Assembly: GCA_016788425.1 (NCBI GenBank)
Contig: JAEURQ010000002.1
Span: forward strand, 434,001 to 498,000
Length of the DNA stretch: 64,000 nt
Source of the DNA: Chthonomonas sp.
Lineage (GTDB): Bacteria > Armatimonadota > Fimbriimonadia > Fimbriimonadales > Fimbriimonadaceae
Direction: 5' to 3'
Of the stretch, positions 1 through 64,000 are shown in pieces. A program made the position numbers and the translations under genes. The notes under the pieces are model-generated. The model did not search any database, was not told the origin of the DNA, and saw only the letters and a list, made by a program, of their open reading frames with translations. Each line of letters begins with the position of its first letter. The first letter of the stretch is position 1.

Positions 1-750
1 CTCGTAGCGGCTTTTCTCAATCCCTTCGGCCACGGCGAACTCGCGCACCGCCTTAATAATCGCCTCGTCGTGGGTCGCGATAGCGGGGTAGTTCCCGCGC
101 GCCAGCAGCATCTTGCTCATCTCCACGTACTTCGCGTCCACCTCGTTTTTCTCCGGAAACGCGACGCTCGCCGGTTCCAGGTAGGCCCCTTTCACCACGC
201 GCACCCGCGCGCCCAGCGCAATCATCAGCTCGGTGTCGGCCAGCGAACGGTGCAAGTAACTCTGCAAAACGGTGCCGGTGTTCGGGTAATCCAGAAACAC
301 GCGCTCGATCATGCGCACGGTGCGCTCGGTGTATTCGCTCGCCTCCATGTCAATGCGCACAAAGGTATTGGTCAGCTTCGCATGCTCCAGCACCTCGCGA
401 TAGTTCGCCTCCGCAAAGGCTTCGCCCTGGTCCAAGCCGCACTGCGTCAACTTAATCGAAATGTTGATCATCGACGCGTAAGGCGACTGCCCAATCCGGG
501 TGAGCATCTCCTTGTATTTCGTAATCGCGGCGCGTGATTCTTCCTCGGTGTGTGTGTTCTCGCCCAAGTAGTCCAGCGTCACTAGCAAGCCGGCTTTGCA
601 CAGTTCTTCCGAGGCGGCGATGGATTCTTCGAGCGTGTCGCCAGCGATAAAGCGCTTGACCACGGGTCGGAAAAGGAACGATTTGCGAACCAGAGATTCG
701 ACGGGCCGTAACTCGGCCAATTTTAAGATGAGGGTTCGTCCTAGCGCCAT
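1..750 (-). CDS. Proline dehydrogenase (3' part beyond window)
   Basis: FAD-dependent oxidation of proline to 1-pyrroline-5-carboxylate, the first step of proline catabolism. The 250 visible codons read without a break to the window edge and follow the monofunctional Thermus/Deinococcus-type PRODH barrel: IKLTQCGLD, DMEASEYTER, VLQSYLHRS, RVVKGAYLEP and ATHDEA occur in the family order. The ATG at 750 starts the conserved frame; no Shine-Dalgarno precedes it. It lies 18 nt behind the tRNA-dihydrouridine synthase gene on the same strand, so it is probably the last or an internal gene of that operon. The C-terminal end of the barrel and the stop codon lie outside the window. Confidence 0.9.
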   Translation of the reverse strand, partial: MALGRTLILKLAELRPVESLVRKSFLFRPVVKRFIAGDTLEESIAASEELCKAGLLVTLDYLGENTHTEEESRAAITKYKEMLTRIGQSPYASMINISIKLTQCGLDQGEAFAEANYREVLEHAKLTNTFVRIDMEASEYTERTVRMIERVFLDYPNTGTVLQSYLHRSLADTELMIALGARVRVVKGAYLEPASVAFPEKNEVDAKYVEMSKMLLARGNYPAIATHDEAIIKAVREFAVAEGIEKSRYE

Positions 751-768
751 TGGAGGATAGCCGAAAGT

Positions 769-1818
769 TTACGCGAGGACGCCTGCCTCGTGCTGTGCCA
801 GGAAGGTGTGGAGCAACTCGGCCAGTTCGGAGTAGGTGTTGGCGGCGGTAATGCGGCCACGAATCTCCGCCGCGCCCGGTACGCCCTTAATGTACTGCGG
901 AATCAGGCCGCGCAATGAACGGATCGCGCGCTTCTCCATGTCGGCATAATCGTCTGGGTTCACCAGCGAGACATCGCTCACGCGCGCCTCGTAGGCAATC
1001 GTGTTCAGGGCGTGCTCAAGGGCGGTTTCCACGCGTTCACTCAGAGTCGGCATCGGCGGCTCGGGCAGTCCTTGCAAGTCCGCCGATATCCGGCCCAGGG
1101 CCCACGGGTTCGAAATCGCGGCTCGCCCCACCATCACCCCGTCGCACCCGGTTTCGTCAATCAGGCGACGGGCATCGGCGGGTGTCTTCACATCGCCGTT
1201 GCCGATCAGCGGAACCGTCACCGCCTCGCGCAGGTCGCCGATTAAGCGCCAGTCCGCCTCGCCGTCGAATCCCTGTTTGGCAAATCGCGCGTGGAGGGTA
1301 ATCATCTGCGCGCCCACATCCACAAAGCGACGGGCGAGTTCGGGCGCGGCGAAACTGGAATAATCCCAGCCCGCGCGGACCTTCACCGTGACAGGGCATT
1401 TCACCGCCTTCACCACTGCCTCAACAATTTCGGTGGCTTTGTCGGGGTCTTTCAGCAGGGCTGCGCCGGAGCCCGTTCGGCACACCTTGGGCACCCAGCA
1501 CCCCATGTTGATATCAATAATGTCGGGACCAAACGACTCGGCGATGCGTGCGGTCTCGGCCATGATCTCGGGCACGGCGCCAAAAATCTGTATGCCCAGC
1601 GGACGCTCTTCCTCGCGGATTTGCATCTTCTTGAACGTCTTTTCTGCGCCGTAATGAATGGCCATCGCCGAGACAAACTCGGTGAAAACCAGGCCCGGCT
1701 GGCCGATGCGCTTGCAAATGAGGCGAAAGGGAAGACTGGTGACGTCTTCCATGGGCGCTAGAACAAGCGGTACCGGCACTCGCACATCTCGGATGGCGAA
1801 TCCCGGTACCACGTTCAT
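769..1818 (-). CDS. dus: tRNA-dihydrouridine synthase (DusB-like)
   Basis: FMN-dependent enzyme reducing specific uridines of tRNA to dihydrouridine. The 349-residue product is of normal family length and shows the N-terminal APMEDVTSLPFR segment, the active-site region DINMGCWVPKV, a KVRAGWD strand and the flavin phosphate-binding GNGDV and GVMVGRAA motifs. The catalytic cysteine (NMGC) is present. The residue after it is Trp, where most Dus proteins have Pro. The helical tRNA-binding domain follows residue about 250. The gene sits 17 nt behind an unknown protein gene and 18 nt before proline dehydrogenase, suggesting one transcript. Confidence 0.93.
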   Translation of the reverse strand: MNVVPGFAIRDVRVPVPLVLAPMEDVTSLPFRLICKRIGQPGLVFTEFVSAMAIHYGAEKTFKKMQIREEERPLGIQIFGAVPEIMAETARIAESFGPDIIDINMGCWVPKVCRTGSGAALLKDPDKATEIVEAVVKAVKCPVTVKVRAGWDYSSFAAPELARRFVDVGAQMITLHARFAKQGFDGEADWRLIGDLREAVTVPLIGNGDVKTPADARRLIDETGCDGVMVGRAAISNPWALGRISADLQGLPEPPMPTLSERVETALEHALNTIAYEARVSDVSLVNPDDYADMEKRAIRSLRGLIPQYIKGVPGAAEIRGRITAANTYSELAELLHTFLAQHEAGVLA

Positions 1819-1835
1819 GTTGCGCAGCGGGGAGC

Positions 1836-2486
1836 TTAGGCTTCCGTTTCGGCGGCCACTTCGGCCGGAACTTCCGCCGGAGCCTCGGCCACGACTTCTT
1901 CTTCTTCTTCTTCAACGACCTTGGCCACGGCCTTCTTGGTCGTGCGCTTCTTGGTCAAGCCGAGTTCCAGGCCGACCACGTCGCCTTGGAAGGTTGCCTT
2001 CAGCTTCACGCGGCGCGTCAAATCGCCACCGCTGACGGTCGTCCAGTTCACGCGGTCCAACGCCCACTGCCAGCCGATGTCTTGCGGGGTGTATTGAAAC
2101 TCCACTTGACCGGTGAGGATGTCGCTGAGGAGCGTCTTCAGGTCGTCGCGACCATCGAGCAGCTTTTCGGCTTGCATAAAGTTGGCTTGCAGACCCACGC
2201 CCACTTCCACGGCCTTTTCGTCGAGGGCGGCCATGGCGGCCTTCGTCTTCTTTTCCGGGGCTTCGTTGTCCTGAATCATGGTCAGTTGGCGAAGCAGCGA
2301 CCGGGTCAAACCGTCGATGTCGTCGGGCCAATTAAAGGTGTTGCCTTCGTAAATGGCTTGCGCTTCGCGACCGCTAATAACCAGCGCGGTGGCGACCAGC
2401 GCGGCATCGGTGGTTTGCAGTTTCGGGAAGGACTTCTTAACCTGGTCCAGCGTAGTTTCGGGCTTCGAAAGATTACAAGTGATCAA
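1836..2486 (-). CDS. Hypothetical protein with acidic low-complexity tail
   Basis: I do not recognise a family. The roughly 216-residue soluble protein has a helical body and ends in a Lys/Arg patch (TKKRTTKKAVAK) followed by a Glu run and repeated Ala-Glu-Val-Pro units, a tail that is probably disordered. I chose the TTG at 2486 because a GGAG lies 9 nt upstream and because a perfect TATAAT (2548-2553, minus strand) would place the transcript start near 2541. The alternative ATG at 2537 would then be almost leaderless. It is first in a same-strand run with dus and proline dehydrogenase. Confidence 0.65.
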   Translation of the reverse strand: MITCNLSKPETTLDQVKKSFPKLQTTDAALVATALVISGREAQAIYEGNTFNWPDDIDGLTRSLLRQLTMIQDNEAPEKKTKAAMAALDEKAVEVGVGLQANFMQAEKLLDGRDDLKTLLSDILTGQVEFQYTPQDIGWQWALDRVNWTTVSGGDLTRRVKLKATFQGDVVGLELGLTKKRTTKKAVAKVVEEEEEEVVAEAPAEVPAEVAAETEA

Positions 2487-2547
2487 TGGGAAAATCTCCG
2501 GTGCCGGGCGGGGCCACGGCTGGCCCGTTAAGGCCATAATAAAGCGA

Positions 2548-2553
2548 ATTATA
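2548..2553 (-). promoter_or_regulatory. Candidate -10 box (TATAAT)
   Basis: A perfect TATAAT on the minus strand in the 91-bp divergent gap between the acidic-tailed protein and the BMP lipoprotein gene. No good -35 hexamer is visible 16-18 nt upstream, so the promoter call rests on the -10 box and the position alone. Confidence 0.4.
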
Positions 2554-2577
2554 CCCGGCAACGGGGCGAGAACGCTT

Positions 2578-3627
2578 ATGAAATGGATGCAGTGGATTGT
2601 AGCGGCCGGTCTTACGGTCGGCATCATTGGATGCGGTAAGAATGACGCGGGGACCGAAGGAGCCAGCGCCGGCACCGGCGGCAAGGTAGAAACCCCCAGC
2701 GGCGAAAAAAAGATGAAAATCGCCGTGGTTTACGATAGCGGCGGGCGCGGCGACAAGTCGTTTAACGATAGCGCTTGGAACGGCATTGAGCGCGCACGCC
2801 AGGACTTTGGCATCGAATCGGTGGAAGTCGAATCGAAGGCGGCCAAGGACTACGAAGGCAACCTTTCGCAGATGGCCGAAGATGGCGCGGACCTCGTGAT
2901 CGCGGTCGGTTTGGCCCAGGGCGAACCGCTGGCCAAGGTCGCGGCAAACTTCCCGGACACCAAATTCGCCATCGTGGATGGTTCGGGCGACGCCAAGAAC
3001 ATTCGCTCGCTGAAGTTTAAGGAGGAAGAAGGCAGCTTTTTGGTGGGCGTCGCGGCCGGCATGGTCAGCAAAACCGGCAAGATCGGGTTTGTTGGCGGAC
3101 AAGAAATCGACCTGATTAAGAAGTTTGAGTACGGATTTTATGCTGGCGCGAAGTGGGCGAATCCGAACATCGTGATTTTGCCCGCTAAGTACACCGGCAG
3201 CTGGGACGATCAGGGCAAGGGCAAGGACCTCGCCGCGCTGCTCTTTTCGCAGGGCGCGGATGTGGTGTACGCCGCGGCGGGTCGGGCTGGGCTCGGCACG
3301 ATCAAGGCGGCCAAGGACGCGGGCAAGTTCTGCATCGGCGTGGACAGCGACCAAGACGACCTGGAAAAGGGCGTCGTGCTGACCTCGATGATCAAGCGCG
3401 TGGACGAGGCGGTTTACGCGACGATTAAGGACCTGAAGGAAGGCAAGTATTCGGCGGGCGAGACCATCTACGACCTCAAGTCGAATGGCGTCGGCACGTC
3501 GGATTTCCGCAACACCAAGTCCGTGATCGGCGATGCGGGCATGAAGAAGATCGAGGAGGCGAAGGCCAAGATCATCGCCGGGGAAGTCAAGGTCCCGGCG
3601 AACCAAGCTGAGTTCAACGCGAAGTAA
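2578..3627 (+). CDS. BMP/PnrA-family substrate-binding lipoprotein
   Basis: Extracytoplasmic binding lipoprotein of the basic membrane protein family, whose characterised members bind purine nucleosides for ABC import. The ATG at 2578 gives a signal peptide with a lipobox (IIGC) near residue 20, then a low-complexity linker and the BMP core: KIAVVYDSGG, GDKSFNDSAW, and GKIGFVGGQE around the mid-point. The 349-residue length fits the family. Longer upstream in-frame starts would destroy the signal peptide. No permease or ATPase lies beside it; it may serve the complete importer at 58-62.6 kb or act as a sensor. An intrinsic terminator follows directly. Confidence 0.88.
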   Translation: MKWMQWIVAAGLTVGIIGCGKNDAGTEGASAGTGGKVETPSGEKKMKIAVVYDSGGRGDKSFNDSAWNGIERARQDFGIESVEVESKAAKDYEGNLSQMAEDGADLVIAVGLAQGEPLAKVAANFPDTKFAIVDGSGDAKNIRSLKFKEEEGSFLVGVAAGMVSKTGKIGFVGGQEIDLIKKFEYGFYAGAKWANPNIVILPAKYTGSWDDQGKGKDLAALLFSQGADVVYAAAGRAGLGTIKAAKDAGKFCIGVDSDQDDLEKGVVLTSMIKRVDEAVYATIKDLKEGKYSAGETIYDLKSNGVGTSDFRNTKSVIGDAGMKKIEEAKAKIIAGEVKVPANQAEFNAK

Positions 3628-3647
3628 GGTTGGCTGGTTTGAAGCGG

Positions 3648-3678
3648 GGGGTCGGGCTCGTCGCCCGGCCCCTTTTTT
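3648..3678 (+). terminator. Intrinsic terminator of BMP lipoprotein gene
   Basis: GGGG-T-CGGGC and GCCCG-G-CCCC arms around a TCGTC loop form a 10-bp stem with one T-G pair, followed by six T. It starts 20 nt after the stop codon. Confidence 0.85.
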
Positions 3679-3710
3679 CGTGTTGCTGCAGCAGTTTTTT
3701 CTGTGTGGCT

Positions 3711-4110
3711 CCCGCTCGGCTGAGCGCCCGCCCCGGCGGGGCATAGGCCGGGCGTCAGACCCGACCAAAGAGTTGCCGTGGGCAAGTCGACCACTCACTT
3801 CCGATTTCACCTACTTCTCGCTCGGCTGAGCGTCCGCCCCGGCGGGGCATAGGTCGGGCGTCAGACCCGACCAGGGAGTGGCCCTGGGCAAGCCGACAGC
3901 CGACTTACAATCTCGTACTCACCTCCCGCCCGATTGAGCGCCCGCCCCGGAGGGGCATAGGCCGGGCGTCAGACCCGACCAGGGAGAGGCCCTGGGCAAG
4001 CCGGCGACCCCTTACAATCTCGGACTCACCTCCCGCTCGGCTGAGCGCCCGCCCCGGCGGGGCATAGGTCGGGCGATAGACCCGACCAGGGAGTGGCCCT
4101 GGGCAAGCCG
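3711..4110. repeat. Four-copy array of a 79-nt repeat, about 107-nt period
   Basis: Four copies of a 79-nt unit lie at 3711-3789, 3817-3895, 3925-4003 and 4032-4110, separated by 27, 29 and 28 nt. The copies align without gaps. Each carries small inverted repeats: CGCTC/GAGCG (intact in three copies), GCCCC/GGGGC around a GGC loop, and GGTCGGG/CCCGACC, where copy 4 differs from copy 2 only inside the loop (CGATAGA for CGTCAGA). The second and third spacers resemble each other (both contain TTACAATCTCG), so the true unit is a tandem repeat of about 107 nt. This looks like a REP/BIME-type intergenic element. No gene is visible in this gap. Confidence 0.85.
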
Positions 4111-4164
4111 GGGCGGCGCATGAAACAAAACCCCGCAACCTTGCGTCAAAATAAAAGACAACAT

Positions 4165-4518
4165 GGGGGCGAACGGGTTCGACAGAGCTGGTTCGACTTA
4201 GAGTTGCGAGCCGAGGTGCCGTTGGCCTCGAAAATAAACGGCAAAACAATAGTTGCCAATAACAACTACGCATACGCTGCTTAATTAACGCAGTGAGTCG
4301 CCTGATTCCGGGCCGATAGGGATCATCGCGGCTTAGCCAAATTCGGATCGCGAAGCGAGCTTCTGTTCGTAGCAAGCTAAGCTAAATTCAACCGGACTGG
4401 ATCCGAATCAGCCTGTCTCTGGGAGTGGTTCGGATCGAGAAAAGCTCAGAGAAGACGCTCGTGGGAACTGTAAGGCCGACAGGTTTGGAAGAGAGTTCAA
4501 TTCTCTCCGCCTCCACCA
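4165..4518 (+). ncRNA. ssrA: tmRNA (transfer-messenger RNA)
   Basis: Rescues stalled ribosomes by acting first as an alanyl-tRNA, then as an mRNA for a degradation tag. The 5' end GGGGGCG pairs with CGCCTCC before ACCA at the 3' end, giving the 7-bp acceptor stem. GGGTTCGAC follows the 5' end and the T-arm GAGAGTTCAATTCTC precedes the 3' stem. The tag frame begins at GCC 4255 after AATAGTT and encodes ANNNYAYAA followed by TAA, then pseudoknot-rich sequence. The 354-nt length is normal for a one-piece tmRNA. It lies upstream of clpC, whose protease partner can degrade tagged proteins. Confidence 0.97.
4255..4284 (+). other. tmRNA tag-peptide reading frame
   Basis: Nine codons and TAA encode ANNNYAYAA. 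The C-terminal tyrosine-alanine-alanine ending matches the protease-recognised end of other tags (ALAA in Escherichia coli). The middle has Asn in place of the usual acidic residues. Confidence 0.9.
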
Positions 4519-4526
4519 GTTTTTTT
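4519..4526 (+). terminator. T-run terminator behind tmRNA
   Basis: Seven T follow the tmRNA 3' end directly; the T-arm/acceptor structure would supply the hairpin. Confidence 0.5.
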
Positions 4527-4960
4527 GACCGATTTCGAAGGCTATGGCGAGGATGATTCACATTCCGATTTCCGTTCCGCTGATATAGACCTGCCAGTCT
4601 TTGCCGGTACGCAACGAACTTCCACATTCCAAAGATCATATGGCCGCTCTTGCCGAAGATTTTGAGGCAGAGCGCGGCAAACGTTAGTCAAAGGCTGCCC
4701 CTAACTCAAAGTTGAGAGCCAGTACAAATACCAGGGTTCGGGGGAGCCGCGTGGGAGCCTGGGAAAAATGCGGAAAGATACCGATAAGGAACGTTAAGAA
4801 TACGGTGGTGGCAACGGGCCGCCGGGTACTCTAATCAAACCTAGGATTGGGTTCAAATTAGGCCTAATTGACTACAAGCACGCCCAGGAGGATTTCGGCG
4901 TAGAACCCTGTAGTCTTGCCGGAAGTCTAATTTGTACTTCACGCAAGGAAGTAAAAAATT
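4527..4960 (+). other. Long clpC upstream region with inverted repeats
   Basis: No open frame with protein-like content is visible in these 434 nt. Structure is present: CTCAA/TTGAG near 4705, CCAGG (4731-4735) with CCTGG (4758-4762), a 14-bp palindrome AATTAGGCCTAATT at 4856-4869, and GACTACA (4870-4876) with TGTAGTC (4909-4915). The start of clpC is preceded by AAGGAAG at 4945-4951. I do not recognise a known riboswitch here. CtsR or CIRCE heat-shock operators, the usual clpC control sites, are not seen. Confidence 0.4.
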
Positions 4961-7465
4961 ATGTGGCAAAGGTTCACTGAAAGAGCACGTAAGGTCGTTT
5001 TCTACGCTCAAGAAGAAGCGCAGAAGTTCGGCGAAGGGTATGTCAGCACGGAGCACCTGCTTCTCGGATTGGTCCGAGAATCGGATTCGGTGGCATCTCG
5101 CGTCTTGGAGCGGCTAGGCGTAACCTTGAGCCGCATTCGCCAAGAGGTTGAGAAGCAACTGCCGCGCGGCGACGCTCGCACCGGTCAAGAAATGACGCTC
5201 ACCCCTCGGGCAAAGCGCGTCATTGACCTGGCCTACGACGAGGCGCGCAACCTCAACAACAGTTACATCGGCACCGAGCACCTCCTGCTGGGGCTGATCC
5301 GCGAAGGCGATGGTCTGGCTGGCCGCGTCCTCGCCAAACTTGGAGTCGAACTCGACCGCGCTCGCCGCGAAGTCATGGGCCTCCAAGATAACGAGTCGCA
5401 AAGCAAAGGCTCGTCGTCGCGCAGCTCGGGTTCGAGCAATCAGGGCGGCGGCGGTGGTGCCAAAACGGCGACTCTCGACGAATTTGGTCGCGACCTCACG
5501 CAGATGGCACGCGAAGGCAAGCTCGATCCCGTCGTGGGTCGGCAGCAAGAAATTGAGCGCGTCATGCAAATCCTGTCGCGCCGCACCAAAAACAACCCGT
5601 GTCTCATCGGCGAGCCGGGCGTAGGGAAGACTGCGATTGCCGAAGGTCTCGCGCTGCGTATCGTCAGCGGCGACATCCCCGACTTGCTCAAGGATAAGCG
5701 CATCATCGCGCTGGACCTGGCCGGTCTGGTCGCGGGCACCAAGTATCGCGGCGAGTTCGAAGAGCGCATGAAGAAGGTGATGGAAGAAGTCCGCAAGGCG
5801 GAAGGCGAAGTCATCCTGTTCATCGACGAGCTTCACACGTTGGTGGGAGCCGGGGCGGCCGAAGGCGCCATCGACGCCAGCAACATCATGAAGCCGGCCT
5901 TGGCTCGTGGCGAACTGCAATGCGTCGGCGCGACCACGCAAGACGAATTCCGCAAGTACATTGAAAAGGATGCCGCGCTTGAGCGCCGCTTCCAGGGTGT
6001 GCAAGTGCGCGAACCGAGCGAAGAAGAAGCCGTGGAGATCATGAAGGGTCTGCGCGAACGCTACGAGGCTCACCATAACGTCGAGATCACGGACGACGCG
6101 ATCTCCTCGGCGGTCAACCTCTCGCAGCGCTACATCTCGGATCGCACTCTGCCGGACAAGGCGATCGACCTGATCGACGAAGCCGCCAGCCGCGTTCGCC
6201 TGCAACTCAGTTTGCCGCCGCTGGACGTGCGTCAGGACAAGGTCAAGCTCAACAAGCTCAAGGCCGAGATTGATCACGAAACGCGCCGCAACAACACGAG
6301 CCTGGTGGAAAGCCTGCAAAAGGAATTTGACGACCTTGAAAACTCCGTGATCGACCGCGAGGAAATCTGGATTGGCACGCCCAAGCCCGAGGCGATCGTC
6401 GGCGAAGAAGAAATTGCCCAGATCGTGCAAAGCTGGACCGGCATTCCCGTGCAGATGGTGAAGGAAACCGAATCCGCGAAGCTACTTCGCATGGAAGAAG
6501 ACCTTCACGCCCGCATCGTCGGTCAAGATGACGCCGTTAGCGCCGTCTGCCGCGCCATCCGCCGCAGCCGAGCTGGTCTCAAGGATCCGAAGCGACCCCT
6601 GGGTAGCTTCATCTTCCTCGGCCCCACTGGGGTCGGTAAGACCGAGCTCGCCAAGGCGCTGGCTTCGTACCTGTTTGACAAGGAATCGAACATGGTTCGC
6701 ATCGACATGTCGGAATACATGGAGCGATTCTCCGTGAGCCGCCTGGTTGGTGCCCCTCCGGGGTATGTCGGTTACGATGAGGGCGGTCAACTGACCGAAC
6801 AAGTCCGCCGCAACCCGTACTGTGTGGTGCTCCTCGACGAAATCGAGAAGGCTCACCCGGACGTGTTCAACATCCTGTTGCAAGTCATGGAAGATGGTCA
6901 CCTGACCGACTCGCAAGGTCGCAAGGTGGACTTCCGCAACACGATCATCATCATGACCTCGAACGTGGGTGTTCGCCCCATCGAATTCGATCAGGGCCTT
7001 GGCTTTGTCGAAGAGAAGCGGGAAGCCGAAGATCCGAAGACGTACGAGTACATGAAGAACAAGATGATCGACGAGATGAAGAAGCTCTTCCGACCGGAGT
7101 TCCTCAACCGCGTGGATGAAACCATCGTGTTCCGCCACCTCAAGCGCGAGGAAATCCTCGAAATCTCGGGTCTGTATATGAAGCGAGTCAACGAACAAGC
7201 CGCCACGCTGGGCTTCACCATCGAACTCAGCGAAGAAGTCAAGGACATGCTGGTGAAGGAAGGCTACGACCCCAACCTGGGTGCTCGACCTCTGCGCCGC
7301 GCGGTTCAACGTCTGATCGAAGATCCGCTCAGCGAAGACCTGCTCCTCGGCACGTATGTGGCCGGCGACACGATCCTCGCCGAACTGGTCGATGGCAAGG
7401 TTGCCTTCCGAAAGAAGGACCCCAACGACGAAACTAAGAAGAAAAAGCAGCTCGTTAAGAGCTAA
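4961..7465 (+). CDS. clpC: ATP-dependent Clp protease ATPase subunit ClpC
   Basis: Hsp100 unfoldase that feeds substrates, including tmRNA-tagged proteins, into the ClpP chamber. The order is complete: two Clp N-terminal repeats (STEHLLLGL at about 27, GTEHLLLGL at about 107), a Ser/Gly-rich linker, AAA-1 with GEPGVGKT (about 217) and LFIDELH, the UVR/M-type coiled-coil region, AAA-2 with GPTGVGKT (about 554) and [11 protein letters not shown], and the C-terminal D2-small domain. The 834 residues fit ClpC. An AAGGAAG Shine-Dalgarno lies about 10 nt before the ATG. It is monocistronic, with its own terminator and a long leader. Confidence 0.97.
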
Positions 7466-7475
7466 CGACAACAAG

Positions 7476-7502
7476 AGCCAGGTTCATCACCTGGCTTTTT
7501 TG
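7476..7502 (+). terminator. Intrinsic terminator of clpC
   Basis: AGCCAGG and CCTGGCT form a perfect 7-bp stem around TTCATCA, followed by a T run, 10 nt after the clpC stop. Confidence 0.9.
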
Positions 7503-7567
7503 TTCGAAATACTAGGTTTGCTGAGAAAAATCCCCCATTTTCTGGGAATTGTTTGTAGAATCAAAGC

Positions 7568-8887
7568 ATGGTGTTTAAGGGTGCTCTGGTTGCCTGCAGT
7601 CTATTGGCAGGTCTTGCTTCCGCTTCGGCCTCGCTTGTGTTCGTTCTCGACTCAAACAGCCGGTCGATCTTCCGGTTCGACGCCGAGACGGGCGAGTACA
7701 AGGGAATCTTCGGAAACGGGTTCTTTAGCTCCTCCGCTCCGGTGAGCATGGCGCAAAGTTCGAAGGACGGGCTGCTTTACGTTGGCCGCGCCGATGGACT
7801 CGTCTTGCGCTTCGATCCGTACACGGGTCAGTACCTTGGCCCGCTCGCCAGCGGCTTCAATGGCTCGCTGGTCGGTCTCGCCATGGCCACCGATGGAACA
7901 CTTTACTGCGCCAACTCGGGCGCTTCGGCCCTGATCCTCCGCTTCGATGGCGCGACAGGCCAATACCTGGGGCCGCTCGGCCAATGGAACGTCCAAACCG
8001 GCGGACAAAACACCTACGTCGATGGCAACAACTATTTCTGCACGAACACGTCCGGCCAAATTGTCAAGCTCGACCGCGTGACGGGGCAATTGCTGAGTAT
8101 CACCACGCCGCCCGCACCTTCGGCGCCGCGTGTGATGAACGACCTGGGCAATACCAACATCGGCTACGCGAGCGACGCTTCGGGCGGAATCCAAGCCGGG
8201 GTCCTCCGCGTGAACCAGCAGTTCCAATATCAGGGGCCCATTGCTCCGAACTGGTTCGGTGCGATTCGGGACATCGAAGCCATGCCCGATGGTCGCGTGC
8301 TCGTCGCCGCTTCGGTCATCAACGCGGGCAGCCAATATGTGATCGGTCGATTCGATCGGGTCACGGGTCAATACGGTGGTCTTTTGGCCGCCAACTGGGG
8401 CTTTAACATCGTGGACATGGAAACGGAAACGCCGATTTCCATTAACGGAACTCTCACGTTTGGCAACTACTCGGGTGTCAACCGGCCCGCAACCGTACGT
8501 ATCTATGAAGGTGGTACGAACAACCTGCTGCAAACTACCACGCTGCCGAACCAGCCGCCATCGGGTGCCTACTCGCTTAGCACCATCTACCGCGGCAACC
8601 TGGACCTCTACTTCGAAGGTAGCCACTGGCTGCGTCGCAAGGTCTCGGTCAACGTGCCTACGGCTGGCCTCAACGGAGTCAACGCCACGCTTATCAATGG
8701 CAACGCCGTGTTTGATGACTTCATCGACGTGGCCGACTACTCGGCTCTTGCCGCCGCCTTTGATGCCATTCCTTCTTCGGGGAACTGGAATGCCCAAGCC
8801 GATTTCAACGGCGACGACATTATCGACATCGCGGACTACACGATTCTCGCTGCTAACTTCGACATTGTGGGAGACGCCCTGCCCTAA
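7568..8887 (+). CDS. Secreted propeller-like protein with dockerin-like tail
   Basis: Exported protein of unknown function. A signal peptide (about residues 1-21) is followed by repeated strands of the form RFD-x-x-TGQYLGPL, spaced about 40-50 residues apart, suggesting a beta-propeller of NHL/WD type. From about residue 285 comes a beta-rich segment, then two calcium-binding dockerin-type loops near the C-terminus (DDFIDVADY and DFNGDDIIDIADY). The first 45 mature residues resemble the starts of the two PEP-CTERM proteins at 35.4 and 50.3 kb. The SARP-like regulator gene begins 8 nt after its stop, so the two are probably co-transcribed. Confidence 0.75.
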   Translation: MVFKGALVACSLLAGLASASASLVFVLDSNSRSIFRFDAETGEYKGIFGNGFFSSSAPVSMAQSSKDGLLYVGRADGLVLRFDPYTGQYLGPLASGFNGSLVGLAMATDGTLYCANSGASALILRFDGATGQYLGPLGQWNVQTGGQNTYVDGNNYFCTNTSGQIVKLDRVTGQLLSITTPPAPSAPRVMNDLGNTNIGYASDASGGIQAGVLRVNQQFQYQGPIAPNWFGAIRDIEAMPDGRVLVAASVINAGSQYVIGRFDRVTGQYGGLLAANWGFNIVDMETETPISINGTLTFGNYSGVNRPATVRIYEGGTNNLLQTTTLPNQPPSGAYSLSTIYRGNLDLYFEGSHWLRRKVSVNVPTAGLNGVNATLINGNAVFDDFIDVADYSALAAAFDAIPSSGNWNAQADFNGDDIIDIADYTILAANFDIVGDALP

Positions 8888-8895
8888 GGAGAAAC

Positions 8896-10707
8896 TTGGC
8901 TGCTGAACCGACTTCGCGACCGATCTCGGTAGCTTGCTTTGGAGGATTCTCGTTCCTAGTGGACGGGAATCCTGCATCGTTTCCGACGCAGCCGACGCGA
9001 AGTCTCCTCGCCTATTTGGTCAACCAAGGGCATCGTCGCCAGCCGCGGTTGTACGTCGCCGAGGCGGTTTGGCCTGAGGTCGAGGAAGAACGCGCGCTCA
9101 ATCGCCTGCGCACCGCTCTTGTGGCCGTGCGGAGCGCTGGCGAACCTTATGATCTAGTGGATGGCGATCGCTATGAGATCGGTCTTCACAGCGAACTCTT
9201 CCACTCCGACTTAAGCCTGGCGCAGCGCCTCTACCAACAGGCGCGGGTTACCCAAGAGCCAACGGTTGAGCTCAGGCTGCTCACGGAACTCAACACATTG
9301 ATCGAACCCGGCTTTCTGCCCGGCTGGCGCGACCCGTGGACCGACGGCATTCGTCTCCACTGGGCGAGCCGCGAAAAGGAAGTCAAGCTCAGAATCGCGC
9401 AGTTGGCCCTGAGCCTCCAAGATCACGCGGTGGCGCTGAGCATGGTGGACCACCTTTTGACGCTGGAGCCTGCTGACGAGGAAGGTTGGACTCTGTACTT
9501 CCGTCTCATGGTCGCCGAGGGTCGCGACGCTGAAGCATTGGACCGATTCCGTGTCGTGCGCAAGGCGTGGCTGGAGCAGAGCCACCTCGACTTCAGCGCC
9601 GAACTCATGAGCCTCGCGAAGCGCATTCGTGACAAGCAGATCGTACCGGAGAACGCGCTACCGGCCAAAATCTCGCAGGCCGAGCGCGACCTCGTCATTG
9701 ACGTCTTCGAAAAGCAATTGGATTCCGACCCGCGCGTCGTGCTCGAACTCTGCACCAGCCAAGCGTTTCGGTTTGAGGCCATGCATTCGCCCAACGATGC
9801 CCTGGGCCTGCTACGCCGTGTCATTGAACGGACCGCGCCGGGCGACAGCCTGCGCATTGAAGCGCAGAGCCTGGCCGCAAAACTGGCGACCATGGTGTGC
9901 GACTACGCGACGACGTTCGACTACTGCGAGGACATCATGGAGCACTCCAGCATTGAGTCCTCGCCCTATCGCCAAGCCTTGAACCAACTGGGATTTGGGA
10001 ACTTCGAACTACGCAACTGGGAACTCGCCGATAAGTACTTGCGGCAACATTACGAAGCCAACCTTGCTTACGGGAGTAAGTCGGAGCAGGCGATTAGTCA
10101 CCTGCAATTGGGCTCCATCGCCTGGCACCAGCTTCGCATGGACGAATGCGACTACCACTACGCAGAAGGCGAGCGCCTTCTCAATGAATCCGGAACCGAA
10201 ACCGATCAGCGATCTCTCACCGTGTTCTATGGCAACACGATGTACGTGGCCACCATTCGCGGCGACTGGAAACGCGCGAAGGAATACGCCGATCTTTCGC
10301 TCCGGCGGGCGCAGATTGAGCGCGCAATTATGGTCGTCAACTCCGTAAAAGCCGTGCGCGCCATGCTCTATGCGATGGATGGCGAACGGGCCAAGGCGCG
10401 CCAAATGGCCTCCGAGGGTTTCGCCGGAACCTTCCGCAACCGGATTTTCCGCATGCACCAAGTGAGCGCCGACTACATGGGGGCGACGCTCGGGCTGCTT
10501 GATATGCACGCCGAGGGTAACGCGGTGCTGGACGCCTACACGCGCTTCCGCGAGCACGATCAGCATGAGCATTCGCCCGCCGAGAAGGTGTTCCTGGAAG
10601 TGGCGCGAGGCGCGTGCGGCAACACCGACCGATTTGCCGAGTGGGCGGATGAGGCGCGACCCTCGCGGCTGGTCAGTAACGTGTGCCACCACCTGGATAC
10701 CGCGTAG
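8896..10707 (+). CDS. SARP-like regulator with BTAD/TPR domains
   Basis: Probable DNA-binding transcription regulator. Residues 1-95 fit an OmpR-like winged helix (VACFGGFSFLVDG, QPTRSLLAYLV, RQPRLYVAEAVWP, NRLRTALVAVR), about 100-245 a bacterial transcriptional activator domain, and the remainder about eight TPR-like helical pairs. No ATPase domain is seen, so it is not a LuxR/MalT-type STAND protein. The TTG start is set by AAGGAG, which overlaps the stop of the preceding gene at 8886-8891. The link to a dockerin-tailed secreted protein suggests control of surface or polysaccharide-related genes; this is inference. Confidence 0.8.
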   Translation: MAAEPTSRPISVACFGGFSFLVDGNPASFPTQPTRSLLAYLVNQGHRRQPRLYVAEAVWPEVEEERALNRLRTALVAVRSAGEPYDLVDGDRYEIGLHSELFHSDLSLAQRLYQQARVTQEPTVELRLLTELNTLIEPGFLPGWRDPWTDGIRLHWASREKEVKLRIAQLALSLQDHAVALSMVDHLLTLEPADEEGWTLYFRLMVAEGRDAEALDRFRVVRKAWLEQSHLDFSAELMSLAKRIRDKQIVPENALPAKISQAERDLVIDVFEKQLDSDPRVVLELCTSQAFRFEAMHSPNDALGLLRRVIERTAPGDSLRIEAQSLAAKLATMVCDYATTFDYCEDIMEHSSIESSPYRQALNQLGFGNFELRNWELADKYLRQHYEANLAYGSKSEQAISHLQLGSIAWHQLRMDECDYHYAEGERLLNESGTETDQRSLTVFYGNTMYVATIRGDWKRAKEYADLSLRRAQIERAIMVVNSVKAVRAMLYAMDGERAKARQMASEGFAGTFRNRIFRMHQVSADYMGATLGLLDMHAEGNAVLDAYTRFREHDQHEHSPAEKVFLEVARGACGNTDRFAEWADEARPSRLVSNVCHHLDTA

Positions 10708-10731
10708 GCGGGCGGGTACACTCCCAGACCG

Positions 10732-11823
10732 ATGCTCCGCGCCGGTAATGTCGGTCTCCCTAACGTCGGAAAGTCCACCCTCTTCAATGCGGTGGTCGCC
10801 AACGCCCAGGCTCAGGCCGCGAACTTTCCTTTTTGCACCATTGAACCCAACGTGGGGATGGTCAACGTGCCCGACGACCGTCTGGACGTTCTCGCCAAGA
10901 TTTCCGGTTCGGAGCAGATTCTGCCCGCCCGCGTGGAATTCGTGGATATCGCCGGCTTGGTCAAGGGCGCGAGCAACGGCGAAGGGCTGGGCAACCAGTT
11001 TCTGGCCAACATCCGCGAAGTGGACGCCATTGTCCACGTGGTCCGCTGCTTTGATAACGACGATATTCTGCACGTAATGAACTCGGTGGACCCGGCTCGG
11101 GACATTGAGATCATCAACTACGAACTCATTCTTGCTGACATGGCGCAGGTGGAGCGCCGTATTGAGCGCGCCCGCAAGGACGCCCGCCAAAAGAAAGAAG
11201 CGCAGATTGAAGTGGACGCGCTGGAAAAGGTGCTTCCGTTACTGGAAGCGGGGAATCCCGCGCGCGGTGCCGACCTTTCCGAGGATGAGCGCGCGGTGAT
11301 CAAGCACCTCGGGCTGCTTTCGCTCAAGCCGATCATCTACGCCGCCAACGTCAGCGAAGCCGATCTCGCGACCGGAAACAAGTACGTCGAGCAAGTGAAG
11401 GCGATCGCCGCCGCCGAAGGCGCGAAGGTCATTGTGATCAGCGCCCAGGTCGAAGCCGAACTCACCGAGTTGCCGGAAGAAGATCGCCAAGAGTTCTTGG
11501 AAAGTCTCGGCGTCAAGGAAGGCGGCCTGCAAAGCCTCATCCGAACGACGTACGATCTGCTGGGCTTGCAAACCTACTTCACAACCGGACCCAAGGAAAC
11601 CCGCGCCTGGACGATTACCAAGGGCATGACCGCCCCCCAAGCCGCCGGCGTGATTCACAGCGACTTCGAGCGCGGATTTATTCGTGCGGAAACCGTCGCC
11701 TACAAGGATCTCGCCGAGTATGGCTCGATGGGCGCCGCGAAGGAGAAGGGCTTAGTCCGGAGCGAAGGCAAGGAATACGTCGTCAACGAGGGCGACGTGA
11801 TGCTGTTCCGGTTTAACGTTTAG
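10732..11823 (+). CDS. ychF: Ribosome-associated GTPase/ATPase YchF
   Basis: Obg-related P-loop protein of the YchF/OLA1 family, which prefers ATP and binds ribosomes. [12 protein letters not shown] (P-loop) opens the protein, and [10 protein letters not shown] is the G3 region. The G4 position has NVSE in place of NKxD, the change that explains the ATP preference of this family. A coiled coil follows at about 125-170 and a TGS domain closes the protein ([22 protein letters not shown]). The 363 residues are full length. Its stop overlaps the stop of the convergent PDZ-hydrolase by 4 nt. Confidence 0.96.
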
Positions 11824-13109
11824 TCGCCGAGCTGCTTCTTGATCCACTCGTCCATCACTTCGATAACGCGATTGTTGAACGCCTGCCCTTGCACGCGAAA
11901 CGCGTTCTCGTAGCTACTGGCTTGCGTGAAGCCGTGGAAGCTGTTCGGAATGCGGGCGTAGGTGGCTGAGCCTGGATTCTGTGCGTTCAACTGATCGCGA
12001 ATCATCAAGTGATCCGCTTCCGTGCTCACAAAGTCGTACTCGCCCCAAAGCACCAGCGTATTGCACTTTACCTTGGTCCAAAGTTCGGGCAAGTTGAGCT
12101 TCGCTAACTGTCGCCAGAACTCGAGTGTTCGGCCCATCATCTTGGTGGGATCGGCGGCGAAGTAGCCGTCTATGCTTGCCTTGTACTCGGGGAATTTCTC
12201 GGCAACCTGCGCCGGCGACCACCCGTGCAGGAGCACCAGAGGCTGAATCACGGCGTCGGCGCGCGCCTGCTGATCCACGTCGGTCGGGCTCGCTCCGGCC
12301 AACACATTTTGGCGGCGCACATTTTCCAGCCAGTACTCGGTCCAGGTTTTGTAAAGCGTGCTGCTCGGGATGAAACCATAAACGGGCTCCTGGCTCACCA
12401 CCCACGGCCCAAAGGTGCCGCCCATGCTATGCCCAAACAGGAACACGCGGTCGGGGTTGACGTACGGCTTCTTCTTCACATCGCGCAGCGCCTGAAGGTA
12501 CACATCGCCCTCGGTGTAAAAGTCGGTGTCAGGGTACGGCCCACCCTCGGCGTCGCCCATGCCCGGCTTCTCCACGCGGATGGTCACAAACTTCTGCTTG
12601 GCGAAGTGGGCCAGAAACTCGCGATACGGCCCGGTGGTGCCACTCAGTGGAAAGTCCATGCTGAACTGCCCCAAGCCCTGCATCATAAAGAACACCGGAT
12701 ACTTGCCCTCGGCTTTGGGCCGCGTGATGATCGTGCGGATCCGCTTGCCGTTGCTCATCACGTGGCCATAAATCACATCGTAGTCGGCCGAGACCTCGCG
12801 CGGCCGCTCCTTGAGCGTCATCGCGATCTTTAACGGCTTGCCGTCGCGCTGCACGGTGACGTCCACCTTCTGGCCGGTACGCATCTTGGTCAGTGCCGTC
12901 GTGACTTCGCCGGGTGCCTTCACGGCCTTCTTGTCGAACTCGACAATCACGTCCCCCGTCTTCAGCGCACCTTCCGCGGATCCGCCGGGGGCGGTGCCAG
13001 CCACGGCCAACGAGTTCGGCTGAAACTGGATGCCCAGCATCGGCTTGCGCGGGAGTTCGTCCGTTTGCAGCAGGCCAAGACCCAGCGAGAGAGCGGCGAT
13101 TGTGATCAT
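11820..13109 (-). CDS. Exported PDZ-domain alpha/beta hydrolase
   Basis: Probable secreted or membrane-anchored serine hydrolase of unknown substrate. From the ATG at 13109 the product has an N-terminal hydrophobic segment, a PDZ domain at about 25-100 ([21 protein letters not shown]), and an alpha/beta-hydrolase domain. That domain carries the nucleophile elbow GHSMGG, an acid in [12 protein letters not shown] and a late His in NSFHGF. A longer start at 13172 would overlap the divergent DinB start codon. Fusion of PDZ to this hydrolase type is uncommon. Its stop overlaps that of ychF by 4 nt. Confidence 0.8.
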
Positions 13110-13170
13110 CGCCCATAGTACGCGCGGCGTGGCAAGCCCCGGTTCCGCAAAATAAATCCATACTAGTCGC

Positions 13171-13674
13171 ATGAACCCCGATCCGCTGAAGTCCGCGCTT
13201 GCCGGCCAGTTTCGCGCCCAACTCAAGATGATGCGTCAGTGCATCGAGCTCTGCCCGGACGAGCTGTGGGCGAGCGGCCAACATCCGCGCGCCCTGTGGC
13301 GCATCGTCTACCACGCGCTGTTTTACACCCAGTACTACTTGATGCCGCACCACGAGGCGAACACGCCATGGGAAAAGCACCAAAACCAAGCCGTGGTGCT
13401 GTGGGACGACGACGAGGAAGGCATGCCGCCGGTGGAGACCACCTATTCCCGCGAAGACATCATCGGCTACTTGGATCAGATTGACGGTCAAGTTGTGAGT
13501 TGGCTCGATGCGCTGGACCTGACCTCGCCCGAGAGTGGCTTCCCCTGGTACAAGATTCCGAAACTCGATCACGTGCTGGTGAACTTGCGGCACCTTGGCA
13601 TTCACCTTGGCCAAGTACAGCAAGTGCTGTTTGAGAACGGCCACGATCCGGACTGGACCAGCGTGGTGCGCTAG
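13171..13674 (+). CDS. DinB/YfiT-like four-helix metalloprotein
   Basis: Member of the DinB superfamily of four-helix bundles that usually bind a metal through three His; some are thiol-dependent transferases. The 167 residues show His in LWRIVYHALFYTQYY (about 46) and the HLGIHLGQV pair near residue 150, the usual metal site spacing. No catalytic assignment is possible. The ATG lies 61 nt from the divergent hydrolase start, and its end overlaps the next, convergent gene by 4 nt. A second DinB protein is encoded at 62.7 kb. Confidence 0.82.
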   Translation: MNPDPLKSALAGQFRAQLKMMRQCIELCPDELWASGQHPRALWRIVYHALFYTQYYLMPHHEANTPWEKHQNQAVVLWDDDEEGMPPVETTYSREDIIGYLDQIDGQVVSWLDALDLTSPESGFPWYKIPKLDHVLVNLRHLGIHLGQVQQVLFENGHDPDWTSVVR

Positions 13675-14135
13675 GAAACCAAACTATCGAGCAGGTCGTG
13701 CAGCGGCGATGCATCGTGGTCAATCAGCAACTGCTGGATCGGGTCGTCTTGCCGAATCCAGCGAAGCAGCTGGTGCGGCACCAGTGACAAATCCACAGTG
13801 AGCTCGCGCGGCCACGAATCGTCCAGGCACAGCGGCGTCAGGTCGAATTGCGGCACTGCGCTACTCGGCGCGGGGCGAAAATCCTCGCCGGCGCAGCGAA
13901 GCACCAATATCGCCTCGGCCAGCGCCACGTCAATCTCGCCAAAAAACTGCTGGTGAGTCGAGCCGTTGCCTTCGAACGCGGCGATGGCGAGGCTGCGAAT
14001 CAGCGCCTCGCGCTCGGGTTCCTCGTCCCAAAATGAGACGGTAAGCGGACGCTCACCAAAGTAGGTGGCCAATGCGCCCACGACCTGCGGGCCGACCACC
14101 ATATCGCCCGCGCAAAGAACGACGACGTGGTTCAT
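13671..14135 (-). CDS. Hypothetical protein, Rossmann-like N-terminus
   Basis: Family not recognised. The 154 residues begin with a hydrophobic strand and a glycine-containing turn (HVVVLCAGDMVVGPQVV), then alternate strands and helices, as in a nucleotide-binding fold. The acidic C-terminal half has no evident catalytic motif. It follows the small secreted-protein gene by 7 nt and is the last gene of the amidase-accDA run; its stop overlaps the convergent DinB gene by 4 nt. Confidence 0.6.
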   Translation of the reverse strand: MNHVVVLCAGDMVVGPQVVGALATYFGERPLTVSFWDEEPEREALIRSLAIAAFEGNGSTHQQFFGEIDVALAEAILVLRCAGEDFRPAPSSAVPQFDLTPLCLDDSWPRELTVDLSLVPHQLLRWIRQDDPIQQLLIDHDASPLHDLLDSLVS

Positions 14136-14142
14136 GGGATGC

Positions 14143-14607
14143 TTACACCCGGGCCGAGGCGCCCATGCGGATCACCGCATCAACATCCTTTTGCGTGATG
14201 GGCTTGGTGAAAATCGCGTTGACGTTCACCGCCCGCGCGCCCGATCGACCGATGAGCGTGACGGTCGTAATCGCGTCGGTCTTGATCCAATAAGCGTAGT
14301 ACCGCCACGTGGGGGTGTTGCCCTTGCGGAAAGGAATCTGCTTCTTCTTGATGCGGGTGTAAATCTCGTTGGGCACGATGATGTACTTTTTGGGCGCATT
14401 TTTGATGAACCCCACCACGGTCATCGTCCCTTTCGGCGAGAAGTAATCACCCTTCTTGGCGCGGTCGGCGTTGGCCGCCGGTCGCCACGGGTTCTCCATT
14501 TTCAGCTTGACCCGCGCCGCGCCCTTGACCCGGGGAAGTTGGGCGACCAACTGCGCGTGCACAAGTGTGCCGCACAGCGCGGCGAGGACTATAATGCTCT
14601 TCTTCAT
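14143..14607 (-). CDS. Small secreted protein, function unknown
   Basis: A signal peptide (MKKSIIVLAALCGTLVHAQ) is followed by about 135 residues rich in Lys, aromatic residues and predicted beta strands. I do not recognise a family. Its ATG overlaps the accA stop as ATGA, so it is translationally coupled to accA although an exported protein has no clear link to carboxylase function. Confidence 0.65.
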   Translation of the reverse strand: MKKSIIVLAALCGTLVHAQLVAQLPRVKGAARVKLKMENPWRPAANADRAKKGDYFSPKGTMTVVGFIKNAPKKYIIVPNEIYTRIKKKQIPFRKGNTPTWRYYAYWIKTDAITTVTLIGRSGARAVNVNAIFTKPITQKDVDAVIRMGASARV

Positions 14608-15590
14608 TGGCCTGAGAATCGCCCCATCTTTCGAAACTTCTCGTAGCGATCCTTCTTCAGTTGATCGCGCGAAAGGCCAGAAAGTTCATCGAGGTGGCCA
14701 AGAATGCGCGTCTTGACGTCGTCCATGACTGAGGCTTGGTTGCGGTGGAACCCACCCAAGCCCTCGGGGACAATCTCGTCCACGAGTTTCAGTTCCAGCG
14801 CGTTCTGCGCGGTCAGGTTAAGGGCCGCGGCGGCCTCAGGACCCATCTCGGGCCGTCGCCACAAAATGGCGGCGCAACCCTCGGGCGGAATGACGCTGTA
14901 CACCGCGTGCTCCAGCATCATGATGCGGTTGGCGACGGCAATGCCGATGGCCCCGCCGCTTCCGCCTTCGCCAATCACGGCGCTCACGATCGGCACCTCG
15001 ACCTCGAACATCTTCTGAATCGCCGCGGCGATCGCCTCGCTAATCCCGCGCGACTCGCTCTCGACGCCGGGGTCGGCGGCGGGAGTGTCCACAAAGGTGA
15101 CGATCGGCAAACCGAAGCGGTCGGCCATGTCCATCAAGCGAATTGCCTTGCGGTAACCCTCTGGCTTGCTCATCGCGAAGTTGCGCATTTGGCGCTCCTG
15201 AATGTTGCGACCCTTTTGGTGGCCAATCACCATCACCGCGCGGCCATCAATACGGGCCGGTCCGCCAATAATCGCGTTGTCCACGCCAAAGCGGCGATCG
15301 CCTTGGAGCTCAATAAAGTTGGTGCAGACCGCGTTAATGAGGTCGAGCGTGTAAGGCCGTCGCTCGCAGCGAGCGATGAGCACCTTCTCCCACGGATCGG
15401 GGCTCTCATACAGGCGCTTTATCGCGCCCTGCAGGGTCTTTTCGTAGGTGGAAATCTTGTTTTCCAACTCCGCGCGGCGATCGGCGTTGGTCGAAGGAAG
15501 AAGTTCCTTCAGTTGGCGGACCGCATCCTCGAGGTCGAGGACATTTTTCTCCCACTGCTTCCACGTGGTCGGTCGCATTTTCTCGGCCAT
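14604..15590 (-). CDS. accA: Acetyl-CoA carboxyltransferase subunit alpha
   Basis: Alpha half of the carboxyltransferase that moves CO2 from carboxybiotin to acetyl-CoA for fatty acid synthesis. The 328 residues show the helical N-terminus with the Glu/Lys coiled segment and the crotonase-like core (MVIGHQKGRN, FVDTPAADPG, IGEGGSGGAIGIAVAN, EGCAAILWR). The ATG at 15590 overlaps the accD stop as TGATG. A longer in-frame extension exists but lies inside accD, so it is not used. The biotin carrier gene accB starts at 63.6 kb, far away. Confidence 0.96.
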   Translation of the reverse strand: MAEKMRPTTWKQWEKNVLDLEDAVRQLKELLPSTNADRRAELENKISTYEKTLQGAIKRLYESPDPWEKVLIARCERRPYTLDLINAVCTNFIELQGDRRFGVDNAIIGGPARIDGRAVMVIGHQKGRNIQERQMRNFAMSKPEGYRKAIRLMDMADRFGLPIVTFVDTPAADPGVESESRGISEAIAAAIQKMFEVEVPIVSAVIGEGGSGGAIGIAVANRIMMLEHAVYSVIPPEGCAAILWRRPEMGPEAAAALNLTAQNALELKLVDEIVPEGLGGFHRNQASVMDDVKTRILGHLDELSGLSRDQLKKDRYEKFRKMGRFSGQ

Positions 15591-16405
15591 CAGCGCACGC
15601 CTCCCGCCAGCATCGCGGCCAGCGAGCCAAGTGTGTCGCGCAGTTCGCGGCGGTGGACAACGCGGTCCACCATGCCCTTTTGGAGGCAGAATTCGGCGGA
15701 TTGGAAGTTGTCGGGCGCTTTCACGACTTGGGCCTGTTTGCTTACGCGGGCTCCGGCAAACCCGACCAGTGCTTTGGGCTCGCAGAGAATCACGTCGGCG
15801 ATGCTTGCGTAACTCGCGAGGACGCCCGCCATGGTTGGATCGGTAAACACGGTGATGAACGGCGCGCCGGCTTGGCGACAGAGTTCGGCGGCGGCGGTTG
15901 TGCGCGCCATTTGCATCAGGCTCAGCAGGCCTTCCTGCATGCGGGCGCCGCCGCTGGTGCAAAAGATGACCGCGGGGATGCGATCTTTGGCGGCGCGCTC
16001 CAATGTGCGGGTGACCTTCTCGCCCGCAACCGAGCCCATCGAACCGCCCATAAACGCGAATTCCGACAGGGCGACATAGCAGGGCTGACCAACAATATCG
16101 GCCTTACCGGCGATCATGCCGTCGTTGCGGCCAGTCTTGGCGATCGCTTGCTCCAGCTTTTCGGCGTAATCGGGAAACGTCAGCGTGTCGATGCTGGTCA
16201 GATTCGCGTCAAGCTCCTCAAAGGTGCCTTCGTCAAAGGTCGCTTCGATGCGCTGCTCGGCCGACATCCGATGGTGGTGGTCGCAAGCGGGGCAAACCAT
16301 CAGGTTTTGCTCAAACTCGCGTCGAAAGAGGGTTTTTTTGCAGTTGCTGCACTGCAAGAAGGCGTTGCTCGCCGGAGGATTTCCCGTGGTTTTTCCTGCC
16401 CGCAT
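15590..16405 (-). CDS. accD: Acetyl-CoA carboxyltransferase subunit beta
   Basis: Beta half of the carboxyltransferase. The 271-residue product has the N-terminal C4 zinc finger (CSNC and CPAC about 20 residues apart) and the crotonase fold (EFAFMGGSMGSVAGEK, CTSGGARMQEG, FTDPTMAGVLASY, GFAGARV). The ATG at 16405 is chosen because longer frames run into the preceding same-strand gene, which ends at 16429, and would add sequence not found in AccD. No strong Shine-Dalgarno is present. Confidence 0.95.
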   Translation of the reverse strand: MRAGKTTGNPPASNAFLQCSNCKKTLFRREFEQNLMVCPACDHHHRMSAEQRIEATFDEGTFEELDANLTSIDTLTFPDYAEKLEQAIAKTGRNDGMIAGKADIVGQPCYVALSEFAFMGGSMGSVAGEKVTRTLERAAKDRIPAVIFCTSGGARMQEGLLSLMQMARTTAAAELCRQAGAPFITVFTDPTMAGVLASYASIADVILCEPKALVGFAGARVSKQAQVVKAPDNFQSAEFCLQKGMVDRVVHRRELRDTLGSLAAMLAGGVR

Positions 16406-16428
16406 GGAACCGAGAGGATACCCGGAAG

Positions 16429-17229
16429 CTAGGGTACTTGGACGCGGCTCACCTCGCAAGGGCGCCCCTCGCTGGTGGTGTAAAGCCAGCGCGAGTCGCG
16501 CGAAAAGCAAATCGCTTCGCCTTGGCGTTCGGGCCGCAGATCGAGCCGAGAGCCCGTGGACTTCCACCAAGCGCGGTCCTTGTCGGGGACGGCAAAAAGA
16601 TAAGCCCCGAGGTAGCCCCGCACCACGACATGCTTGCCGTCGGGGGAAAACGATGCGCCCGTGGTCAGCTTCGACATCGGCACGATGGAACTGGTGGTGA
16701 TGGCACCGACCCGCCGAAGTTTGTTTTCGCCCGGCTTCGGCTTGTCGAGGGCATACACTCCGCTCGGGCCATTCACCTTTTCGACAATATAAAACGCGCC
16801 GGTTTTTGGATCAACGGCGAAGCTCTCCGCATCGCGTGGTCCGTCCGGATAGGTGAGTTCGTAGAGCGTCGGTTTGGCGACGTCACCCGAGCCGCGCGGC
16901 TCCGGAAAGGCAATGATTGTTACAGACTTGCGGCGGCGAGAATTGTCACCGATATCCGCCACGTACACGGTGGAGGAGCCGCCACGCCGCACAATCTCCA
17001 TGTCCTCCCAGTCGTGCGCCTTTGCGTCCACCATGACGCGCGCGGTGATCTCACCCTTCAGGTTGAACCGAAAGAGCCGCGCCTTATCGCCGCTATCGTT
17101 GTGAGTCCAAAATTCTTGCGGAGCGAACACGCTCGCGGCCACGCCGGAGCTTTCGGTGAGGTCTTTGTCGTCAACCCGGGCGATCAAAGCTGGCTCCGCA
17201 AGACTCAGCGCGATCAAAACCGAAACCAC
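16429..17229 (-). CDS. Secreted propeller-like protein
   Basis: Exported protein of about 266 residues with a short signal peptide and repeated four-strand blades: WTHNDSGDKARLFRFN, VYVADIGDNSRRRKSV, AESFAVDPKTGAFYIVEK, GASFSPDGKHVVVRGY and ICFSRDSRWLYTTSEG. The WTHNDSGD and DIGDN patterns are typical of exported six-bladed proteins without known function. The GTG start at 17229 overlaps the TAG of the amidase gene (TAGTG), so the two are coupled. accD follows after 23 nt. Confidence 0.7.
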   Translation of the reverse strand: MVSVLIALSLAEPALIARVDDKDLTESSGVAASVFAPQEFWTHNDSGDKARLFRFNLKGEITARVMVDAKAHDWEDMEIVRRGGSSTVYVADIGDNSRRRKSVTIIAFPEPRGSGDVAKPTLYELTYPDGPRDAESFAVDPKTGAFYIVEKVNGPSGVYALDKPKPGENKLRRVGAITTSSIVPMSKLTTGASFSPDGKHVVVRGYLGAYLFAVPDKDRAWWKSTGSRLDLRPERQGEAICFSRDSRWLYTTSEGRPCEVSRVQVP

Positions 17230-18548
17230 TAGAACGGCCCGACCACGCGCACCGCGTCGGCGATCGCGACCTGCGCGTCCGCGCCGCTGCGGGTTACTGG
17301 CGTCATGCGCACGTAGTCACGCCCCGGCATCAGGCGAACCCGCCCGATGAGGTTCCATTGGCCGCCATTGACCTGCTGATTGAAGGGTTTGGCGAGCGCG
17401 CCTTCGATGAGGTCGTCCACGTCATACACCACGGAAGCGCCGCGATTGGTGCCGGCTGGCCACCAGGCGTAGACGTCGTAGAACCCGTCCTGCACCACGC
17501 CCAGTTTCCAGGTCGCCTTGGCGCCGGTTTTGCGAGTGTAAGTGCTAAATCGGTAGTCCGAGCCGTATTTGCCGACGGCAGTTGTACCCGTACTCCAGGT
17601 GCCGGTCGTGGTGAAATCCGTGCTCGTGTTATCCACCGCCTTGTCGGTCTGGCCGACGGTGATGCCGAGCTTGATGACCGGGCCGAATCGGCCCACGCTC
17701 GTGCGGTTAAGTTGGAATTCCTCTTCGTAGTAGCCCTGCGTGCCCGGCGCGGTGATGTTAAAGCGAAACTCGCCGGTGGTGCCACCCGGGGTGGCTTGGA
17801 AAACCGACGACGGTCGCGTGGTGTTGATCCAGCTGTTGGCAAAAGTGGAGACGCGGCCCGCCGGATACGTGTCGAGGAAGACCGGGTCATTGCCGAGGCT
17901 CAGCCAATCGTCCACGCCGGTGTTGTTCATGCGCACCACGACGCTGCCGCTGACATTGGGGCTCAGGCTCACGGGGAAGGTGTGGGTGCCCGCCGTCGCA
18001 TTGATTTTGAGCAGCGGCATGTACTTGTTGTCGAAATCCCAATACGGCCCAGGGCAGGTGGTGGCGCGACCGGTTTCGCGGTGCCCGATGATGTAAGTTC
18101 GGGTGAGCGGAATGTTGTATTTCGCGGTGAGGTAGCGGGTCAAGCGGGCGCTCGCCCAGTAGAGATTGTCGGTGTACCAACTGGTGCTTGTGCTGGTCGC
18201 TTCGTGTTCAATCCCGACGGCTTGCTGGTTGTAGAACGTGACCCCGGCGTGCCAGGCGATGTCCTTTTCGCGGACCATCTGCGTGATCTGGCCGTCGCTG
18301 GAGCGCACCATGTAGTGCGCGCTCACGTTCGACGAAGGGTTCTGGAACCAACTGATGCTGCCCGAGTACGTGCCCTCCATGATATGGATGACCACGTGCG
18401 TGATCGGGTAGGTGCTGGGGCGGTTCGAGGTCGAGTAGTTGCCGCTGTAGGCGGGGTTCCAAAGGGCGGAGGCGTAGTCCGGTTGAGCCCAACCGACCAC
18501 TGCGGCGAGCGCCGCCGCGACCGTCCAACCACTTCGAAGAACGTGCAT
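17229..18548 (-). CDS. Secreted N-acetylmuramoyl-L-alanine amidase
   Basis: Peptidoglycan hydrolase cutting the muramic acid-alanine bond. A signal peptide (to about residue 21) is followed by an Amidase_2 domain at about 40-190 with zinc-ligand candidates in [15 protein letters not shown] and TTCPGPYWD and the IIGHRETG segment. A beta-sandwich occupies the middle. The C-terminal 130 residues ([20 protein letters not shown]) resemble the golvesin/Xly carbohydrate-binding-like domain, which may hold the enzyme on the wall. It is the first gene of a minus-strand run leading into accDA. Confidence 0.88.
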
Positions 18549-18702
18549 ACCTTTCAGTATAGAGCAACTCTCCCCAAAAGCAAGTTCCCCTAGCGTTAAA
18601 TGTTGTCAGCAGGGTAATATGAAAGTTCGCACTTTTCGCCCGCAACAGCCGGTGACCTCACGCGCGTGGTCATCAGTCGGCGATGTCAGTGCTAGGGAAT
18701 TT

Positions 18703-21700
18703 ATGGCAGACGTCACACTTTTTGATAAGCTCCGCATTGGAATCGCAAGTCCCGAAGAAATCCGCAGTTGGGCATACCGCAAAGACGGCGACGGGCAAAT
18801 GATCTACTACGAGGTCAAGAAGCCCGAGACAATTAACTACCGCACCTTCAAGCCCGAACGCGATGGCCTGTTCTGCGAACGAATTTTTGGTCCGACCAAG
18901 GACTGGGAATGCGCCTGCGGTAAGTACAAAAAGGTTAAGTACAAGGGCACCATCTGCGACCGTTGCGGCGTCGAAGTCACCCGCAGCAAAGTGCGCCGCG
19001 AGCGCATGGGCATCGTCGAGCTGGCGGCCCCGGTTTGCCACATTTGGTACCTCAAGGGCGTTCCCTCGCCGCTGAGCCTCATCCTCGATATCTCGCCGCG
19101 ACAACTCGAAAAGGTCGCCTACTTCGCTTCGTTTATCGTCATCGAACTGGATAAGGAGCAAATCGACGGCCTCATGCCTGCGATCCGCCAGCAAGTGGAA
19201 GACGAGAAGAAGGCGATTCAGGACGAGATTCGCGAACTGGAAACCGAATCGGTCTCGCGCCTCTGCAACGAAATGCGCAACAACCCGGACGAGTACGCCG
19301 ACGACGCGTTTGTCCGCGATCGCATGAAGACGAACTTCGACCGCATCCGCGCCGAATACCGCGACGCGGACGACCGTCTGAAGGACCTCGACGTCGCCGT
19401 GGACCTGCTCGGCAAGCTCGAACTGAACCAGCTGATTGACGAAGACAAGTGGCGCGCGGTGAGCAAAATGCTTGACGCCGTCGGTCGCCGCATGCGCAAG
19501 GACATCAGCGGCCTGGTTCGCGCCCGCATCGGCGCCGACGCCATCGCCGAACTTCTCAAGAAGGTTGACTGCGAACGCCTGGCTCGCGAACTGCGCCAAG
19601 AAATCGTCACCACGACGACCCAACGCCGCGCCCGCGCCATCAAGCGTCTGGAACTCATCGAAGCGCTGATCAGCTCGAAGAGCCGACCGGAGTGGATGAT
19701 CCTCGGCGTCGTGCCGGTCATCTCGCCGGAGCTGCGACCGATGGTCCAACTCGACGGTGGCCGCTTTGCCACGTCGGATCTGAACGATCTCTATCGCCGC
19801 ATCATCAACCGCAACAACCGCCTGAAGAAGATCATGGAAATTCAGGCGCCGGAAAGCATTATCAACCACGAAAAGCGCCTGCTGCAAGAAGCCGTCGATG
19901 CCCTCATCGATAACGGTCGCCGCACTCGCCCGGTGGTCGGGAGCAACAGCCGCCCGCTCAAGTCGCTCAGCGACATGCTCAAGGGTAAGGAAGGTCGCTT
20001 CCGCAAGAACCTGCTCGGTAAGCGCGTTGACTATTCTGGTCGTTCGGTTATCGTGGTCGGCCCGCACCTTAAGCTCAACCAGTGCGGTCTGCCCAAGGAA
20101 ATGGCGCTCGAACTGTTTAAGCCGTTCGTGATGAAGACTCTGGTGGAACGCAAGATCACCCAGAACATCAAGACGGCCAAGCGCATGATCGATCGCATGC
20201 ATCCGGCGGTTTGGGACGGCCTCGAAGAGGTCATCAAGGAGCACCCGGTTCTGCTGAACCGCGCTCCGACCCTGCACCGACTTGGGATCCAGGCATTCGA
20301 ACCGATCCTCGTGGAAGGGAAGGCCATTCAGGTCCACCCGCTGGTTTGCCACGCCTACAACGCCGACTTTGACGGCGACCAAATGGCCGTGCACGTGCCG
20401 CTGAGCCAACAGGCCCAAGCAGAAGCGCGCGTCCTGATGATGTCGACGCAAAACCTCTTCTCGCCCGCGGACGGAAAGCCGGTTATGGCGCCGATCCAAG
20501 ACATCGTTTTGGGCAACTACGCGCTGACGTTCGTCAGCCGACGCGGCCTCGCGAAGCTGGAAGAAATCGAGCGACTGCACAAGGAAAACCCGGAACTGCA
20601 TCCCGCGCCGAAGATCTACAACAGCATCGACGAGGTGTTGTTCGTGCTTGATTCGCCGGTAACGCAAGGTCAGATGGGCCTCAACGATCCGATTAAGGTT
20701 CGCCTTAGCCGACCGCTCTTCCGCGTGGACAGCGAGATTGATTTCCGCGACTACAAGTCGGGTCAAGAATACGTTTACGAAACCTACTTGGACGAAGACG
20801 ATGAAGAGCAGCGCCGCCTGGTGCCGCTCGACATGGAGTGGGAAGAAGTCGTCGTGACCGCCACCCCGGGCCAGTTGATCTACAACAACATCCTTCCGTG
20901 GCCGCTCAAGTTCAGCAACGAAATGCTCAAGACCGAACTCGGCAAGAAGCAACTCGCCGAAGTCGTCATCCGCTGCCACCGATTGGTGGGCGTGGACGCC
21001 ACGATTCACCTGCTGGACGAGCTCAAGGCACTTGGCTTTAAGTGGGCTACACGATACGGCCTTTCGGTCGCCATCACCGACATGGACCCGCCCGCCAAGC
21101 GCGACGAGATTCTCGCCGAAGCCGAGCAGAAGTCGAACCGCATCAGCACGCAGTTCCAACGCGGCATGCTCGACTTTAACGAAATGCAGCGCAGCCTCAT
21201 TAAGCTGTGGCAAGACACCTACGACCAAATCGGGGTCGAGTTGACGCGCGGTATGGACCAGTTCAATCCGCTGTCGATCATCACGGTCTCCGGTGCACGG
21301 GGTTCGGTCAAGCAGCTTGCGCAGCTCTCCGGGATGCGCGGGCTCATGATGAACCAGTTCAACGAAGTTATCTATGAGCTGCCGGTCAAGAACTCGTTCC
21401 ACCGCGGCCTCTCGATGCTTGAGTACTTCGTGACCACTCACGGTGCCCGTAAGGGTCTCGCCGACACCGCTCTGCGAACCGCTGACGCTGGTTACCTGAC
21501 GCGACGCCTTTGCGACGTTGCTCAGGACGTGATTATCCGCACCAAGGATTGCGGCACCACCGACGGCATCGTGATTCACCGCATGACACACGAAGGCGAA
21601 ACCCTTCAGCATATCGGCGAACGGGTCACGGGACGCGTCTCGCTGAGCACGATCACCGACCCGGATACCGGCGAAGTGGTCTTTAGCTACGATGACCTCA

Positions 21701-23490
21701 TCACGCTCGAAGTCTCGGGCGGAGTTACCAAGCTGGAGCAAGCCTTTGCCGCCGAGTACGAAGCCGTGGAGACCGATGCCGAACGCAAGGCGGTCGCCGA
21801 TAAGTACGAGCGCGCCGGTTTTGTGGTGGACGAACACGACCAACTCGGCGTGCGTGTCCGCTCGCCGCTGACCTGCGAAATGGAACAAGGCATCTGCGCC
21901 AAGTGCTACGGTGTTGACCTTTCCAGCAAGCGCGTGGTGGAAGTCGGCGTGGCCGTCGGCATCATCGCCGCCCAGTCGATTGGTGAACCCGGAACGCAGC
22001 TGACGATGCGAACGTTCCACACCGGTGGTGTGGCCGGTTCGGCGACGATTGCTCGCACGAACCAGTACAAGACCGGTAAGTTCGTGAAGCAGTTCATGGA
22101 GGACTTCAGCACGGCCACCAAGACTGACATGAAGGAGTTCGACGCCACCAAGCTGATCGAAGCCCAAGAGTCGATCGTCAAGGGTCTGTTTAGCAAGTCG
22201 CGACAAGAATCCGAAACCGAAGCCAAGAAGCCGAAGACCGAACGCCAAACCAAGGCCGCCGAAAAGGCCGCCTTGAAGATGGACAAGGACTCGCAAAAGC
22301 TGTGGGACCGCAGCCGAAAGACCTTCTTCGCCTCGTGGACGGGTGAATCCAGTGGTATCGTCCGGGTCGAAGAAATCTTCGAAGCCCGAAAGCAACCGCG
22401 GGGTAAGGCAATTATTTGTCCGGTCACCGGGATTGTCGCCGAAATTCAAGAATCCAGCTATGGCCGATTCGTGATTGTAGAAGCCGACGTGCCCCTCAAG
22501 GGTCCGCTGCGCGATGCCTACATCAGCGATAGCCAAAACTGGACGCCGGAAATGGAAGGCTTTACCTACATGGAGCGTCTCGTGGGCTCCAAGTTGGTGG
22601 CCTCGGCTCTGACCATCCTGCGCAAGTACGGCCAAGAAACGGTGAAGATTCTTTATCCGATTCTGGTTCCGCCGCTCGGTAAGTTGCCGGTGCAAAAGGG
22701 AAGCCGCGTGATTAAGGGTGACCCGCTCACCGATGGTCCGCGCGATCCGCATGAAGTTCTGGACCTGGCTGGCCGCGACGCGGTGTACGACTACTTTGTG
22801 ACCAACCTCCAATCGGTGTATAAGTCGCAGGGTGTAGACATCAACGACAAGCACGTTGAAGTCATCGTTCGCCAAATGCTGCGCAAGCGCCAAGTGAAGG
22901 AGCCGGGCGATACGCCGTTCCTGCCGGGTCAAGTGGTGGACCGCTTCCGATTCGATCGCGAAAACGATCGCGTGAAGCAGCTCATCGCGACGGGTCGCAC
23001 GATCAAGTACATGGATCCGGTGACGGGCGACAACGTGGAGCGCAATCCGAAGGAAGCGAACGCGACCTGGATTCTGCTCGGGATTACGGAAGCCTCGCTG
23101 GCCACGGACTCGTTCCTCAGCGCCGCCTCGTTCCAAAAGACGACTCGCGTCCTGACCGACGCCGCCGTCCGCGGAAAGTACGACGGTCTGGTCGGCCTTA
23201 AGGAAAACGTGATCATCGGTCGCTTGATTCCTGCCGGTACCGGCGCGAGTAACTATCGCGACGTGGCGATCGAAGTCGACAAGAGTGCGCCGACTTGGGC
23301 TCAGCAATCGCTGACCGCGCTGGTCGAAGCCGACGAGTTTGGCGACACCGCCTCGCTCGACATGATGGACCTCGGTTCGCTCTCCGATCTGGCGGGCGAA
23401 ATCGACATGCCCGGTCTGGGTGAGCCCGCTCCGGAAGGCGCGGAAACGATCATGCAGATCAACGACGACGGGACCCCGGCCGAAAGCTAA
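18703..23490 (+). CDS. rpoC: DNA-directed RNA polymerase subunit beta'
   Basis: Largest polymerase subunit. From ATG 18703, with AGGGAA about 5 nt upstream, it is 1595 residues. The N-terminal zinc site ([19 protein letters not shown]), the catalytic [14 protein letters not shown] at about 553, the second zinc site ([11 protein letters not shown] plus an earlier Cys in KDCGTTDG) and the trigger-loop helix ([18 protein letters not shown]) are intact. Between HTGGVAG (ending at about residue 1112) and [12 protein letters not shown] lie about 105 residues, rich in Lys and Glu, where insert-free enzymes have about ten. rpoB is not upstream; the amidase gene diverges there. A strong terminator follows. 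Confidence 0.97.
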
Positions 23491-23503
23491 GGTTCCTGCT
23501 CGT

Positions 23504-23546
23504 AAAAAAAGTAGCGGCTCTGGTTTTCCGGAGCCGCTACTTTTTT
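23504..23546. terminator. Bidirectional intrinsic terminator
   Basis: AAAAAGTAGCGGCTC and GAGCCGCTACTTTTT flank a TGGTTTTCCG loop. The A run and the T run make it work in both directions, ending rpoC and the convergent kynureninase-like gene. Confidence 0.93.
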
Positions 23547-24678
23547 ATCTTAAGAGCGCTAGCAAATGGTCCACATCGCTCTCGTCTTGATAGATTCCGA
23601 ATCCGAACCGGAGGCGATCGCCGCGGGTGTCGGTGATCACGCCGTGTCCGCGCAGGAAGTAATAAAGCTCACTCGCGTGAGGGGTTTGGAAAGTCAGGAA
23701 GTTGCCCCGGCTAAGCTCGATGCTGGGCACCACAAGTTGCGCTTCGCCGAGCGCGGGATGTGCCAGACCCGCCAAGAACCGCGCTTGCAATCGCTTGGCG
23801 TGAGAGTGGTACGTGCTCACCGATCCGCCGCTCGCCTGCACCCAATCGAGCACGGCGCGCATGCGATAGAGTCCGCTCGGATCGAAGGTCGCTCCGGCCA
23901 TTCGAAATCCGTCGCTGGCGTAATCCACTTGGCCGGTTTTGGCGGCGGCCAGGCTATCCATTTCGGCAAACCACCCCGTGTTGCGCGGTCGCAAAGCCTG
24001 TCCCGGCGGGCAATGCAGGAAGCAGGCGCCCTCGCCGCTCATGGCGTACTTGTAGCCGCCGGCCATGTAAAACGCGCGGCTCGCCACCTGGCTGAGATCG
24101 GTGGGCACCGCGAAGTAGCCGTGATAGCCGTCAATCACGACCATGGTCGGCTCGGCAAAGGCTTGGACAATCTGGGCTAGGTTCCGAACCGCGAACCCGG
24201 AGTTGAAAAATACTTGGCTAAAGAAGACGAGATCGAAGTCTGTGCCCGCCGCCACAAACCGCTCGGCGAACGTGCCGTGAGGCTCCGCCGGGATGATGGT
24301 CAGCTCGACGAGCCCATCTTCAGCGAGGCGCTGAGTCTGTCGCCGGAAGCTGTAAAACTCGCTGTCCGTGGTGAGAATCCGGGCGGGCCGGTCGGCGGGA
24401 AGGCAACTGAGGAGCCGCAGCACAAACTCGTGCGTGTTCGGCGCAAAGACGATGGTCTTGGGATCGGGCAAATTGAGGTGCCGCGCGATGCCCTGCTGCA
24501 CCGCTGGAATAACCTCGCCGAACACCTTTTCCCACTTCACGTCGGCCAGACTTGCCGCGTCTTGCCACGCCTGGACTTGGGCGCCAAGCGTGCAATCGGG
24601 CCAAAGGTGGTGGCTATGCGCCGCAAAATGAAAGCGCCCGGGCGTCGATTCGAGGGCAAGACTGAAGTGCTCCTTCAC
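23545..24678 (-). CDS. Class V aminotransferase-fold enzyme, probable kynureninase
   Basis: PLP enzyme of 377 residues. Asp183 (VVIDGYHG) and Lys210 (AGGYKYAMSGEG) are the expected pyridine-nitrogen and Schiff-base residues; TNTHEF-like APNTHEF and TTDSEFYSF sit at phosphate- and substrate-binding positions. Its GTG start overlaps the tryptophan 2,3-dioxygenase stop as GTGA, which makes kynurenine cleavage to anthranilate and alanine the most likely activity. It diverges from classical KynU sequences (no WCxYKYLN motif), so another class V lyase or transferase remains possible. Confidence 0.72.
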   Translation of the reverse strand: MKEHFSLALESTPGRFHFAAHSHHLWPDCTLGAQVQAWQDAASLADVKWEKVFGEVIPAVQQGIARHLNLPDPKTIVFAPNTHEFVLRLLSCLPADRPARILTTDSEFYSFRRQTQRLAEDGLVELTIIPAEPHGTFAERFVAAGTDFDLVFFSQVFFNSGFAVRNLAQIVQAFAEPTMVVIDGYHGYFAVPTDLSQVASRAFYMAGGYKYAMSGEGACFLHCPPGQALRPRNTGWFAEMDSLAAAKTGQVDYASDGFRMAGATFDPSGLYRMRAVLDWVQASGGSVSTYHSHAKRLQARFLAGLAHPALGEAQLVVPSIELSRGNFLTFQTPHASELYYFLRGHGVITDTRGDRLRFGFGIYQDESDVDHLLALLR

Positions 24679-25733
24679 GGTGTGACTCCGTAGTGAAAGG
24701 CCATCTTTTTGGCGACTTCCTCGGGGAGCTTGGGCAGCTTTGACCGCGGAATGAGGAAGGTCGAGATCGCAAAAAGATCGCCGAAGATGCGATGTTTGCT
24801 GGCCGTCGCGGCCAGATAGTCGTGGCCCGAAGATCCGCCGGAGCCCATTTTGGTGCCGAGCATTCGCTGCGCCATGAGCGCGTGGCGATAGCGCCAGATC
24901 GCCAGCAGCTCGTCCAAATCCATAAGGTTGCCTAATATTTGGAACGGCAACTGTAGCGCCGGCTCATCTCGGTAGAGATTGATGAACAGAGCGGCCTGAA
25001 GCGCCTCGTTGGAGAGCCGCCACTGCAACCCGTCTTCGGTAGCAAACAACTGCGCGAACTGCTTCTCGGTGTTTTCCAGTTTCCCAAGCTCCATCGCTCG
25101 CCCTTCGTCGGAAAGCTGGGCGTCGGATTCGATCACAGCGCGGTCGCGCGCAATCATCTCGGCGATCGCCGCGCGATAACTCTCCCAGAAGCTGAAGCCC
25201 CGCATTTCGACAAACGGGGTGCGGGCGAGCCACTCGTCCAGTTGCGCGACCAAAGTCGGGCGCGACCCAACTTGCACCAGGCGCTCCCGGTCCTCGGCAT
25301 CGAGATAGGTCTCAAACGACTTGCCGGCGTAGCCGAGCCTCGCTTCGTGCGCAAGACCCAGACGCACTTCTAGCTCGCGAAACTGCATGCTCTGAAAGCC
25401 CGAAGCCGAGCGGAACACGTGCCGAAAATCGAGGAAATCCAGCGGCGTCATCGTTTCCATAATGTCGAGCGCGCCGCTGGCGTGGCGAAGCGTCGTGACA
25501 ATGCGATTGAGGCTCGCCGACACGAGCCGAAGCTCGGAATCGCCCACCACGTCGCCGCCGAAAATGTCCTGAATCCGGTCGAGTTCGAAAAGGCACAGCT
25601 TGAACCAAAGCTCGTAGGCCTGGTGCACGGTAATGAACATCATCTCGTCGTGCGCTGGGCTCACCGTGTTCTGGCAACTCAGGAGCGTGGAGAGCCCGAG
25701 ATACGACTTGTAAGTGTCGGAGGAGTTGGCCAC
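24675..25733 (-). CDS. kynA: Tryptophan 2,3-dioxygenase
   Basis: Heme enzyme opening the indole ring of tryptophan to N-formylkynurenine. The 352 residues carry the family signatures: FITVHQAYELWFK with the substrate-acid His near the N-terminus, SLNRI, SASGFQSMQFRELE, the proximal heme His region WRYRHALMAQRMLG, and GTKMGSGGSSG, which closes over the ligand. It lies 3 nt after the M20D amidohydrolase gene and is coupled to the kynureninase-like gene, so the operon is committed to tryptophan breakdown. Confidence 0.95.
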   Translation of the reverse strand: MANSSDTYKSYLGLSTLLSCQNTVSPAHDEMMFITVHQAYELWFKLCLFELDRIQDIFGGDVVGDSELRLVSASLNRIVTTLRHASGALDIMETMTPLDFLDFRHVFRSASGFQSMQFRELEVRLGLAHEARLGYAGKSFETYLDAEDRERLVQVGSRPTLVAQLDEWLARTPFVEMRGFSFWESYRAAIAEMIARDRAVIESDAQLSDEGRAMELGKLENTEKQFAQLFATEDGLQWRLSNEALQAALFINLYRDEPALQLPFQILGNLMDLDELLAIWRYRHALMAQRMLGTKMGSGGSSGHDYLAATASKHRIFGDLFAISTFLIPRSKLPKLPEEVAKKMAFHYGVTP

Positions 25734-25736
25734 CCG

Positions 25737-26897
25737 CTACGCTCCTTGGCTTAGCGCCAGCGCCGTCATCACGCGCACCCCGATCGGCGTGGCGTCGTCG
25801 TTGAAGTCGAACACCGGCGTGTGAACGCTGGGATAGCTGCTCTCGCCCACCGGAATCAGGCCCAACTGGAAGAAGCAGCTCGGGCATTCCGCACCATAGT
25901 AGGCAAAGTCCTCGCCGCCCATGGTCGGCTTCGCGTTGTCGCTCACCCATTCATCGCCGAGCGTGGCCCGGGCAACCTGAAGGAACCTGGATACGGCGGT
26001 TGGCTCATTGATGACGACCGGGTATCCCTCGTTCAGGGTCACGTTGGCCACCATGTCGTGGGCGGTGGCGATCCCTTCGGCAATCTGCGCCACCCGCGCC
26101 CGGGCGAGTTCGCGTGTTTCGGGGTTCATCGTGCGGATCGTCCCGTGCGCGGTGGCTGTCATCGGAATCACGTTGTTCGCCGTGCCGCCGTGAATCTCGC
26201 CGACGGTGACCACCACATTGTCAAACGGGTCCACATTGCGTCCTGCGATCTGTTGCAGGGCAACCACAAATTGGGCGAGGGCGAGTACCGGGTCACGGGT
26301 GGTTTCCGGCGCCGCCGCGTGTCCGCCGCGACCTTGCATCTCCACGAAAAACTCGTCGGTGCTCGCCATGAGCGCGCCAACCCGAGTGGCGACATGCCCC
26401 AGCCCGACTGTCGTCCAGCCGTGGAGTCCAAACATAAAGTCGGCGCGTTTGCCGAGCACGGTGCCATTCAGGCAGCCGTCGCGCACCATCAAATCGCCTC
26501 CGCCACCACCCTCCTCGGCGGGTTGAAACACGAACAACACGTTGTTGGGGCGATGCGCGGTTTGGCTGAGCCGCTCCGCCACGCCCAGCAAAATGGTGGT
26601 GTGCCCATCGTGTCCACACGCGTGCATGCGACCGGCGATCGTACTCGCGTAGGGTTTTCCGGTCTCTTCGTGAATGGGCAATGCGTCCATATCGGCGCGC
26701 AACGCGATCGTCGGCGCGGAGGACGGATCGGTGGTGGCCGGGAGGTAACCCAGCACGCCGGTGCCGCGGGCTAGGCCCGCTCGGAACTCGATGCCGAGCT
26801 CGGCAAGCGTGCGCTGCACCAGTTCGCTGGCAAAGGTCTCTTCAAAACGGACTTGGGGGTGGGCGTGCAGGGCATGCCGAATGGCGTTGAGATTCAC
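25737..26897 (-). CDS. M20D-family amidohydrolase
   Basis: Dinuclear metal amidohydrolase related to hippurate hydrolase and N-acyl-amino-acid deacylases. Metal-site motifs are in place: ALRADMDALP, MHACGHDGHT, PAEEGGGG and HGWTTVGLG; the lid dimerisation domain spans about 180-295. The GTG start at 26897 begins the conserved HALHAHP segment. It is the first gene of a tight operon with tryptophan dioxygenase and a kynureninase-like enzyme. No kynurenine formamidase is seen nearby, and deformylation of N-formylkynurenine would be an amide hydrolysis within reach of this fold; that role is inference. Confidence 0.88.
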   Translation of the reverse strand: MNLNAIRHALHAHPQVRFEETFASELVQRTLAELGIEFRAGLARGTGVLGYLPATTDPSSAPTIALRADMDALPIHEETGKPYASTIAGRMHACGHDGHTTILLGVAERLSQTAHRPNNVLFVFQPAEEGGGGGDLMVRDGCLNGTVLGKRADFMFGLHGWTTVGLGHVATRVGALMASTDEFFVEMQGRGGHAAAPETTRDPVLALAQFVVALQQIAGRNVDPFDNVVVTVGEIHGGTANNVIPMTATAHGTIRTMNPETRELARARVAQIAEGIATAHDMVANVTLNEGYPVVINEPTAVSRFLQVARATLGDEWVSDNAKPTMGGEDFAYYGAECPSCFFQLGLIPVGESSYPSVHTPVFDFNDDATPIGVRVMTALALSQGA

Positions 26898-26932
26898 GGA
26901 ATAAGGTTACCGCTTTGCCCGTATAACCAAGG

Positions 26933-28000
26933 GTGCATTCCGTTCAACTTGGGCCGCTTGTCTTGGCCAATCCGCTTGTCGTCGCGCCCATGACCACCTA
27001 CTCCTCGCATCCGAACGGCGATATCGCCGATGACGAACTGACGTATCTGGCTCGCCGAACGGGCTACGGCGCGATCATGACAGCGGCTTGCTGCGTGCAT
27101 CCTTCGGGATATTCCTTTGAGGGGCAATGGCAGTGCTGGGACGATCGCCACGTTCCCAGTTTGCGCCGCGCCGCCGAGGCAATTCATTCAACCGGTGCCA
27201 AGGCGATATTGCAGATTCACCACGGTGGCCGCATGGCTCCGAGCCGGTTGTGCGGCGAACCGGTGAGTGCCAGCGCGATCCCCGCCCCGCGGGAGGGCGC
27301 GGAAACGCCCCGCGCCCTAACCTTGGCTGAGATTGACGAGCTGATTCAGGCTTATGCCGACGCCGCGCGGCGGGGCGTGGAGGCCGGGTACGACGGCATC
27401 GAGATTCACGGCGCCAACACCTACTTGTTGCAACAGTTTGTGAGCCCGCATTCCAATCGCCGCGACGATGAGTACGGCCAAGACCCGTACCTGATGAGCG
27501 AGCGAGTGGCCCGGGCCGTTCGCGCGGTGGTGCCGTCGCCGGTGGCGGTGGGGTACCGATTCAGTCCGGAAGAGATTGAGGAGCCGGGGCTTGACCTCGA
27601 CCGAACCGCGGGATTGCTTGGGCGGTTGGAGGAGTGCGGGCTCGACTTCCTGCACATCTCGCTGCGAAGTTACGAGCAGGAATCCGCTCGTCAGCCGGAG
27701 CGCGGGGCGATCTTGCCGCTGGTTGTCAGCATGGTTACGTTGCCGCTGATCGGAGTCGGAAGCGTGCTGACCCGCGAGGACGTGGAGCACTGCCTGGCGC
27801 TGGGATGTCGCGCGGTGGCCGTCGGTCGCGGCGCGCTAACTGATCCGGATTTCGCGCACAAAGTCGCGCGCGGAGAAACGCCGATCGCCGTGCTGCCCGC
27901 CGGTGATTTCGCCGCCGAATGCGTCCTTCCAGCGGGACTTGCGGCTAAGATCGAGGCTGTGCCGGGCTGGATTCCGCGAGCCGAAGCAGTCGCGCCTTAG
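26933..28000 (+). CDS. Old Yellow Enzyme family NADH:flavin oxidoreductase
   Basis: FMN-dependent ene-reductase-like TIM barrel of 355 residues. It shows VVAPMTTYSS at the first strand, LQIHHGGR with the substrate-binding His pair, the family signature EIHGANTYLLQQFVSPHSN with R and DDEYG after it, and the phosphate-binding GVGSV and AVGRGALTDPDF motifs. The physiological substrate cannot be read from sequence. The GTG start at 26933 lies 35 nt from the divergent M20D gene. Its 3' end overlaps the convergent dapA by 56 nt. Confidence 0.9.
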   Translation: MHSVQLGPLVLANPLVVAPMTTYSSHPNGDIADDELTYLARRTGYGAIMTAACCVHPSGYSFEGQWQCWDDRHVPSLRRAAEAIHSTGAKAILQIHHGGRMAPSRLCGEPVSASAIPAPREGAETPRALTLAEIDELIQAYADAARRGVEAGYDGIEIHGANTYLLQQFVSPHSNRRDDEYGQDPYLMSERVARAVRAVVPSPVAVGYRFSPEEIEEPGLDLDRTAGLLGRLEECGLDFLHISLRSYEQESARQPERGAILPLVVSMVTLPLIGVGSVLTREDVEHCLALGCRAVAVGRGALTDPDFAHKVARGETPIAVLPAGDFAAECVLPAGLAAKIEAVPGWIPRAEAVAP

Positions 28001-28838
28001 CCTCGGCACTGAGCTTCACCAGCGGAAGGCGGACATCCTCGCACGCGAACCCTCGCGCGGCCAGTCCGGCCTTCACGGGCACCGGATTCGGATGGGCGAA
28101 AAGCTCTTGCACCAGCGGGGTGACTCGGTGGTGCAGGGCTCGCGCCCGTGCCGGGTCGGTGGCGAAGCAGTCGATCATCTCGCGGTACTCACGTCCGACC
28201 AAGTGCGCGGCCACACTCACGAGGCCGTACCCACCGAGAGCGATGATCGCCAGCGTCAATCCATCGTCGCCGCTATACACCAAAAATCCTTCGGGAGCCT
28301 CACGAATCACGTCCGAAATCTGGCCCAGATTCCCGCTCGCCTCCTTCACCGCGCGCAGGTGAGGGATGTCCTGAATCAGACGCATCAAGGTTGGCGTTTC
28401 CAGGTTAATCGAGCTGCGCGGTTGAATGTTGTAGACCATCATCGGCCGGTCGGTGGCCTCCGCACACGCCATAAAGTGGGCGTAAAGTCCGTCTTGCCCC
28501 GGCTTGTTGTAGTAGGGATTCACGACCATAATGCCGTGCGCGCCGCGGCGCGTGCCTTCGCGAATGTAGTGTTGGCTCTCGGCGGTGTTGTAGGTTCCCG
28601 CGCCAAAAACCACGGCCGCGCGGTCGCCCACTTCCTCCAAAACCGCGTCGAGCAGGGCAAACTTTTCCGCCTCAGTTGTGGTGGGGGATTCGCCGGTGGT
28701 GCCGTTGACAACAATGCCGGTGTTGCGTTGTTCGTCCACCAAATAGGCGGCAATTCGTTTGGCTTCCGAAATATTTACGCCCCCATCCGCGGCAAACGGT
28801 GTGACCATCGCAGTGAGCAAACAACCCCAGTCCTTCAT
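27945..28838 (-). CDS. dapA: 4-hydroxy-tetrahydrodipicolinate synthase
   Basis: Condenses pyruvate with aspartate semialdehyde in the diaminopimelate/lysine pathway, feeding peptidoglycan. The 297 residues contain GTTGESPTT, the active-site Tyr in NPYYNKPGQ, the Schiff-base Lys in LRAVKEASGN and YSGDDGLTL, in family order and spacing. Related lyases (N-acetylneuraminate lyase and others) share the fold, but the motif details fit DapA. The ATG at 28838 lies opposite the start region of the aldo/keto reductase-like gene. Confidence 0.92.
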   Translation of the reverse strand: MKDWGCLLTAMVTPFAADGGVNISEAKRIAAYLVDEQRNTGIVVNGTTGESPTTTEAEKFALLDAVLEEVGDRAAVVFGAGTYNTAESQHYIREGTRRGAHGIMVVNPYYNKPGQDGLYAHFMACAEATDRPMMVYNIQPRSSINLETPTLMRLIQDIPHLRAVKEASGNLGQISDVIREAPEGFLVYSGDDGLTLAIIALGGYGLVSVAAHLVGREYREMIDCFATDPARARALHHRVTPLVQELFAHPNPVPVKAGLAARGFACEDVRLPLVKLSAEAKARLLRLAESSPAQPRS

Positions 28839-28872
28839 GCCTTGGTTTTACCTTGCCAGGTACATTCAAACC

Positions 28873-29610
28873 ATGCACGGGGTGTTGGGTCGGACGAATC
28901 GCGCTTTCCCCGGCACCTGGCTTGGCCTCATGTCTCCGCCGCCAGACGCGGCCCCTGCTTTGGTCGAACGCGCCTTGGCGGCGCAGGTGCCCCTGGAGAT
29001 TTCCAGCAATCCTGCGTTGTGGGGCGGTTTGATGCGCGGCACCGAAGCGACGGTCGCGGTTACCGTCGGTCGAAACTTGGCCACCTGCGACCGCGCCGAA
29101 ACCGCCAACGACATGATCATGGGCGAGCTGCTCCAGTTCCTTTCGTGCATCGGGCGCGATCGGTTGGACATTGTGTTTCTGCGGCTGGATCGCCGCTTGG
29201 AGGAGTTCCAAATCAACGGCGCGTTGGAGGCCCTGGAACTCAATTGCGAGGACGGAATGATCTCGCATTTGGGCGTTGCCTGCTACGGGCGGGCCTTTGC
29301 AACTCTGGCCATGTGGCAATTTCATGACGCTTTTGACCTCATTTTGATGCCGCGCAACCCGCGCCAAACCGAACCCTATGAGATGCTGAGCGGCCTGGCC
29401 CGCGAGCGACGGGTGGGCGTGGTGACCTGCGGAAGCATTGATTGGGGCGACGGCCCAGTGACGGACGACTTGCCGACGGGCGGCCGCCTGGTGTGCACCT
29501 ATCGCCAAGATCATCCGGTCCTTGTGGGCGTGCGCACGCCCGCCGAGATTGATTCCGCCCTCGCCGAGGCGACGCCAATGCAAATCTCGGAGTTGGAGGC
29601 CGTTTCGTGA
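28873..29610 (+). CDS. Aldo/keto reductase-like protein, degenerate
   Basis: The 245-residue product resembles an aldo/keto reductase barrel: DRLDIVFLRLDRRLEEF, then SHLGVACYGRAFATLAMW and FDLILMPRNPRQTEP follow the layout of AKR strands 4-7. The N-terminal D-x-x-x-x-Y catalytic region and the usual Lys/His are not clearly present, so activity is uncertain. The ATG at 28873 is preferred because the alternative at 28837 shares its bases with the divergent dapA start. It opens a six-gene plus-strand operon and is coupled to the next gene by GTGA. Confidence 0.6.
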   Translation: MHGVLGRTNRAFPGTWLGLMSPPPDAAPALVERALAAQVPLEISSNPALWGGLMRGTEATVAVTVGRNLATCDRAETANDMIMGELLQFLSCIGRDRLDIVFLRLDRRLEEFQINGALEALELNCEDGMISHLGVACYGRAFATLAMWQFHDAFDLILMPRNPRQTEPYEMLSGLARERRVGVVTCGSIDWGDGPVTDDLPTGGRLVCTYRQDHPVLVGVRTPAEIDSALAEATPMQISELEAVS

Positions 29611-29855
29611 AGGACGCCGCGAATCAGTTTCTGCTTGGGTTTTTCGTGCTGAGCCTCATCGGAGCACTCGGTTGGATGACGCAGGCGCGTCGTCGCCCGC
29701 AACGAGCGGTCGGCCTCATGATCGCGTTTTTCGGCATGGCGGGCCTCGCCTGGTTTTATCGCGCGGGCAGTCAGCCGCTGGCCATCGCGAGCGGGGTAGT
29801 AGTGTTCATCGGCGTGCTCATTGATGTGGTGAACAAGGCGGCGAAGCCCTCATGA
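29607..29855 (+). CDS. Small three-helix membrane protein
   Basis: 82 residues with three hydrophobic segments (FLLGFFVLSLIGALGW, AVGLMIAFFGMAGLAWF, PLAIASGVVVFIGVLI) and a short basic loop (ARRRPQR). The GTG start overlaps the preceding stop (GTGA), and its own stop overlaps the flavoprotein start (ATGA). Function unknown. Confidence 0.65.
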   Translation: MKDAANQFLLGFFVLSLIGALGWMTQARRRPQRAVGLMIAFFGMAGLAWFYRAGSQPLAIASGVVVFIGVLIDVVNKAAKPS

Positions 29856-31135
29856 AAATCGCGGTGGTGGGACTCGGCCCGGCGGGATGTCGCGCGGCTT
29901 TGGCTCTGGCCGACGCCGGGCGGCCCGGCTTGCTTTTTGATGCTCAAGACCGCGTCGGAGGAAGGTTGCATACCGTTCGGCTGCCGAACGGTTTGAGCTA
30001 CGAAGCGGGCGGCGAATGGATTGACGCGGACCACGAACGGATTCTAGGGTTACTCGCCAGATTCGGGCAAGAACCGGTCCCAAGCGATCAACGTCCGGGC
30101 CGCGCCTTCTACGATGGCGAGTGGCGATCGGAAGACGACCTTTGGCCGGATGCAACAATAGATGAGGCGGCGGTCGAAGAGCAGTGCGACTACGACATCT
30201 TGGACCTCGACCCAGTGCCGTGGGACAACCTTCTCAGCGCGAATCTTGACACGCAGAACGTGGCCGACTACCTCCACCGCCACGCCAAATCGCCGCGCGG
30301 TCGGTGGTGGGTTCGCTCGGTGGCGCGGAGCGACGAAGGTGAGGAGCCCGAACGAATTAGCCTCCTTGGGTGGCTCGTCAACTACATGCATTACGTTGAT
30401 CGCGACCCCGGGGCGATGAGTCGGTTTCGGTTTCCCGAGGGCGCGCAAGGCTTTTGCGAACGCATGCTCGCCGCAGCAGGTAGCGAGCCGCAACTCGGCA
30501 ACCCGTTGCGCAAAGTCTCCTGGAGTGACGACTCGGCGCTACTCACGTTCGAGCGCGGCCTCATCGCGGTGGACGCGGTCATCCTGGCGATGCCGCCGAG
30601 TGCGCTAGGTCACATCGAATTCGATCCCGCTCTGCCCGAGAGCATGGAAGACGCGATCGACCTGATCCCCATGTCGCGCACCCTCAAAATCAGCCTCGCC
30701 TTCCGAGAACGGTGGTGGCTGGACCACGGATTTAGGGGCCGGATGATGCTCGACACGCCGCTGGGCCAAGGGTGGGACGGCACGCTCGGCGAGATGCCTG
30801 TGCTGAATTTTTACGTCTGCGGCGATGGCGCGGCGCACTATAGCGAATCCGCCGAGCCCGTGCAAGAGGCTCTGCAGGAACTCAGCCGCAAGTTCCCCGA
30901 GGCCGAGGAGCACTTTGTGTCGGGCGCGATCCACAACTGGATGGAAAACCCGTACGCGGGCGGCGGGTTCCCGTACACGCCGCCGGGCACCGTGCTCGCC
31001 AACTTGCAAACCCTGCGCCAGCCGATCGGCTGCCTGCATTTTGCCGGCGATCACTCGGCGGATTGGATGGGGTTCATCGAGGGGGCCCTCGAAAGCGGCG
31101 AACGCGCCGCGGCGGAAGTGTTGGCAAAGCAATGA
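29852..31135 (+). CDS. FAD-dependent amine oxidase/phytoene desaturase-like
   Basis: Flavoprotein of 427 residues in the monoamine oxidase superfamily. The dinucleotide-binding VVGLGPAGCRAALALADAG at the N-terminus, GGRLHT, YEAGGEWID and the C-terminal FAD loop (LHFAGDHSADWMGFIEGALESGERAA) are intact. The substrate domain between is typical in size. The WMGFIEGALESG end closely matches putrescine/monoamine oxidases, but the substrate is unknown. It overlaps its neighbours on both sides as ATGA. Confidence 0.87.
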   Translation: MKIAVVGLGPAGCRAALALADAGRPGLLFDAQDRVGGRLHTVRLPNGLSYEAGGEWIDADHERILGLLARFGQEPVPSDQRPGRAFYDGEWRSEDDLWPDATIDEAAVEEQCDYDILDLDPVPWDNLLSANLDTQNVADYLHRHAKSPRGRWWVRSVARSDEGEEPERISLLGWLVNYMHYVDRDPGAMSRFRFPEGAQGFCERMLAAAGSEPQLGNPLRKVSWSDDSALLTFERGLIAVDAVILAMPPSALGHIEFDPALPESMEDAIDLIPMSRTLKISLAFRERWWLDHGFRGRMMLDTPLGQGWDGTLGEMPVLNFYVCGDGAAHYSESAEPVQEALQELSRKFPEAEEHFVSGAIHNWMENPYAGGGFPYTPPGTVLANLQTLRQPIGCLHFAGDHSADWMGFIEGALESGERAAAEVLAKQ

Positions 31136-32604
31136 GAATTGGCGGATTTCAGCGATACGACGCGCCTGGCCAGTGGTGGCTGGAGCATGACAACGACCGA
31201 ATCATGAGCGTGGAGCCGGACACCGGCCAGCCTCGCGACGAGGAGATGGCGGGGAAGTATCTGCTGCCCAGCTACATCGATGCGCACTGCCACATCCTGC
31301 CGACCGGTCTCGGATTTTTGCAATTGCAACTCGGCGAGGCGTCCACGCCGGACCAAGTGCTGGACTTGGTCCGCGACTTCGAAAAAACCCTGCCGCCGGG
31401 CAAATGGCTGCAGGCGATGCTCTACGACCAAACGAAATTTCCCGATGGTCAGCATCTGCACCGCGATCAACTCGACGCCATCAATCGCGAGCGGCCCATC
31501 CTGCTGCGGCATGTGAATGGCCACGCGAGCATCGCCAATTCGGCGGCGCTGCAGCAAGCGGGAGTCACCCGGGAAACGCCTAATCCGGCGGGCGGCGAGT
31601 ACGTCCGCGATGCTAGCGGCGAACTCACTGGCGTGCTCTTGGAGCACGCGCACGAAGCCGTGACGGCCCGCGTGCCGAACCCGACACTCGATGAAATGGT
31701 CGAGGCGATCCTCGCCGCGTGCCGTTCCATGCGATCCTACGGCATTGTCGCCGCGACCGATATGATGACGGGTCGCTACGATATGCCCCTCGAACTTGAG
31801 GCGTATCGGCTCGCGAGCGAGCATCCGGACGGCATCGCCATGCGGCTATTTCTGCAATGGAGCCGCGTGTTTGGGCCGCGCAAAATTGACCCGGGCCAGC
31901 TGAAAGAGCTCACCGCCGCCATGGATCCACTTCGGTGCCGCGCGGAGGGAATCAAAATCTTCGCCGATGGCGCGATTGGCTCGGCGACCGCCGCGATCTA
32001 CGGCGGCTACCAGGGCGGCGACCCCGCCGCGACAACGAGCGGGCAACTGATTTACACGCCCGAGCGGCTGGCGGAGATGATCCGCGTTGCCGACGCTGAC
32101 GGCTGGCGCATCGCTATTCATAGCATCGGCGACTACAGCACCGACTTGGTGCTGAACGCCTACGAGGCCAGCCAAGACCCGGCTCGCCACCGTCTGGAGC
32201 ACGCGATGCTCCTGAGTGACGCGCAAATCGAGCACATTCAACGGCTGGGTTGCCACGTCACCATGCAGCCCGAATTCCTCATGCGGTTCGGCCACGCGTA
32301 TCAGCGGCAACTTGGCCCCGAGCGCTCGTGGAACCTCAAGCGGATGCGCAGCCTCACCGATGCGGGCATCGAGCTGAGCCTAAACTCCGACCGCCCGATC
32401 GTCGCCGGCGACCCCGAAGACGGCATTCGCATGGCCGTGAATCGGCCTGCTGGGTTCAACCCCGCCGAGGCGCTTACTCTCACCGAGGCCATCGATGGCT
32501 ACACCAAACACGCCGCCACCGCCAACGGAGATCAGGGCGTGATGGGCGAGCTCAAGCCCGGCCAGTTGGCTGCGTTCGTCACCCGAGAAAGCCTGCCAAA
32601 ATAG
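31132..32604 (+). CDS. Amidohydrolase family 3 (YtcJ-like) metal hydrolase
   Basis: Cytoplasmic metal-dependent hydrolase of 490 residues. The metal-binding DAHCH follows LLPSYI, the family Lys lies in GIKIFADGAIGS, and IHSIGD, RLEHAMLL and LNSDRPIVAGDP supply the remaining ligands. Members hydrolyse varied amide or formyl groups and exact substrates are rarely known. The ATG at 31132 overlaps the flavoprotein stop (ATGA); longer frames would lie inside the upstream gene. Confidence 0.88.
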   Translation: MRIGGFQRYDAPGQWWLEHDNDRIMSVEPDTGQPRDEEMAGKYLLPSYIDAHCHILPTGLGFLQLQLGEASTPDQVLDLVRDFEKTLPPGKWLQAMLYDQTKFPDGQHLHRDQLDAINRERPILLRHVNGHASIANSAALQQAGVTRETPNPAGGEYVRDASGELTGVLLEHAHEAVTARVPNPTLDEMVEAILAACRSMRSYGIVAATDMMTGRYDMPLELEAYRLASEHPDGIAMRLFLQWSRVFGPRKIDPGQLKELTAAMDPLRCRAEGIKIFADGAIGSATAAIYGGYQGGDPAATTSGQLIYTPERLAEMIRVADADGWRIAIHSIGDYSTDLVLNAYEASQDPARHRLEHAMLLSDAQIEHIQRLGCHVTMQPEFLMRFGHAYQRQLGPERSWNLKRMRSLTDAGIELSLNSDRPIVAGDPEDGIRMAVNRPAGFNPAEALTLTEAIDGYTKHAATANGDQGVMGELKPGQLAAFVTRESLPK

Positions 32605-32609
32605 AGGCA

Positions 32610-33836
32610 ATGATCCACAAATTTGTGCTCGAGAATGGCGTCCGTGTGATGGTGGAGCCAAACGACAACGTGTCGTCAGCCGCCATCGGAATTTGGTGCA
32701 AATCCGGCAGCCGCCACGAGCACGACAACGAGGCGGGGATCACCCACTTTATCGAGCACATGCTCTTTAAGGGCACCAAGACTCGCACTGCCAAGGGCAT
32801 CGCCGAGGAGATCGAGGGTCGCGGCGGGGTGCTCAACGCGTTCACCGACAAGGAGCAAACCTGCTACTACGCTCGGGTCCTCTCCGAAGAGGTGGGCCGC
32901 GCGACGGGCGTGCTTACCGACATGGTGCAGAACTCGCTGCTCGACCCCGAGGAGATCGCCCGCGAATCGGGCGTGATTGTCGAGGAGATTAAGCGCGGGG
33001 AAGACGAGCCCGGCGACCACGTGCACGAGCTACACATCAGTGGCATTTGGGGCACGCATCCGCTTGGCAAGCCGATCATCGGCACTCGCGAAAGCGTGAC
33101 CAGCTTCCGCCAGCCAGATTTCCGCAATTACATGGAGCGCCGTTACCGCGGCAGCAACCTGGTGGTGGCCGTCGCGGGCAAGGTGGACCCCGAAGAGTTT
33201 CGGCGCATTGCCGAACAAGAACTGGGCGACGCGCAGCCGGGTGGCGACGACGCCGTCGAATCGCGACCAGTGACCAATCCCGGAGTTGACCTTATCGCCG
33301 ACGATGTGAATCAAGTCCACTTTTGCATCGGCGCGGACGGCGCCGGCATCTTCGACGAAACCGACGGCTACGTGCAAGCCATCGCCGACAGCATTCTCGG
33401 TGGCGGCATGAGCAGCCGCTTGTTCCAAGAAATCCGCGAGAAGCGCGGCCTCGCCTATTCTGTCGGAACCTACGGCCTGCGCTATTCTAGCGGCGGCGCC
33501 TTTACGGTCTATGGCGGAACTGGCGCAGACACCTGGGGGCAGGTGCAGGAACTGGTGGACATCGAGCTGAAGAAGCTCGCCGCCGGGGAACTCGACGACG
33601 ACGAAGTCGAGCGCTGTAAGCGGCAACTCTCGGGCAACATGGTGCTGGCTCTCGAAGGCATGCAAAGCCGCATGTCGCGCATGGCTCGCAACGAGATTCA
33701 CTTCCAGCGCGACATCCCCATCGAGGAGACGCTGCAAAAACTTCGTGCGGTGACCAAAGATCAGGTGATCGCGTACATCGGGCGTCAAATGGCTCCCGAA
33801 AAGCTACGCACCACCGCGATCGGACCCTTTGCGTGA
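32610..33836 (+). CDS. M16-family zinc protease
   Basis: Processing-peptidase-like M16B protein of 408 residues. The inverted zinc motif HFIEHMLFKGT is at about residue 47, with the third ligand Glu about 75 residues later in GVIVEEIKRGED. The C-terminal half has the Arg/Tyr signature QEIREKRGLAYSVG. Bacterial members degrade peptides left from secretion or stress. The ATG at 32610 has AGAGG just upstream and follows the previous stop by 5 nt; its stop overlaps the sensor kinase start (GTGA). Confidence 0.93.
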   Translation: MIHKFVLENGVRVMVEPNDNVSSAAIGIWCKSGSRHEHDNEAGITHFIEHMLFKGTKTRTAKGIAEEIEGRGGVLNAFTDKEQTCYYARVLSEEVGRATGVLTDMVQNSLLDPEEIARESGVIVEEIKRGEDEPGDHVHELHISGIWGTHPLGKPIIGTRESVTSFRQPDFRNYMERRYRGSNLVVAVAGKVDPEEFRRIAEQELGDAQPGGDDAVESRPVTNPGVDLIADDVNQVHFCIGADGAGIFDETDGYVQAIADSILGGGMSSRLFQEIREKRGLAYSVGTYGLRYSSGGAFTVYGGTGADTWGQVQELVDIELKKLAAGELDDDEVERCKRQLSGNMVLALEGMQSRMSRMARNEIHFQRDIPIEETLQKLRAVTKDQVIAYIGRQMAPEKLRTTAIGPFA

Positions 33837-35404
33837 GCCACACGATTCTTCCGATTCTGCGCCTTGCGCGTAGCGAGCAAGACCTGCAGCGACGTCTGGC
33901 CAACTGGCTCGCCACCGAGTCGGGTTGCGACTCGGTGGACCTGTTGATGTGGGATGGACAAAGCATGCTCGCGCTGGAGGCAAGCACCCTCACCCCCGAT
34001 CTCGCCCACCGCGTGCGCCTGGTGCAAACCCAAGGTGTCACCGGTGCCGCTTGGGTCACGCAAGAGCCGGTTTGGATTGAATCGGGCCTCTGTCAAGACC
34101 CGCGCTTTGTTGTTTTTCCTGGGTTCGAGGAGTCGCAGTTCCGCGCCGGATTCGCGATTCCGTTTTTGGAAGACCACTATGGCGGCGTGGTGTATCTGCG
34201 CTCGTACAAGGCCAAGACTCCCGATCGCGACCGCATCTTGTGTCTGGTGCGCGACTTGGTCGAGGCGCTGCTCGGCTACCGGCAGGCGTTCTCGCACGGC
34301 GCGGCGAGCGGAAATGTCGCCGCCGTCAACCAGGTCACCAGCACCATCACGGCGAGCCCGTATCTGGAAGAAATCCTCCAGCTGTTGGTGCACTTAACGG
34401 CCAAGCAGTTCGATTACCGCGTCTGCACGGTGCGGCTGCTGGACGAGGTGAACCAGGAACTTGTGCTGCGGGCTACCCAAGCGACGGTGCGCGCGTATCG
34501 CCGCAAGCGCGCCATCAAACTCGGCGAAAGTATCGCCGGGCGGGTCGTGAAGGAGCAGCACACGGTCATCGTGCAGGATGTTCAGCACGACCCTGACTAC
34601 ATTGGCCACGACTTGGCGCGGGAGCAAGGCCTGCACAGCATGATCTGCGTGCCGCTCATGATGCACGACCGCGCGGTGGGCGTCATGACCTGCTACACCG
34701 CGGAGGTCCGCGAGTTTGAGCCCGCCGAAATTATTGCCCTGGAGACGATCGCCAGCCAGGCGGCGGTGGCCATCGAGCACGCCAAGCTTCAGGTGCGCAA
34801 CACGCTGATGCAAGAGATGCACCACCGCGTGAAAAACAATTTGCAGCAGGTGGTGAGTTTGCTACGCCTACAAATTCGCCACAAGCATTACAAGAGCATC
34901 GAGGAGGCGCTCAACGATTCGCTGAGCCGCATTCTGGCGATTGCCTCGGTGCACGACCTGCTGAGCCGCGACGACCTCGACCACGTGGGAATTCGAAGCA
35001 TCGCCGAGGCGCTCGTCAATCACCAGTCGCAGTCGTTTATTCTGCCGGATAAATCCATCCAGTTCGAGGTGCGCGGTCAGGATGTCCGTCTCAACATGAC
35101 GCAGGCGACGCAGATTGCGTTGGTGCTCAACGAGCTGATTCAGAACGCGGTGGAGCACGGCTTTCGTGAGACCGCCGCGGGAGAGATTCACGTCAACATC
35201 GAATCCGGCGAAGACCAGATTGGGCTGTGGGTCAGCAACAACGGCGACCGATTGCCGCCCGGGTTCGACCCGCAACACGCGAGCAACCTCGGGTTGCAGA
35301 TCGTGCAAAACCTGGCCCGAGGGCTCGGCGGGACGTTCATGATGGAAGACCGCCTGGGCTGGACGGTCGGCGAAGTCACGTTCCCTCGCGCTACCAGCGA
35401 GTAG
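33833..35404 (+). CDS. GAF-domain HisKA_2 sensor histidine kinase
   Basis: Cytoplasmic sensor kinase of 523 residues with no membrane segment. Two GAF domains occupy about 10-145 and 160-320 (the second contains GRVVKEQHTVIVQDV and MICVPLMMHDRAVG). The HisKA_2 dimer helix follows with the phosphoacceptor in MQEMHHRVKNNLQQVVSLL at about 330, then an HATPase domain with LVLNELIQNAVEHGF and NLGLQIVQNLA. This kinase class often works in general stress or light signalling with separate receivers. No response regulator lies in the operon. It is the last gene of six and ends in an inverted repeat. Confidence 0.9.
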   Translation: MSHTILPILRLARSEQDLQRRLANWLATESGCDSVDLLMWDGQSMLALEASTLTPDLAHRVRLVQTQGVTGAAWVTQEPVWIESGLCQDPRFVVFPGFEESQFRAGFAIPFLEDHYGGVVYLRSYKAKTPDRDRILCLVRDLVEALLGYRQAFSHGAASGNVAAVNQVTSTITASPYLEEILQLLVHLTAKQFDYRVCTVRLLDEVNQELVLRATQATVRAYRRKRAIKLGESIAGRVVKEQHTVIVQDVQHDPDYIGHDLAREQGLHSMICVPLMMHDRAVGVMTCYTAEVREFEPAEIIALETIASQAAVAIEHAKLQVRNTLMQEMHHRVKNNLQQVVSLLRLQIRHKHYKSIEEALNDSLSRILAIASVHDLLSRDDLDHVGIRSIAEALVNHQSQSFILPDKSIQFEVRGQDVRLNMTQATQIALVLNELIQNAVEHGFRETAAGEIHVNIESGEDQIGLWVSNNGDRLPPGFDPQHASNLGLQIVQNLARGLGGTFMMEDRLGWTVGEVTFPRATSE

Positions 35405-35414
35405 CGCGAGGGAA
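35381..35414. terminator. Perfect 13-bp inverted repeat over a stop codon
   Basis: TTCCCTCGCGCTA (35381-35393) and TAGCGCGAGGGAA (35402-35414) enclose an 8-nt loop. The hairpin contains the kinase stop codon and lies between two convergent genes. There is no long T run, so it may act as an RNA-stabilising or weak bidirectional terminator. Confidence 0.6.
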
Positions 35415-35422
35415 TCTCGGGC

Positions 35423-36391
35423 TTACTTTTTACGGCGAAGGAGCAGCAACGCGCCGAGCGCAAGACCGGCGAAGGCACCGGGCTCCGGTGCGATCACGAC
35501 CACCATGTCGGTGATGTTCCGGCCGCTGAGTGAAGTTGTGTCAAATTGCGTGCTGATTCGCCCGGCCAAATCCATACGGAAAACCCGAGTGCCGCCGGAC
35601 CCGTTCTGCACGAAATAAGCGGTGCTTGGGTGTCCGTTGGCCAGCGTTGAGATGTTGGTTGTATCAACGGTGTGGTTCACACCAATCGTGCCGGCAGTTC
35701 CAAATGACCCTGCCGAATATGGAGCATAGGCGTTCAACAACTGGCCCGAGGTATGCCCCGCACCGATGATTTCTCCCTCGTGGAGCTGAATCGTCCGAAG
35801 CGCCGCAGCTGCAGTGCTTGTGTACCAGTTGGGGAGCCAGGAAACAAATGTGCCACCCGAATTGCGATAGAACAGGTGGTACAAATAATTGCTTCCCGAG
35901 ATCGAACGCTCAAGCGTTACGAAGTTGCCGTTCTCCACGGGGAGGGCGTCTATCGTCGTGTAGCCGCTGTACGTCGCAAAGGTGGTGATGGGCGTCGCTG
36001 ACCCCCTGGTGAGAATCGTAGTTGCGCCACTGTTAAGCACGCGCAGGAGGTTGCCATTGCTCAATGCCCGAAAGGCCGTCGGAAAGAGAACAGTTGTCCC
36101 TGGATGATAGGAGGCGGTGAGAAGGCCGGTACTGTAATCGATCTGTCGAACAACCCCGTTCACGTCCATGCTCAGAAACTTGCCCGGAGAAGTGGGGTCC
36201 AACGCCATGCGGTGCGCATTTCCGAAGTACCCTTGGTACTGGCTGCCAAATGTTCCCAAAACCACCCGGTTGACAGGGTCATAGCGCACGAAGGTTTGAT
36301 TGGTTGAATCGTACATGATCGCCAGATCGAAGCTGGCGTGGGCCGTGGCACCTATGGCCGAGACACAAAGCGCGAAAATAAGGGATCGCAT
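35423..36391 (-). CDS. PEP-CTERM secreted protein, propeller-like
   Basis: Exported protein of about 322 residues. The signal peptide ends at THAHASF-like TAHASF (about residue 20). The body has irregular strand repeats beginning DSTNQTFVRYDPVNRVVLGTF, and the C-terminus is a PEP-CTERM sorting tail (APEPG, hydrophobic helix, RRKK). Such tails are cut by exosortase; no exosortase gene is in the window. I chose ATG 36391 to place the signal peptide normally, although an in-frame ATG at 36403 exists. It shares its mature N-terminal pattern with the proteins at 7.6 and 50.3 kb. Confidence 0.78.
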   Translation of the reverse strand: MRSLIFALCVSAIGATAHASFDLAIMYDSTNQTFVRYDPVNRVVLGTFGSQYQGYFGNAHRMALDPTSPGKFLSMDVNGVVRQIDYSTGLLTASYHPGTTVLFPTAFRALSNGNLLRVLNSGATTILTRGSATPITTFATYSGYTTIDALPVENGNFVTLERSISGSNYLYHLFYRNSGGTFVSWLPNWYTSTAAAALRTIQLHEGEIIGAGHTSGQLLNAYAPYSAGSFGTAGTIGVNHTVDTTNISTLANGHPSTAYFVQNGSGGTRVFRMDLAGRISTQFDTTSLSGRNITDMVVVIAPEPGAFAGLALGALLLLRRKK

Positions 36392-36501
36392 ACCTTGAAT
36401 CATAACAGCCCGGCGCCCAACCTGCACGAAAATTTTATGCTGCGCTGAGATTCTGCTCCCGGGCGACCGAAAAAATATCAGGTATCCTGAGAGCCGTCCG
36501 C

Positions 36502-36592
36502 GGACAGATGGCTGAGTGGACGAAAGCGCCCGCCTGCTAAGTGGGTAGGGGATTATCTCCCCTCTCGGGTTCGAATCCCGATCTGTCCGCCA
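36502..36592 (+). tRNA. tRNA-Ser (anticodon GCT)
   Basis: GGACAGA pairs with TCTGTCC, followed by G73 and an encoded CCA. The D arm TGGCTGAGTGG, the anticodon stem CCCGC/GTGGG around loop CTGCTAA (GCT at 36536-36538), a long variable arm (AGGGGATTATCTCCCCT) and the T arm TCGGGTTCGAATCCCGA are complete. The long variable arm and G73 confirm serine; it reads AGC/AGU. Confidence 0.97.
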
Positions 36593-36631
36593 GAATCTCT
36601 CTCGGGTCCGTCATTAAATCATTCGATTGTC

Positions 36632-37498
36632 ATGGTCACCGTCATCTCCCTCCTCGCCGCGGTTTACGCCCCCGATCTCAATCAAACCGAATTCGCCAAT
36701 TCGGCGCTCGGCCGAGTCAACGAACTGCGCCGCAATCTCAAGCTCAACGAAGTCAGTCTCGATAGCCAGCTCATCACGCTGGCCAGCGAGCAGTGCAACT
36801 ACTTGGTGCTGAACAAGCAACTGAGCTCGCACGAGCAGCAAGAGGGCAAGCCCGGCTTCACCGGCAAAACCCTGGCCGACCGGGTCAAACGCGCGCAGCT
36901 CACCTGGGGCGTTTCCGAAACACTCAACGGCAGCAAATTCCTCAACGGCGCGCAGATGATTGATGGCCTGCTGGAAGTGCCGTATCACCGCATGCCCTTT
37001 CTTCATCCCGGCTTTCAGGTCATGGGAACCGCGATCGGCGAGTTCAGCGAGCAGCTCATTGGCGTGGCCCACCTCGGGCGACGCGGCGGCGAAGGCGTGG
37101 TCGTGTATCCCGCGGCCGATCAAACGGGTGTACCGCTAAGCGCCAACACCTACGAACTGCCCGATCCGCTGCGCATGCACCGATCTCGCAAAACAATGAA
37201 GGATGCGAACGGCAACATCTTGCTGGAAGAAGAGATTGTCGGGCCGTTCATCACGTTCAACGTGTTCCCGAACACCGAGGCCGTCGCCTTTGGGCAGGTC
37301 ACGCTCACCAATGCCGCGGGCGAGCCCGTGCCGATTTGGGTGAACACGACTAGCAACGACGATTTTCTGCGAGCGGCGGCGTTCATCACGCCGAAAAAGC
37401 CACTCGCGCCAAACACCAAGTACACGGCCACGTTCAGCCTCATCGGCGACGCCGCGAAGCACTCGCGAACCTGGTCGTTTACAACAGCCGCGAAGTAA
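36632..37498 (+). CDS. Secreted CAP/SCP-domain protein
   Basis: Exported protein of 288 residues with a short N-terminal hydrophobic segment (VTVISLLAAVYA) and a CAP domain at about 20-165: the first helix ALGRVNELRRNLKLNEVSLD, a His in LSSHEQQEGKPG, and HRMPFLHPGFQVMGTAIG near the end of the domain. A C-terminal beta-sandwich with Ig-like strands follows (PLAPNTKYTATFSL). CAP proteins in bacteria are mostly uncharacterised secreted factors. Its end overlaps the convergent HIT gene by 20 nt. Confidence 0.82.
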   Translation: MVTVISLLAAVYAPDLNQTEFANSALGRVNELRRNLKLNEVSLDSQLITLASEQCNYLVLNKQLSSHEQQEGKPGFTGKTLADRVKRAQLTWGVSETLNGSKFLNGAQMIDGLLEVPYHRMPFLHPGFQVMGTAIGEFSEQLIGVAHLGRRGGEGVVVYPAADQTGVPLSANTYELPDPLRMHRSRKTMKDANGNILLEEEIVGPFITFNVFPNTEAVAFGQVTLTNAAGEPVPIWVNTTSNDDFLRAAAFITPKKPLAPNTKYTATFSLIGDAAKHSRTWSFTTAAK

Positions 37499-37925
37499 AC
37501 GCCGCCCGAATTTGGTCGTGCTTCTCCGCGTCGTAGCGGTAGTCCGCCATGTTCTCGGGAAAGCTCGTCCACACCGGTTCCAGGCGACGCGGCTCGTTGG
37601 CTTGTCGCGGAAAAATATGCCAATGCAGGTGGTGGCACTGGTTGCCCAGCGCCTCGTAGTTCAGCTTGTCGGCGTTCGTCACCTCGCGAACCGCCTTCGC
37701 GACTCGGCGAAGCTCGCTCATGAGCTCCAGATAATCAGGCTCGCTGAGCTCGTCAAGTTCGGTCACCGGCTGGCGAACCAGGAGCATGGTGTAGCCCGGC
37801 CACACTTGGTGCGGACCCATCACCACCACGCTCTGGCTCAAGTTGGCCACAAACCGCGGGTGTTCTCCCGCCTCGGCCAACGCGAGTTGCCGGCACACGT
37901 CGCACGAATCTTGATGCTGAGCCAT
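37479..37925 (-). CDS. HIT-family nucleotide hydrolase/transferase
   Basis: Histidine triad protein of 148 residues. The triad region is QCHHLHWHIFPR, with the nucleophilic His in the third position of the HxHxH pattern; CDVCRQLAL near the N-terminus resembles the structural zinc site of many HIT proteins. Members hydrolyse AMP-amidates or dinucleotides. It stands alone on this strand, 42 nt from the divergent M20 peptidase start. Confidence 0.88.
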   Translation of the reverse strand: MAQHQDSCDVCRQLALAEAGEHPRFVANLSQSVVVMGPHQVWPGYTMLLVRQPVTELDELSEPDYLELMSELRRVAKAVREVTNADKLNYEALGNQCHHLHWHIFPRQANEPRRLEPVWTSFPENMADYRYDAEKHDQIRAAFTSRLL

Positions 37926-37967
37926 GCCTCAAGGTTTACCCGCGGGCCGATCATCTAAACTTGAATC

Positions 37968-39089
37968 GTGATTCAAGAAGAACGCATGATCTCGCTGTTC
38001 TGCGAGCTTTGCCATATCAATGCGCCGAGCCTCCAGGAGCGCGACGTGGTGGAGTGGACCAAGCGCCACCTGAGCGATGCTGGGCTGGAGGTTTGGGAAG
38101 ATGACGCGGCGGGGAAAATCGGGGGCAACTCGAACAACTTGCTGGCGCGACTTCGCGGCAACAAGCCCGGCGCGCCGACGATCTTTCTGAGCGCCCACTT
38201 CGATACCGTGGAACCCACCGAGGGCCTCGAAATGGTGGAAGAAGACGGGGTCTTCCGTTCCGCCTCGGACACGATTCTCGGCGCGGATGACAAAGCCGGA
38301 ATGGCACCCATGATCGAGGCGGTGCTCGCCGCCCGCGAGGATGGCCTTGAGCACGGCGACATCTACTTGCTGATGAGTTGCGCCGAGGAAATCGGTCTCA
38401 AGGGCGCCGCCGCCATGGAACTGGCTGAGTACAACTTTGACTTCGGATTTGTGCTGGATACCGGTCCACCGGTCGGCAGCTATGTGAACCGAACGGCCTA
38501 CCACGACAAGCTCGACGTGCGCATCATCGGCAAGCCTGCGCACGCCGGCAAGGACCCGGAGCACGGCATCAACGCCATTCACGTGGCGGCCCGCGCGATG
38601 AGCGAAATGAAGATCGGCCGCATCTCGCCGAACACCACGAGCAACGTGGGGATCATCAGTGGCGGCACGGGCGTGAATGTCGTCGCGCCGGAAGTCACCA
38701 TCCGCTGCGAGGCGCGAAGCACGGTCAAAGCCGAGCTCGAAGACCAGGTTCGGCACATGATTCTGCGCTTCGAGGACGCGGGATCGCAGTTCGGCGCGGT
38801 GGTGGAGATTGACCATCGCCGCCACTACGATGCCTACGTGGTGGAGGAGAACAGCCGCGTGGTTCAGGTCGGGCAACGCGCCAGCCGCAACCTCGGTTTG
38901 GAGCCCGAGCTGAGAGTGACTCTCGGTGGCAGCGACGCGAATATGTTCAACAAGATGGGCATTCCTTGCATCGTGGTGGCGACCGGAATGAAGGCGATTC
39001 ACACCCATGACGAGCACGTCTCGCGGGCGGATTTGATGCTCACGACGCAACTCTGCTACGAGTTGATTCGCGAATCGGCGCTGGGGTAG
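37968..39089 (+). CDS. M20-family peptidase (PepT-like)
   Basis: Dinuclear zinc aminopeptidase-type enzyme of 373 residues. The catalytic and metal motifs are LSAHFDTVEPTEG, LGADDKAGMA and CAEEIGLKGA; GSYVNRTAYHDKLDVRIIGKPAHAG opens the dimerisation domain, and THDEHVS carries the last His ligand. The pattern fits the tripeptidase T/M20A branch. I give the GTG at 37968; an in-frame ATG at 37986 is also possible. queG follows 5 nt after the stop. Confidence 0.85.
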   Translation: MIQEERMISLFCELCHINAPSLQERDVVEWTKRHLSDAGLEVWEDDAAGKIGGNSNNLLARLRGNKPGAPTIFLSAHFDTVEPTEGLEMVEEDGVFRSASDTILGADDKAGMAPMIEAVLAAREDGLEHGDIYLLMSCAEEIGLKGAAAMELAEYNFDFGFVLDTGPPVGSYVNRTAYHDKLDVRIIGKPAHAGKDPEHGINAIHVAARAMSEMKIGRISPNTTSNVGIISGGTGVNVVAPEVTIRCEARSTVKAELEDQVRHMILRFEDAGSQFGAVVEIDHRRHYDAYVVEENSRVVQVGQRASRNLGLEPELRVTLGGSDANMFNKMGIPCIVVATGMKAIHTHDEHVSRADLMLTTQLCYELIRESALG

Positions 39090-39094
39090 CGAAC

Positions 39095-40057
39095 TTGCGC
39101 GAGGAGATTCGGGCCGCCGCCACTGCGCTGGGTTTCGACCAGTGCGGGTTTGCCGCGATCACCGAGCCCGAATCTCTGCCCGCGCTCGACGCGTGGCTCG
39201 CGGCGGGCTTTCACGGGTCAATGCGCTACATGGCCGACCGGCGCGATCTGCGGGCCGATCCGACCGCGCTACTCTCTGGCGCGAAAACCGCCATCATGGT
39301 CGCGCTGAACTACAATCAAGCGCCGTTGCCACAGGTGAAAATTGCTCGATATGCGCTTGGTCGCGACTACCACAAGGTGATTCGCGGCAAGTTGCGGCGG
39401 CTGGTCACGGCGCTCGACACAATGCATCCCGGCCACGAACATCGTCCGGTCGTGGATTCCGCACCGTTTCTTGAGCGGGAGTTCGCTCATCGCGCGGGGC
39501 TGGGTTGGTTTGGCAAGAACACGATGCTGATTGATTCGCGGCGGGGAAGTTGGTTCTTCATCGGCGCGCTCCTCACAACCCTGGAGATTGAGCCCGACCC
39601 GCCGAGCATCGGCGGATGCGGCTCATGCCGTGCCTGCATCGACGCATGCCCGACCGGCGCGATTGTGCAGTTGCAGGAACGCTGGCAGGTGGACGCGCGC
39701 CGCTGCATCAGCTACCAAACGATCGAGCATCGCGGCGAACTCGAAGTCGACACGAATGGTTGGGTGTTCGGCTGCGATGTCTGCCAGGAGGTCTGTCCGT
39801 TCAATGAACCGCGCGCCACGCAACCCTTGCGCGCGCAACCGACTCAAGAGCCCGATTTCGCGGCTCGCGAGTGGCCCGACCCGAAAGCAATAGCCAGCCT
39901 CGAGGCGGCGGAGTGGGATCAGTTAACCTTGGGCAGCGCCGTCCGAAGGACCGGGTTCGACGGTCTCCGCCGCAACGCGCGCGCGGCGAGCCTGCACTCG
40001 CCGGACGATCCACACCGCCAGCAAGCCGACCGCAGCGCCGACGGCCCAGCCGAATAG
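39095..40057 (+). CDS. queG: Epoxyqueuosine reductase, short form
   Basis: Cobalamin- and Fe-S-dependent enzyme making the last step of queuosine synthesis on tRNA. Of 320 residues, the N-terminal half binds cobalamin (ARYALGRDYHKVIRGKL, DSAPFLEREFAHRAGLGWFGKNTML). Two 4Fe-4S sites follow: CGSCRACIDACP and CDVCQEVCP. The HEAT-like C-terminus of longer QueG is missing: after GLRRNARAAS the sequence turns into about 20 unrelated residues that overlap the convergent PAP2 gene by 135 nt. The TTG at 39095 is the first start after the upstream stop. Confidence 0.92.
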   Translation: MREEIRAAATALGFDQCGFAAITEPESLPALDAWLAAGFHGSMRYMADRRDLRADPTALLSGAKTAIMVALNYNQAPLPQVKIARYALGRDYHKVIRGKLRRLVTALDTMHPGHEHRPVVDSAPFLEREFAHRAGLGWFGKNTMLIDSRRGSWFFIGALLTTLEIEPDPPSIGGCGSCRACIDACPTGAIVQLQERWQVDARRCISYQTIEHRGELEVDTNGWVFGCDVCQEVCPFNEPRATQPLRAQPTQEPDFAAREWPDPKAIASLEAAEWDQLTLGSAVRRTGFDGLRRNARAASLHSPDDPHRQQADRSADGPAE

Positions 40058-40525
40058 CACCTGCGAGGGATAATGCACCCCGTTGTAAATGCGGCTCAGC
40101 CCGGTGAGCACCGCAACGACCGCCCACGCCACTCCCCAACGCCGATCGAACCCCAGAAAAGCCGCCGCGATGCACGCCATGTTGGCGCTGTGCGCGCTCG
40201 CCGTGCCGTAGCTGGTCAGGGCCTTGCCGCGCACAATCGCGTCCGCCAACTCCACGCAGGGCCGCTTCATTTGAAGGCCATTTTTCAAGATGTCGCAGAT
40301 CTCGTTGGCGATGGGGAAGCAGAGCACCCCGATGAGCGCGGGCGTGCGGAGTTTGGGCTGCCACAGGCAGTAGGCGAGCACGAGCGCGAGCAGAATCCGG
40401 CCCGGCCAAATCTTGGTGGCGTCGGAAAGAAAGGCAAAAAGCGGCGCAAAGAACTCGGGCCAACCGTTGATCCAGTAGAAAATTTGGCGATCGAGACCAG
40501 GCACAGGACCTAGTTTGGCATCCAC
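39923..40525 (-). CDS. PAP2-family membrane phosphatase
   Basis: Lipid or undecaprenyl pyrophosphate phosphatase-like protein of about 200 residues with five or six membrane helices. The phosphatase signature is recognisable but altered: KNGLQMKRPC, ASAHSANM (usually SGH) and SRIYNGVHYPSQV (usually HYPSD). The catalytic His residues of motifs 2 and 3 remain. I use GTG 40525, which leaves 32 nt to the divergent gene; a longer in-frame start would overlap it. Its 3' end lies inside queG. Confidence 0.78.
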   Translation of the reverse strand: MDAKLGPVPGLDRQIFYWINGWPEFFAPLFAFLSDATKIWPGRILLALVLAYCLWQPKLRTPALIGVLCFPIANEICDILKNGLQMKRPCVELADAIVRGKALTSYGTASAHSANMACIAAAFLGFDRRWGVAWAVVAVLTGLSRIYNGVHYPSQVLFGWAVGAAVGLLAVWIVRRVQARRARVAAETVEPGPSDGAAQG

Positions 40526-40557
40526 TCGCCTATTTTGGGCGTCCTGAATAAGGCAAC

Positions 40558-42303
40558 ATGACCTCCAAACCCGCACGCGCTTGGTGGGGCGCACTCATCG
40601 GTTTTCACCTCGCCGCGCCGCTTGGCCCGGCTCGCAGCTATCGGCGTCTGCCGTTCTACGAGCCGGTGCCCACGCGCATGCAGCCGAACCCCGCCTTCGA
40701 TTGGTGGCTCGCGGCAAGCGCGTTTCGGCTCTGGGGCGATCGCGGCACCCTCACCGAGATGCGGCGTCGAGCGCTCCCGGATCGGCGAGGCGCGCTGGCT
40801 TTTGCCATGGTGGCGGCGGATCGCGGATTTGTCCCACCGTCATGCGGGCGGTTTGGCAATCCTTTGGCCGAGGATGGCTCCGCCTTCGACCGCGCGCTGT
40901 ATTGGGGGCTCACCATGGGCAATCCGCGCGACGCGGAACTCGCCCGCGAGGATGTGGCCTTTTCCCAGTCCGGCGAGGGGCTGGGTTGTGCGTTGGCGCT
41001 CGCGATCTTGGTGGCAGGGATTCGGAGTGGCCAAGGCTTTGGCGAGGCGCTCGCTACCGCGTTGCCGTTGCTGAGCGGCGAGACCCAACGCGCGGTCGAG
41101 CAGGTGGTGGCGATGGGCTGGAGCGACGAGCAGATGGTCTTCGACCGGTTGCGACAACTTGGCGCGGGCGCGCGGTTTGAGTTTCTCGGATTGGTCGCGA
41201 GCCTCCGCCGCGGCGAGTCGTTCTCAGGCCCGGTTTTGGCGGCCGCCGGGTTGGGTTTACGCCCCGCAACGGTGATGGCCGTCGGAGCGGTGGCTGCTAT
41301 GCAGTCCACCGACGACCTCGGCGAATGGACCCGGCCCCTGGGCACCGACTTCGTGAGCACCGGTTTGCTAAGCGGGGTCGAAGCCCCGGCCAGAATTCAA
41401 GATTTCGTCGAAACCCTACTCGCCCAGGTCCCCGCCCCCGCGCCGTTCCCGGTTGCGCCCGATGTTGAGCCCGAAGGCGCCGACCCCCTAGACCTGCCCA
41501 CGATTGCGCAACTTTGGGTCGCCTTAGCTCACCAATCCCCTTCGCAAGAGGTGGCTCCCGGCGTGCGAGCTCTGTACCTTTCCGATTGGTCGCCGGAGAA
41601 GAACTCCTTGGAGATGGGGCTTGAGTTTGTTGGCCCCCAACGCGTCTTGAGCCAGGTTTCCGGCGATGGACCTGTACACACCCGCAACCTCGACACCCTT
41701 GTCGCCGAAGGTCAAACGCTTCGGCAAGCGCTGTTGCTCGGCGCGGGCTCTACGAGCCTAACTTTGAACCTCGAAGGTCACGAGCCGATTTCGGTACCCG
41801 TGCCACCGGCCACCGAACTCTACACCTGCGGGCCGCTGGCCGAGGAGCACGGCGCAACCTTCCCGTTGCGGCATAGTTGCGAGGAAAAGTTGAACACATC
41901 GGAGACGTTTTCGGGTCGAAGCGGGCTCGGTGTGAAGTGGACGAGGCGCGCCTTCCCGGCGAATGTGTTCAAGATTGACCCGCTATTCTTGAACGGGCCT
42001 GGGCGCATGTTCTTTGCCGCGCAATGTGCGTTGCAGGCGGGGCAAACCTATACTTTGGTGTTCAGCGCGAGCCCTGGCGGCGTCGCGGTGGTGAACGGGC
42101 AGGAGCTGATTCGATACTTGGACTCTCATTCTCCTACCCACCGCGCCGAGGCACCCTATTCGGCCAGCTTTGTCAGCCAGGGGTTAGACACATTCGTGTT
42201 TCGCGTGCCTCGACCTGACCAACCAAACCGCGATATGGCGATCTATCTTTTGGATGCCCGGGGTCACGCGGTGCCGCTGATCAGCCAAGAATTCCCAGCA
42301 TGA
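40558..42303 (+). CDS. ADP-ribosylglycohydrolase-like protein
   Basis: The first 300 residues resemble the all-helical ADP-ribosylglycohydrolase fold: FDRALYWGLTMGNPRDAELAREDVAFSQSGEGLGCALALA matches the family stretch in which the usual motif is D-x-x-x-THTGNG. The metal-binding acidic motifs of active enzymes (GDAxG near the N-terminus and the C-terminal D-D pair) are absent. After a proline linker (PAPAPFPVAPDVEPEG) comes a beta-rich C-terminal domain of about 250 residues of unknown type. It is probably a non-enzymatic or altered ARH homologue. The next gene starts in its stop (ATGA). Confidence 0.62.
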   Translation: MTSKPARAWWGALIGFHLAAPLGPARSYRRLPFYEPVPTRMQPNPAFDWWLAASAFRLWGDRGTLTEMRRRALPDRRGALAFAMVAADRGFVPPSCGRFGNPLAEDGSAFDRALYWGLTMGNPRDAELAREDVAFSQSGEGLGCALALAILVAGIRSGQGFGEALATALPLLSGETQRAVEQVVAMGWSDEQMVFDRLRQLGAGARFEFLGLVASLRRGESFSGPVLAAAGLGLRPATVMAVGAVAAMQSTDDLGEWTRPLGTDFVSTGLLSGVEAPARIQDFVETLLAQVPAPAPFPVAPDVEPEGADPLDLPTIAQLWVALAHQSPSQEVAPGVRALYLSDWSPEKNSLEMGLEFVGPQRVLSQVSGDGPVHTRNLDTLVAEGQTLRQALLLGAGSTSLTLNLEGHEPISVPVPPATELYTCGPLAEEHGATFPLRHSCEEKLNTSETFSGRSGLGVKWTRRAFPANVFKIDPLFLNGPGRMFFAAQCALQAGQTYTLVFSASPGGVAVVNGQELIRYLDSHSPTHRAEAPYSASFVSQGLDTFVFRVPRPDQPNRDMAIYLLDARGHAVPLISQEFPA

Positions 42304-42581
42304 AGTGGCTGGTCAATCGCGTGTGGTGGGGCATGCTTTGGTTCATGCGACGCCCTCTGATGAAGCGTTTGCAGCGCGCCAGCTACAGTTGGGGGTCGCC
42401 CGATCGCCAGCGCAAAATGAAGGCCGCGTTCATCCGTCAGAACCAGTTCGCCCGGCGGTGGGGCCGACCCATGCTCACCGGGCTGTTCACCTTTCTTGCC
42501 GTGTGGTTTCTCATCCTCATCGCTTTCGTTTTCGCCACGGATTTACGCGAAAGCGGCGTCCTCGAGAGCGCGATTAAGTAG
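42300..42581 (+). CDS. Small single-pass membrane protein
   Basis: 93 residues: a strongly basic, Trp/Arg-rich N-terminal 55 residues, then one hydrophobic segment (PMLTGLFTFLAVWFLILIAF) and a short acidic tail. The ATG overlaps the stop of the ARH-like gene, so the pair is coupled. Its end overlaps the convergent thioesterase by 8 nt. Function unknown. Confidence 0.62.
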   Translation: MKWLVNRVWWGMLWFMRRPLMKRLQRASYSWGSPDRQRKMKAAFIRQNQFARRWGRPMLTGLFTFLAVWFLILIAFVFATDLRESGVLESAIK

Positions 42582-43143
42582 CGTCTTCGACGATGGGGTG
42601 GTGCATGAGGTCCTTGGCCACCATCAATTCCTCAATCTGTGGCTGACTTAGCCCTTCGAGTCGCTTGCAGATCGCGTCGAACTCGGCGCGCGAGGCAAAC
42701 CGGCGCTCCTTGCGGAGCTTGCCGCGCAGGTATTGCAACCGCTCGTCGTGCGTCTCGCAGACAAGCTCCGGCACGGGCGTCGGCCGTCCGTCTTTGATGG
42801 CGACCATCGTCACGCGGGCTTGATTTGTCTCCCGGCGAACGCCGGTGAGGATGTTCTCCGAGGTCACGTCAATCGTCACTTCCACGGATGTCCGACCGGC
42901 GTAGCTGACCCAGCCATCGAGCGTGATGACCTCGCCAACTTCGATCGGTTCGTGAAAGTCTACGCGGTCAAAGCTGGCCGTAACGCAGATGTTGCCGGCA
43001 AACTTCGAAGCCGTCGTGTAGGCGGCAAGGTCAATAAAGCTCAGCAGCGCGCCGCCAAACATCTTGCCCAAAAAGTTGGCATGACCCGGCTCGACCACCT
43101 GCGTGAGGGTCGAACGGGTTTGGGTGACGGTCTTGCCGGTCAT
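42574..43143 (-). CDS. Hotdog-fold acyl-CoA thioesterase
   Basis: Single hotdog domain of the YciA/BACH type in 189 residues. VVEPGHANFLGKMFGGALLSFIDLAAY contains the catalytic Asn/Gly-Gly and Asp positions, and VDFHEPIEVGEVITLDGWVSYAGRTS is the next conserved strand pair. An extra helical tail of about 50 residues follows. The start codon overlaps the tpiA stop as TGATG, so it is the last gene of a four- or five-gene minus operon. Confidence 0.87.
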   Translation of the reverse strand: MTGKTVTQTRSTLTQVVEPGHANFLGKMFGGALLSFIDLAAYTTASKFAGNICVTASFDRVDFHEPIEVGEVITLDGWVSYAGRTSVEVTIDVTSENILTGVRRETNQARVTMVAIKDGRPTPVPELVCETHDERLQYLRGKLRKERRFASRAEFDAICKRLEGLSQPQIEELMVAKDLMHHPIVEDAT

Positions 43144-43901
43144 CAGACCGCCGCCGCCACAATCGCGAGGAACTCGTCGGCCACCAGGGAAGCACCGCCG
43201 ACAAGCCCGCCATCAATGTTGGGCTGGCAGAGCAGCTCAGGCGCATTCGAAGCCTTCATCGAGCCGCCGTAGAGTACGCGCACATGCTCGCCCGCGGATC
43301 CGAGTTCGGCGCGCACCATCGCGCACACGCGCTCGGCTTCCGGCGTGTCGCACGTTTGGCCAGTGCCAATCGCCCAAACCGGCTCGTAAGCAATGATCAC
43401 GGTCGCCATATCCACGCCGTCGAGTCCGACGCGCAGCTGCTCGGCGATCACCGCGTCGGTGCGGCCTTGCTCGCGTTCTTCAAGGGTCTCGCCCACGCAG
43501 AGAATCGGCTTGATACCCGCCGCAATCGCGGCCCGCATTTTCAGATTACACGTCTCGTCGGTCTCGGCGAAATAGCCAACCGTGCGGCTTGCAACTTCAA
43601 GTTTTCCGAAGCGGCCCCGCGTTTCCGAGTGGCCAATAATCACATATTCGCAACCCGCATCTACCAGCATACTGGCGGAAACTCGGCTGGTAAACGCGCC
43701 GCTCGGCATCCAGAAAATGTCCTGTGCGCCCACCGCCACGCCTTGGCCCACGACGGAGCCGATGAGGGTGTAGCTGGGGCAAACCAACACGTCGCAGTGC
43801 ACGGAGGAAGCCGCCCCAATCTCGCCCACCAGGGCGCGCGCCTGCGCGGCGTTGAGGTTCATTTTCCAGTTGCCGGCAATCAGCGGTCGGCGCTGACTCA
43901 T
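43143..43901 (-). CDS. tpiA: Triosephosphate isomerase
   Basis: Glycolytic interconversion of dihydroxyacetone phosphate and glyceraldehyde 3-phosphate. The 252 residues are full length: GNWKMN with the catalytic Lys, IIGHSETRG with the electrophilic His, AYEPVWAIGTG with the catalytic Glu and loop 6, YGGSMKASN and DGGLVGGASL for phosphate binding. It overlaps osmC (ATGA) and the thioesterase (TGATG). The usual glycolytic neighbours gap and pgk are absent. Confidence 0.97.
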   Translation of the reverse strand: MSQRRPLIAGNWKMNLNAAQARALVGEIGAASSVHCDVLVCPSYTLIGSVVGQGVAVGAQDIFWMPSGAFTSRVSASMLVDAGCEYVIIGHSETRGRFGKLEVASRTVGYFAETDETCNLKMRAAIAAGIKPILCVGETLEEREQGRTDAVIAEQLRVGLDGVDMATVIIAYEPVWAIGTGQTCDTPEAERVCAMVRAELGSAGEHVRVLYGGSMKASNAPELLCQPNIDGGLVGGASLVADEFLAIVAAAV

Positions 43902-44350
43902 CCGCGGACAACCGTTGGTTCGACCGTGATTTCCACCTTGCCGCGAACGGCGTTAGTGATGATGCAGTAGGCGTCGGCCTTGTGCGCCATGTCTTCAGCC
44001 ATCGCCACTTGTTCGTCGGTGGCATCGGCGGCCAAGCGAATTGTGGGTCGAATGACCACGGCCTTGTAGTTGAACATCGCGCCGGCTTGCTCCACGTGCC
44101 CGGTGGCCTTGGTTTCGATGCCCAGGAAGGGAAGTTTACGGTTCCCCGCGACGATGCCAAACGTGATGCTGTAGCATCCGGCGATGGCGCTCGCCAGCAA
44201 TTCTTCGGGGTTTGTGCCTGCGCCCGGCCCTTGGAATTCGGGCGGCACGCTGAGCGTGTTTTGGGTGCCACTGCGGTCGGCGGTGACGCTGCCCGCGCCC
44301 TCTCGCCCGCCCTGCCACTGAACTGTTACTGGATACTCATGGTTCGCCAT
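43898..44350 (-). CDS. OsmC/Ohr-family peroxiredoxin
   Basis: Thiol peroxidase-like protein of 150 residues. Conserved segments include GTNPEELLASAIAGCYSITFG, which holds the first catalytic Cys (AGCYS), and ADAYCIITNAVRGKVEI, which holds the second. The N-terminal strand motif and Arg point to the OsmC branch, acting on organic peroxides. The ATG at 44350 lies 4 nt behind the membrane protein stop, and its own stop overlaps tpiA. Confidence 0.9.
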   Translation of the reverse strand: MANHEYPVTVQWQGGREGAGSVTADRSGTQNTLSVPPEFQGPGAGTNPEELLASAIAGCYSITFGIVAGNRKLPFLGIETKATGHVEQAGAMFNYKAVVIRPTIRLAADATDEQVAMAEDMAHKADAYCIITNAVRGKVEITVEPTVVRG

Positions 44351-44354
44351 GCGT

Positions 44355-46157
44355 CTATTTTGGCAGGTTCCGCACGTCGATGAGGTCGAACTTCTCCCCG
44401 TCATAGAGCACCGTTCCCGCTTGCTCGGGGGTGCCGAACGTCTTTGAATCCGGCCAGACCAAGTAGTCCACGCCGAGCGTGGCCAGGTTCGACGCGCGGG
44501 CAGCCGGATCGGCGTTGAGGAACACGTCTTTGGTGACCTTGCCACGCCGCTCCAGATAGTTCGGCGTTTCGCTCCAGTGACCAATCGGCGAGGTGCAGCC
44601 GGCCAGGCCGACCAAGATCGGGTTGAGGTCGGGGACGACCGGCGAGAGGAATTGATCAGGCACCTCGCCCTGAGCCGGAACGCCAGGCAAACTCAACACC
44701 ACCTTCTTGCCCGAGGCGTTGCTCAAAATGCGCACGATGGCCGCCTCATCCGTGCCCAAAAACACCGGTTGCACCGTGGTGTTGCTCACGTTCTGGCCCT
44801 GCAATTGGAACTCGCGGGCCAGCCACAGAAGCGACGACCCGCTCATGACCAGGCAACCTAAAATCGTGGCCATATTGCGCGAAGAGCGATTGCGGTTTTC
44901 GATCAATCGGGCGATGCCGATAGCCGCGAGCGCGGCCACTGGCACGGCCAAACCCATGGTGAGTTTGCGCTGGAAGAGGGCCGGCCAATAGGGCGCGATA
45001 AACCCCATGACCATCCAGGCCGAAAGGAGATTGGTCAGTTGGCATTCGCCCGCCAAGAACCAACACACAACAAGGCCCAACGCGGCGACCAACGCAAAGG
45101 CGAGCGGCCCCATCCAGTAGCCGTCAAACACGTGCGAGGCGGCAAAGCCGAAGCCCGCGAGCATCAACCCGGCAACGAGCAGCACGCCCACGCGGGCCGA
45201 GCGCCAGGCCCCAGCAAGGCCAACGCCAACCCCCGGAAGGTAGCCGAAGAAATACTGCCGAAAGTTGGGTGAATAAGTCGGCGTCGCTGCCCGCGCCTGG
45301 AACACGGCATCGGCGCGCAACACGTGCACAAACCATAGCGCGGCCGGCACCACGCCAAGCGTCATGGTCGCCACCCGCCCCAACCAGCCGCTCGAAAACG
45401 TGCCCGAGCGAACGGTCGTCACCAAGAATCCGAGCATGACGAGCCCGACCAGCAGCACGTCGTAGCTGTGAATATTCATCAGCAGACCGATGCAAACGAG
45501 CCCGGGCCACACCGCGCGCTTGTTGGTGCGAGCTTCCACCACGCTCCAAAAGAACCCCAGAATCAGGCACAAGCTGGCCATAAAAAGGCCGTTACTGAGC
45601 ATGGAGGGGAACACAAAGCCTTCGGTTTGCCACACGTCGGTCGGCAATCGGCTGAGCATGGGCCTCGCCAGGGCGCTCGGCACTGGTTTGACAATCGCCT
45701 GGCCAAAGTTGTGCCACACCAGGAAGCCGAGTCCGCCGCCCACGCCGATCAACGCGATGGCGAGTTTGCTGGCGTAGATGCTGACTTCGCTGCGAGTAAA
45801 CAACTTGCCAAGCAGCCAAAAGAACAGCAGGCAGAAGAAGCCCCGCGCCAGAGTTGTGGCGACCATCGGGCCGACCAGCGCACTCACCCAGCCCAGAATC
45901 AAAAAGTAAACGTGGAAAAACTGCCCCGACTGGGGGTCGGTGGTGAATCGATTTTCGAATAGAAACCGCCCTTCCGCGGCCTGACGCATCCACGCGGCGT
46001 ACACCATATGGTCGTCGGTGTTGGTCTGCACCCCCAGGTAGGGGCGGCCCGAGGTGAACCCGATCATCGCGGGCAAGAGCGCAATCAAGGTAATCGCGAT
46101 CCCAAATCGGATCACGAACCGCATGATCGAATGCTCGCGGTCAACCGGCTGAGTCAT
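44355..46157 (-). CDS. Polytopic membrane protein, GT-C-like
   Basis: 600 residues with about 11-12 predicted membrane helices and a soluble C-terminal domain of about 110 residues. The layout (TM bundle with an acidic pair, TNTDDHMVYAAW, in the first periplasmic loop and a small C-terminal domain) resembles GT-C glycosyltransferases using lipid-linked sugars. The DD pair could be the metal site; no family signature is certain. It is followed by osmC after 4 nt and preceded by a small secreted protein gene. Confidence 0.7.
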   Translation of the reverse strand: MTQPVDREHSIMRFVIRFGIAITLIALLPAMIGFTSGRPYLGVQTNTDDHMVYAAWMRQAAEGRFLFENRFTTDPQSGQFFHVYFLILGWVSALVGPMVATTLARGFFCLLFFWLLGKLFTRSEVSIYASKLAIALIGVGGGLGFLVWHNFGQAIVKPVPSALARPMLSRLPTDVWQTEGFVFPSMLSNGLFMASLCLILGFFWSVVEARTNKRAVWPGLVCIGLLMNIHSYDVLLVGLVMLGFLVTTVRSGTFSSGWLGRVATMTLGVVPAALWFVHVLRADAVFQARAATPTYSPNFRQYFFGYLPGVGVGLAGAWRSARVGVLLVAGLMLAGFGFAASHVFDGYWMGPLAFALVAALGLVVCWFLAGECQLTNLLSAWMVMGFIAPYWPALFQRKLTMGLAVPVAALAAIGIARLIENRNRSSRNMATILGCLVMSGSSLLWLAREFQLQGQNVSNTTVQPVFLGTDEAAIVRILSNASGKKVVLSLPGVPAQGEVPDQFLSPVVPDLNPILVGLAGCTSPIGHWSETPNYLERRGKVTKDVFLNADPAARASNLATLGVDYLVWPDSKTFGTPEQAGTVLYDGEKFDLIDVRNLPK

Positions 46158-46167
46158 GCGCCGTTCG

Positions 46168-46533
46168 TTATTGCGGAATCGGGCGATTCATGCTCTTGTA
46201 AATCGACTCGATCATCTTCTTGTTGTTGAGCGCAATCTCGTTCTTCGGGTCAATCTTCAGCGCCTCGCGGTAAAGCTTCAGGGCCTGCGGATACTTCTGC
46301 TTCGGCGTCAACACCGGCGAGTTCATGCTGATGGTGCCGAAACTCACGGTGGCGTCGATGTAGCCCTTTTTGATCTTGCTGTCCTTCGGATTTTTCACAA
46401 AAGCGGCCTTGCTGCGGGTGTAGAGGGCCTTGGCCTGGGCCAGGAGTTTCTCGTCCTTGGCCATGGTTTTGGCTTGGCCAAAGGCCGCGCTGCCGACCAG
46501 CAACATCGAGAGAGCCAGAATGCTTCGTCGCAT
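46168..46533 (-). CDS. Small secreted TPR-like protein
   Basis: 121 residues. A signal peptide (MRRSILALSMLLVGSAAFGQ) precedes a Lys-rich helical region with one recognisable TPR unit (YPQALKLYREALKIDPKNE). It lies 10 nt before the polytopic membrane protein gene on the same strand and diverges from pdhA. Function unknown. Confidence 0.68.
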   Translation of the reverse strand: MRRSILALSMLLVGSAAFGQAKTMAKDEKLLAQAKALYTRSKAAFVKNPKDSKIKKGYIDATVSFGTISMNSPVLTPKQKYPQALKLYREALKIDPKNEIALNNKKMIESIYKSMNRPIPQ

Positions 46534-46578
46534 GATGCCATTATGGCCCACAAAGTTGACCTGCCGAACGCAATCCCC

Positions 46579-46608
46579 TTGTCCGATAATGAACCTAGAA
46601 GGTACACT
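46579..46608 (+). promoter_or_regulatory. Candidate sigma-70 promoter of pdhAB
   Basis: TTGTCC (46579-46584) and TACACT (46603-46608) are separated by 18 nt in the divergent gap. A start near 46615 would give a short leader containing the GGAG used by pdhA. Confidence 0.4.
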
Positions 46609-46632
46609 TTTACTTCACCCGGAGTTCAAATT

Positions 46633-47763
46633 TTGGCAACCACAACTAAGGAATCAGTCGGGGAGTCTGTCCAACGTCCCCGTGATCTGCTCACCAAGGA
46701 AGAGCACCTCGAACTTTTACGTCATCTTTTCCTCGCGCGCTACTTCGACGTGCGCCTGATCAAGGAAAAGAAGCGCGGCCGACTGCGCGGCACGCTGTAT
46801 TCGTCGCACAACCAAGAAGGCATCCTCGCCGGCTCGCTCTATGCGCTCAAAGCCACCGACTGGATCAGCCCGATTCACCGCGACATGCCGGCGTTCTTTA
46901 TGAAGGACATGCGCGGCGGCTGGGATCGCGAAGGCCGCCTCGCCATGACGATTGAGGAAGTTTGCTGCCAAGTGTGGGGCAAGGTCGGTTCGCCCGGACG
47001 CGCCCGCGACAACTGGAGCCACATCGGCAAAAAGTCGGCGCGCATTATTCACTCGACTTCGATGCTGGCGGGCACCATTCCCGCCGCCGCCGGCGTGGTT
47101 TACGCCGACCGCATGAACGGCGGCGACGCCGTGGTTCTTACCTACAATGGCGAAGGCTCGACGGCTCAAGGAATCTTCCACGAGGCGGTTAACTTCGCCG
47201 CGGTTCACAAACTGCCGGTGGTCACGATCATCGAGAATAACCACTGGGCATACGGCACACCAAACAACATGGAGTATTCGCTCCCTGACTTCGCGCGCCG
47301 CGCCGATGGCTACGGGATTCCCGGGTACATCGCCGATGGGCAAGACGTGTTTGACGTGTACGACAAGGTCAGTGAGGCCGTCGCTCATGCCCGCTCGGGC
47401 AAGGGTCCCAGCATCGTGGAGTGCAAGACGTACCGCGCGTATGGTCACGGCGATCACGATGACGACCGCGCCGCGAAGTATCGCCCCGACTACGACAGCG
47501 ACCCTGCCATCGTTGACGCGATCAAGCGTTACAGCCGCGACCCCATCGCCGCCGCCAAGGAATACCTCGTGCAAAAGGGTTACCTGAGCGCCGAGGACGC
47601 GGCCAAGTACGCCGCCGAAAACAAGGGTGCGGCGCAATGCTCCGATGAAGATTTCCCGCCTGATGTGGTGGCGTTCCTTAAGCGCGGCGTTGACTTCGCC
47701 GTGAAGGATGGCGTCCCCGCCGCCGAAGAAGGCGGCATGTGGGTCTTCCGGGAGGGCAACTAA
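46633..47763 (+). CDS. pdhA: Pyruvate/2-oxoacid dehydrogenase E1 subunit alpha
   Basis: Thiamine-dependent decarboxylase half of the oxoacid dehydrogenase complex, yielding acyl-lipoyl E2. The 376 residues include YSSHNQEGILAGS near the substrate site, DAVVLTYNGEGSTAQG with IIENNHWAYGTP as the thiamine diphosphate motif, and YRAYGHGDHDDDRAAKYR as the phosphorylation-loop region. The TTG at 46633 is chosen because GGAG lies 8 nt upstream; longer frames would run back through the divergent gene. No E2 or E3 gene is nearby. The substrate (pyruvate or branched-chain oxoacid) is not certain. Confidence 0.9.
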   Translation: MATTTKESVGESVQRPRDLLTKEEHLELLRHLFLARYFDVRLIKEKKRGRLRGTLYSSHNQEGILAGSLYALKATDWISPIHRDMPAFFMKDMRGGWDREGRLAMTIEEVCCQVWGKVGSPGRARDNWSHIGKKSARIIHSTSMLAGTIPAAAGVVYADRMNGGDAVVLTYNGEGSTAQGIFHEAVNFAAVHKLPVVTIIENNHWAYGTPNNMEYSLPDFARRADGYGIPGYIADGQDVFDVYDKVSEAVAHARSGKGPSIVECKTYRAYGHGDHDDDRAAKYRPDYDSDPAIVDAIKRYSRDPIAAAKEYLVQKGYLSAEDAAKYAAENKGAAQCSDEDFPPDVVAFLKRGVDFAVKDGVPAAEEGGMWVFREGN

Positions 47764-47765
47764 TC

Positions 47766-48770
47766 ATGGCCGCCGTTGAAAACAAAGTAATGACCAACTA
47801 CCTGACTGCCATTCAAGAGGCGATCGCCGAAGAAATGGCCGCCAACCGCGACCTCATCGTCATGGGTGAGGACATCGGCATTCTTGGTGGCGCGTTTGGC
47901 GTCACCACCGGTTTGCAAGAAACCTTCGGCAAGGAGCGCGTCATCGACATGCCGATTTCGGAGGGCGCAATTGCTGGTGTCGCCGTGGGTATGGCGCTGA
48001 ACGACAAATCGGTCTGCGCGGAGTTCCAGTTCATCGACTTCATTTCGACCGGATTCGACCAGATCGTCAACATGATGGCGACCTACCACTACCGCACCGC
48101 AGGTGAGGTGGCGCTCAACATTACGATGCGCGGCCCGGCCGGCGGCTACGGCGGTGGCGCGCTCTATCACAGCCAAATGAACGAGGCTTGGTTCGCCAAC
48201 AGCCCGGGCATCAAGATCGTTGTGCCGAGCACGCCGTACGACGCCAAGGGCCTCACCAAGGCCGCGTTGCGCGATCCGAACCCGGTGCTCATCTACGAAA
48301 TCAAGGAGCTGTACCGCAGCAAATCCATTGAGGAAGTGTTGCCGACTGAGGACTTCATCGTTCCGCTGGGCAAGGCCGCCATTCGCCGCGAAGGCAAAGA
48401 TATCACGCTGGTGACCTACGGCCAAAACGTGTACCATTGCCTTGAAGTTGCGGAGAAACTCGCCGCCGACGGCTACGAAGCCGAAGTGATTGACCTGCGC
48501 ACGTTGGTGCCGCTCGACGAAGAAACCATCGTCGAATCGGTGAAGAAGACCAACCGCGTGCTGGTGGTGAACGAAGCTCCGAAAACGTGCGGATTCGCTG
48601 GGGAAGTCGTGGCTCGCATTAACGAGCTTTGCTTCGAGCATCTTGATGCTCCCGCTCTGCGCGTGACGCGCCTCGATACGCCCGTGCCTTGGGTCAAGCC
48701 GCTGGAACTCTTCGTGCTGCCGAGCGTGGAGAAGATTCACGCCGCTGCGCTCAAAATCTGTAAGTTCTAA
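47766..48770 (+). CDS. pdhB: Pyruvate/2-oxoacid dehydrogenase E1 subunit beta
   Basis: Beta half of the E1 heterotetramer. The 334 residues show VMGEDIGILGGAFGVT with the catalytic Glu, DMPISEGAIAGVAVGMAL, FQFIDFISTGFDQIVN, and the transketolase C-terminal domain with DLRTLVPLDEETIVESVKKT and RVTRLDTPVPWVKPLE. The ATG lies 2 nt after the pdhA stop. A hairpin follows within 30-70 nt. Confidence 0.93.
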   Translation: MAAVENKVMTNYLTAIQEAIAEEMAANRDLIVMGEDIGILGGAFGVTTGLQETFGKERVIDMPISEGAIAGVAVGMALNDKSVCAEFQFIDFISTGFDQIVNMMATYHYRTAGEVALNITMRGPAGGYGGGALYHSQMNEAWFANSPGIKIVVPSTPYDAKGLTKAALRDPNPVLIYEIKELYRSKSIEEVLPTEDFIVPLGKAAIRREGKDITLVTYGQNVYHCLEVAEKLAADGYEAEVIDLRTLVPLDEETIVESVKKTNRVLVVNEAPKTCGFAGEVVARINELCFEHLDAPALRVTRLDTPVPWVKPLELFVLPSVEKIHAAALKICKF

Positions 48771-48799
48771 CGAACCTCGGAGCAAGTAATGGAGCAAGT

Positions 48800-48838
48800 A
48801 ATAGGGTGACGGACACACACGTGTCGGTCACCCTATTT
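48800..48838 (+). terminator. Long hairpin behind pdhB
   Basis: AATAGGGTGAC-G-GACAC and GTGTC-G-GTCACCCTATT form a 17-bp stem with one mismatch around a 4-nt loop, then TT. It follows a small direct repeat of GAGCAAGTAAT. Confidence 0.75.
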
Positions 48839-48880
48839 GCAACCGAACATGCCAAAACCGAGTATCATTTTTGAACTTCG

Positions 48881-49192
48881 ATGAAAGGCAATTTGCCTCC
48901 TACACTTAAACTTGTCGGCATGGTCGCCGCGGTATCCGCCGCCGGTTGTGGCAGCATGACACCCCGCGATTGCGTGGATCAATACGGCAATCGCCGACCC
49001 GACCTGGAATGCACGAACCGCAGCTCGTTTGGCGGCGGATTGTATCCGCGGTTCATCTACGGCGGTCGCACCATCAACGGACGCATCTATGGTGGTTCCA
49101 CATCCATGCCCGCCACAGGCGGCATCCAAACCCGCAACGGCACAGTGATTCGGTCGTCGGGGTTTGGCAGCGGATCGAGCTGGAGTAGCTAG
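48881..49192 (+). CDS. Small lipoprotein, Gly/Ser-rich
   Basis: 103 residues with a lipobox (SAAGC) near residue 23. The mature part is rich in Gly, Ser, Tyr and Arg (FGGGLYPRFIYGGRTINGRIYGG split by short turns), likely extended and surface-facing. It is coupled to the glutathionylspermidine-synthase-like gene (TAGTG). The pairing of a small lipoprotein with a YgiC-like enzyme recalls ygiB-ygiC of Escherichia coli, but sequence identity is not claimed. Confidence 0.7.
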   Translation: MKGNLPPTLKLVGMVAAVSAAGCGSMTPRDCVDQYGNRRPDLECTNRSSFGGGLYPRFIYGGRTINGRIYGGSTSMPATGGIQTRNGTVIRSSGFGSGSSWSS

Positions 49193-50340
49193 TGCGCCGC
49201 GTGGCGTGCCCGCCTCGCGACAACTGGGTTGAAATCGTCGAGGCGCAGGGCCTCACCTACCACACTCACGAGGGCAAGCCCTACTGGTTTGAGTCGGCTC
49301 GCTACGAGTTTTCGGCGCGCGAAATCGCCGAACTCGAACAAGCCACCAACGATCTGCACGCGCTGTGCCTATCCGCGATCGACGAGATTTTCGCCCGCGA
49401 TTGGCTGGAACGGCTACACATTCCGGCCAAGTTCCACGACCTCATGCGCCGGTCGTGGGACGATGATCCGCCCGCGATTTATGGCCGGTTCGACCTCGCG
49501 TACTCCGGCGAAGGTCCGCCAAAACTGCTGGAATACAATGCCGACACTCCGACGAGCCTGCTCGAAGCGGCGGTGATCCAGTGGCGCTGGCTCGCGGATC
49601 TGCATCCCGAGGCCGATCAGTTTAACAGTGTTTGGGAGGGGCTAGTGGAGAAGTGGGCTGCGCTGAAAGACGAGGGCTTTTTCCCGGATGGCTGCGTTCA
49701 CTTTGCTCACGAGCGCGCATGGGAAGACCTCATGACGATCACCTTGCTGCGCGATTCAGCGGAGGCCGCTGAGCTGCAAACGCGCGCCTTGCACATGGAC
49801 GAAATCGGCTGGAACGAGGGCACGCGCCGCTTTGTCGATGCCAGCGGGGAAGAGATCGAGACCCTGTTCAAGCTCTACCCGTGGGAGCAGATGCTGGACG
49901 ACCCCTTTATGGAGTTTGTCCTCGAGTCATATCCGCGGCCCCATTGGATGGAGCCCGCGTGGAAGCTGCTCCTCAGCAACAAGGCGATTCTCCCGATTCT
50001 GTGGGAACTCGCGCCGGGTCACCCGAACCTGTTGCCCGCCTATGACGACGGCCCGCGCGATCTCACCGAGTTTGTCAAGAAGCCGGTGTTCTCTCGCGAG
50101 GGGCAAAACATCGCCATCACCACGTCCGACGCCCAGCATTATCAGCCCGGCGAGTACGACGAAGGCAAGTCGGTGTGGCAGTCTTACGCGCGGCTACCCG
50201 AGTTTGGGGGAAACCACGCGGTCATCGGCAGTTGGGTGATTGACGGCGAGGCGCGGGGAATCGGGGTTCGCGAGAGCGATACGCCGATCACCACCGATCT
50301 CGCCCGATTCGTGCCGCACCTTATCGTCGGCGACGAATGA
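49192..50340 (+). CDS. Glutathionylspermidine synthase-like ATP-grasp ligase
   Basis: C-N ligase of the YgiC/YjfC/glutathionylspermidine-synthase pre-ATP-grasp family, 382 residues. IYGRFDLAYSGEGPPKLLEYNADTP is the hallmark substrate/ATP strand region, followed by LFKLYPWEQM, the Lys in LLSNKAILPILWEL, and KKPVFSREGQNI, with VIGSWVIDGEARGIGVRE at the C-terminal ATP-grasp end. The polyamine/glutathione specificity of the true synthase cannot be assumed. The GTG start overlaps the lipoprotein stop. Confidence 0.88.
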   Translation: MRRVACPPRDNWVEIVEAQGLTYHTHEGKPYWFESARYEFSAREIAELEQATNDLHALCLSAIDEIFARDWLERLHIPAKFHDLMRRSWDDDPPAIYGRFDLAYSGEGPPKLLEYNADTPTSLLEAAVIQWRWLADLHPEADQFNSVWEGLVEKWAALKDEGFFPDGCVHFAHERAWEDLMTITLLRDSAEAAELQTRALHMDEIGWNEGTRRFVDASGEEIETLFKLYPWEQMLDDPFMEFVLESYPRPHWMEPAWKLLLSNKAILPILWELAPGHPNLLPAYDDGPRDLTEFVKKPVFSREGQNIAITTSDAQHYQPGEYDEGKSVWQSYARLPEFGGNHAVIGSWVIDGEARGIGVRESDTPITTDLARFVPHLIVGDE

Positions 50341-51238
50341 TCACCACCAAGCCGAGGCCGAGCAAAGCCAGTCCGCCCGGTTCGGGCGCAACCACAATCG
50401 CCATTCCCACGGCGTTGGTGGGCAACGTCAGCTGGCGGCTGGCGCCAAACGAATCCCAGTAATCGGAAACGCCAAACTGGCGATACTTTTGCAGGCGCAG
50501 TTGAGTGCCGACCTTGCCCAGTCCGTAGGCTACATTGGTGTGACCGAACTCGATGTCAATCGCGGAGGTCCAAGCTGTTCCTGGGCCAAAACCGGCGGTT
50601 GGCGCCGAACCGAGCGCGGTGATGTTTTTGATATTCGCGACTCCCGTGCTGCTCACGGAGAGCATCTTTGTGCCCTGTATGCTGCAGCCCGCCATCCCAA
50701 TGTAGGCGTTATCAATCACGGTTTGCACCGGCGAGGCGTAGCCGGTGGGGCTCCAGCGAGAAATGCGACCCATGCTGGTGGAGTAGCTCACAACTTGCTG
50801 GCCACTGTCAACCGCGACTTCGTTGAAGACATCGCCGGCCGTGCCATTGTAATTTGTGAAGGGTAGCCCGGTGCCAAACCCATTTGTAAGGCTTATTTGG
50901 GTGGAACCAGTTGCGGCGAGCACACCCGTGTTTGTGGTGGCGATCCCACGAACAAACGCAAAGCTATTCGAAGTGATGAGGTTCCCAGTGTTGTAGTCGT
51001 ACACCGAATAACCACCCGCGCTTCCCAAACCAACAAAGGCGAGTCCGAGATTCTGCTTGATCGCAATGGAGGTGCAGCCGACAAGGTCGCCGCCGCCAAA
51101 GCTGCCAAGGTAGGTGCCCGTGTCGCCGTCGTAGCGATACACCACGCCCGCGGTCGCATCCGCGATGAGGAGCATGTCAAACGAGGCGTGCGCCGCCGAA
51201 ACACAACCAATGGCAGCGGCTAAAAGTGCAAGTCGCAT
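50321..51238 (-). CDS. PEP-CTERM secreted protein, propeller-like
   Basis: 305 residues with a signal peptide ending AAHASF and a body starting with the pattern ADATAGVVYRYDGDTGTYLG, close to the other two family members in this window. Strand repeats continue to about 270. The tail is APEPGGLALLGLGLVVIIRRRR-like: a PEP motif, a hydrophobic helix and four Arg. It is presumably processed by an exosortase encoded elsewhere. Its 3' end overlaps the convergent ATP-grasp gene by 20 nt. Confidence 0.8.
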   Translation of the reverse strand: MRLALLAAAIGCVSAAHASFDMLLIADATAGVVYRYDGDTGTYLGSFGGGDLVGCTSIAIKQNLGLAFVGLGSAGGYSVYDYNTGNLITSNSFAFVRGIATTNTGVLAATGSTQISLTNGFGTGLPFTNYNGTAGDVFNEVAVDSGQQVVSYSTSMGRISRWSPTGYASPVQTVIDNAYIGMAGCSIQGTKMLSVSSTGVANIKNITALGSAPTAGFGPGTAWTSAIDIEFGHTNVAYGLGKVGTQLRLQKYRQFGVSDYWDSFGASRQLTLPTNAVGMAIVVAPEPGGLALLGLGLVVIIRRRR

Positions 51239-51282
51239 GCCCTAGTTATATCAAATGTTTGCTCAAAACGGAGTCGGTAATT

Positions 51283-51954
51283 TTACGCGGCTTGCTGAAT
51301 CGCTTCGATCAGGTGCGTGGAGGACTCCGTGAGCCGCCACGGGAACACGCGGCAGGGAAGACCCTCGCTGAGCACCGAAGTCTCATGATCCATCAGTTCG
51401 CCGGAGAGTTTCCAGTCGTCGGCCAACGTCTCGCACGTGGGGGAGGCGAAGTAAAACTGTTCGCGCTCGCCAACTTGAAACTGCCCCGAAACGCGGTCGT
51501 GATAGCTTGCCCAGTTGCGGTTGGACAGCAACTGACGCAGTTCTCTATGCAACGCATCTAAGTCGGTCGCGGGATAGAGAGCGGGCAACTGGCCCAGGAA
51601 GTTGCAGAACAGCACGGCGGCATCGGGATATTCCTCAAGCACTGTACGGAACGAGTCGAGATCGGGCTCAAACCGAGCGGTTTTGATCCACTTGGTGCGG
51701 AGCTTGTGGCGGCGATCAAACATCAGCCGGGCCGACGGATCGACCTCTAGCCCAATGACCTGCGTAAAGCTTTGCAGCCAGCCGCGTGACAGCGAATAGC
51801 CCGCACTGGGTCCGACGAGCAAAATCTGCGAGTTGGGTGGATTCCAACTCAGCAAAAAGCGGTGGACGTGCGCGCGGTAAGAGCGCCACTGGTCGGCCGA
51901 CTTGAGCGCGCGTAGGTGATAAACCAACCCACCAGCGGGGTTTAGAATCGCCAT
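51283..51954 (-). CDS. Rossmann-fold methyltransferase-like protein
   Basis: 223 residues. ILLVGPSAGYSLSRGWL followed by VIGLEVDPSARLMF fits strands 1 and 2 of a class I SAM-binding domain (glycine loop, then an acidic residue at the end of strand 2). VLFCNFLGQLPALYP would be strand 4. No substrate motif is recognised. It stands alone, 77 nt from the divergent nuoB. Confidence 0.55.
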   Translation of the reverse strand: MAILNPAGGLVYHLRALKSADQWRSYRAHVHRFLLSWNPPNSQILLVGPSAGYSLSRGWLQSFTQVIGLEVDPSARLMFDRRHKLRTKWIKTARFEPDLDSFRTVLEEYPDAAVLFCNFLGQLPALYPATDLDALHRELRQLLSNRNWASYHDRVSGQFQVGEREQFYFASPTCETLADDWKLSGELMDHETSVLSEGLPCRVFPWRLTESSTHLIEAIQQAA

Positions 51955-52031
51955 GCTTCAATTATCGGCCCGCCGAACCGAAACCTAGAGCGTGCGCACT
52001 TCGCTGAGCGTAGCGCGTATACTGAGATTGC

Positions 52032-52613
52032 ATGCCGAAGAGAATCGAAACGATCGTTCTGCACGATAGTTCCACGCCCGTGATCGGGGACGTGGAAAAG
52101 GCGGGAAGCGTTGTCCTGACGAACCTGGATTACCTGCTGAACCAGGCGCGTGGGAACGCCCTTTGGCCGCTGACCTTTGGCCTTGCCTGCTGCGCCATCG
52201 AAATGATGAGCACGGTGGCCTCGCGATTCGACCTCGCCCGATTCGGCTCAGAAGCCTTCCGCGCCACCCCGCGCCAAGCCGACGTGATGATCATCGCCGG
52301 ACGCCTGAGCAAAAAGATGGCGCCGGTTTTGCGGCAAATTTACGACCAAATGCCCGAACCCAAGTGGGTGATCAGCATGGGCGCTTGCGCCAGCAGCGGC
52401 GGCGTTTATAACAACTACGCCATTGTCCAGGGTGCCGACCAAGTGGTGCCGGTTGACGTCTACGTGCCGGGCTGTCCGCCCTCCCCCGACGCGCTCATTT
52501 ACGGGATCCTCAAGCTTCAAAAGAAAATCATGACCAAGACCCCGCGCAAGAAGCTCAGCGAACTGCGCCTCGTCGAAGTCAACCCGCGACGCCTGGAAGA
52601 GGTGCCGAAGTAA
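52032..52613 (+). CDS. nuoB: NADH-quinone oxidoreductase subunit B
   Basis: Peripheral-arm subunit of complex I carrying the terminal N2 4Fe-4S cluster. The 193 residues have all four ligands: the tandem Cys in [12 protein letters not shown], the Cys in [10 protein letters not shown] and that in VPGCPPSPD. Its stop overlaps the nuoI start (TAATG). No other nuo gene is in the neighbourhood, so the remaining complex I genes must be elsewhere. Confidence 0.96.
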
Positions 52614-53125
52614 TGCCGCAAGCCCCCGGATTGTTCAAGTCTGTGGTCAAGCCGGTGCTTACCGGTTTCGGCATCACGCTCAAGCGCCTCGGCCACAAAA
52701 AGGTCACCATCCAGTATCCGGAAGAACTGCGCGAGCAATTCCCGCGAACCCGCTGGCGACACTTCCTCACCCGCTACGACTCAGGCCTGGAGCGCTGCAT
52801 CGGTTGCTCGCTGTGTGCGGGCGCATGTCCCGCTCGGTGCATCTATGTCGAGGCGGCGGAGAACACTGACCAAGAGCGATATTCGCCGGGCGAGCGCTAC
52901 GCCGTCCGCTACGAAATCAACATGTTGCGCTGCATTTTCTGCGGCTATTGCCAAGACGCATGCCCCACCGGCGCGATCGTTTTGCGCAAGGATTTTGAAC
53001 TCGCCAATTACGACAGACCGCAATTCATCTTCACCAAGGAGATGCTGCTGGAGAAGGAGCCGGGCCAAAACCTGGAGCCGCACCTGAGCAAGTGGGAGCG
53101 CGTGAAGGCCGGCGGCGCAGACTAA
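52613..53125 (+). CDS. nuoI: NADH-quinone oxidoreductase subunit I
   Basis: Two-cluster ferredoxin-like subunit of complex I (N6a and N6b). The 170 residues include a basic N-terminal membrane-contact helix, then CIGCSLCAGACP and CIFCGYCQDACP. It is coupled to nuoB and ends 4 nt inside the convergent DUF4350-like gene. The nuoB-nuoI pair matches only two of the usual 13-14 genes. Confidence 0.96.
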   Translation: MPQAPGLFKSVVKPVLTGFGITLKRLGHKKVTIQYPEELREQFPRTRWRHFLTRYDSGLERCIGCSLCAGACPARCIYVEAAENTDQERYSPGERYAVRYEINMLRCIFCGYCQDACPTGAIVLRKDFELANYDRPQFIFTKEMLLEKEPGQNLEPHLSKWERVKAGGAD

Positions 53126-54135
53126 CGCCGCGCCAATTCCGAAGGGATCGCCAAGGCTCGCGTCAGATTTTCGAGCGAGACGGGCACATTGCCAGCCGCC
53201 TTGAGAATCTCCAGTGCCCGCAGCTGCTCGTCGGTCAAAAACGAGTTGCGAATCTCTTCCGGCGAGTCCTTGGCGAGGTTCAGCCGGGCTCTGATCTTCG
53301 CATCCAGATTTGCGTAAATGATCTCGTTCGCCGTTCGGTCGGCACTCGCGCGTCGCAACAAGTGACCAAACGCCATGAGCAGACTCTTGGTCGACTTTTG
53401 GGTCGTCACCTCGCGGATGGGCGAGCCGAACCGCCGCCCAAAGGTGAAGATAATCACCCCGAAAAGGAGCAACGCCTGATTCCAGATACTCGATGCCGAC
53501 GGATGAATCTTGCTCAGCAAATCTTGCCCGGAGTGCACCAAGCCGCTCTCATCAAACACCACCGGCCCGGGCTTGGGCATTAGCACCTTGACGAGCCTCA
53601 TCAGCACTCGCGCGTTATCGGCCTTGTCAATCAGGGCGTTGGTCGCGATCGTGGCGTCGTCGAGCGTAATGGCGACGGCTTCGCCTTCGATTTCCACCGA
53701 AGCCCAAGGGTCGAGCCCGCGCCGCAGTAACGCCTCGCCGTCAGGGTCAAATTCCGAAGTCGAGTTACCGCGTACTGTGAACGCCGGCTTGCCGCCCGCC
53801 AGCACCAAGTAGTCCTGCGCAACCTCAAGTTCTTTCAAGTTAAGCCGAGTAAGACCTTCTAACGAGAGCACTCGGTGCAGATCAGTAATATCGCCCGAGT
53901 ACGTCGTACTGATGAGCAGCTCCTTGCGGTCGGGCGAACGGTCGTCTGGCGAGTGATTCACCCGCACCGAGTAGCCTTCGGCCTCAAGCAACCGCCCAAA
54001 GGCGGCGAGGCCATCAATCTGGCGGGAGTTGACGCTGGGATACGACTCTTCGCGCGGCTCGGAATAGACGGTCCATACCCACAGCGCGATGAGCGCGATG
54101 AACGGGAGCCAAATCCACTTCGGCATGGACCTCAT
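53122..54135 (-). CDS. DUF4350-like membrane-anchored protein
   Basis: 337 residues: an N-terminal membrane segment (WIWLPFIALIALWVW), an external domain of about 200 residues with the pattern SVNSRQIDGLAAFGRLLEAEG typical of DUF4350 proteins, a second segment near 235 (NQALLLFGVIIFTFGRRFG) and a cytoplasmic helical tail. In other bacteria such proteins sit with MoxR ATPase, DUF58 and DUF4129 proteins. It overlaps the DUF4129-like gene by 4 nt. Confidence 0.7.
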   Translation of the reverse strand: MRSMPKWIWLPFIALIALWVWTVYSEPREESYPSVNSRQIDGLAAFGRLLEAEGYSVRVNHSPDDRSPDRKELLISTTYSGDITDLHRVLSLEGLTRLNLKELEVAQDYLVLAGGKPAFTVRGNSTSEFDPDGEALLRRGLDPWASVEIEGEAVAITLDDATIATNALIDKADNARVLMRLVKVLMPKPGPVVFDESGLVHSGQDLLSKIHPSASSIWNQALLLFGVIIFTFGRRFGSPIREVTTQKSTKSLLMAFGHLLRRASADRTANEIIYANLDAKIRARLNLAKDSPEEIRNSFLTDEQLRALEILKAAGNVPVSLENLTRALAIPSELARR

Positions 54136-54887
54136 GCGAAGGGCACCGCCTCGACTTGGCCCACAAAGGCGCGAAACTCAGCGACATCAGAAAGCCCCGC
54201 CACCCGTGACCCGTACCAAAGGTCATCAAAATTCTGCGTGATCGTTCGCAAAGGCAGGTCAACCATGGCGCGGCTCTCTGCGAACCGATAGTAGTGCTCC
54301 CAGTTGGTTTCCCACGGTCGCATTCGCAGTAGTTTGCGCCGATCCATGGTGACCAGCGCCGCCAAGTACAGCGCGCGGACGGCCTCACGCAAGCGACCCT
54401 CGGATTCCATTTTCGCTGCGAGCGCGAGCCACTGATCCACCGAGTACTTCGCCTCGACTTCGCTCATCAACTTGTCGGCGTCTGCGCCCGCCTTCTTGCC
54501 GCGCTTCGCCAGGTCCACGTTGCGCAGCAAAAAGTAGAGAGCAATGACGACCGCGGCGGCCAGGACAACCCACATGATGAACGTGAGGGTTGAACTGGAA
54601 GGCAACTCCACATCGGGCGATGGCGGGCGCTCCCGCGAAACGGGCGCATCCCGGCGGCTCAGACGCCGAAACGCATTCTCTGCCCAGTCGTTGTCGTATT
54701 TGCCAGGCCGGGCGTCTCGGTTGTAGCCGGACGACAACTCCTTTTCGGCTACGGCGCGGTAGTCCTTCGCGTCCTTGCCCATCACGACGTCCTCGCGCAT
54801 TTTCTCCAGCGAAACGCCACTGCTTTGCGCACCCGCGAAGGCTGCGACAAAGAGCAGACTAAGCCCGAAAACGCGAACGCTTGCCAT
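54132..54887 (-). CDS. DUF4129-like membrane protein
   Basis: 251 residues: a signal peptide (to about residue 20), an external helical region, one central membrane helix (FIMWVVLAAAVVIALYFLL), then a cytoplasmic C-terminal domain with the AALVTMDRRKLLRMRPWETNWEHYY-like pattern (split by short turns) of DUF4129. The ATG at 54887 is used; it lies 28 nt inside the preceding gene. No enzymatic motif is present. Confidence 0.7.
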   Translation of the reverse strand: MASVRVFGLSLLFVAAFAGAQSSGVSLEKMREDVVMGKDAKDYRAVAEKELSSGYNRDARPGKYDNDWAENAFRRLSRRDAPVSRERPPSPDVELPSSSTLTFIMWVVLAAAVVIALYFLLRNVDLAKRGKKAGADADKLMSEVEAKYSVDQWLALAAKMESEGRLREAVRALYLAALVTMDRRKLLRMRPWETNWEHYYRFAESRAMVDLPLRTITQNFDDLWYGSRVAGLSDVAEFRAFVGQVEAVPFA

Positions 54888-55821
54888 ATTGCGCGGCCCT
54901 CCGAGCCAAGATATCAACATCCAGAGCTTCCAACGAAATGCGGCTGTCGATGTAGGAGATCGCCGTTGCCGCGAAACCGTATAGGAGCATCAAGCCGATG
55001 CCGAGAATGAAGGGCAGAATCTCGAGCGTGCGCACACCCAACACCATCCACATGGGGGTGCTCGCTTGCACCTCCAAAAACTGCTCCAGCAAACCGATGA
55101 CCAGTCCGCCGGCAACCGCCGTAATCAGGATAAGCAACAATGTCGCCGACATCGCCGAGTTTGCCATGAGGCGGTTGACCTTGTTCAACCTTTTGCTGCG
55201 TCGAATCGCTTCGCTGGGGCTCACGTCTTCCATCACGCGGATGGTGACGCCCAGCGACCCGCCGACCATCGAGAGCGGCACCACGCCAATGCCGGCGATG
55301 AGCATCAACAGCCCAACCATGGTGAGCGCGGCGAGGCCATCGTTTTCTCCCGCGACTGTGCCCGGCCCGAGCATCAGCGCGACGGCCGTGAGCAGGTACA
55401 GCACGGGGGCAAATAGAACGCGGGCGCAGATGATGATCAGGTGCCACAGCCGATCGCTGACAATTCGCGATGAAGCAGCCAACGTCTCCGGTTGTTCGAG
55501 CGCCTCGGTCGTGAGCACCCGGGCGATGAGCCCGCCGGTGTAGCTAAGGCTCACGGCGAGGAGCGGGATCAAGAGTAAACCTCCACCTCCGACGTACCAG
55601 AGCGCCTCGCGAACCTGGACGGTGGCATCATTCGAACTGCTGCTTGCGAGGAAGGGAAGGCAAAGAAACGAATATGCGCCCAGCGACATGCCGAACATGG
55701 CAATAGGCGCCCAGCAGGCGCTGAATAACTCCACAAAGCGCCGTCGAAGCACATCCATGGTGAGCCCGGCCTGAACATTCAGGCCGGGCCGTTCGTGGAT
55801 GAGTTCATCAAGAATCTTCAT
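54859..55821 (-). CDS. Six- to seven-helix membrane protein
   Basis: 320 residues with six or seven hydrophobic segments and a central cytoplasmic loop containing VMEDVSPSEAIRRSKRLNKVN, a pattern seen in glycerophosphodiester/DUF4013-type membrane proteins (a conserved helix after MxDxxxxxAxxxS). It opens the three-gene operon with the DUF4129-like and DUF4350-like genes. Transport activity cannot be deduced. Confidence 0.68.
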   Translation of the reverse strand: MKILDELIHERPGLNVQAGLTMDVLRRRFVELFSACWAPIAMFGMSLGAYSFLCLPFLASSSSNDATVQVREALWYVGGGGLLLIPLLAVSLSYTGGLIARVLTTEALEQPETLAASSRIVSDRLWHLIIICARVLFAPVLYLLTAVALMLGPGTVAGENDGLAALTMVGLLMLIAGIGVVPLSMVGGSLGVTIRVMEDVSPSEAIRRSKRLNKVNRLMANSAMSATLLLILITAVAGGLVIGLLEQFLEVQASTPMWMVLGVRTLEILPFILGIGLMLLYGFAATAISYIDSRISLEALDVDILARRAAQYGKRSRFRA

Positions 55822-55895
55822 GGAATGCGCCGTGTTCTCTCTTGCGTAGAATCGTTATATCCTAAGGCTCTGCCACAATTCAGGACACCGCCAGC

Positions 55896-56609
55896 ATGAT
55901 TTCAACAATTGCCCTTGTAGCCCTCGCCACGCCGCTCGTGGCTCCCACCATTGACGACTACATCCCGAAGTTCCGCGACGCCGCTTTTACCATGAAAGTA
56001 GGGCAGGCCAACTTTGCCGAACTCCGCAAGATCAACAAGGATTTCGCCGACTCGTACCGGTTTAAGACGACCGACGTGAAGATGAAGGAGCCGTTTAAGT
56101 TGCGCGTCGAAGGGAAACTCGATGGTAGCAGCATCATGTATATCATCAACGGCAAGAACAAGCTGGTGAAGGTGCCGCGCTCCAAGATCAGTTTCCGCGA
56201 CAACGTGGCCAACAGCCCCGGCAAGATCCAGACTCCGCTCGATTTTGGGCTGATCACGGCTAGTATCTTCGATGATTTCTACCGAGCCTCGTTCGTGCGG
56301 AACGACCGCGCCACCGGCGACGTGGTATTCGATCTCACCTACGAACCCCGATTTAAGGACAACACGCGCCAGCGCGTGTTCATTGAACCCACCACAAAGC
56401 TGCTGACGAAGCGCGAATGGTACAACCGGAAGGGCGATTTGATGGCGATTTTCACCTATGGCGGCGCCGCCAAGGATTCCGGTTCGGGCGTCTATTTCCC
56501 GACAACGCTGACCGTTCGCAACGCGGACAATAAGGTCGCCGGCACCGCCACTTACACCGATCTTAAGGTGAACGACGGGCTGAGCGAGAGCTTGTTTGAG
56601 CTGAAGTAG
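55896..56609 (+). CDS. LolA-like periplasmic protein
   Basis: 237 residues with a short signal peptide (ISTIALVALATPLVAP) and a run of long antiparallel strands (LRVEGKLDGSSIMYIING, VVFDLTYEPRFKDNTRQRVFIEPTTKLLTKREWY in pieces, GDLMAIFTYGG, GVYFPTTLTVRNADNKVAGTATYTDLKVNDG in pieces). This half-barrel order, ending in 'kvNxxlxxslFel', matches LolA/LppX/outer-membrane lipoprotein-sorting-like proteins, which carry lipids or lipoproteins. A small hairpin follows the stop. Confidence 0.7.
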   Translation: MISTIALVALATPLVAPTIDDYIPKFRDAAFTMKVGQANFAELRKINKDFADSYRFKTTDVKMKEPFKLRVEGKLDGSSIMYIINGKNKLVKVPRSKISFRDNVANSPGKIQTPLDFGLITASIFDDFYRASFVRNDRATGDVVFDLTYEPRFKDNTRQRVFIEPTTKLLTKREWYNRKGDLMAIFTYGGAAKDSGSGVYFPTTLTVRNADNKVAGTATYTDLKVNDGLSESLFELK

Positions 56610-56620
56610 TTTTGTGGTAA

Positions 56621-56638
56621 ACCCCGAGAACACGGGGT
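56621..56638 (+). terminator. Small GC hairpin between two genes
   Basis: ACCCCG and CGGGGT close an AGAACA loop, followed by GATTTTC. It could end the LolA-like transcript weakly; it also occupies the ribosome-binding region of the next GTG start at 56647. Confidence 0.45.
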
Positions 56639-56646
56639 GATTTTCA

Positions 56647-57264
56647 GTGATCAATGAATTGTTAGCCGTTTTTGTCTTAGGGCAAGAAGACATTAGGCGT
56701 CCTAACTTGCTACGAACCTACGGAGAAGATACTTGGGAAATACCTTTTGTCTCCGCGCAACACGGTCGGTGGGCGATTGTAAGAGATGACCGTGGTGGCA
56801 ACGCTTACCTTGGCACTTTTGACGGTCGCAACTTTAAGCCTCGGAAGAGTTGGTTTTTACGCGAAGGGCCTCAAGACGGTCTAGACGATCGTCTTCGGTG
56901 CACAAAGTTTTGGTTCGTACTTGAAATGGCCGGGAAGTTGGCTGACTATTCAAAGGTCCTGGATCACAAGATGCGAGAGTGTCTGAGCTTCTATGGGAAG
57001 GTCGATGAATATGGTAGCTGCGACCGACCTGATACTGTTGTGATGTTGGTCAAGACCGAGACACCAGTCGTGATCTATCTCTCGAAAAACGTAGGCTTTG
57101 TGCGAGCCGTGGACAATCGCACGACGAGTGTTCGGCTTATTCATGGAAAACTTGTGTTTTCAATCACCAGGCGTGATTCTGTCCAAGAGACCAAGGCTCG
57201 CCTTCTTTCGGAGTTCTTTAACAAAAGTCACAGACTGTCGGCTTCTGCCCCAAGAGAATTATAA
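56647..57264 (+). CDS. Hypothetical protein, AT-richer gene
   Basis: 205 residues without signal peptide or membrane segment and without a family I recognise. The composition differs from the neighbours: more AT-ending codons (TTG, CTT, GTA, TTT, ATT) and many aromatic and basic residues (KFWFVLEM, RKSWFLREG). The GTG at 56647 is the most upstream start after the hairpin, and no clear Shine-Dalgarno is present. The base and codon use suggest recent acquisition. It is convergent with the c-di-AMP riboswitch. Confidence 0.55.
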   Translation: MINELLAVFVLGQEDIRRPNLLRTYGEDTWEIPFVSAQHGRWAIVRDDRGGNAYLGTFDGRNFKPRKSWFLREGPQDGLDDRLRCTKFWFVLEMAGKLADYSKVLDHKMRECLSFYGKVDEYGSCDRPDTVVMLVKTETPVVIYLSKNVGFVRAVDNRTTSVRLIHGKLVFSITRRDSVQETKARLLSEFFNKSHRLSASAPREL

Positions 57265-57298
57265 GGATCGCGAAGGGCCCATCTCCATAAAGCAAACC

Positions 57299-57319
57299 GG
57301 CCCCTCCATAGGAGGGGCC
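57299..57319. terminator. Strong 9-bp GC hairpin
   Basis: GGCCCCTCC and GGAGGGGCC enclose a 3-nt loop. On the plus strand it follows the AT-richer gene. On the minus strand it lies about 150 nt after the riboswitch aptamer and is followed by GGTTTGCTTT, so it could be the riboswitch terminator or a stop for both strands. Confidence 0.65.
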
Positions 57320-57459
57320 TTCTGCATAGGAGGTGCCCAGTTGAGGTCAGGAGCTCTGGGATGTGCGTGCATCTGTCAGACCGACCCTACTGGCAACAGC
57401 CGCTTATGCGGAAGGAGAGGTTTTGTAACCACGTCAAAGCCCGAAGGCCCCGACGGGGT

Positions 57460-57590
57460 ACTCCCGCTCGTCGACGAGGTTAGCTGCCGGGTTCGGGCCG
57501 AAAGTTACCCTAGAGCATGCGCTCATTCACCCCAGTTGGTGGGTCCCCCGCTCAAGCCTTGCGGCCTGATTAGACGTCCGCCGCATTTCG
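57460..57590 (-). ncRNA. Cyclic di-AMP riboswitch (ydaO/yuaA type)
   Basis: Read on the minus strand, the conserved blocks of this riboswitch class appear in order: CGTCTAATC (5' arm of P1), GAGCGGGGGACCCA, GGGGTGAAT (57525-57533), a variable hairpin, GGGTAACTTTC, then CCGAACCCGGCAGCTAACC and TCGTCGACG (57474-57496 and after), which closes P1. Spacing matches the Bacillus subtilis ydaO leader. c-di-AMP binding normally turns off genes for wall hydrolases or potassium/osmolyte transport. Here no minus-strand gene follows within 1.4 kb. The boundaries are approximate. Confidence 0.88.
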
Positions 57591-57641
57591 CTGGCGTCAC
57601 TTATGTTATACACCGTCAGGGGCGAAAATGTTCGGGCGATT

Positions 57642-58463
57642 TTACGAGTCTCGTACGGTAAATGCGCTCCGCGCGGTTTCCCACAGCCGCACTTCGGCGA
57701 GCTTTGCCGGCGTCTGACCGCGTAAGCGATCGAAGATCACCTGCGCCACCACCTCGCTGGTGGGGTTGAGACCCGCGAACTCGGGGATATCTTCGTTCAA
57801 GGATTTGTGATCGTAGCGGTCCACCACCCGGGCGTTCACCACTTCATCCAGCGCGAGCAGGTCGCAAATCCAGCCGGTTGTCGCATCCGGTTCGCCGGTC
57901 ACCGTGACTTCCAAAATGTAGTTGTGGCCGTGCCCGTTGCGGTTGTTGCACTTGCCGAAGAGCTCCTGATTCTCGGCGTCGCTGAGGGCGGCGATGTGCA
58001 GGCGATGGCTGGCGGCAAATTCGTAGGATCGAGTGAGGGAGATCATGGTGGGTTGGTCGGCGCGCCAAGCGCCCCAGAGGTCGGGCATTTCACGCAGAAG
58101 CAGGGAAGTAAGGCGCGCCTCGGCGGGTGGGTCGAGTTTGCGGCTGATGTAGTGGAGCAGATTCTCCAGACTCGGCGACGCGCTGGCGAAGTGCGCCACC
58201 TCGTCGTTGATGGACTTGCCGTTGAATTCGTCGGTCACCTGACGCCGGATCATGTCGTCGAGCGTTTTGATGTTGATGACCATGCCGTCGGCGGGGCTGA
58301 TCTCGCCGGCGAACGTGGCCTCAAGCGTGTAGTTGTGGCCGTGATTGTAAGGCGAGGCAATCGGCCCGAACAGCGCTTCGTTCTCGGCGGGCGTGAGGTC
58401 ACTCCGCCAATAGCGGTGCCCGCTGGCAAAAGTCACTTGTCGCGTTAACTCCACCACCGGCAT
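57642..58463 (-). CDS. Tandem PTPS/QueD-family protein
   Basis: 273 residues made of two 6-pyruvoyl-tetrahydropterin synthase/QueD domains. Domain 1 (1-135) has zinc-type His16, His41 and His43 (FASGHRYW, SPYNHGHNY) but lacks the catalytic Cys before HGH. Domain 2 (140-273) has His153, His178 and His180 and keeps that residue as Cys172 in FGKCNNRNGHGHNY. Both have the downstream D-x-x-x-L-N/I-N-D strand pairs (GKSINDEV, HKSLNEDI). The ATG at 58463 shares its A with the stop of the ABC permease (TGATG). A pterin or 7-deazaguanine role is likely; queG at 39 kb shows the cell makes queuosine. Confidence 0.87.
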   Translation of the reverse strand: MPVVELTRQVTFASGHRYWRSDLTPAENEALFGPIASPYNHGHNYTLEATFAGEISPADGMVINIKTLDDMIRRQVTDEFNGKSINDEVAHFASASPSLENLLHYISRKLDPPAEARLTSLLLREMPDLWGAWRADQPTMISLTRSYEFAASHRLHIAALSDAENQELFGKCNNRNGHGHNYILEVTVTGEPDATTGWICDLLALDEVVNARVVDRYDHKSLNEDIPEFAGLNPTSEVVAQVIFDRLRGQTPAKLAEVRLWETARSAFTVRDS

Positions 58464-59320
58464 CACTTCATTCTACGATACGGAACGCCAAGTGATGCGG
58501 GTTGCCGGGTTCCGCGACCCAGAATGATGAGCACAGCCAGCGCGCTGACATACGGCAACGAGACGAAAAGCTGGGGCGGCAAACCCCAGCCCATGGCCTG
58601 CGCGCGGTATTGCAGGGTCTCGACAAGGCCGATGAGCATGGCCGCGAGCACCGCGTAGGTCGGCGACCAACGCCCAAACGTGACCATGGCAAGGGCCATA
58701 AATCCGCGCCCGGCGACCATGTTCTCGGCGAAACTTTGGGCCACCCCAATGCTCAGGTGCGCGCCGCCGAGCCCGGCGAGGGCGCTCGCTAACACCACGG
58801 CCTGCAGCCGCACGCGATTGACGCTGGTTCCCGAGGCGCGTAGGGCCTCCGGGTTTTCGCCGCTCGCCCGGGCCAGCAATCCCCAGCGGCTGAACCTCAA
58901 CAGCCACCCCGCGCCCACGACAAGGACGAGCATGAGGATGACCACGGGGTCGATACCGCCGATCTTGGGCAGTTCGGGCAGGCTCAGCAGCTCGCCGCTC
59001 CGTCCGAATTGGGCGCGGAACACCGTGCTTGTCACGCCGAGCATCGTGAGGTTGATCGCCGTGCCGATGACCACTTGATCCAGCGCGAGCCAGACCGTAA
59101 ACAAGGCTTGCAAGAGGCCGATGGCAACGCCGGCGACGATACCGGCGAGGAGCCCGAGCCACGGATCTCCGATGGTGAGTGATACCAAGGCACCGGCTAG
59201 CGCCCCGCCCAGCATGGTGCCTTCCAGGCCGATATTGAGCAGGCCCGCGCGTTGGTGAATCACCTCGCCGATGGCGGCCAGCGCGATGGGCGTGGAGAAC
59301 AGCAGAATCAGCGCAATCAC
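58463..59320 (-). CDS. Nucleoside ABC importer permease 2
   Basis: Inner-membrane permease of the BMP/PnrA-type importer (YufQ/NupQ-like), 285 residues with about eight helices. Family segments are AAIGEVIHQRAGLLNIGLEG near the start, ALDQVVIGTAINLTMLG, and the cytoplasmic loop ASGENPEALRASGTSVNRVR, which contacts the ATPase. The GTG start overlaps the other permease (GTGA), and the stop overlaps the PTPS gene. Confidence 0.9.
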   Translation of the reverse strand: MIALILLFSTPIALAAIGEVIHQRAGLLNIGLEGTMLGGALAGALVSLTIGDPWLGLLAGIVAGVAIGLLQALFTVWLALDQVVIGTAINLTMLGVTSTVFRAQFGRSGELLSLPELPKIGGIDPVVILMLVLVVGAGWLLRFSRWGLLARASGENPEALRASGTSVNRVRLQAVVLASALAGLGGAHLSIGVAQSFAENMVAGRGFMALAMVTFGRWSPTYAVLAAMLIGLVETLQYRAQAMGWGLPPQLFVSLPYVSALAVLIILGRGTRQPASLGVPYRRMK

Positions 59321-60324
59321 GCCGCGCCCTCCCGCATTTGGCGGCGTCGGTTGAGCTCGGCGAACGCAATCACCAGCAGCATACTAACGCCCTGAATGAT
59401 GGCGACAATGCTACTTTGCGCGCCTCCGGTGCGCGCGAGTTGGTCGGTCCCGGCGATGAGCATGCCAAAGGCGAGGGCGCTGACGACCACTCCCAGCGGA
59501 TGCAAGCCGCCCAAAATGGCGACCGGGATCGCAAGGAACCCCCAGTTTTGGCTGAAACTCGCGCCGAGTTGCCCCGCCATCCCGGCGTATTCCACTCCAC
59601 CCGCGAGCCCGCAAAGTGCCCCGCTGAGCGCCATGGCACCGAGTTGAATCCGCGAGACTGGCAGCCGATTCACCTCCGCCGCGACGGGGTTTTGGCCGAC
59701 AAAGCGGAGCGAAAACCCGTAGGTGGTGCGGTAGAGAAACAGAAACACCAGAATCGCGATGGTGACGGCCAGCGGCACTCCGAAGTGGAGGTCAATCTGG
59801 CGATCCCACCGCAACAGCATCTGCGTGTCGGGCAAGCGCTTTGTCATCGGCACGCCGCCACCGGGGTCGCGAAGCGGCCCCGCGCTCACCCATTCGAGCA
59901 ACTGGAGCGCCACAAAGTTGAGCAGAATCGTGCTGATGACGAGCTGAACGCCGCGCCGAATCTGGAGCCAAGCCACGAGGACGGCCAGCGCCGCTCCGCC
60001 GACTACACTTGCGGCCAGCAACAAAAGCGGTGGCGCTCCGGGCATCACGGCAAACAGGAGCGCGCCCGCGATTCCGCCACAAATGAACTGGCCTTCGCCG
60101 CCAATGCTATACATTCCGGCGCGCCACGCGACGATCACGCCGAGCCCGGCTAGCAGCAGCGGAGTCGCGTTGACGAGGGTTCGCGAGAGCCCAAACTTAT
60201 TCGCCAACCCGCCCTTAAACAAGATCGCCAGCGAGTCGCCGACCGGCAATCCGAGCGCCAGAAGCGTCAGGCATAAGGTGAGGAAAACCGCCAAAACTGT
60301 GACAACCGTGGACGCGCCTTTCAC
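59317..60324 (-). CDS. Nucleoside ABC importer permease 1
   Basis: Partner permease (YufP/NupP-like), 335 residues with eight to nine helices. ATPLLLAGLGVIVAWRAGMYSIGGEGQF is the family hallmark near residue 55, and FVGQNPVAAEVNRLPVSRIQ is the ATPase-contact loop. The GTG start overlaps the ATPase gene stop as GTGA. Order ATPase-permease-permease is the standard one for this transporter class. Confidence 0.9.
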   Translation of the reverse strand: MKGASTVVTVLAVFLTLCLTLLALGLPVGDSLAILFKGGLANKFGLSRTLVNATPLLLAGLGVIVAWRAGMYSIGGEGQFICGGIAGALLFAVMPGAPPLLLLAASVVGGAALAVLVAWLQIRRGVQLVISTILLNFVALQLLEWVSAGPLRDPGGGVPMTKRLPDTQMLLRWDRQIDLHFGVPLAVTIAILVFLFLYRTTYGFSLRFVGQNPVAAEVNRLPVSRIQLGAMALSGALCGLAGGVEYAGMAGQLGASFSQNWGFLAIPVAILGGLHPLGVVVSALAFGMLIAGTDQLARTGGAQSSIVAIIQGVSMLLVIAFAELNRRRQMREGAA

Positions 60325-61637
60325 TGGATCGCCTCCTCAAAGGTCGTGCGCATTTCGCCGCGAACCATATACAAAACTCGGTCCGCCACGGCATCGAGCT
60401 CGTCGCGATCACTGCTGATGAGGGTCACCGCTGCGCCTCGCTGGGCCGCTGCGCGGAGTTGTTCGTGGACAAACTCCGTGCTGGCGAAGTCCAAACCGCG
60501 CGTCGGGTTCATGGCGACAATCGCGGTCGGCTCGCCGCTCAGCGCGCGCGCCAGTACAATTTTTTGCTGGTTTCCTCCACTCAGCGATCCGGCCAGGTCG
60601 CGCGAGCGGCCGACTTTAATGCGGTACTTCTCAATCAGGTCTTGCGCCCAAACTTGCACCTTGCTAAGCGGCAACCACCCGCGCCATGCGCGGCTGGCAA
60701 TCGGACCCAGCGCGAGGTTGTCGGCCACCGTCATGGTGAGCGCGAGCCCCTCGTGTTGGCGATCCTGGGGAATGTAAGCGGCGTCGCCCTCGCGCACCAG
60801 GCGCTCGGCGTATTCCTTCTGTCCGTTGCCGTCCACGCCGCCGATCCCGAGGATCTCCCCGGGCTGTGCAACGGGCTCATCCCGACCTGTCTTGACCACG
60901 CTTGTCCCTGCGGATTCCACTCGCTCCGCGCCAAGCATTGCGCGGGCCAGTTCGCCCTCCGTCACCTCAGAGCGGGGTTGGCTGAGCACCAACCGCCCCA
61001 GGCGGAGCACCGAAATGTGGTCGGCAATGTCCAAGATTTCGCGCAATTTGTGGGCAATCAGCAGGATCGTGACGCCGCGATCGCGCAGCCCGCGCAAGAC
61101 GCCAAAGAGGTCTTCGACCTGGCCGGGCGAAAGCACCGCCGTCGGCTCATCCAGGATCAGAACGCGGCAACTTTCGACCAAACACTTGGTGATTTCGAGC
61201 CGTTGCTGCGCCCCGACCGAAAGGTCGCCCACGCGGTCCTCGCCGCGAAACGTCCAGCCGAGCTCGGCGGCTCGGGCCAACGCGGGTTCAGCCAACGAAC
61301 CAACTCCCGGAAATGTCGCCGACCGGCTCGCCATGGCGAGAGCCAAGTTCTCGGCGACCGTAAAATTGGGCACCAACTGAAAGTGCTGATGCACCATTTC
61401 GATGCCCAGCCGCTGCGCAACCTGGGGGCTGGAGACCACAATTGGCGCGCCATCAATCAGAATCTCACCGCCGGAAGGCAAAAGATGCCCACCGAGGAGA
61501 TTCATCAGCGTTGATTTCCCGGCCCCGTTTTCGCCGATGACAGCGTGGATCGAGCTCGGCGCGAATTCTAGCGATACGTCGGCGAGGGCCGCGAGCGGCC
61601 CAAACGATCGACCCAGATTTCGCGTCGCCAGCCGCAC
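60321..61637 (-). CDS. Nucleoside ABC importer ATPase (double domain)
   Basis: Sugar/nucleoside-type ATPase with two fused nucleotide-binding domains in 438 residues (YufO/NupO-like). Domain 1 has GENGAGKSTLMNLLGG, the signature LSVGAQQRLEI and LILDEPTAVL. Domain 2 is degenerate at the Walker A (GGVDGNGQKEY) but keeps SLSGGNQQKIVLARAL. The second domain is short and lacks an Asp-Glu Walker B (IVAMNPTRGLD), usual for this class. The GTG start directly follows the TAA of the binding-protein gene. Confidence 0.93.
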   Translation of the reverse strand: MRLATRNLGRSFGPLAALADVSLEFAPSSIHAVIGENGAGKSTLMNLLGGHLLPSGGEILIDGAPIVVSSPQVAQRLGIEMVHQHFQLVPNFTVAENLALAMASRSATFPGVGSLAEPALARAAELGWTFRGEDRVGDLSVGAQQRLEITKCLVESCRVLILDEPTAVLSPGQVEDLFGVLRGLRDRGVTILLIAHKLREILDIADHISVLRLGRLVLSQPRSEVTEGELARAMLGAERVESAGTSVVKTGRDEPVAQPGEILGIGGVDGNGQKEYAERLVREGDAAYIPQDRQHEGLALTMTVADNLALGPIASRAWRGWLPLSKVQVWAQDLIEKYRIKVGRSRDLAGSLSGGNQQKIVLARALSGEPTAIVAMNPTRGLDFASTEFVHEQLRAAAQRGAAVTLISSDRDELDAVADRVLYMVRGEMRTTFEEAIQ

Positions 61638-62651
61638 TTAGAACTCGTCTTTCGGAGCGAGAATCTTGCCGGTGCGAAGGTCATCGGCGAGCGTCTTCAC
61701 CTTCTCCTTTAGCTCGGCCGGCACCTTCGCATCCAGCGCGGGATTCCAAACGAAGTCAATCGCGCCGATATCAATGCCCATGAGCTTGATGCCGCCGCCA
61801 TATTTGCCTTCCTTGACTTCGCGGGCCAGCGCAACAAACGCGGGCTTCGCGTTGATGAGCGCCGAACCGATCACCACGCCGCTGGCGTTGGAATTCTGAT
61901 CGCTGTTCGCCCCAAAGGCAAACGCGCCCTTCTCCTTGCACGCATCAAACACGCCTTGCGCGGCGGCGTTCGCTTGGTGAATCACGAAGTCAGCGCCTTC
62001 GGCAAGAGCCGCGGTGGTCGCCAGCTTAGCGGCGGCGACATCGCTTTCCTTGCCGGTAAAGGTCTCGATCACCTTCACGTTGGGGTTGGCCGCAAGCGCG
62101 CCAGCACGGAAGCCTTTGAACGTCGAGCGGATGCTCGGCACGTCGGGACCGCCGATCATGGCGACTTTGCCCGATTTCGTCATGCTGCCGGCCACATAGC
62201 CCGCGATGTAGAAGCCTTGCTCTAAGTAGAACCGAAATGCGCCGGAATTCTTTGAAGATTTGCCGCCGCTGGAGGTGACAAACACGGTATCGGGAAAGTC
62301 TTTGCTCACCTCGACCGCGGGCTCGTTGTATTCGTATCCGTGACCAATTACGAGGCTATAGCCCTCTTGACCAAATGCGCGAAGGTCGTCGCGAATCTTG
62401 GTGCCGGTGGATTCTCGTTGCGTGATTTTCGCGCCGAGGTCGCCCTCAATCTGAATCAGGCCGTCGTTGGCCATTGCGTTCCAACCAGAGTCGCTCACGG
62501 GACCGGGCGTCAGCAAGGCAACTTTGAACTCCTTGTCCGACTTAGCACCGCCGCCACCCGATGCCGCGGGCTGCTCTTCGGTCGGCTTGTTTCCGCAACC
62601 TGCGATCGCGGCCAGAACAGAAAGGGCGATAAGTCCAAATCGAATGGTCAT
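61638..62651 (-). CDS. BMP-family nucleoside-binding lipoprotein
   Basis: Substrate-binding component of the importer, 337 residues. The lipobox IAGC is at about residue 19, followed by a Gly/Ser/Lys linker and the BMP core (VALLTPGPVSDSGWNAMA, GHGYEYNEPAVEVSKDFPD in part, GKVAMIGGPDVPSIR, FGANSDQN). It heads the operon binding protein-ATPase-permease-permease-PTPS. The orphan homologue at 2.6 kb shares only the family pattern. Confidence 0.92.
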   Translation of the reverse strand: MTIRFGLIALSVLAAIAGCGNKPTEEQPAASGGGGAKSDKEFKVALLTPGPVSDSGWNAMANDGLIQIEGDLGAKITQRESTGTKIRDDLRAFGQEGYSLVIGHGYEYNEPAVEVSKDFPDTVFVTSSGGKSSKNSGAFRFYLEQGFYIAGYVAGSMTKSGKVAMIGGPDVPSIRSTFKGFRAGALAANPNVKVIETFTGKESDVAAAKLATTAALAEGADFVIHQANAAAQGVFDACKEKGAFAFGANSDQNSNASGVVIGSALINAKPAFVALAREVKEGKYGGGIKLMGIDIGAIDFVWNPALDAKVPAELKEKVKTLADDLRTGKILAPKDEF

Positions 62652-62666
62652 AGTCGAGTTTTACCC

Positions 62667-63173
62667 TTAGTCCCAGCTCAGGCGACTCTCATCGCGCCAC
62701 AGTCCCCACACGTGGGATTCTTCCCATTCCTCAGAAATCTCGACGCCCGCGTTGCGGAGGGCCAGATGAATCAGCGCGAAGTGATATCCGTCGTGCCAAA
62801 GCATGTGCTGAAGAAAATACAGCGGGTGATCGTACGCGCCACACACCGTGGCACCTTCGGCCAAAAGGCGCTTAGTGAGGCTGACCACCGCCGCCGCGCT
62901 CGCGTCAAGGTTGGTGCGCATTTCGTCAAGCGAGTCGATGGGCACCCATTCTTCTTCGGAAACCTGGCGGTAGTTGCGGCCAAAGGAATCCAGCTCGGTG
63001 CTGCCCGTGCTGCTCAGCCAAAACCGGCGCGTATTTTGCAGGTGGGCAAGCTGCTCATCGAGCGGCATGCCGTCGGCGCTCGGCTTCACGTGGCGGTTTT
63101 CCGGCGTGATCAGACTCACAAGATTGTCGATCATTTTTTGGTTGCGCATGTAGGCGTCAAAGAGTTGGTCCAC
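62667..63173 (-). CDS. DinB-family four-helix protein
   Basis: 168 residues with the DinB pattern: QLAHLQNTRRFWL in helix 2 and FLQHMLWHDGYHFALIHLALRNAG in the C-terminal helix, giving three His for a metal site. The GTG start at 63173 is used. It lies 15 nt upstream of the importer operon on the same strand but shows no functional link. A role in thiol or stress chemistry is possible from the superfamily only. Confidence 0.82.
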   Translation of the reverse strand: MDQLFDAYMRNQKMIDNLVSLITPENRHVKPSADGMPLDEQLAHLQNTRRFWLSSTGSTELDSFGRNYRQVSEEEWVPIDSLDEMRTNLDASAAAVVSLTKRLLAEGATVCGAYDHPLYFLQHMLWHDGYHFALIHLALRNAGVEISEEWEESHVWGLWRDESRLSWD

Positions 63174-63213
63174 AGTCGCAACTTACCCAACCCGCGCGGG
63201 TATAGTCCCGGCC

Positions 63214-63537
63214 ATGGCAATGCACACCGTCACCGTTCCAGGAAAGGGCTCGTTTGAAGTTGAGGAAGGCACAAAGTTGGTCCTCGCGATTGAGCAAAAC
63301 GGCATCGACATTTCGCACCGTTGCGGGGGCAACGCGCGCTGCACCACGTGCCAAGTGCACTTCTCCTCGGAAGAACCTCCGATGGGCGAGGCCGAACTGA
63401 ATTGCCTGACGGAAGATGGCGACCTCGGCAAATACCGCCTGAGCTGCCAGATTCGGGTGGATCGCGACATGACGGTCGCGCCGCAGATGCTCGCCAGCGA
63501 CAAGGGTTGGGAGCCGGGACCGGAAATCGAACCCTAA
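63214..63537 (+). CDS. 2Fe-2S ferredoxin
   Basis: Electron carrier of 107 residues. Three cluster Cys lie in HRCGGNARCTTC and the fourth in YRLSCQIRV, as in adrenodoxin/xylene monooxygenase-type 2Fe-2S domains. The PGKGSFEVEEGTKLVLAIEQNG strands in front fit the beta-grasp fold. It is read 19 nt before accB; the partner oxidoreductase is unknown. Confidence 0.92.
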   Translation: MAMHTVTVPGKGSFEVEEGTKLVLAIEQNGIDISHRCGGNARCTTCQVHFSSEEPPMGEAELNCLTEDGDLGKYRLSCQIRVDRDMTVAPQMLASDKGWEPGPEIEP

Positions 63538-63555
63538 GGGAGTACACTACACGGC

Positions 63556-64000
63556 ATGAGCGACTTCAAGGACAACGTCACCGAGCTGGCCCAACTGATG
63601 CAAGAGTTTGGGCTCGAAGAAGCGAAGCTCAGCGGCGAAGATTGGTCGGTCGAGCTCGCTCGCGAACCCAAAACGCGCGCGACCATGACGATGGGCGTCG
63701 CGCCCAGCCCCGCCACCGGCGAGGCTCCGGCGGCGAAGCCCAAAGAAAAACCAAAAGCATCCGCCGCGCCCAAGGGCGTGCCCGTCGCCAGCCCCATGAT
63801 GGGCATTTACTACTCGTCGCCAAGCCCCGGCTCGCCGGTGTTTGTCAAGGAAGGCGATACCGTCATCGCCGGACAAGTGGTCGGCCTTATCGAAGCGATG
63901 AAGGTGTTCAACGAAATTACGGCTGCCATGGCGGGCACCGTCACCAAGATCGCCGCCAAAAACGGCGACATGTTGCAGCCCGGCGAACCGATCCTGTTTA
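63556..64000 (+). CDS. accB: Biotin carboxyl carrier protein (3' end beyond window)
   Basis: Acetyl-CoA carboxylase carrier. From ATG 63556 the visible 148 codons contain an N-terminal helical region, an Ala/Pro/Lys linker (PKEKPKASAAPKG) and the biotinyl domain with the modified Lys in LIEAMKVFNEI, followed by KNGDMLQPGEPILF. The stop lies outside the window. accC is expected next. accA and accD lie about 48 kb away in this same window. Confidence 0.95.
   Translation, partial: MSDFKDNVTELAQLMQEFGLEEAKLSGEDWSVELAREPKTRATMTMGVAPSPATGEAPAAKPKEKPKASAAPKGVPVASPMMGIYYSSPSPGSPVFVKEGDTVIAGQVVGLIEAMKVFNEITAAMAGTVTKIAAKNGDMLQPGEPILF

Follow-up and report, generated by a model that had tools for sequence, protein, structure and literature searches.

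A conserved free-standing c-di-AMP riboswitch RNA of Fimbriimonadaceae as a candidate small RNA directed at Shine-Dalgarno sequences

What does a riboswitch control when no gene follows it? To our knowledge, almost every riboswitch has been interpreted as a switch in cis for the gene that comes next. In the window, the whole 64,000-nucleotide stretch of Chthonomonas sp. DNA that we analysed, a c-di-AMP (ydaO/yuaA) riboswitch aptamer lies on the minus strand at 57456..57586, and the open reading frames of the window include no gene downstream of it on that strand for more than 1.4 kb. An earlier note on this DNA had described the aptamer as intact, and a covariance search bore this out: the full-length RF00379 match (57586-57456, minus strand, model positions 1-134) scored 80 bits against a gathering cut-off of 38, with E-values of 5.6e-17 for the whole window and 4.1e-19 for the local stretch alone, which places the element in that family. 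No Rfam family besides RF00379 was found in 57230-57700. The same genome encodes a diadenylate cyclase (DAC) domain (PF02457, 131 bits), which makes c-di-AMP synthesis plausible, as the note had supposed, and with the conserved blocks intact in the alignment the aptamer probably binds c-di-AMP.

The upstream gene on the minus strand (57642-58466), which encodes two PTPS/QueD-like domains, ends before the aptamer. The downstream genes, a 205-codon open reading frame (56647-57264) and a LolA-like gene (55896-56609), lie on the plus strand, in agreement with the note's view that there is no target gene in cis. The 205-codon gene had no Pfam match, is convergent with the putative RNA, was called AT-richer in the earlier note and was possibly acquired.

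The aptamer appears to be the 5′ part of a free-standing minus-strand RNA of about 0.3 kb (57290..57598), delimited by a promoter-like element, the RF00379 match and a terminator. The -10-like element TATAAC (57605..57610, read as TGTATAAC) is a putative promoter that would place the start near 57598. A CGCC...GGCG hairpin (57579..57596) precedes the aptamer, and relatives have similar hairpins with other stem letters, e.g. GGCUGCAAAGCC and CGCUC..GAGCG. Directly 3′ of the aptamer, folding predicted a UUCG hairpin without a U-tract (57433..57454), at the position where a sister family has an early terminator region. The middle domain contains a GAUG-CACGCA-CAUC hairpin (57360..57373), recognised from sequence and folding, and its CACGCA-type motif recurs in several type II relatives. 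It is followed by an anti-Shine-Dalgarno (anti-SD) octamer, CACCUCCU (57328..57335), with a near-invariant core in relatives; an identical octamer is contained in the 3′ end of the genome's own 16S rRNA (GGATCACCTCCTTTAA), so that the RNA carries the SD-complementary segment expected of an SD-targeting small RNA. An intrinsic terminator stem-loop of nine pairs (57299..57319), followed by GGTTTGCTTT, closes the unit. This terminator, which the earlier note had missed, was the sole one that the scan found in 57200-57700, and relatives have corresponding terminators. All these elements are on the minus strand.

The predicted fold of the window RNA had a z-score of -2.4, and in the ensemble only about half of the anti-SD segment was unpaired (per base, 0.25-0.89). 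In relatives, the distance from aptamer start to U-tract was 248-371 nt. Among 52 free-standing relatives, 48 had a TANNNT element before the aptamer, versus 24 in shuffles, and 35 had a hairpin 5′ of the aptamer, versus 21, the latter a modest enrichment. By inspection of frames, no conserved long frame was seen within the window RNA, and the gene after it was not conserved. A small peptide encoded in the RNA was considered and set aside, since no conserved frame was seen and an apparent MHAH.. motif proved to be a hairpin loop. The unit is a candidate for discrete transcription from its own promoter to its own terminator.

Two kinds of loci became apparent when we oriented the aptamers of relatives and read the sequence that follows them. 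One is the ordinary cis leader, and in at least 40 of 71 loci of this kind GGAGG and then an open reading frame of at least 60 codons shortly follow the aptamer. The one further c-di-AMP aptamer of the window's own genome (L033) is of this kind, preceding a 130-codon open reading frame that has a GGAGG Shine-Dalgarno sequence and matched no Pfam family. Cis-type riboswitches of many Fimbriimonadaceae (e.g. L033, L045, L075 and L131) precede short open reading frames of about 90-130 codons, whose products begin MLTEFEVRRR.., MSFVSQIMRKAS.. or MKLLEKAES... The free-standing kind, to which the window locus belongs, has no such gene and consists of the aptamer, 50-190 nt, usually (A/G)CACCTCC, a strong hairpin and a T-rich tail. 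It was found in exactly one copy per genome in 45 Fimbriimonadaceae genomes (39 picked by script and six added by eye), and the architecture was also present in seven genomes of the sister family. The CCUCC lay inside the terminator loop in two further genomes. Three genomes of one genus (L124, L125 and L138) kept the aptamer flank and middle hairpin without CCUCC, and their RNA may be a decayed or altered version. Elsewhere in Armatimonadota, 40 aptamer loci from outside the order were inspected, and none clearly showed such a unit. In one locus outside the order (L259, genome G113), the aptamer is followed by a T5 run (+54) and by ACCTCC (+100), and this locus could be a relative of the free-standing kind.

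The anti-SD segment follows the aptamers far more often than expected by chance. Of 121 aptamers, 38 had the word CACCTCCT in the 250 nt downstream, compared to a mean of 0.37 and a maximum of 2 in dinucleotide shuffles and a single occurrence of the reversed word. Across 61 genomes searched, 11 family genomes had the 13-mer GCACCTCCTGTTG at the riboswitch locus; its other occurrences were sporadic and mostly in coding sequence. An extended anti-SD and terminator pattern gave eight matches in 84,980 species genomes, all in Fimbriimonadaceae/Armatimonadetes MAGs except one record titled Methanoregulaceae. This record, JADZEW010000026.1 (L179, titled Methanoregulaceae archaeon SJ84), carries a Fimbriimonadaceae-type RNA at the coordinates of a family contig (G011:C26) and is probably a mislabelled MAG.

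The genes around the free-standing unit varied. The next gene was hisB in about 19 of the 45 loci, beyond the terminator of the RNA, while others had dnaK, the rpoB region, an ECF sigma factor, a fabG-like gene and others; the next gene was on the same strand in 36 loci and antisense in nine. Relatives in which the element precedes a conserved same-strand gene would have contradicted the earlier note; such an arrangement occurred only as synteny with hisB, which lies past the terminator. On the upstream side, sucD was present in 23 of the 45 loci, and many family genomes (e.g. L064, L061 and L049) have the small RNA gene between sucD and hisB. The hisB loci inspected had a TATAA(C/G) box directly before the start codon and no Shine-Dalgarno sequence, which suggests a nearly leaderless hisB mRNA there. 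We did not retain hisB or the his operon as the true target, given synteny in part of the loci only and the promoter-like box of its own.

In a relative of the same genus, nucleotide similarity to the window locus was confined to the RNA, of which BLASTN found the aptamer part only, and a global alignment extended through CTCCTTCCGC, GCACCTCCTAT and the terminator. The neighbours differ, with dnaK in the relative and a convergent gene in the window. Similarity confined to the RNA, variable neighbours, the -10-like element and the 5′ hairpin therefore point to a noncoding RNA gene, and the free-standing nature of the conserved unit is well supported by these comparisons. The earlier note had offered the displacement of a regulated gene by an insertion as one explanation; since relatives with quite different neighbours keep the aptamer, anti-SD and terminator, having no such gene is usual for the class rather than a local accident. 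Its other suggestion, a free-standing ligand-controlled RNA, provides the best reading, with gating as a putative feature.

The sister family (f5, same order) offers a possible route for such gating. In all seven of its RNAs, an intrinsic terminator ending in U5-U7 lay 56 to 65 nt after the aptamer; further on came GUCAGG...CGGUCA..., then ACCUCCUGAC, which was invariant, and another terminator. In most f5 RNAs, inspection showed that the flank 3′ of P1 (e.g. CGAAGCG) could pair with the early terminator's 5′ arm. A flank of this complementarity is the usual layout of an OFF attenuator, and the f5 riboswitch seems to be a ligand-controlled attenuator for making an anti-SD noncoding RNA. The early U-tract terminator was missing in the window's family, where a T5 run occurred in one of 45 loci, apparently incidentally. 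Gating in the window's family would thus be structural or take another route.

To assess the structure of the 3′ half, 18 aligned RNAs of the commoner subtype were analysed for covariation; the window RNA belongs to the second subtype, whose middle parts are less conserved, and across the two subtypes the middle domain could be aligned only poorly. The middle hairpin (GGGACAAUGUUGUCCC type) had two-sided changes in five of six pairs. Together, the middle and anti-SD hairpins had 17 two-sided cells compared to 6.8 in shuffled data, and none of 500 shuffles reached 17. A hairpin whose loop contains CCUCC, CAGCA-CCUCC-UGUUG, is one possible fold of the anti-SD; it is paired in 92% of cells with one-sided changes only. 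A competing partner, the aptamer 3′ flank (GCGAGAG), could pair with the anti-SD in 95% of cells, with no two-sided covariation in the aligned RNAs, and for this reason it was not accepted as a proven switch. The aptamer core GGGGUG was predicted to pair with the anti-SD segment in about a third of the RNAs. A ligand-dependent exchange of anti-SD partners is possible on these models.

Potential targets were sought in the window's genome and in the family. Strong Shine-Dalgarno sequences are a minority, with GGAGG before 46 of 438 called genes, and such an RNA could therefore be selective. AGGAGGTGC sites were not enriched in the genome (19 versus 40 for the control), and the search for a conserved target mRNA in the family found none, so that the RNA lacks this mark of an SD-targeting small RNA. 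The best single match in the genome was a 45-codon lipoprotein-like gene whose Shine-Dalgarno sequence, UAGGAGGUGC, has 10 nt of perfect complementarity to the window RNA. This gene (L196 1355-1500; G000:C3 near 122,980) is preceded by a TATAAA-like box and followed by a terminator. It is a plausible target in its own genome and was rejected as a general one, not being conserved in the family. An extended target complementary to CACCUCCUGUUG was likewise dropped, as matches outside the riboswitch locus were mostly in coding sequence. Among GGAGG leaders, GGAGGUG occurred in eight of 40 cis-riboswitch mRNAs versus five of 46, for which we claim no preference.

The explanation that we consider fairly probable is a c-di-AMP-gated small RNA that pairs in trans with Shine-Dalgarno sequences; in the trans pairing itself our confidence is moderate. 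The 5′ half of the small RNA gene would be the c-di-AMP aptamer and the 3′ half the anti-SD segment with the terminator. Binding of c-di-AMP would set the amount of full-length RNA or the exposure of CACCUCCU, and the exposed segment would pair with GGAGG-type Shine-Dalgarno sequences of some mRNAs, blocking their translation or, less likely, freeing it. At the level of sequence, the aptamer, the terminator, the conserved anti-SD, the single copy per genome and the lack of a conserved downstream gene are established, and from them we infer that the RNA is transcribed on its own, that its ligand gates it, in which direction it responds and that it acts in trans on mRNAs. We give about even chances to the broader idea of a lineage-wide regulator in Fimbriimonadales, in which a riboswitch-gated trans small RNA with a copy of the 16S anti-SD would link the nucleotide second messenger directly, with no protein receptor in between, to the translation of distant mRNAs that have a strong SD.

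The RNA could instead be a cis riboswitch whose conserved terminator is an attenuator with read-through to the next gene, often hisB, the gene having been lost or separated in the window. The frequency of hisB as next same-strand gene and the 36 of 45 same-strand neighbours fit this reading, but the other next genes are unrelated, nine are antisense, and the inspected hisB loci have their own box and no Shine-Dalgarno sequence. In the sister family, moreover, the U-tract attenuator precedes the anti-SD, which is followed by another terminator, and the conserved CACCUCC is left unexplained; we consider this reading unlikely. A decayed orphan riboswitch, or an antisense regulator of the 205-residue gene as the earlier note proposed, would suit the minus strand empty of genes for more than 1.4 kb. 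However, the terminator (57319-57299) lies beyond the 3′ end of that gene (57264), so that the RNA stops about 25 nt short of it with no overlap, and the architecture is kept in 45 and 7 genomes with other neighbours, which leaves either version hardly credible.

Two further explanations keep the RNA free-standing and give the anti-SD another role. As a reservoir or sponge, the RNA would store c-di-AMP and its 3′ part would merely end and stabilise it. A free-standing, single-copy RNA with an intact aptamer suits such a function, which has a precedent (PMC3627812), but the conserved anti-SD octamer, the covarying middle domain and the early attenuator of the sister family would all be needless, and we regard storage as quite improbable. 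It is similarly doubtful that the 3′ segment works inside the RNA only, as a partner of the aptamer core GGGGUG or the 3′ flank GCGAGAG, with incidental likeness to 16S rRNA and another output, e.g. protein binding. The predicted core pairing in about a third of members and the flank pairing kept in 95% of cells speak for an internal partner; the partners, however, vary between members while the octamer stays, and the flank pairing is without two-sided covariation.

Known ydaO/yuaA (RF00379) members regulate adjacent downstream genes (PMC7266159). The window unit has the same aptamer sequence and structure but differs in ending with an anti-SD and a terminator, and no same-strand gene is directly controlled, given its own terminator and the variable neighbours in relatives. 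The merRNA of Bdellovibrio, found in Bdellovibrio only, is a free-standing noncoding RNA with a c-di-GMP riboswitch and a proposed reservoir (PMC3627812). Both are free-standing cyclic-dinucleotide riboswitch RNAs with no conserved open reading frame downstream, and in the window RNA none was seen within or after the RNA by inspection of frames and neighbours. Compared to merRNA, the window RNA type has c-di-AMP as its ligand, about 50 genomes, a conserved anti-SD and, in the sister family, an attenuator. Our search, confined to the open-access literature, turned up neither a description of a free-standing c-di-AMP riboswitch RNA nor a paper joining Armatimonadetes, riboswitch and c-di-AMP. 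If true, the union of a conserved c-di-AMP aptamer with an anti-SD small RNA would define a class of trans-acting riboswitches that is absent from the literature searched. It would offer a concrete path, open to testing, by which a second messenger reaches translation, and other orphan riboswitches may conceal small RNA genes.

In EutX/Rli55, a B12 riboswitch controls the production of a noncoding RNA by termination, and the RNAs capture the antiterminator protein EutV. The window RNA would share this riboswitch-to-noncoding-RNA logic, differing in its ligand, c-di-AMP, and in its output, an anti-SD segment resembling those that pair with mRNAs. RsaE-type small RNAs of Gram-positive bacteria have a C-rich loop complementary to Shine-Dalgarno sequences and no aptamer. 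The SD complementarity is common to both, and the window RNA joins its CCUCC segment to a c-di-AMP aptamer.
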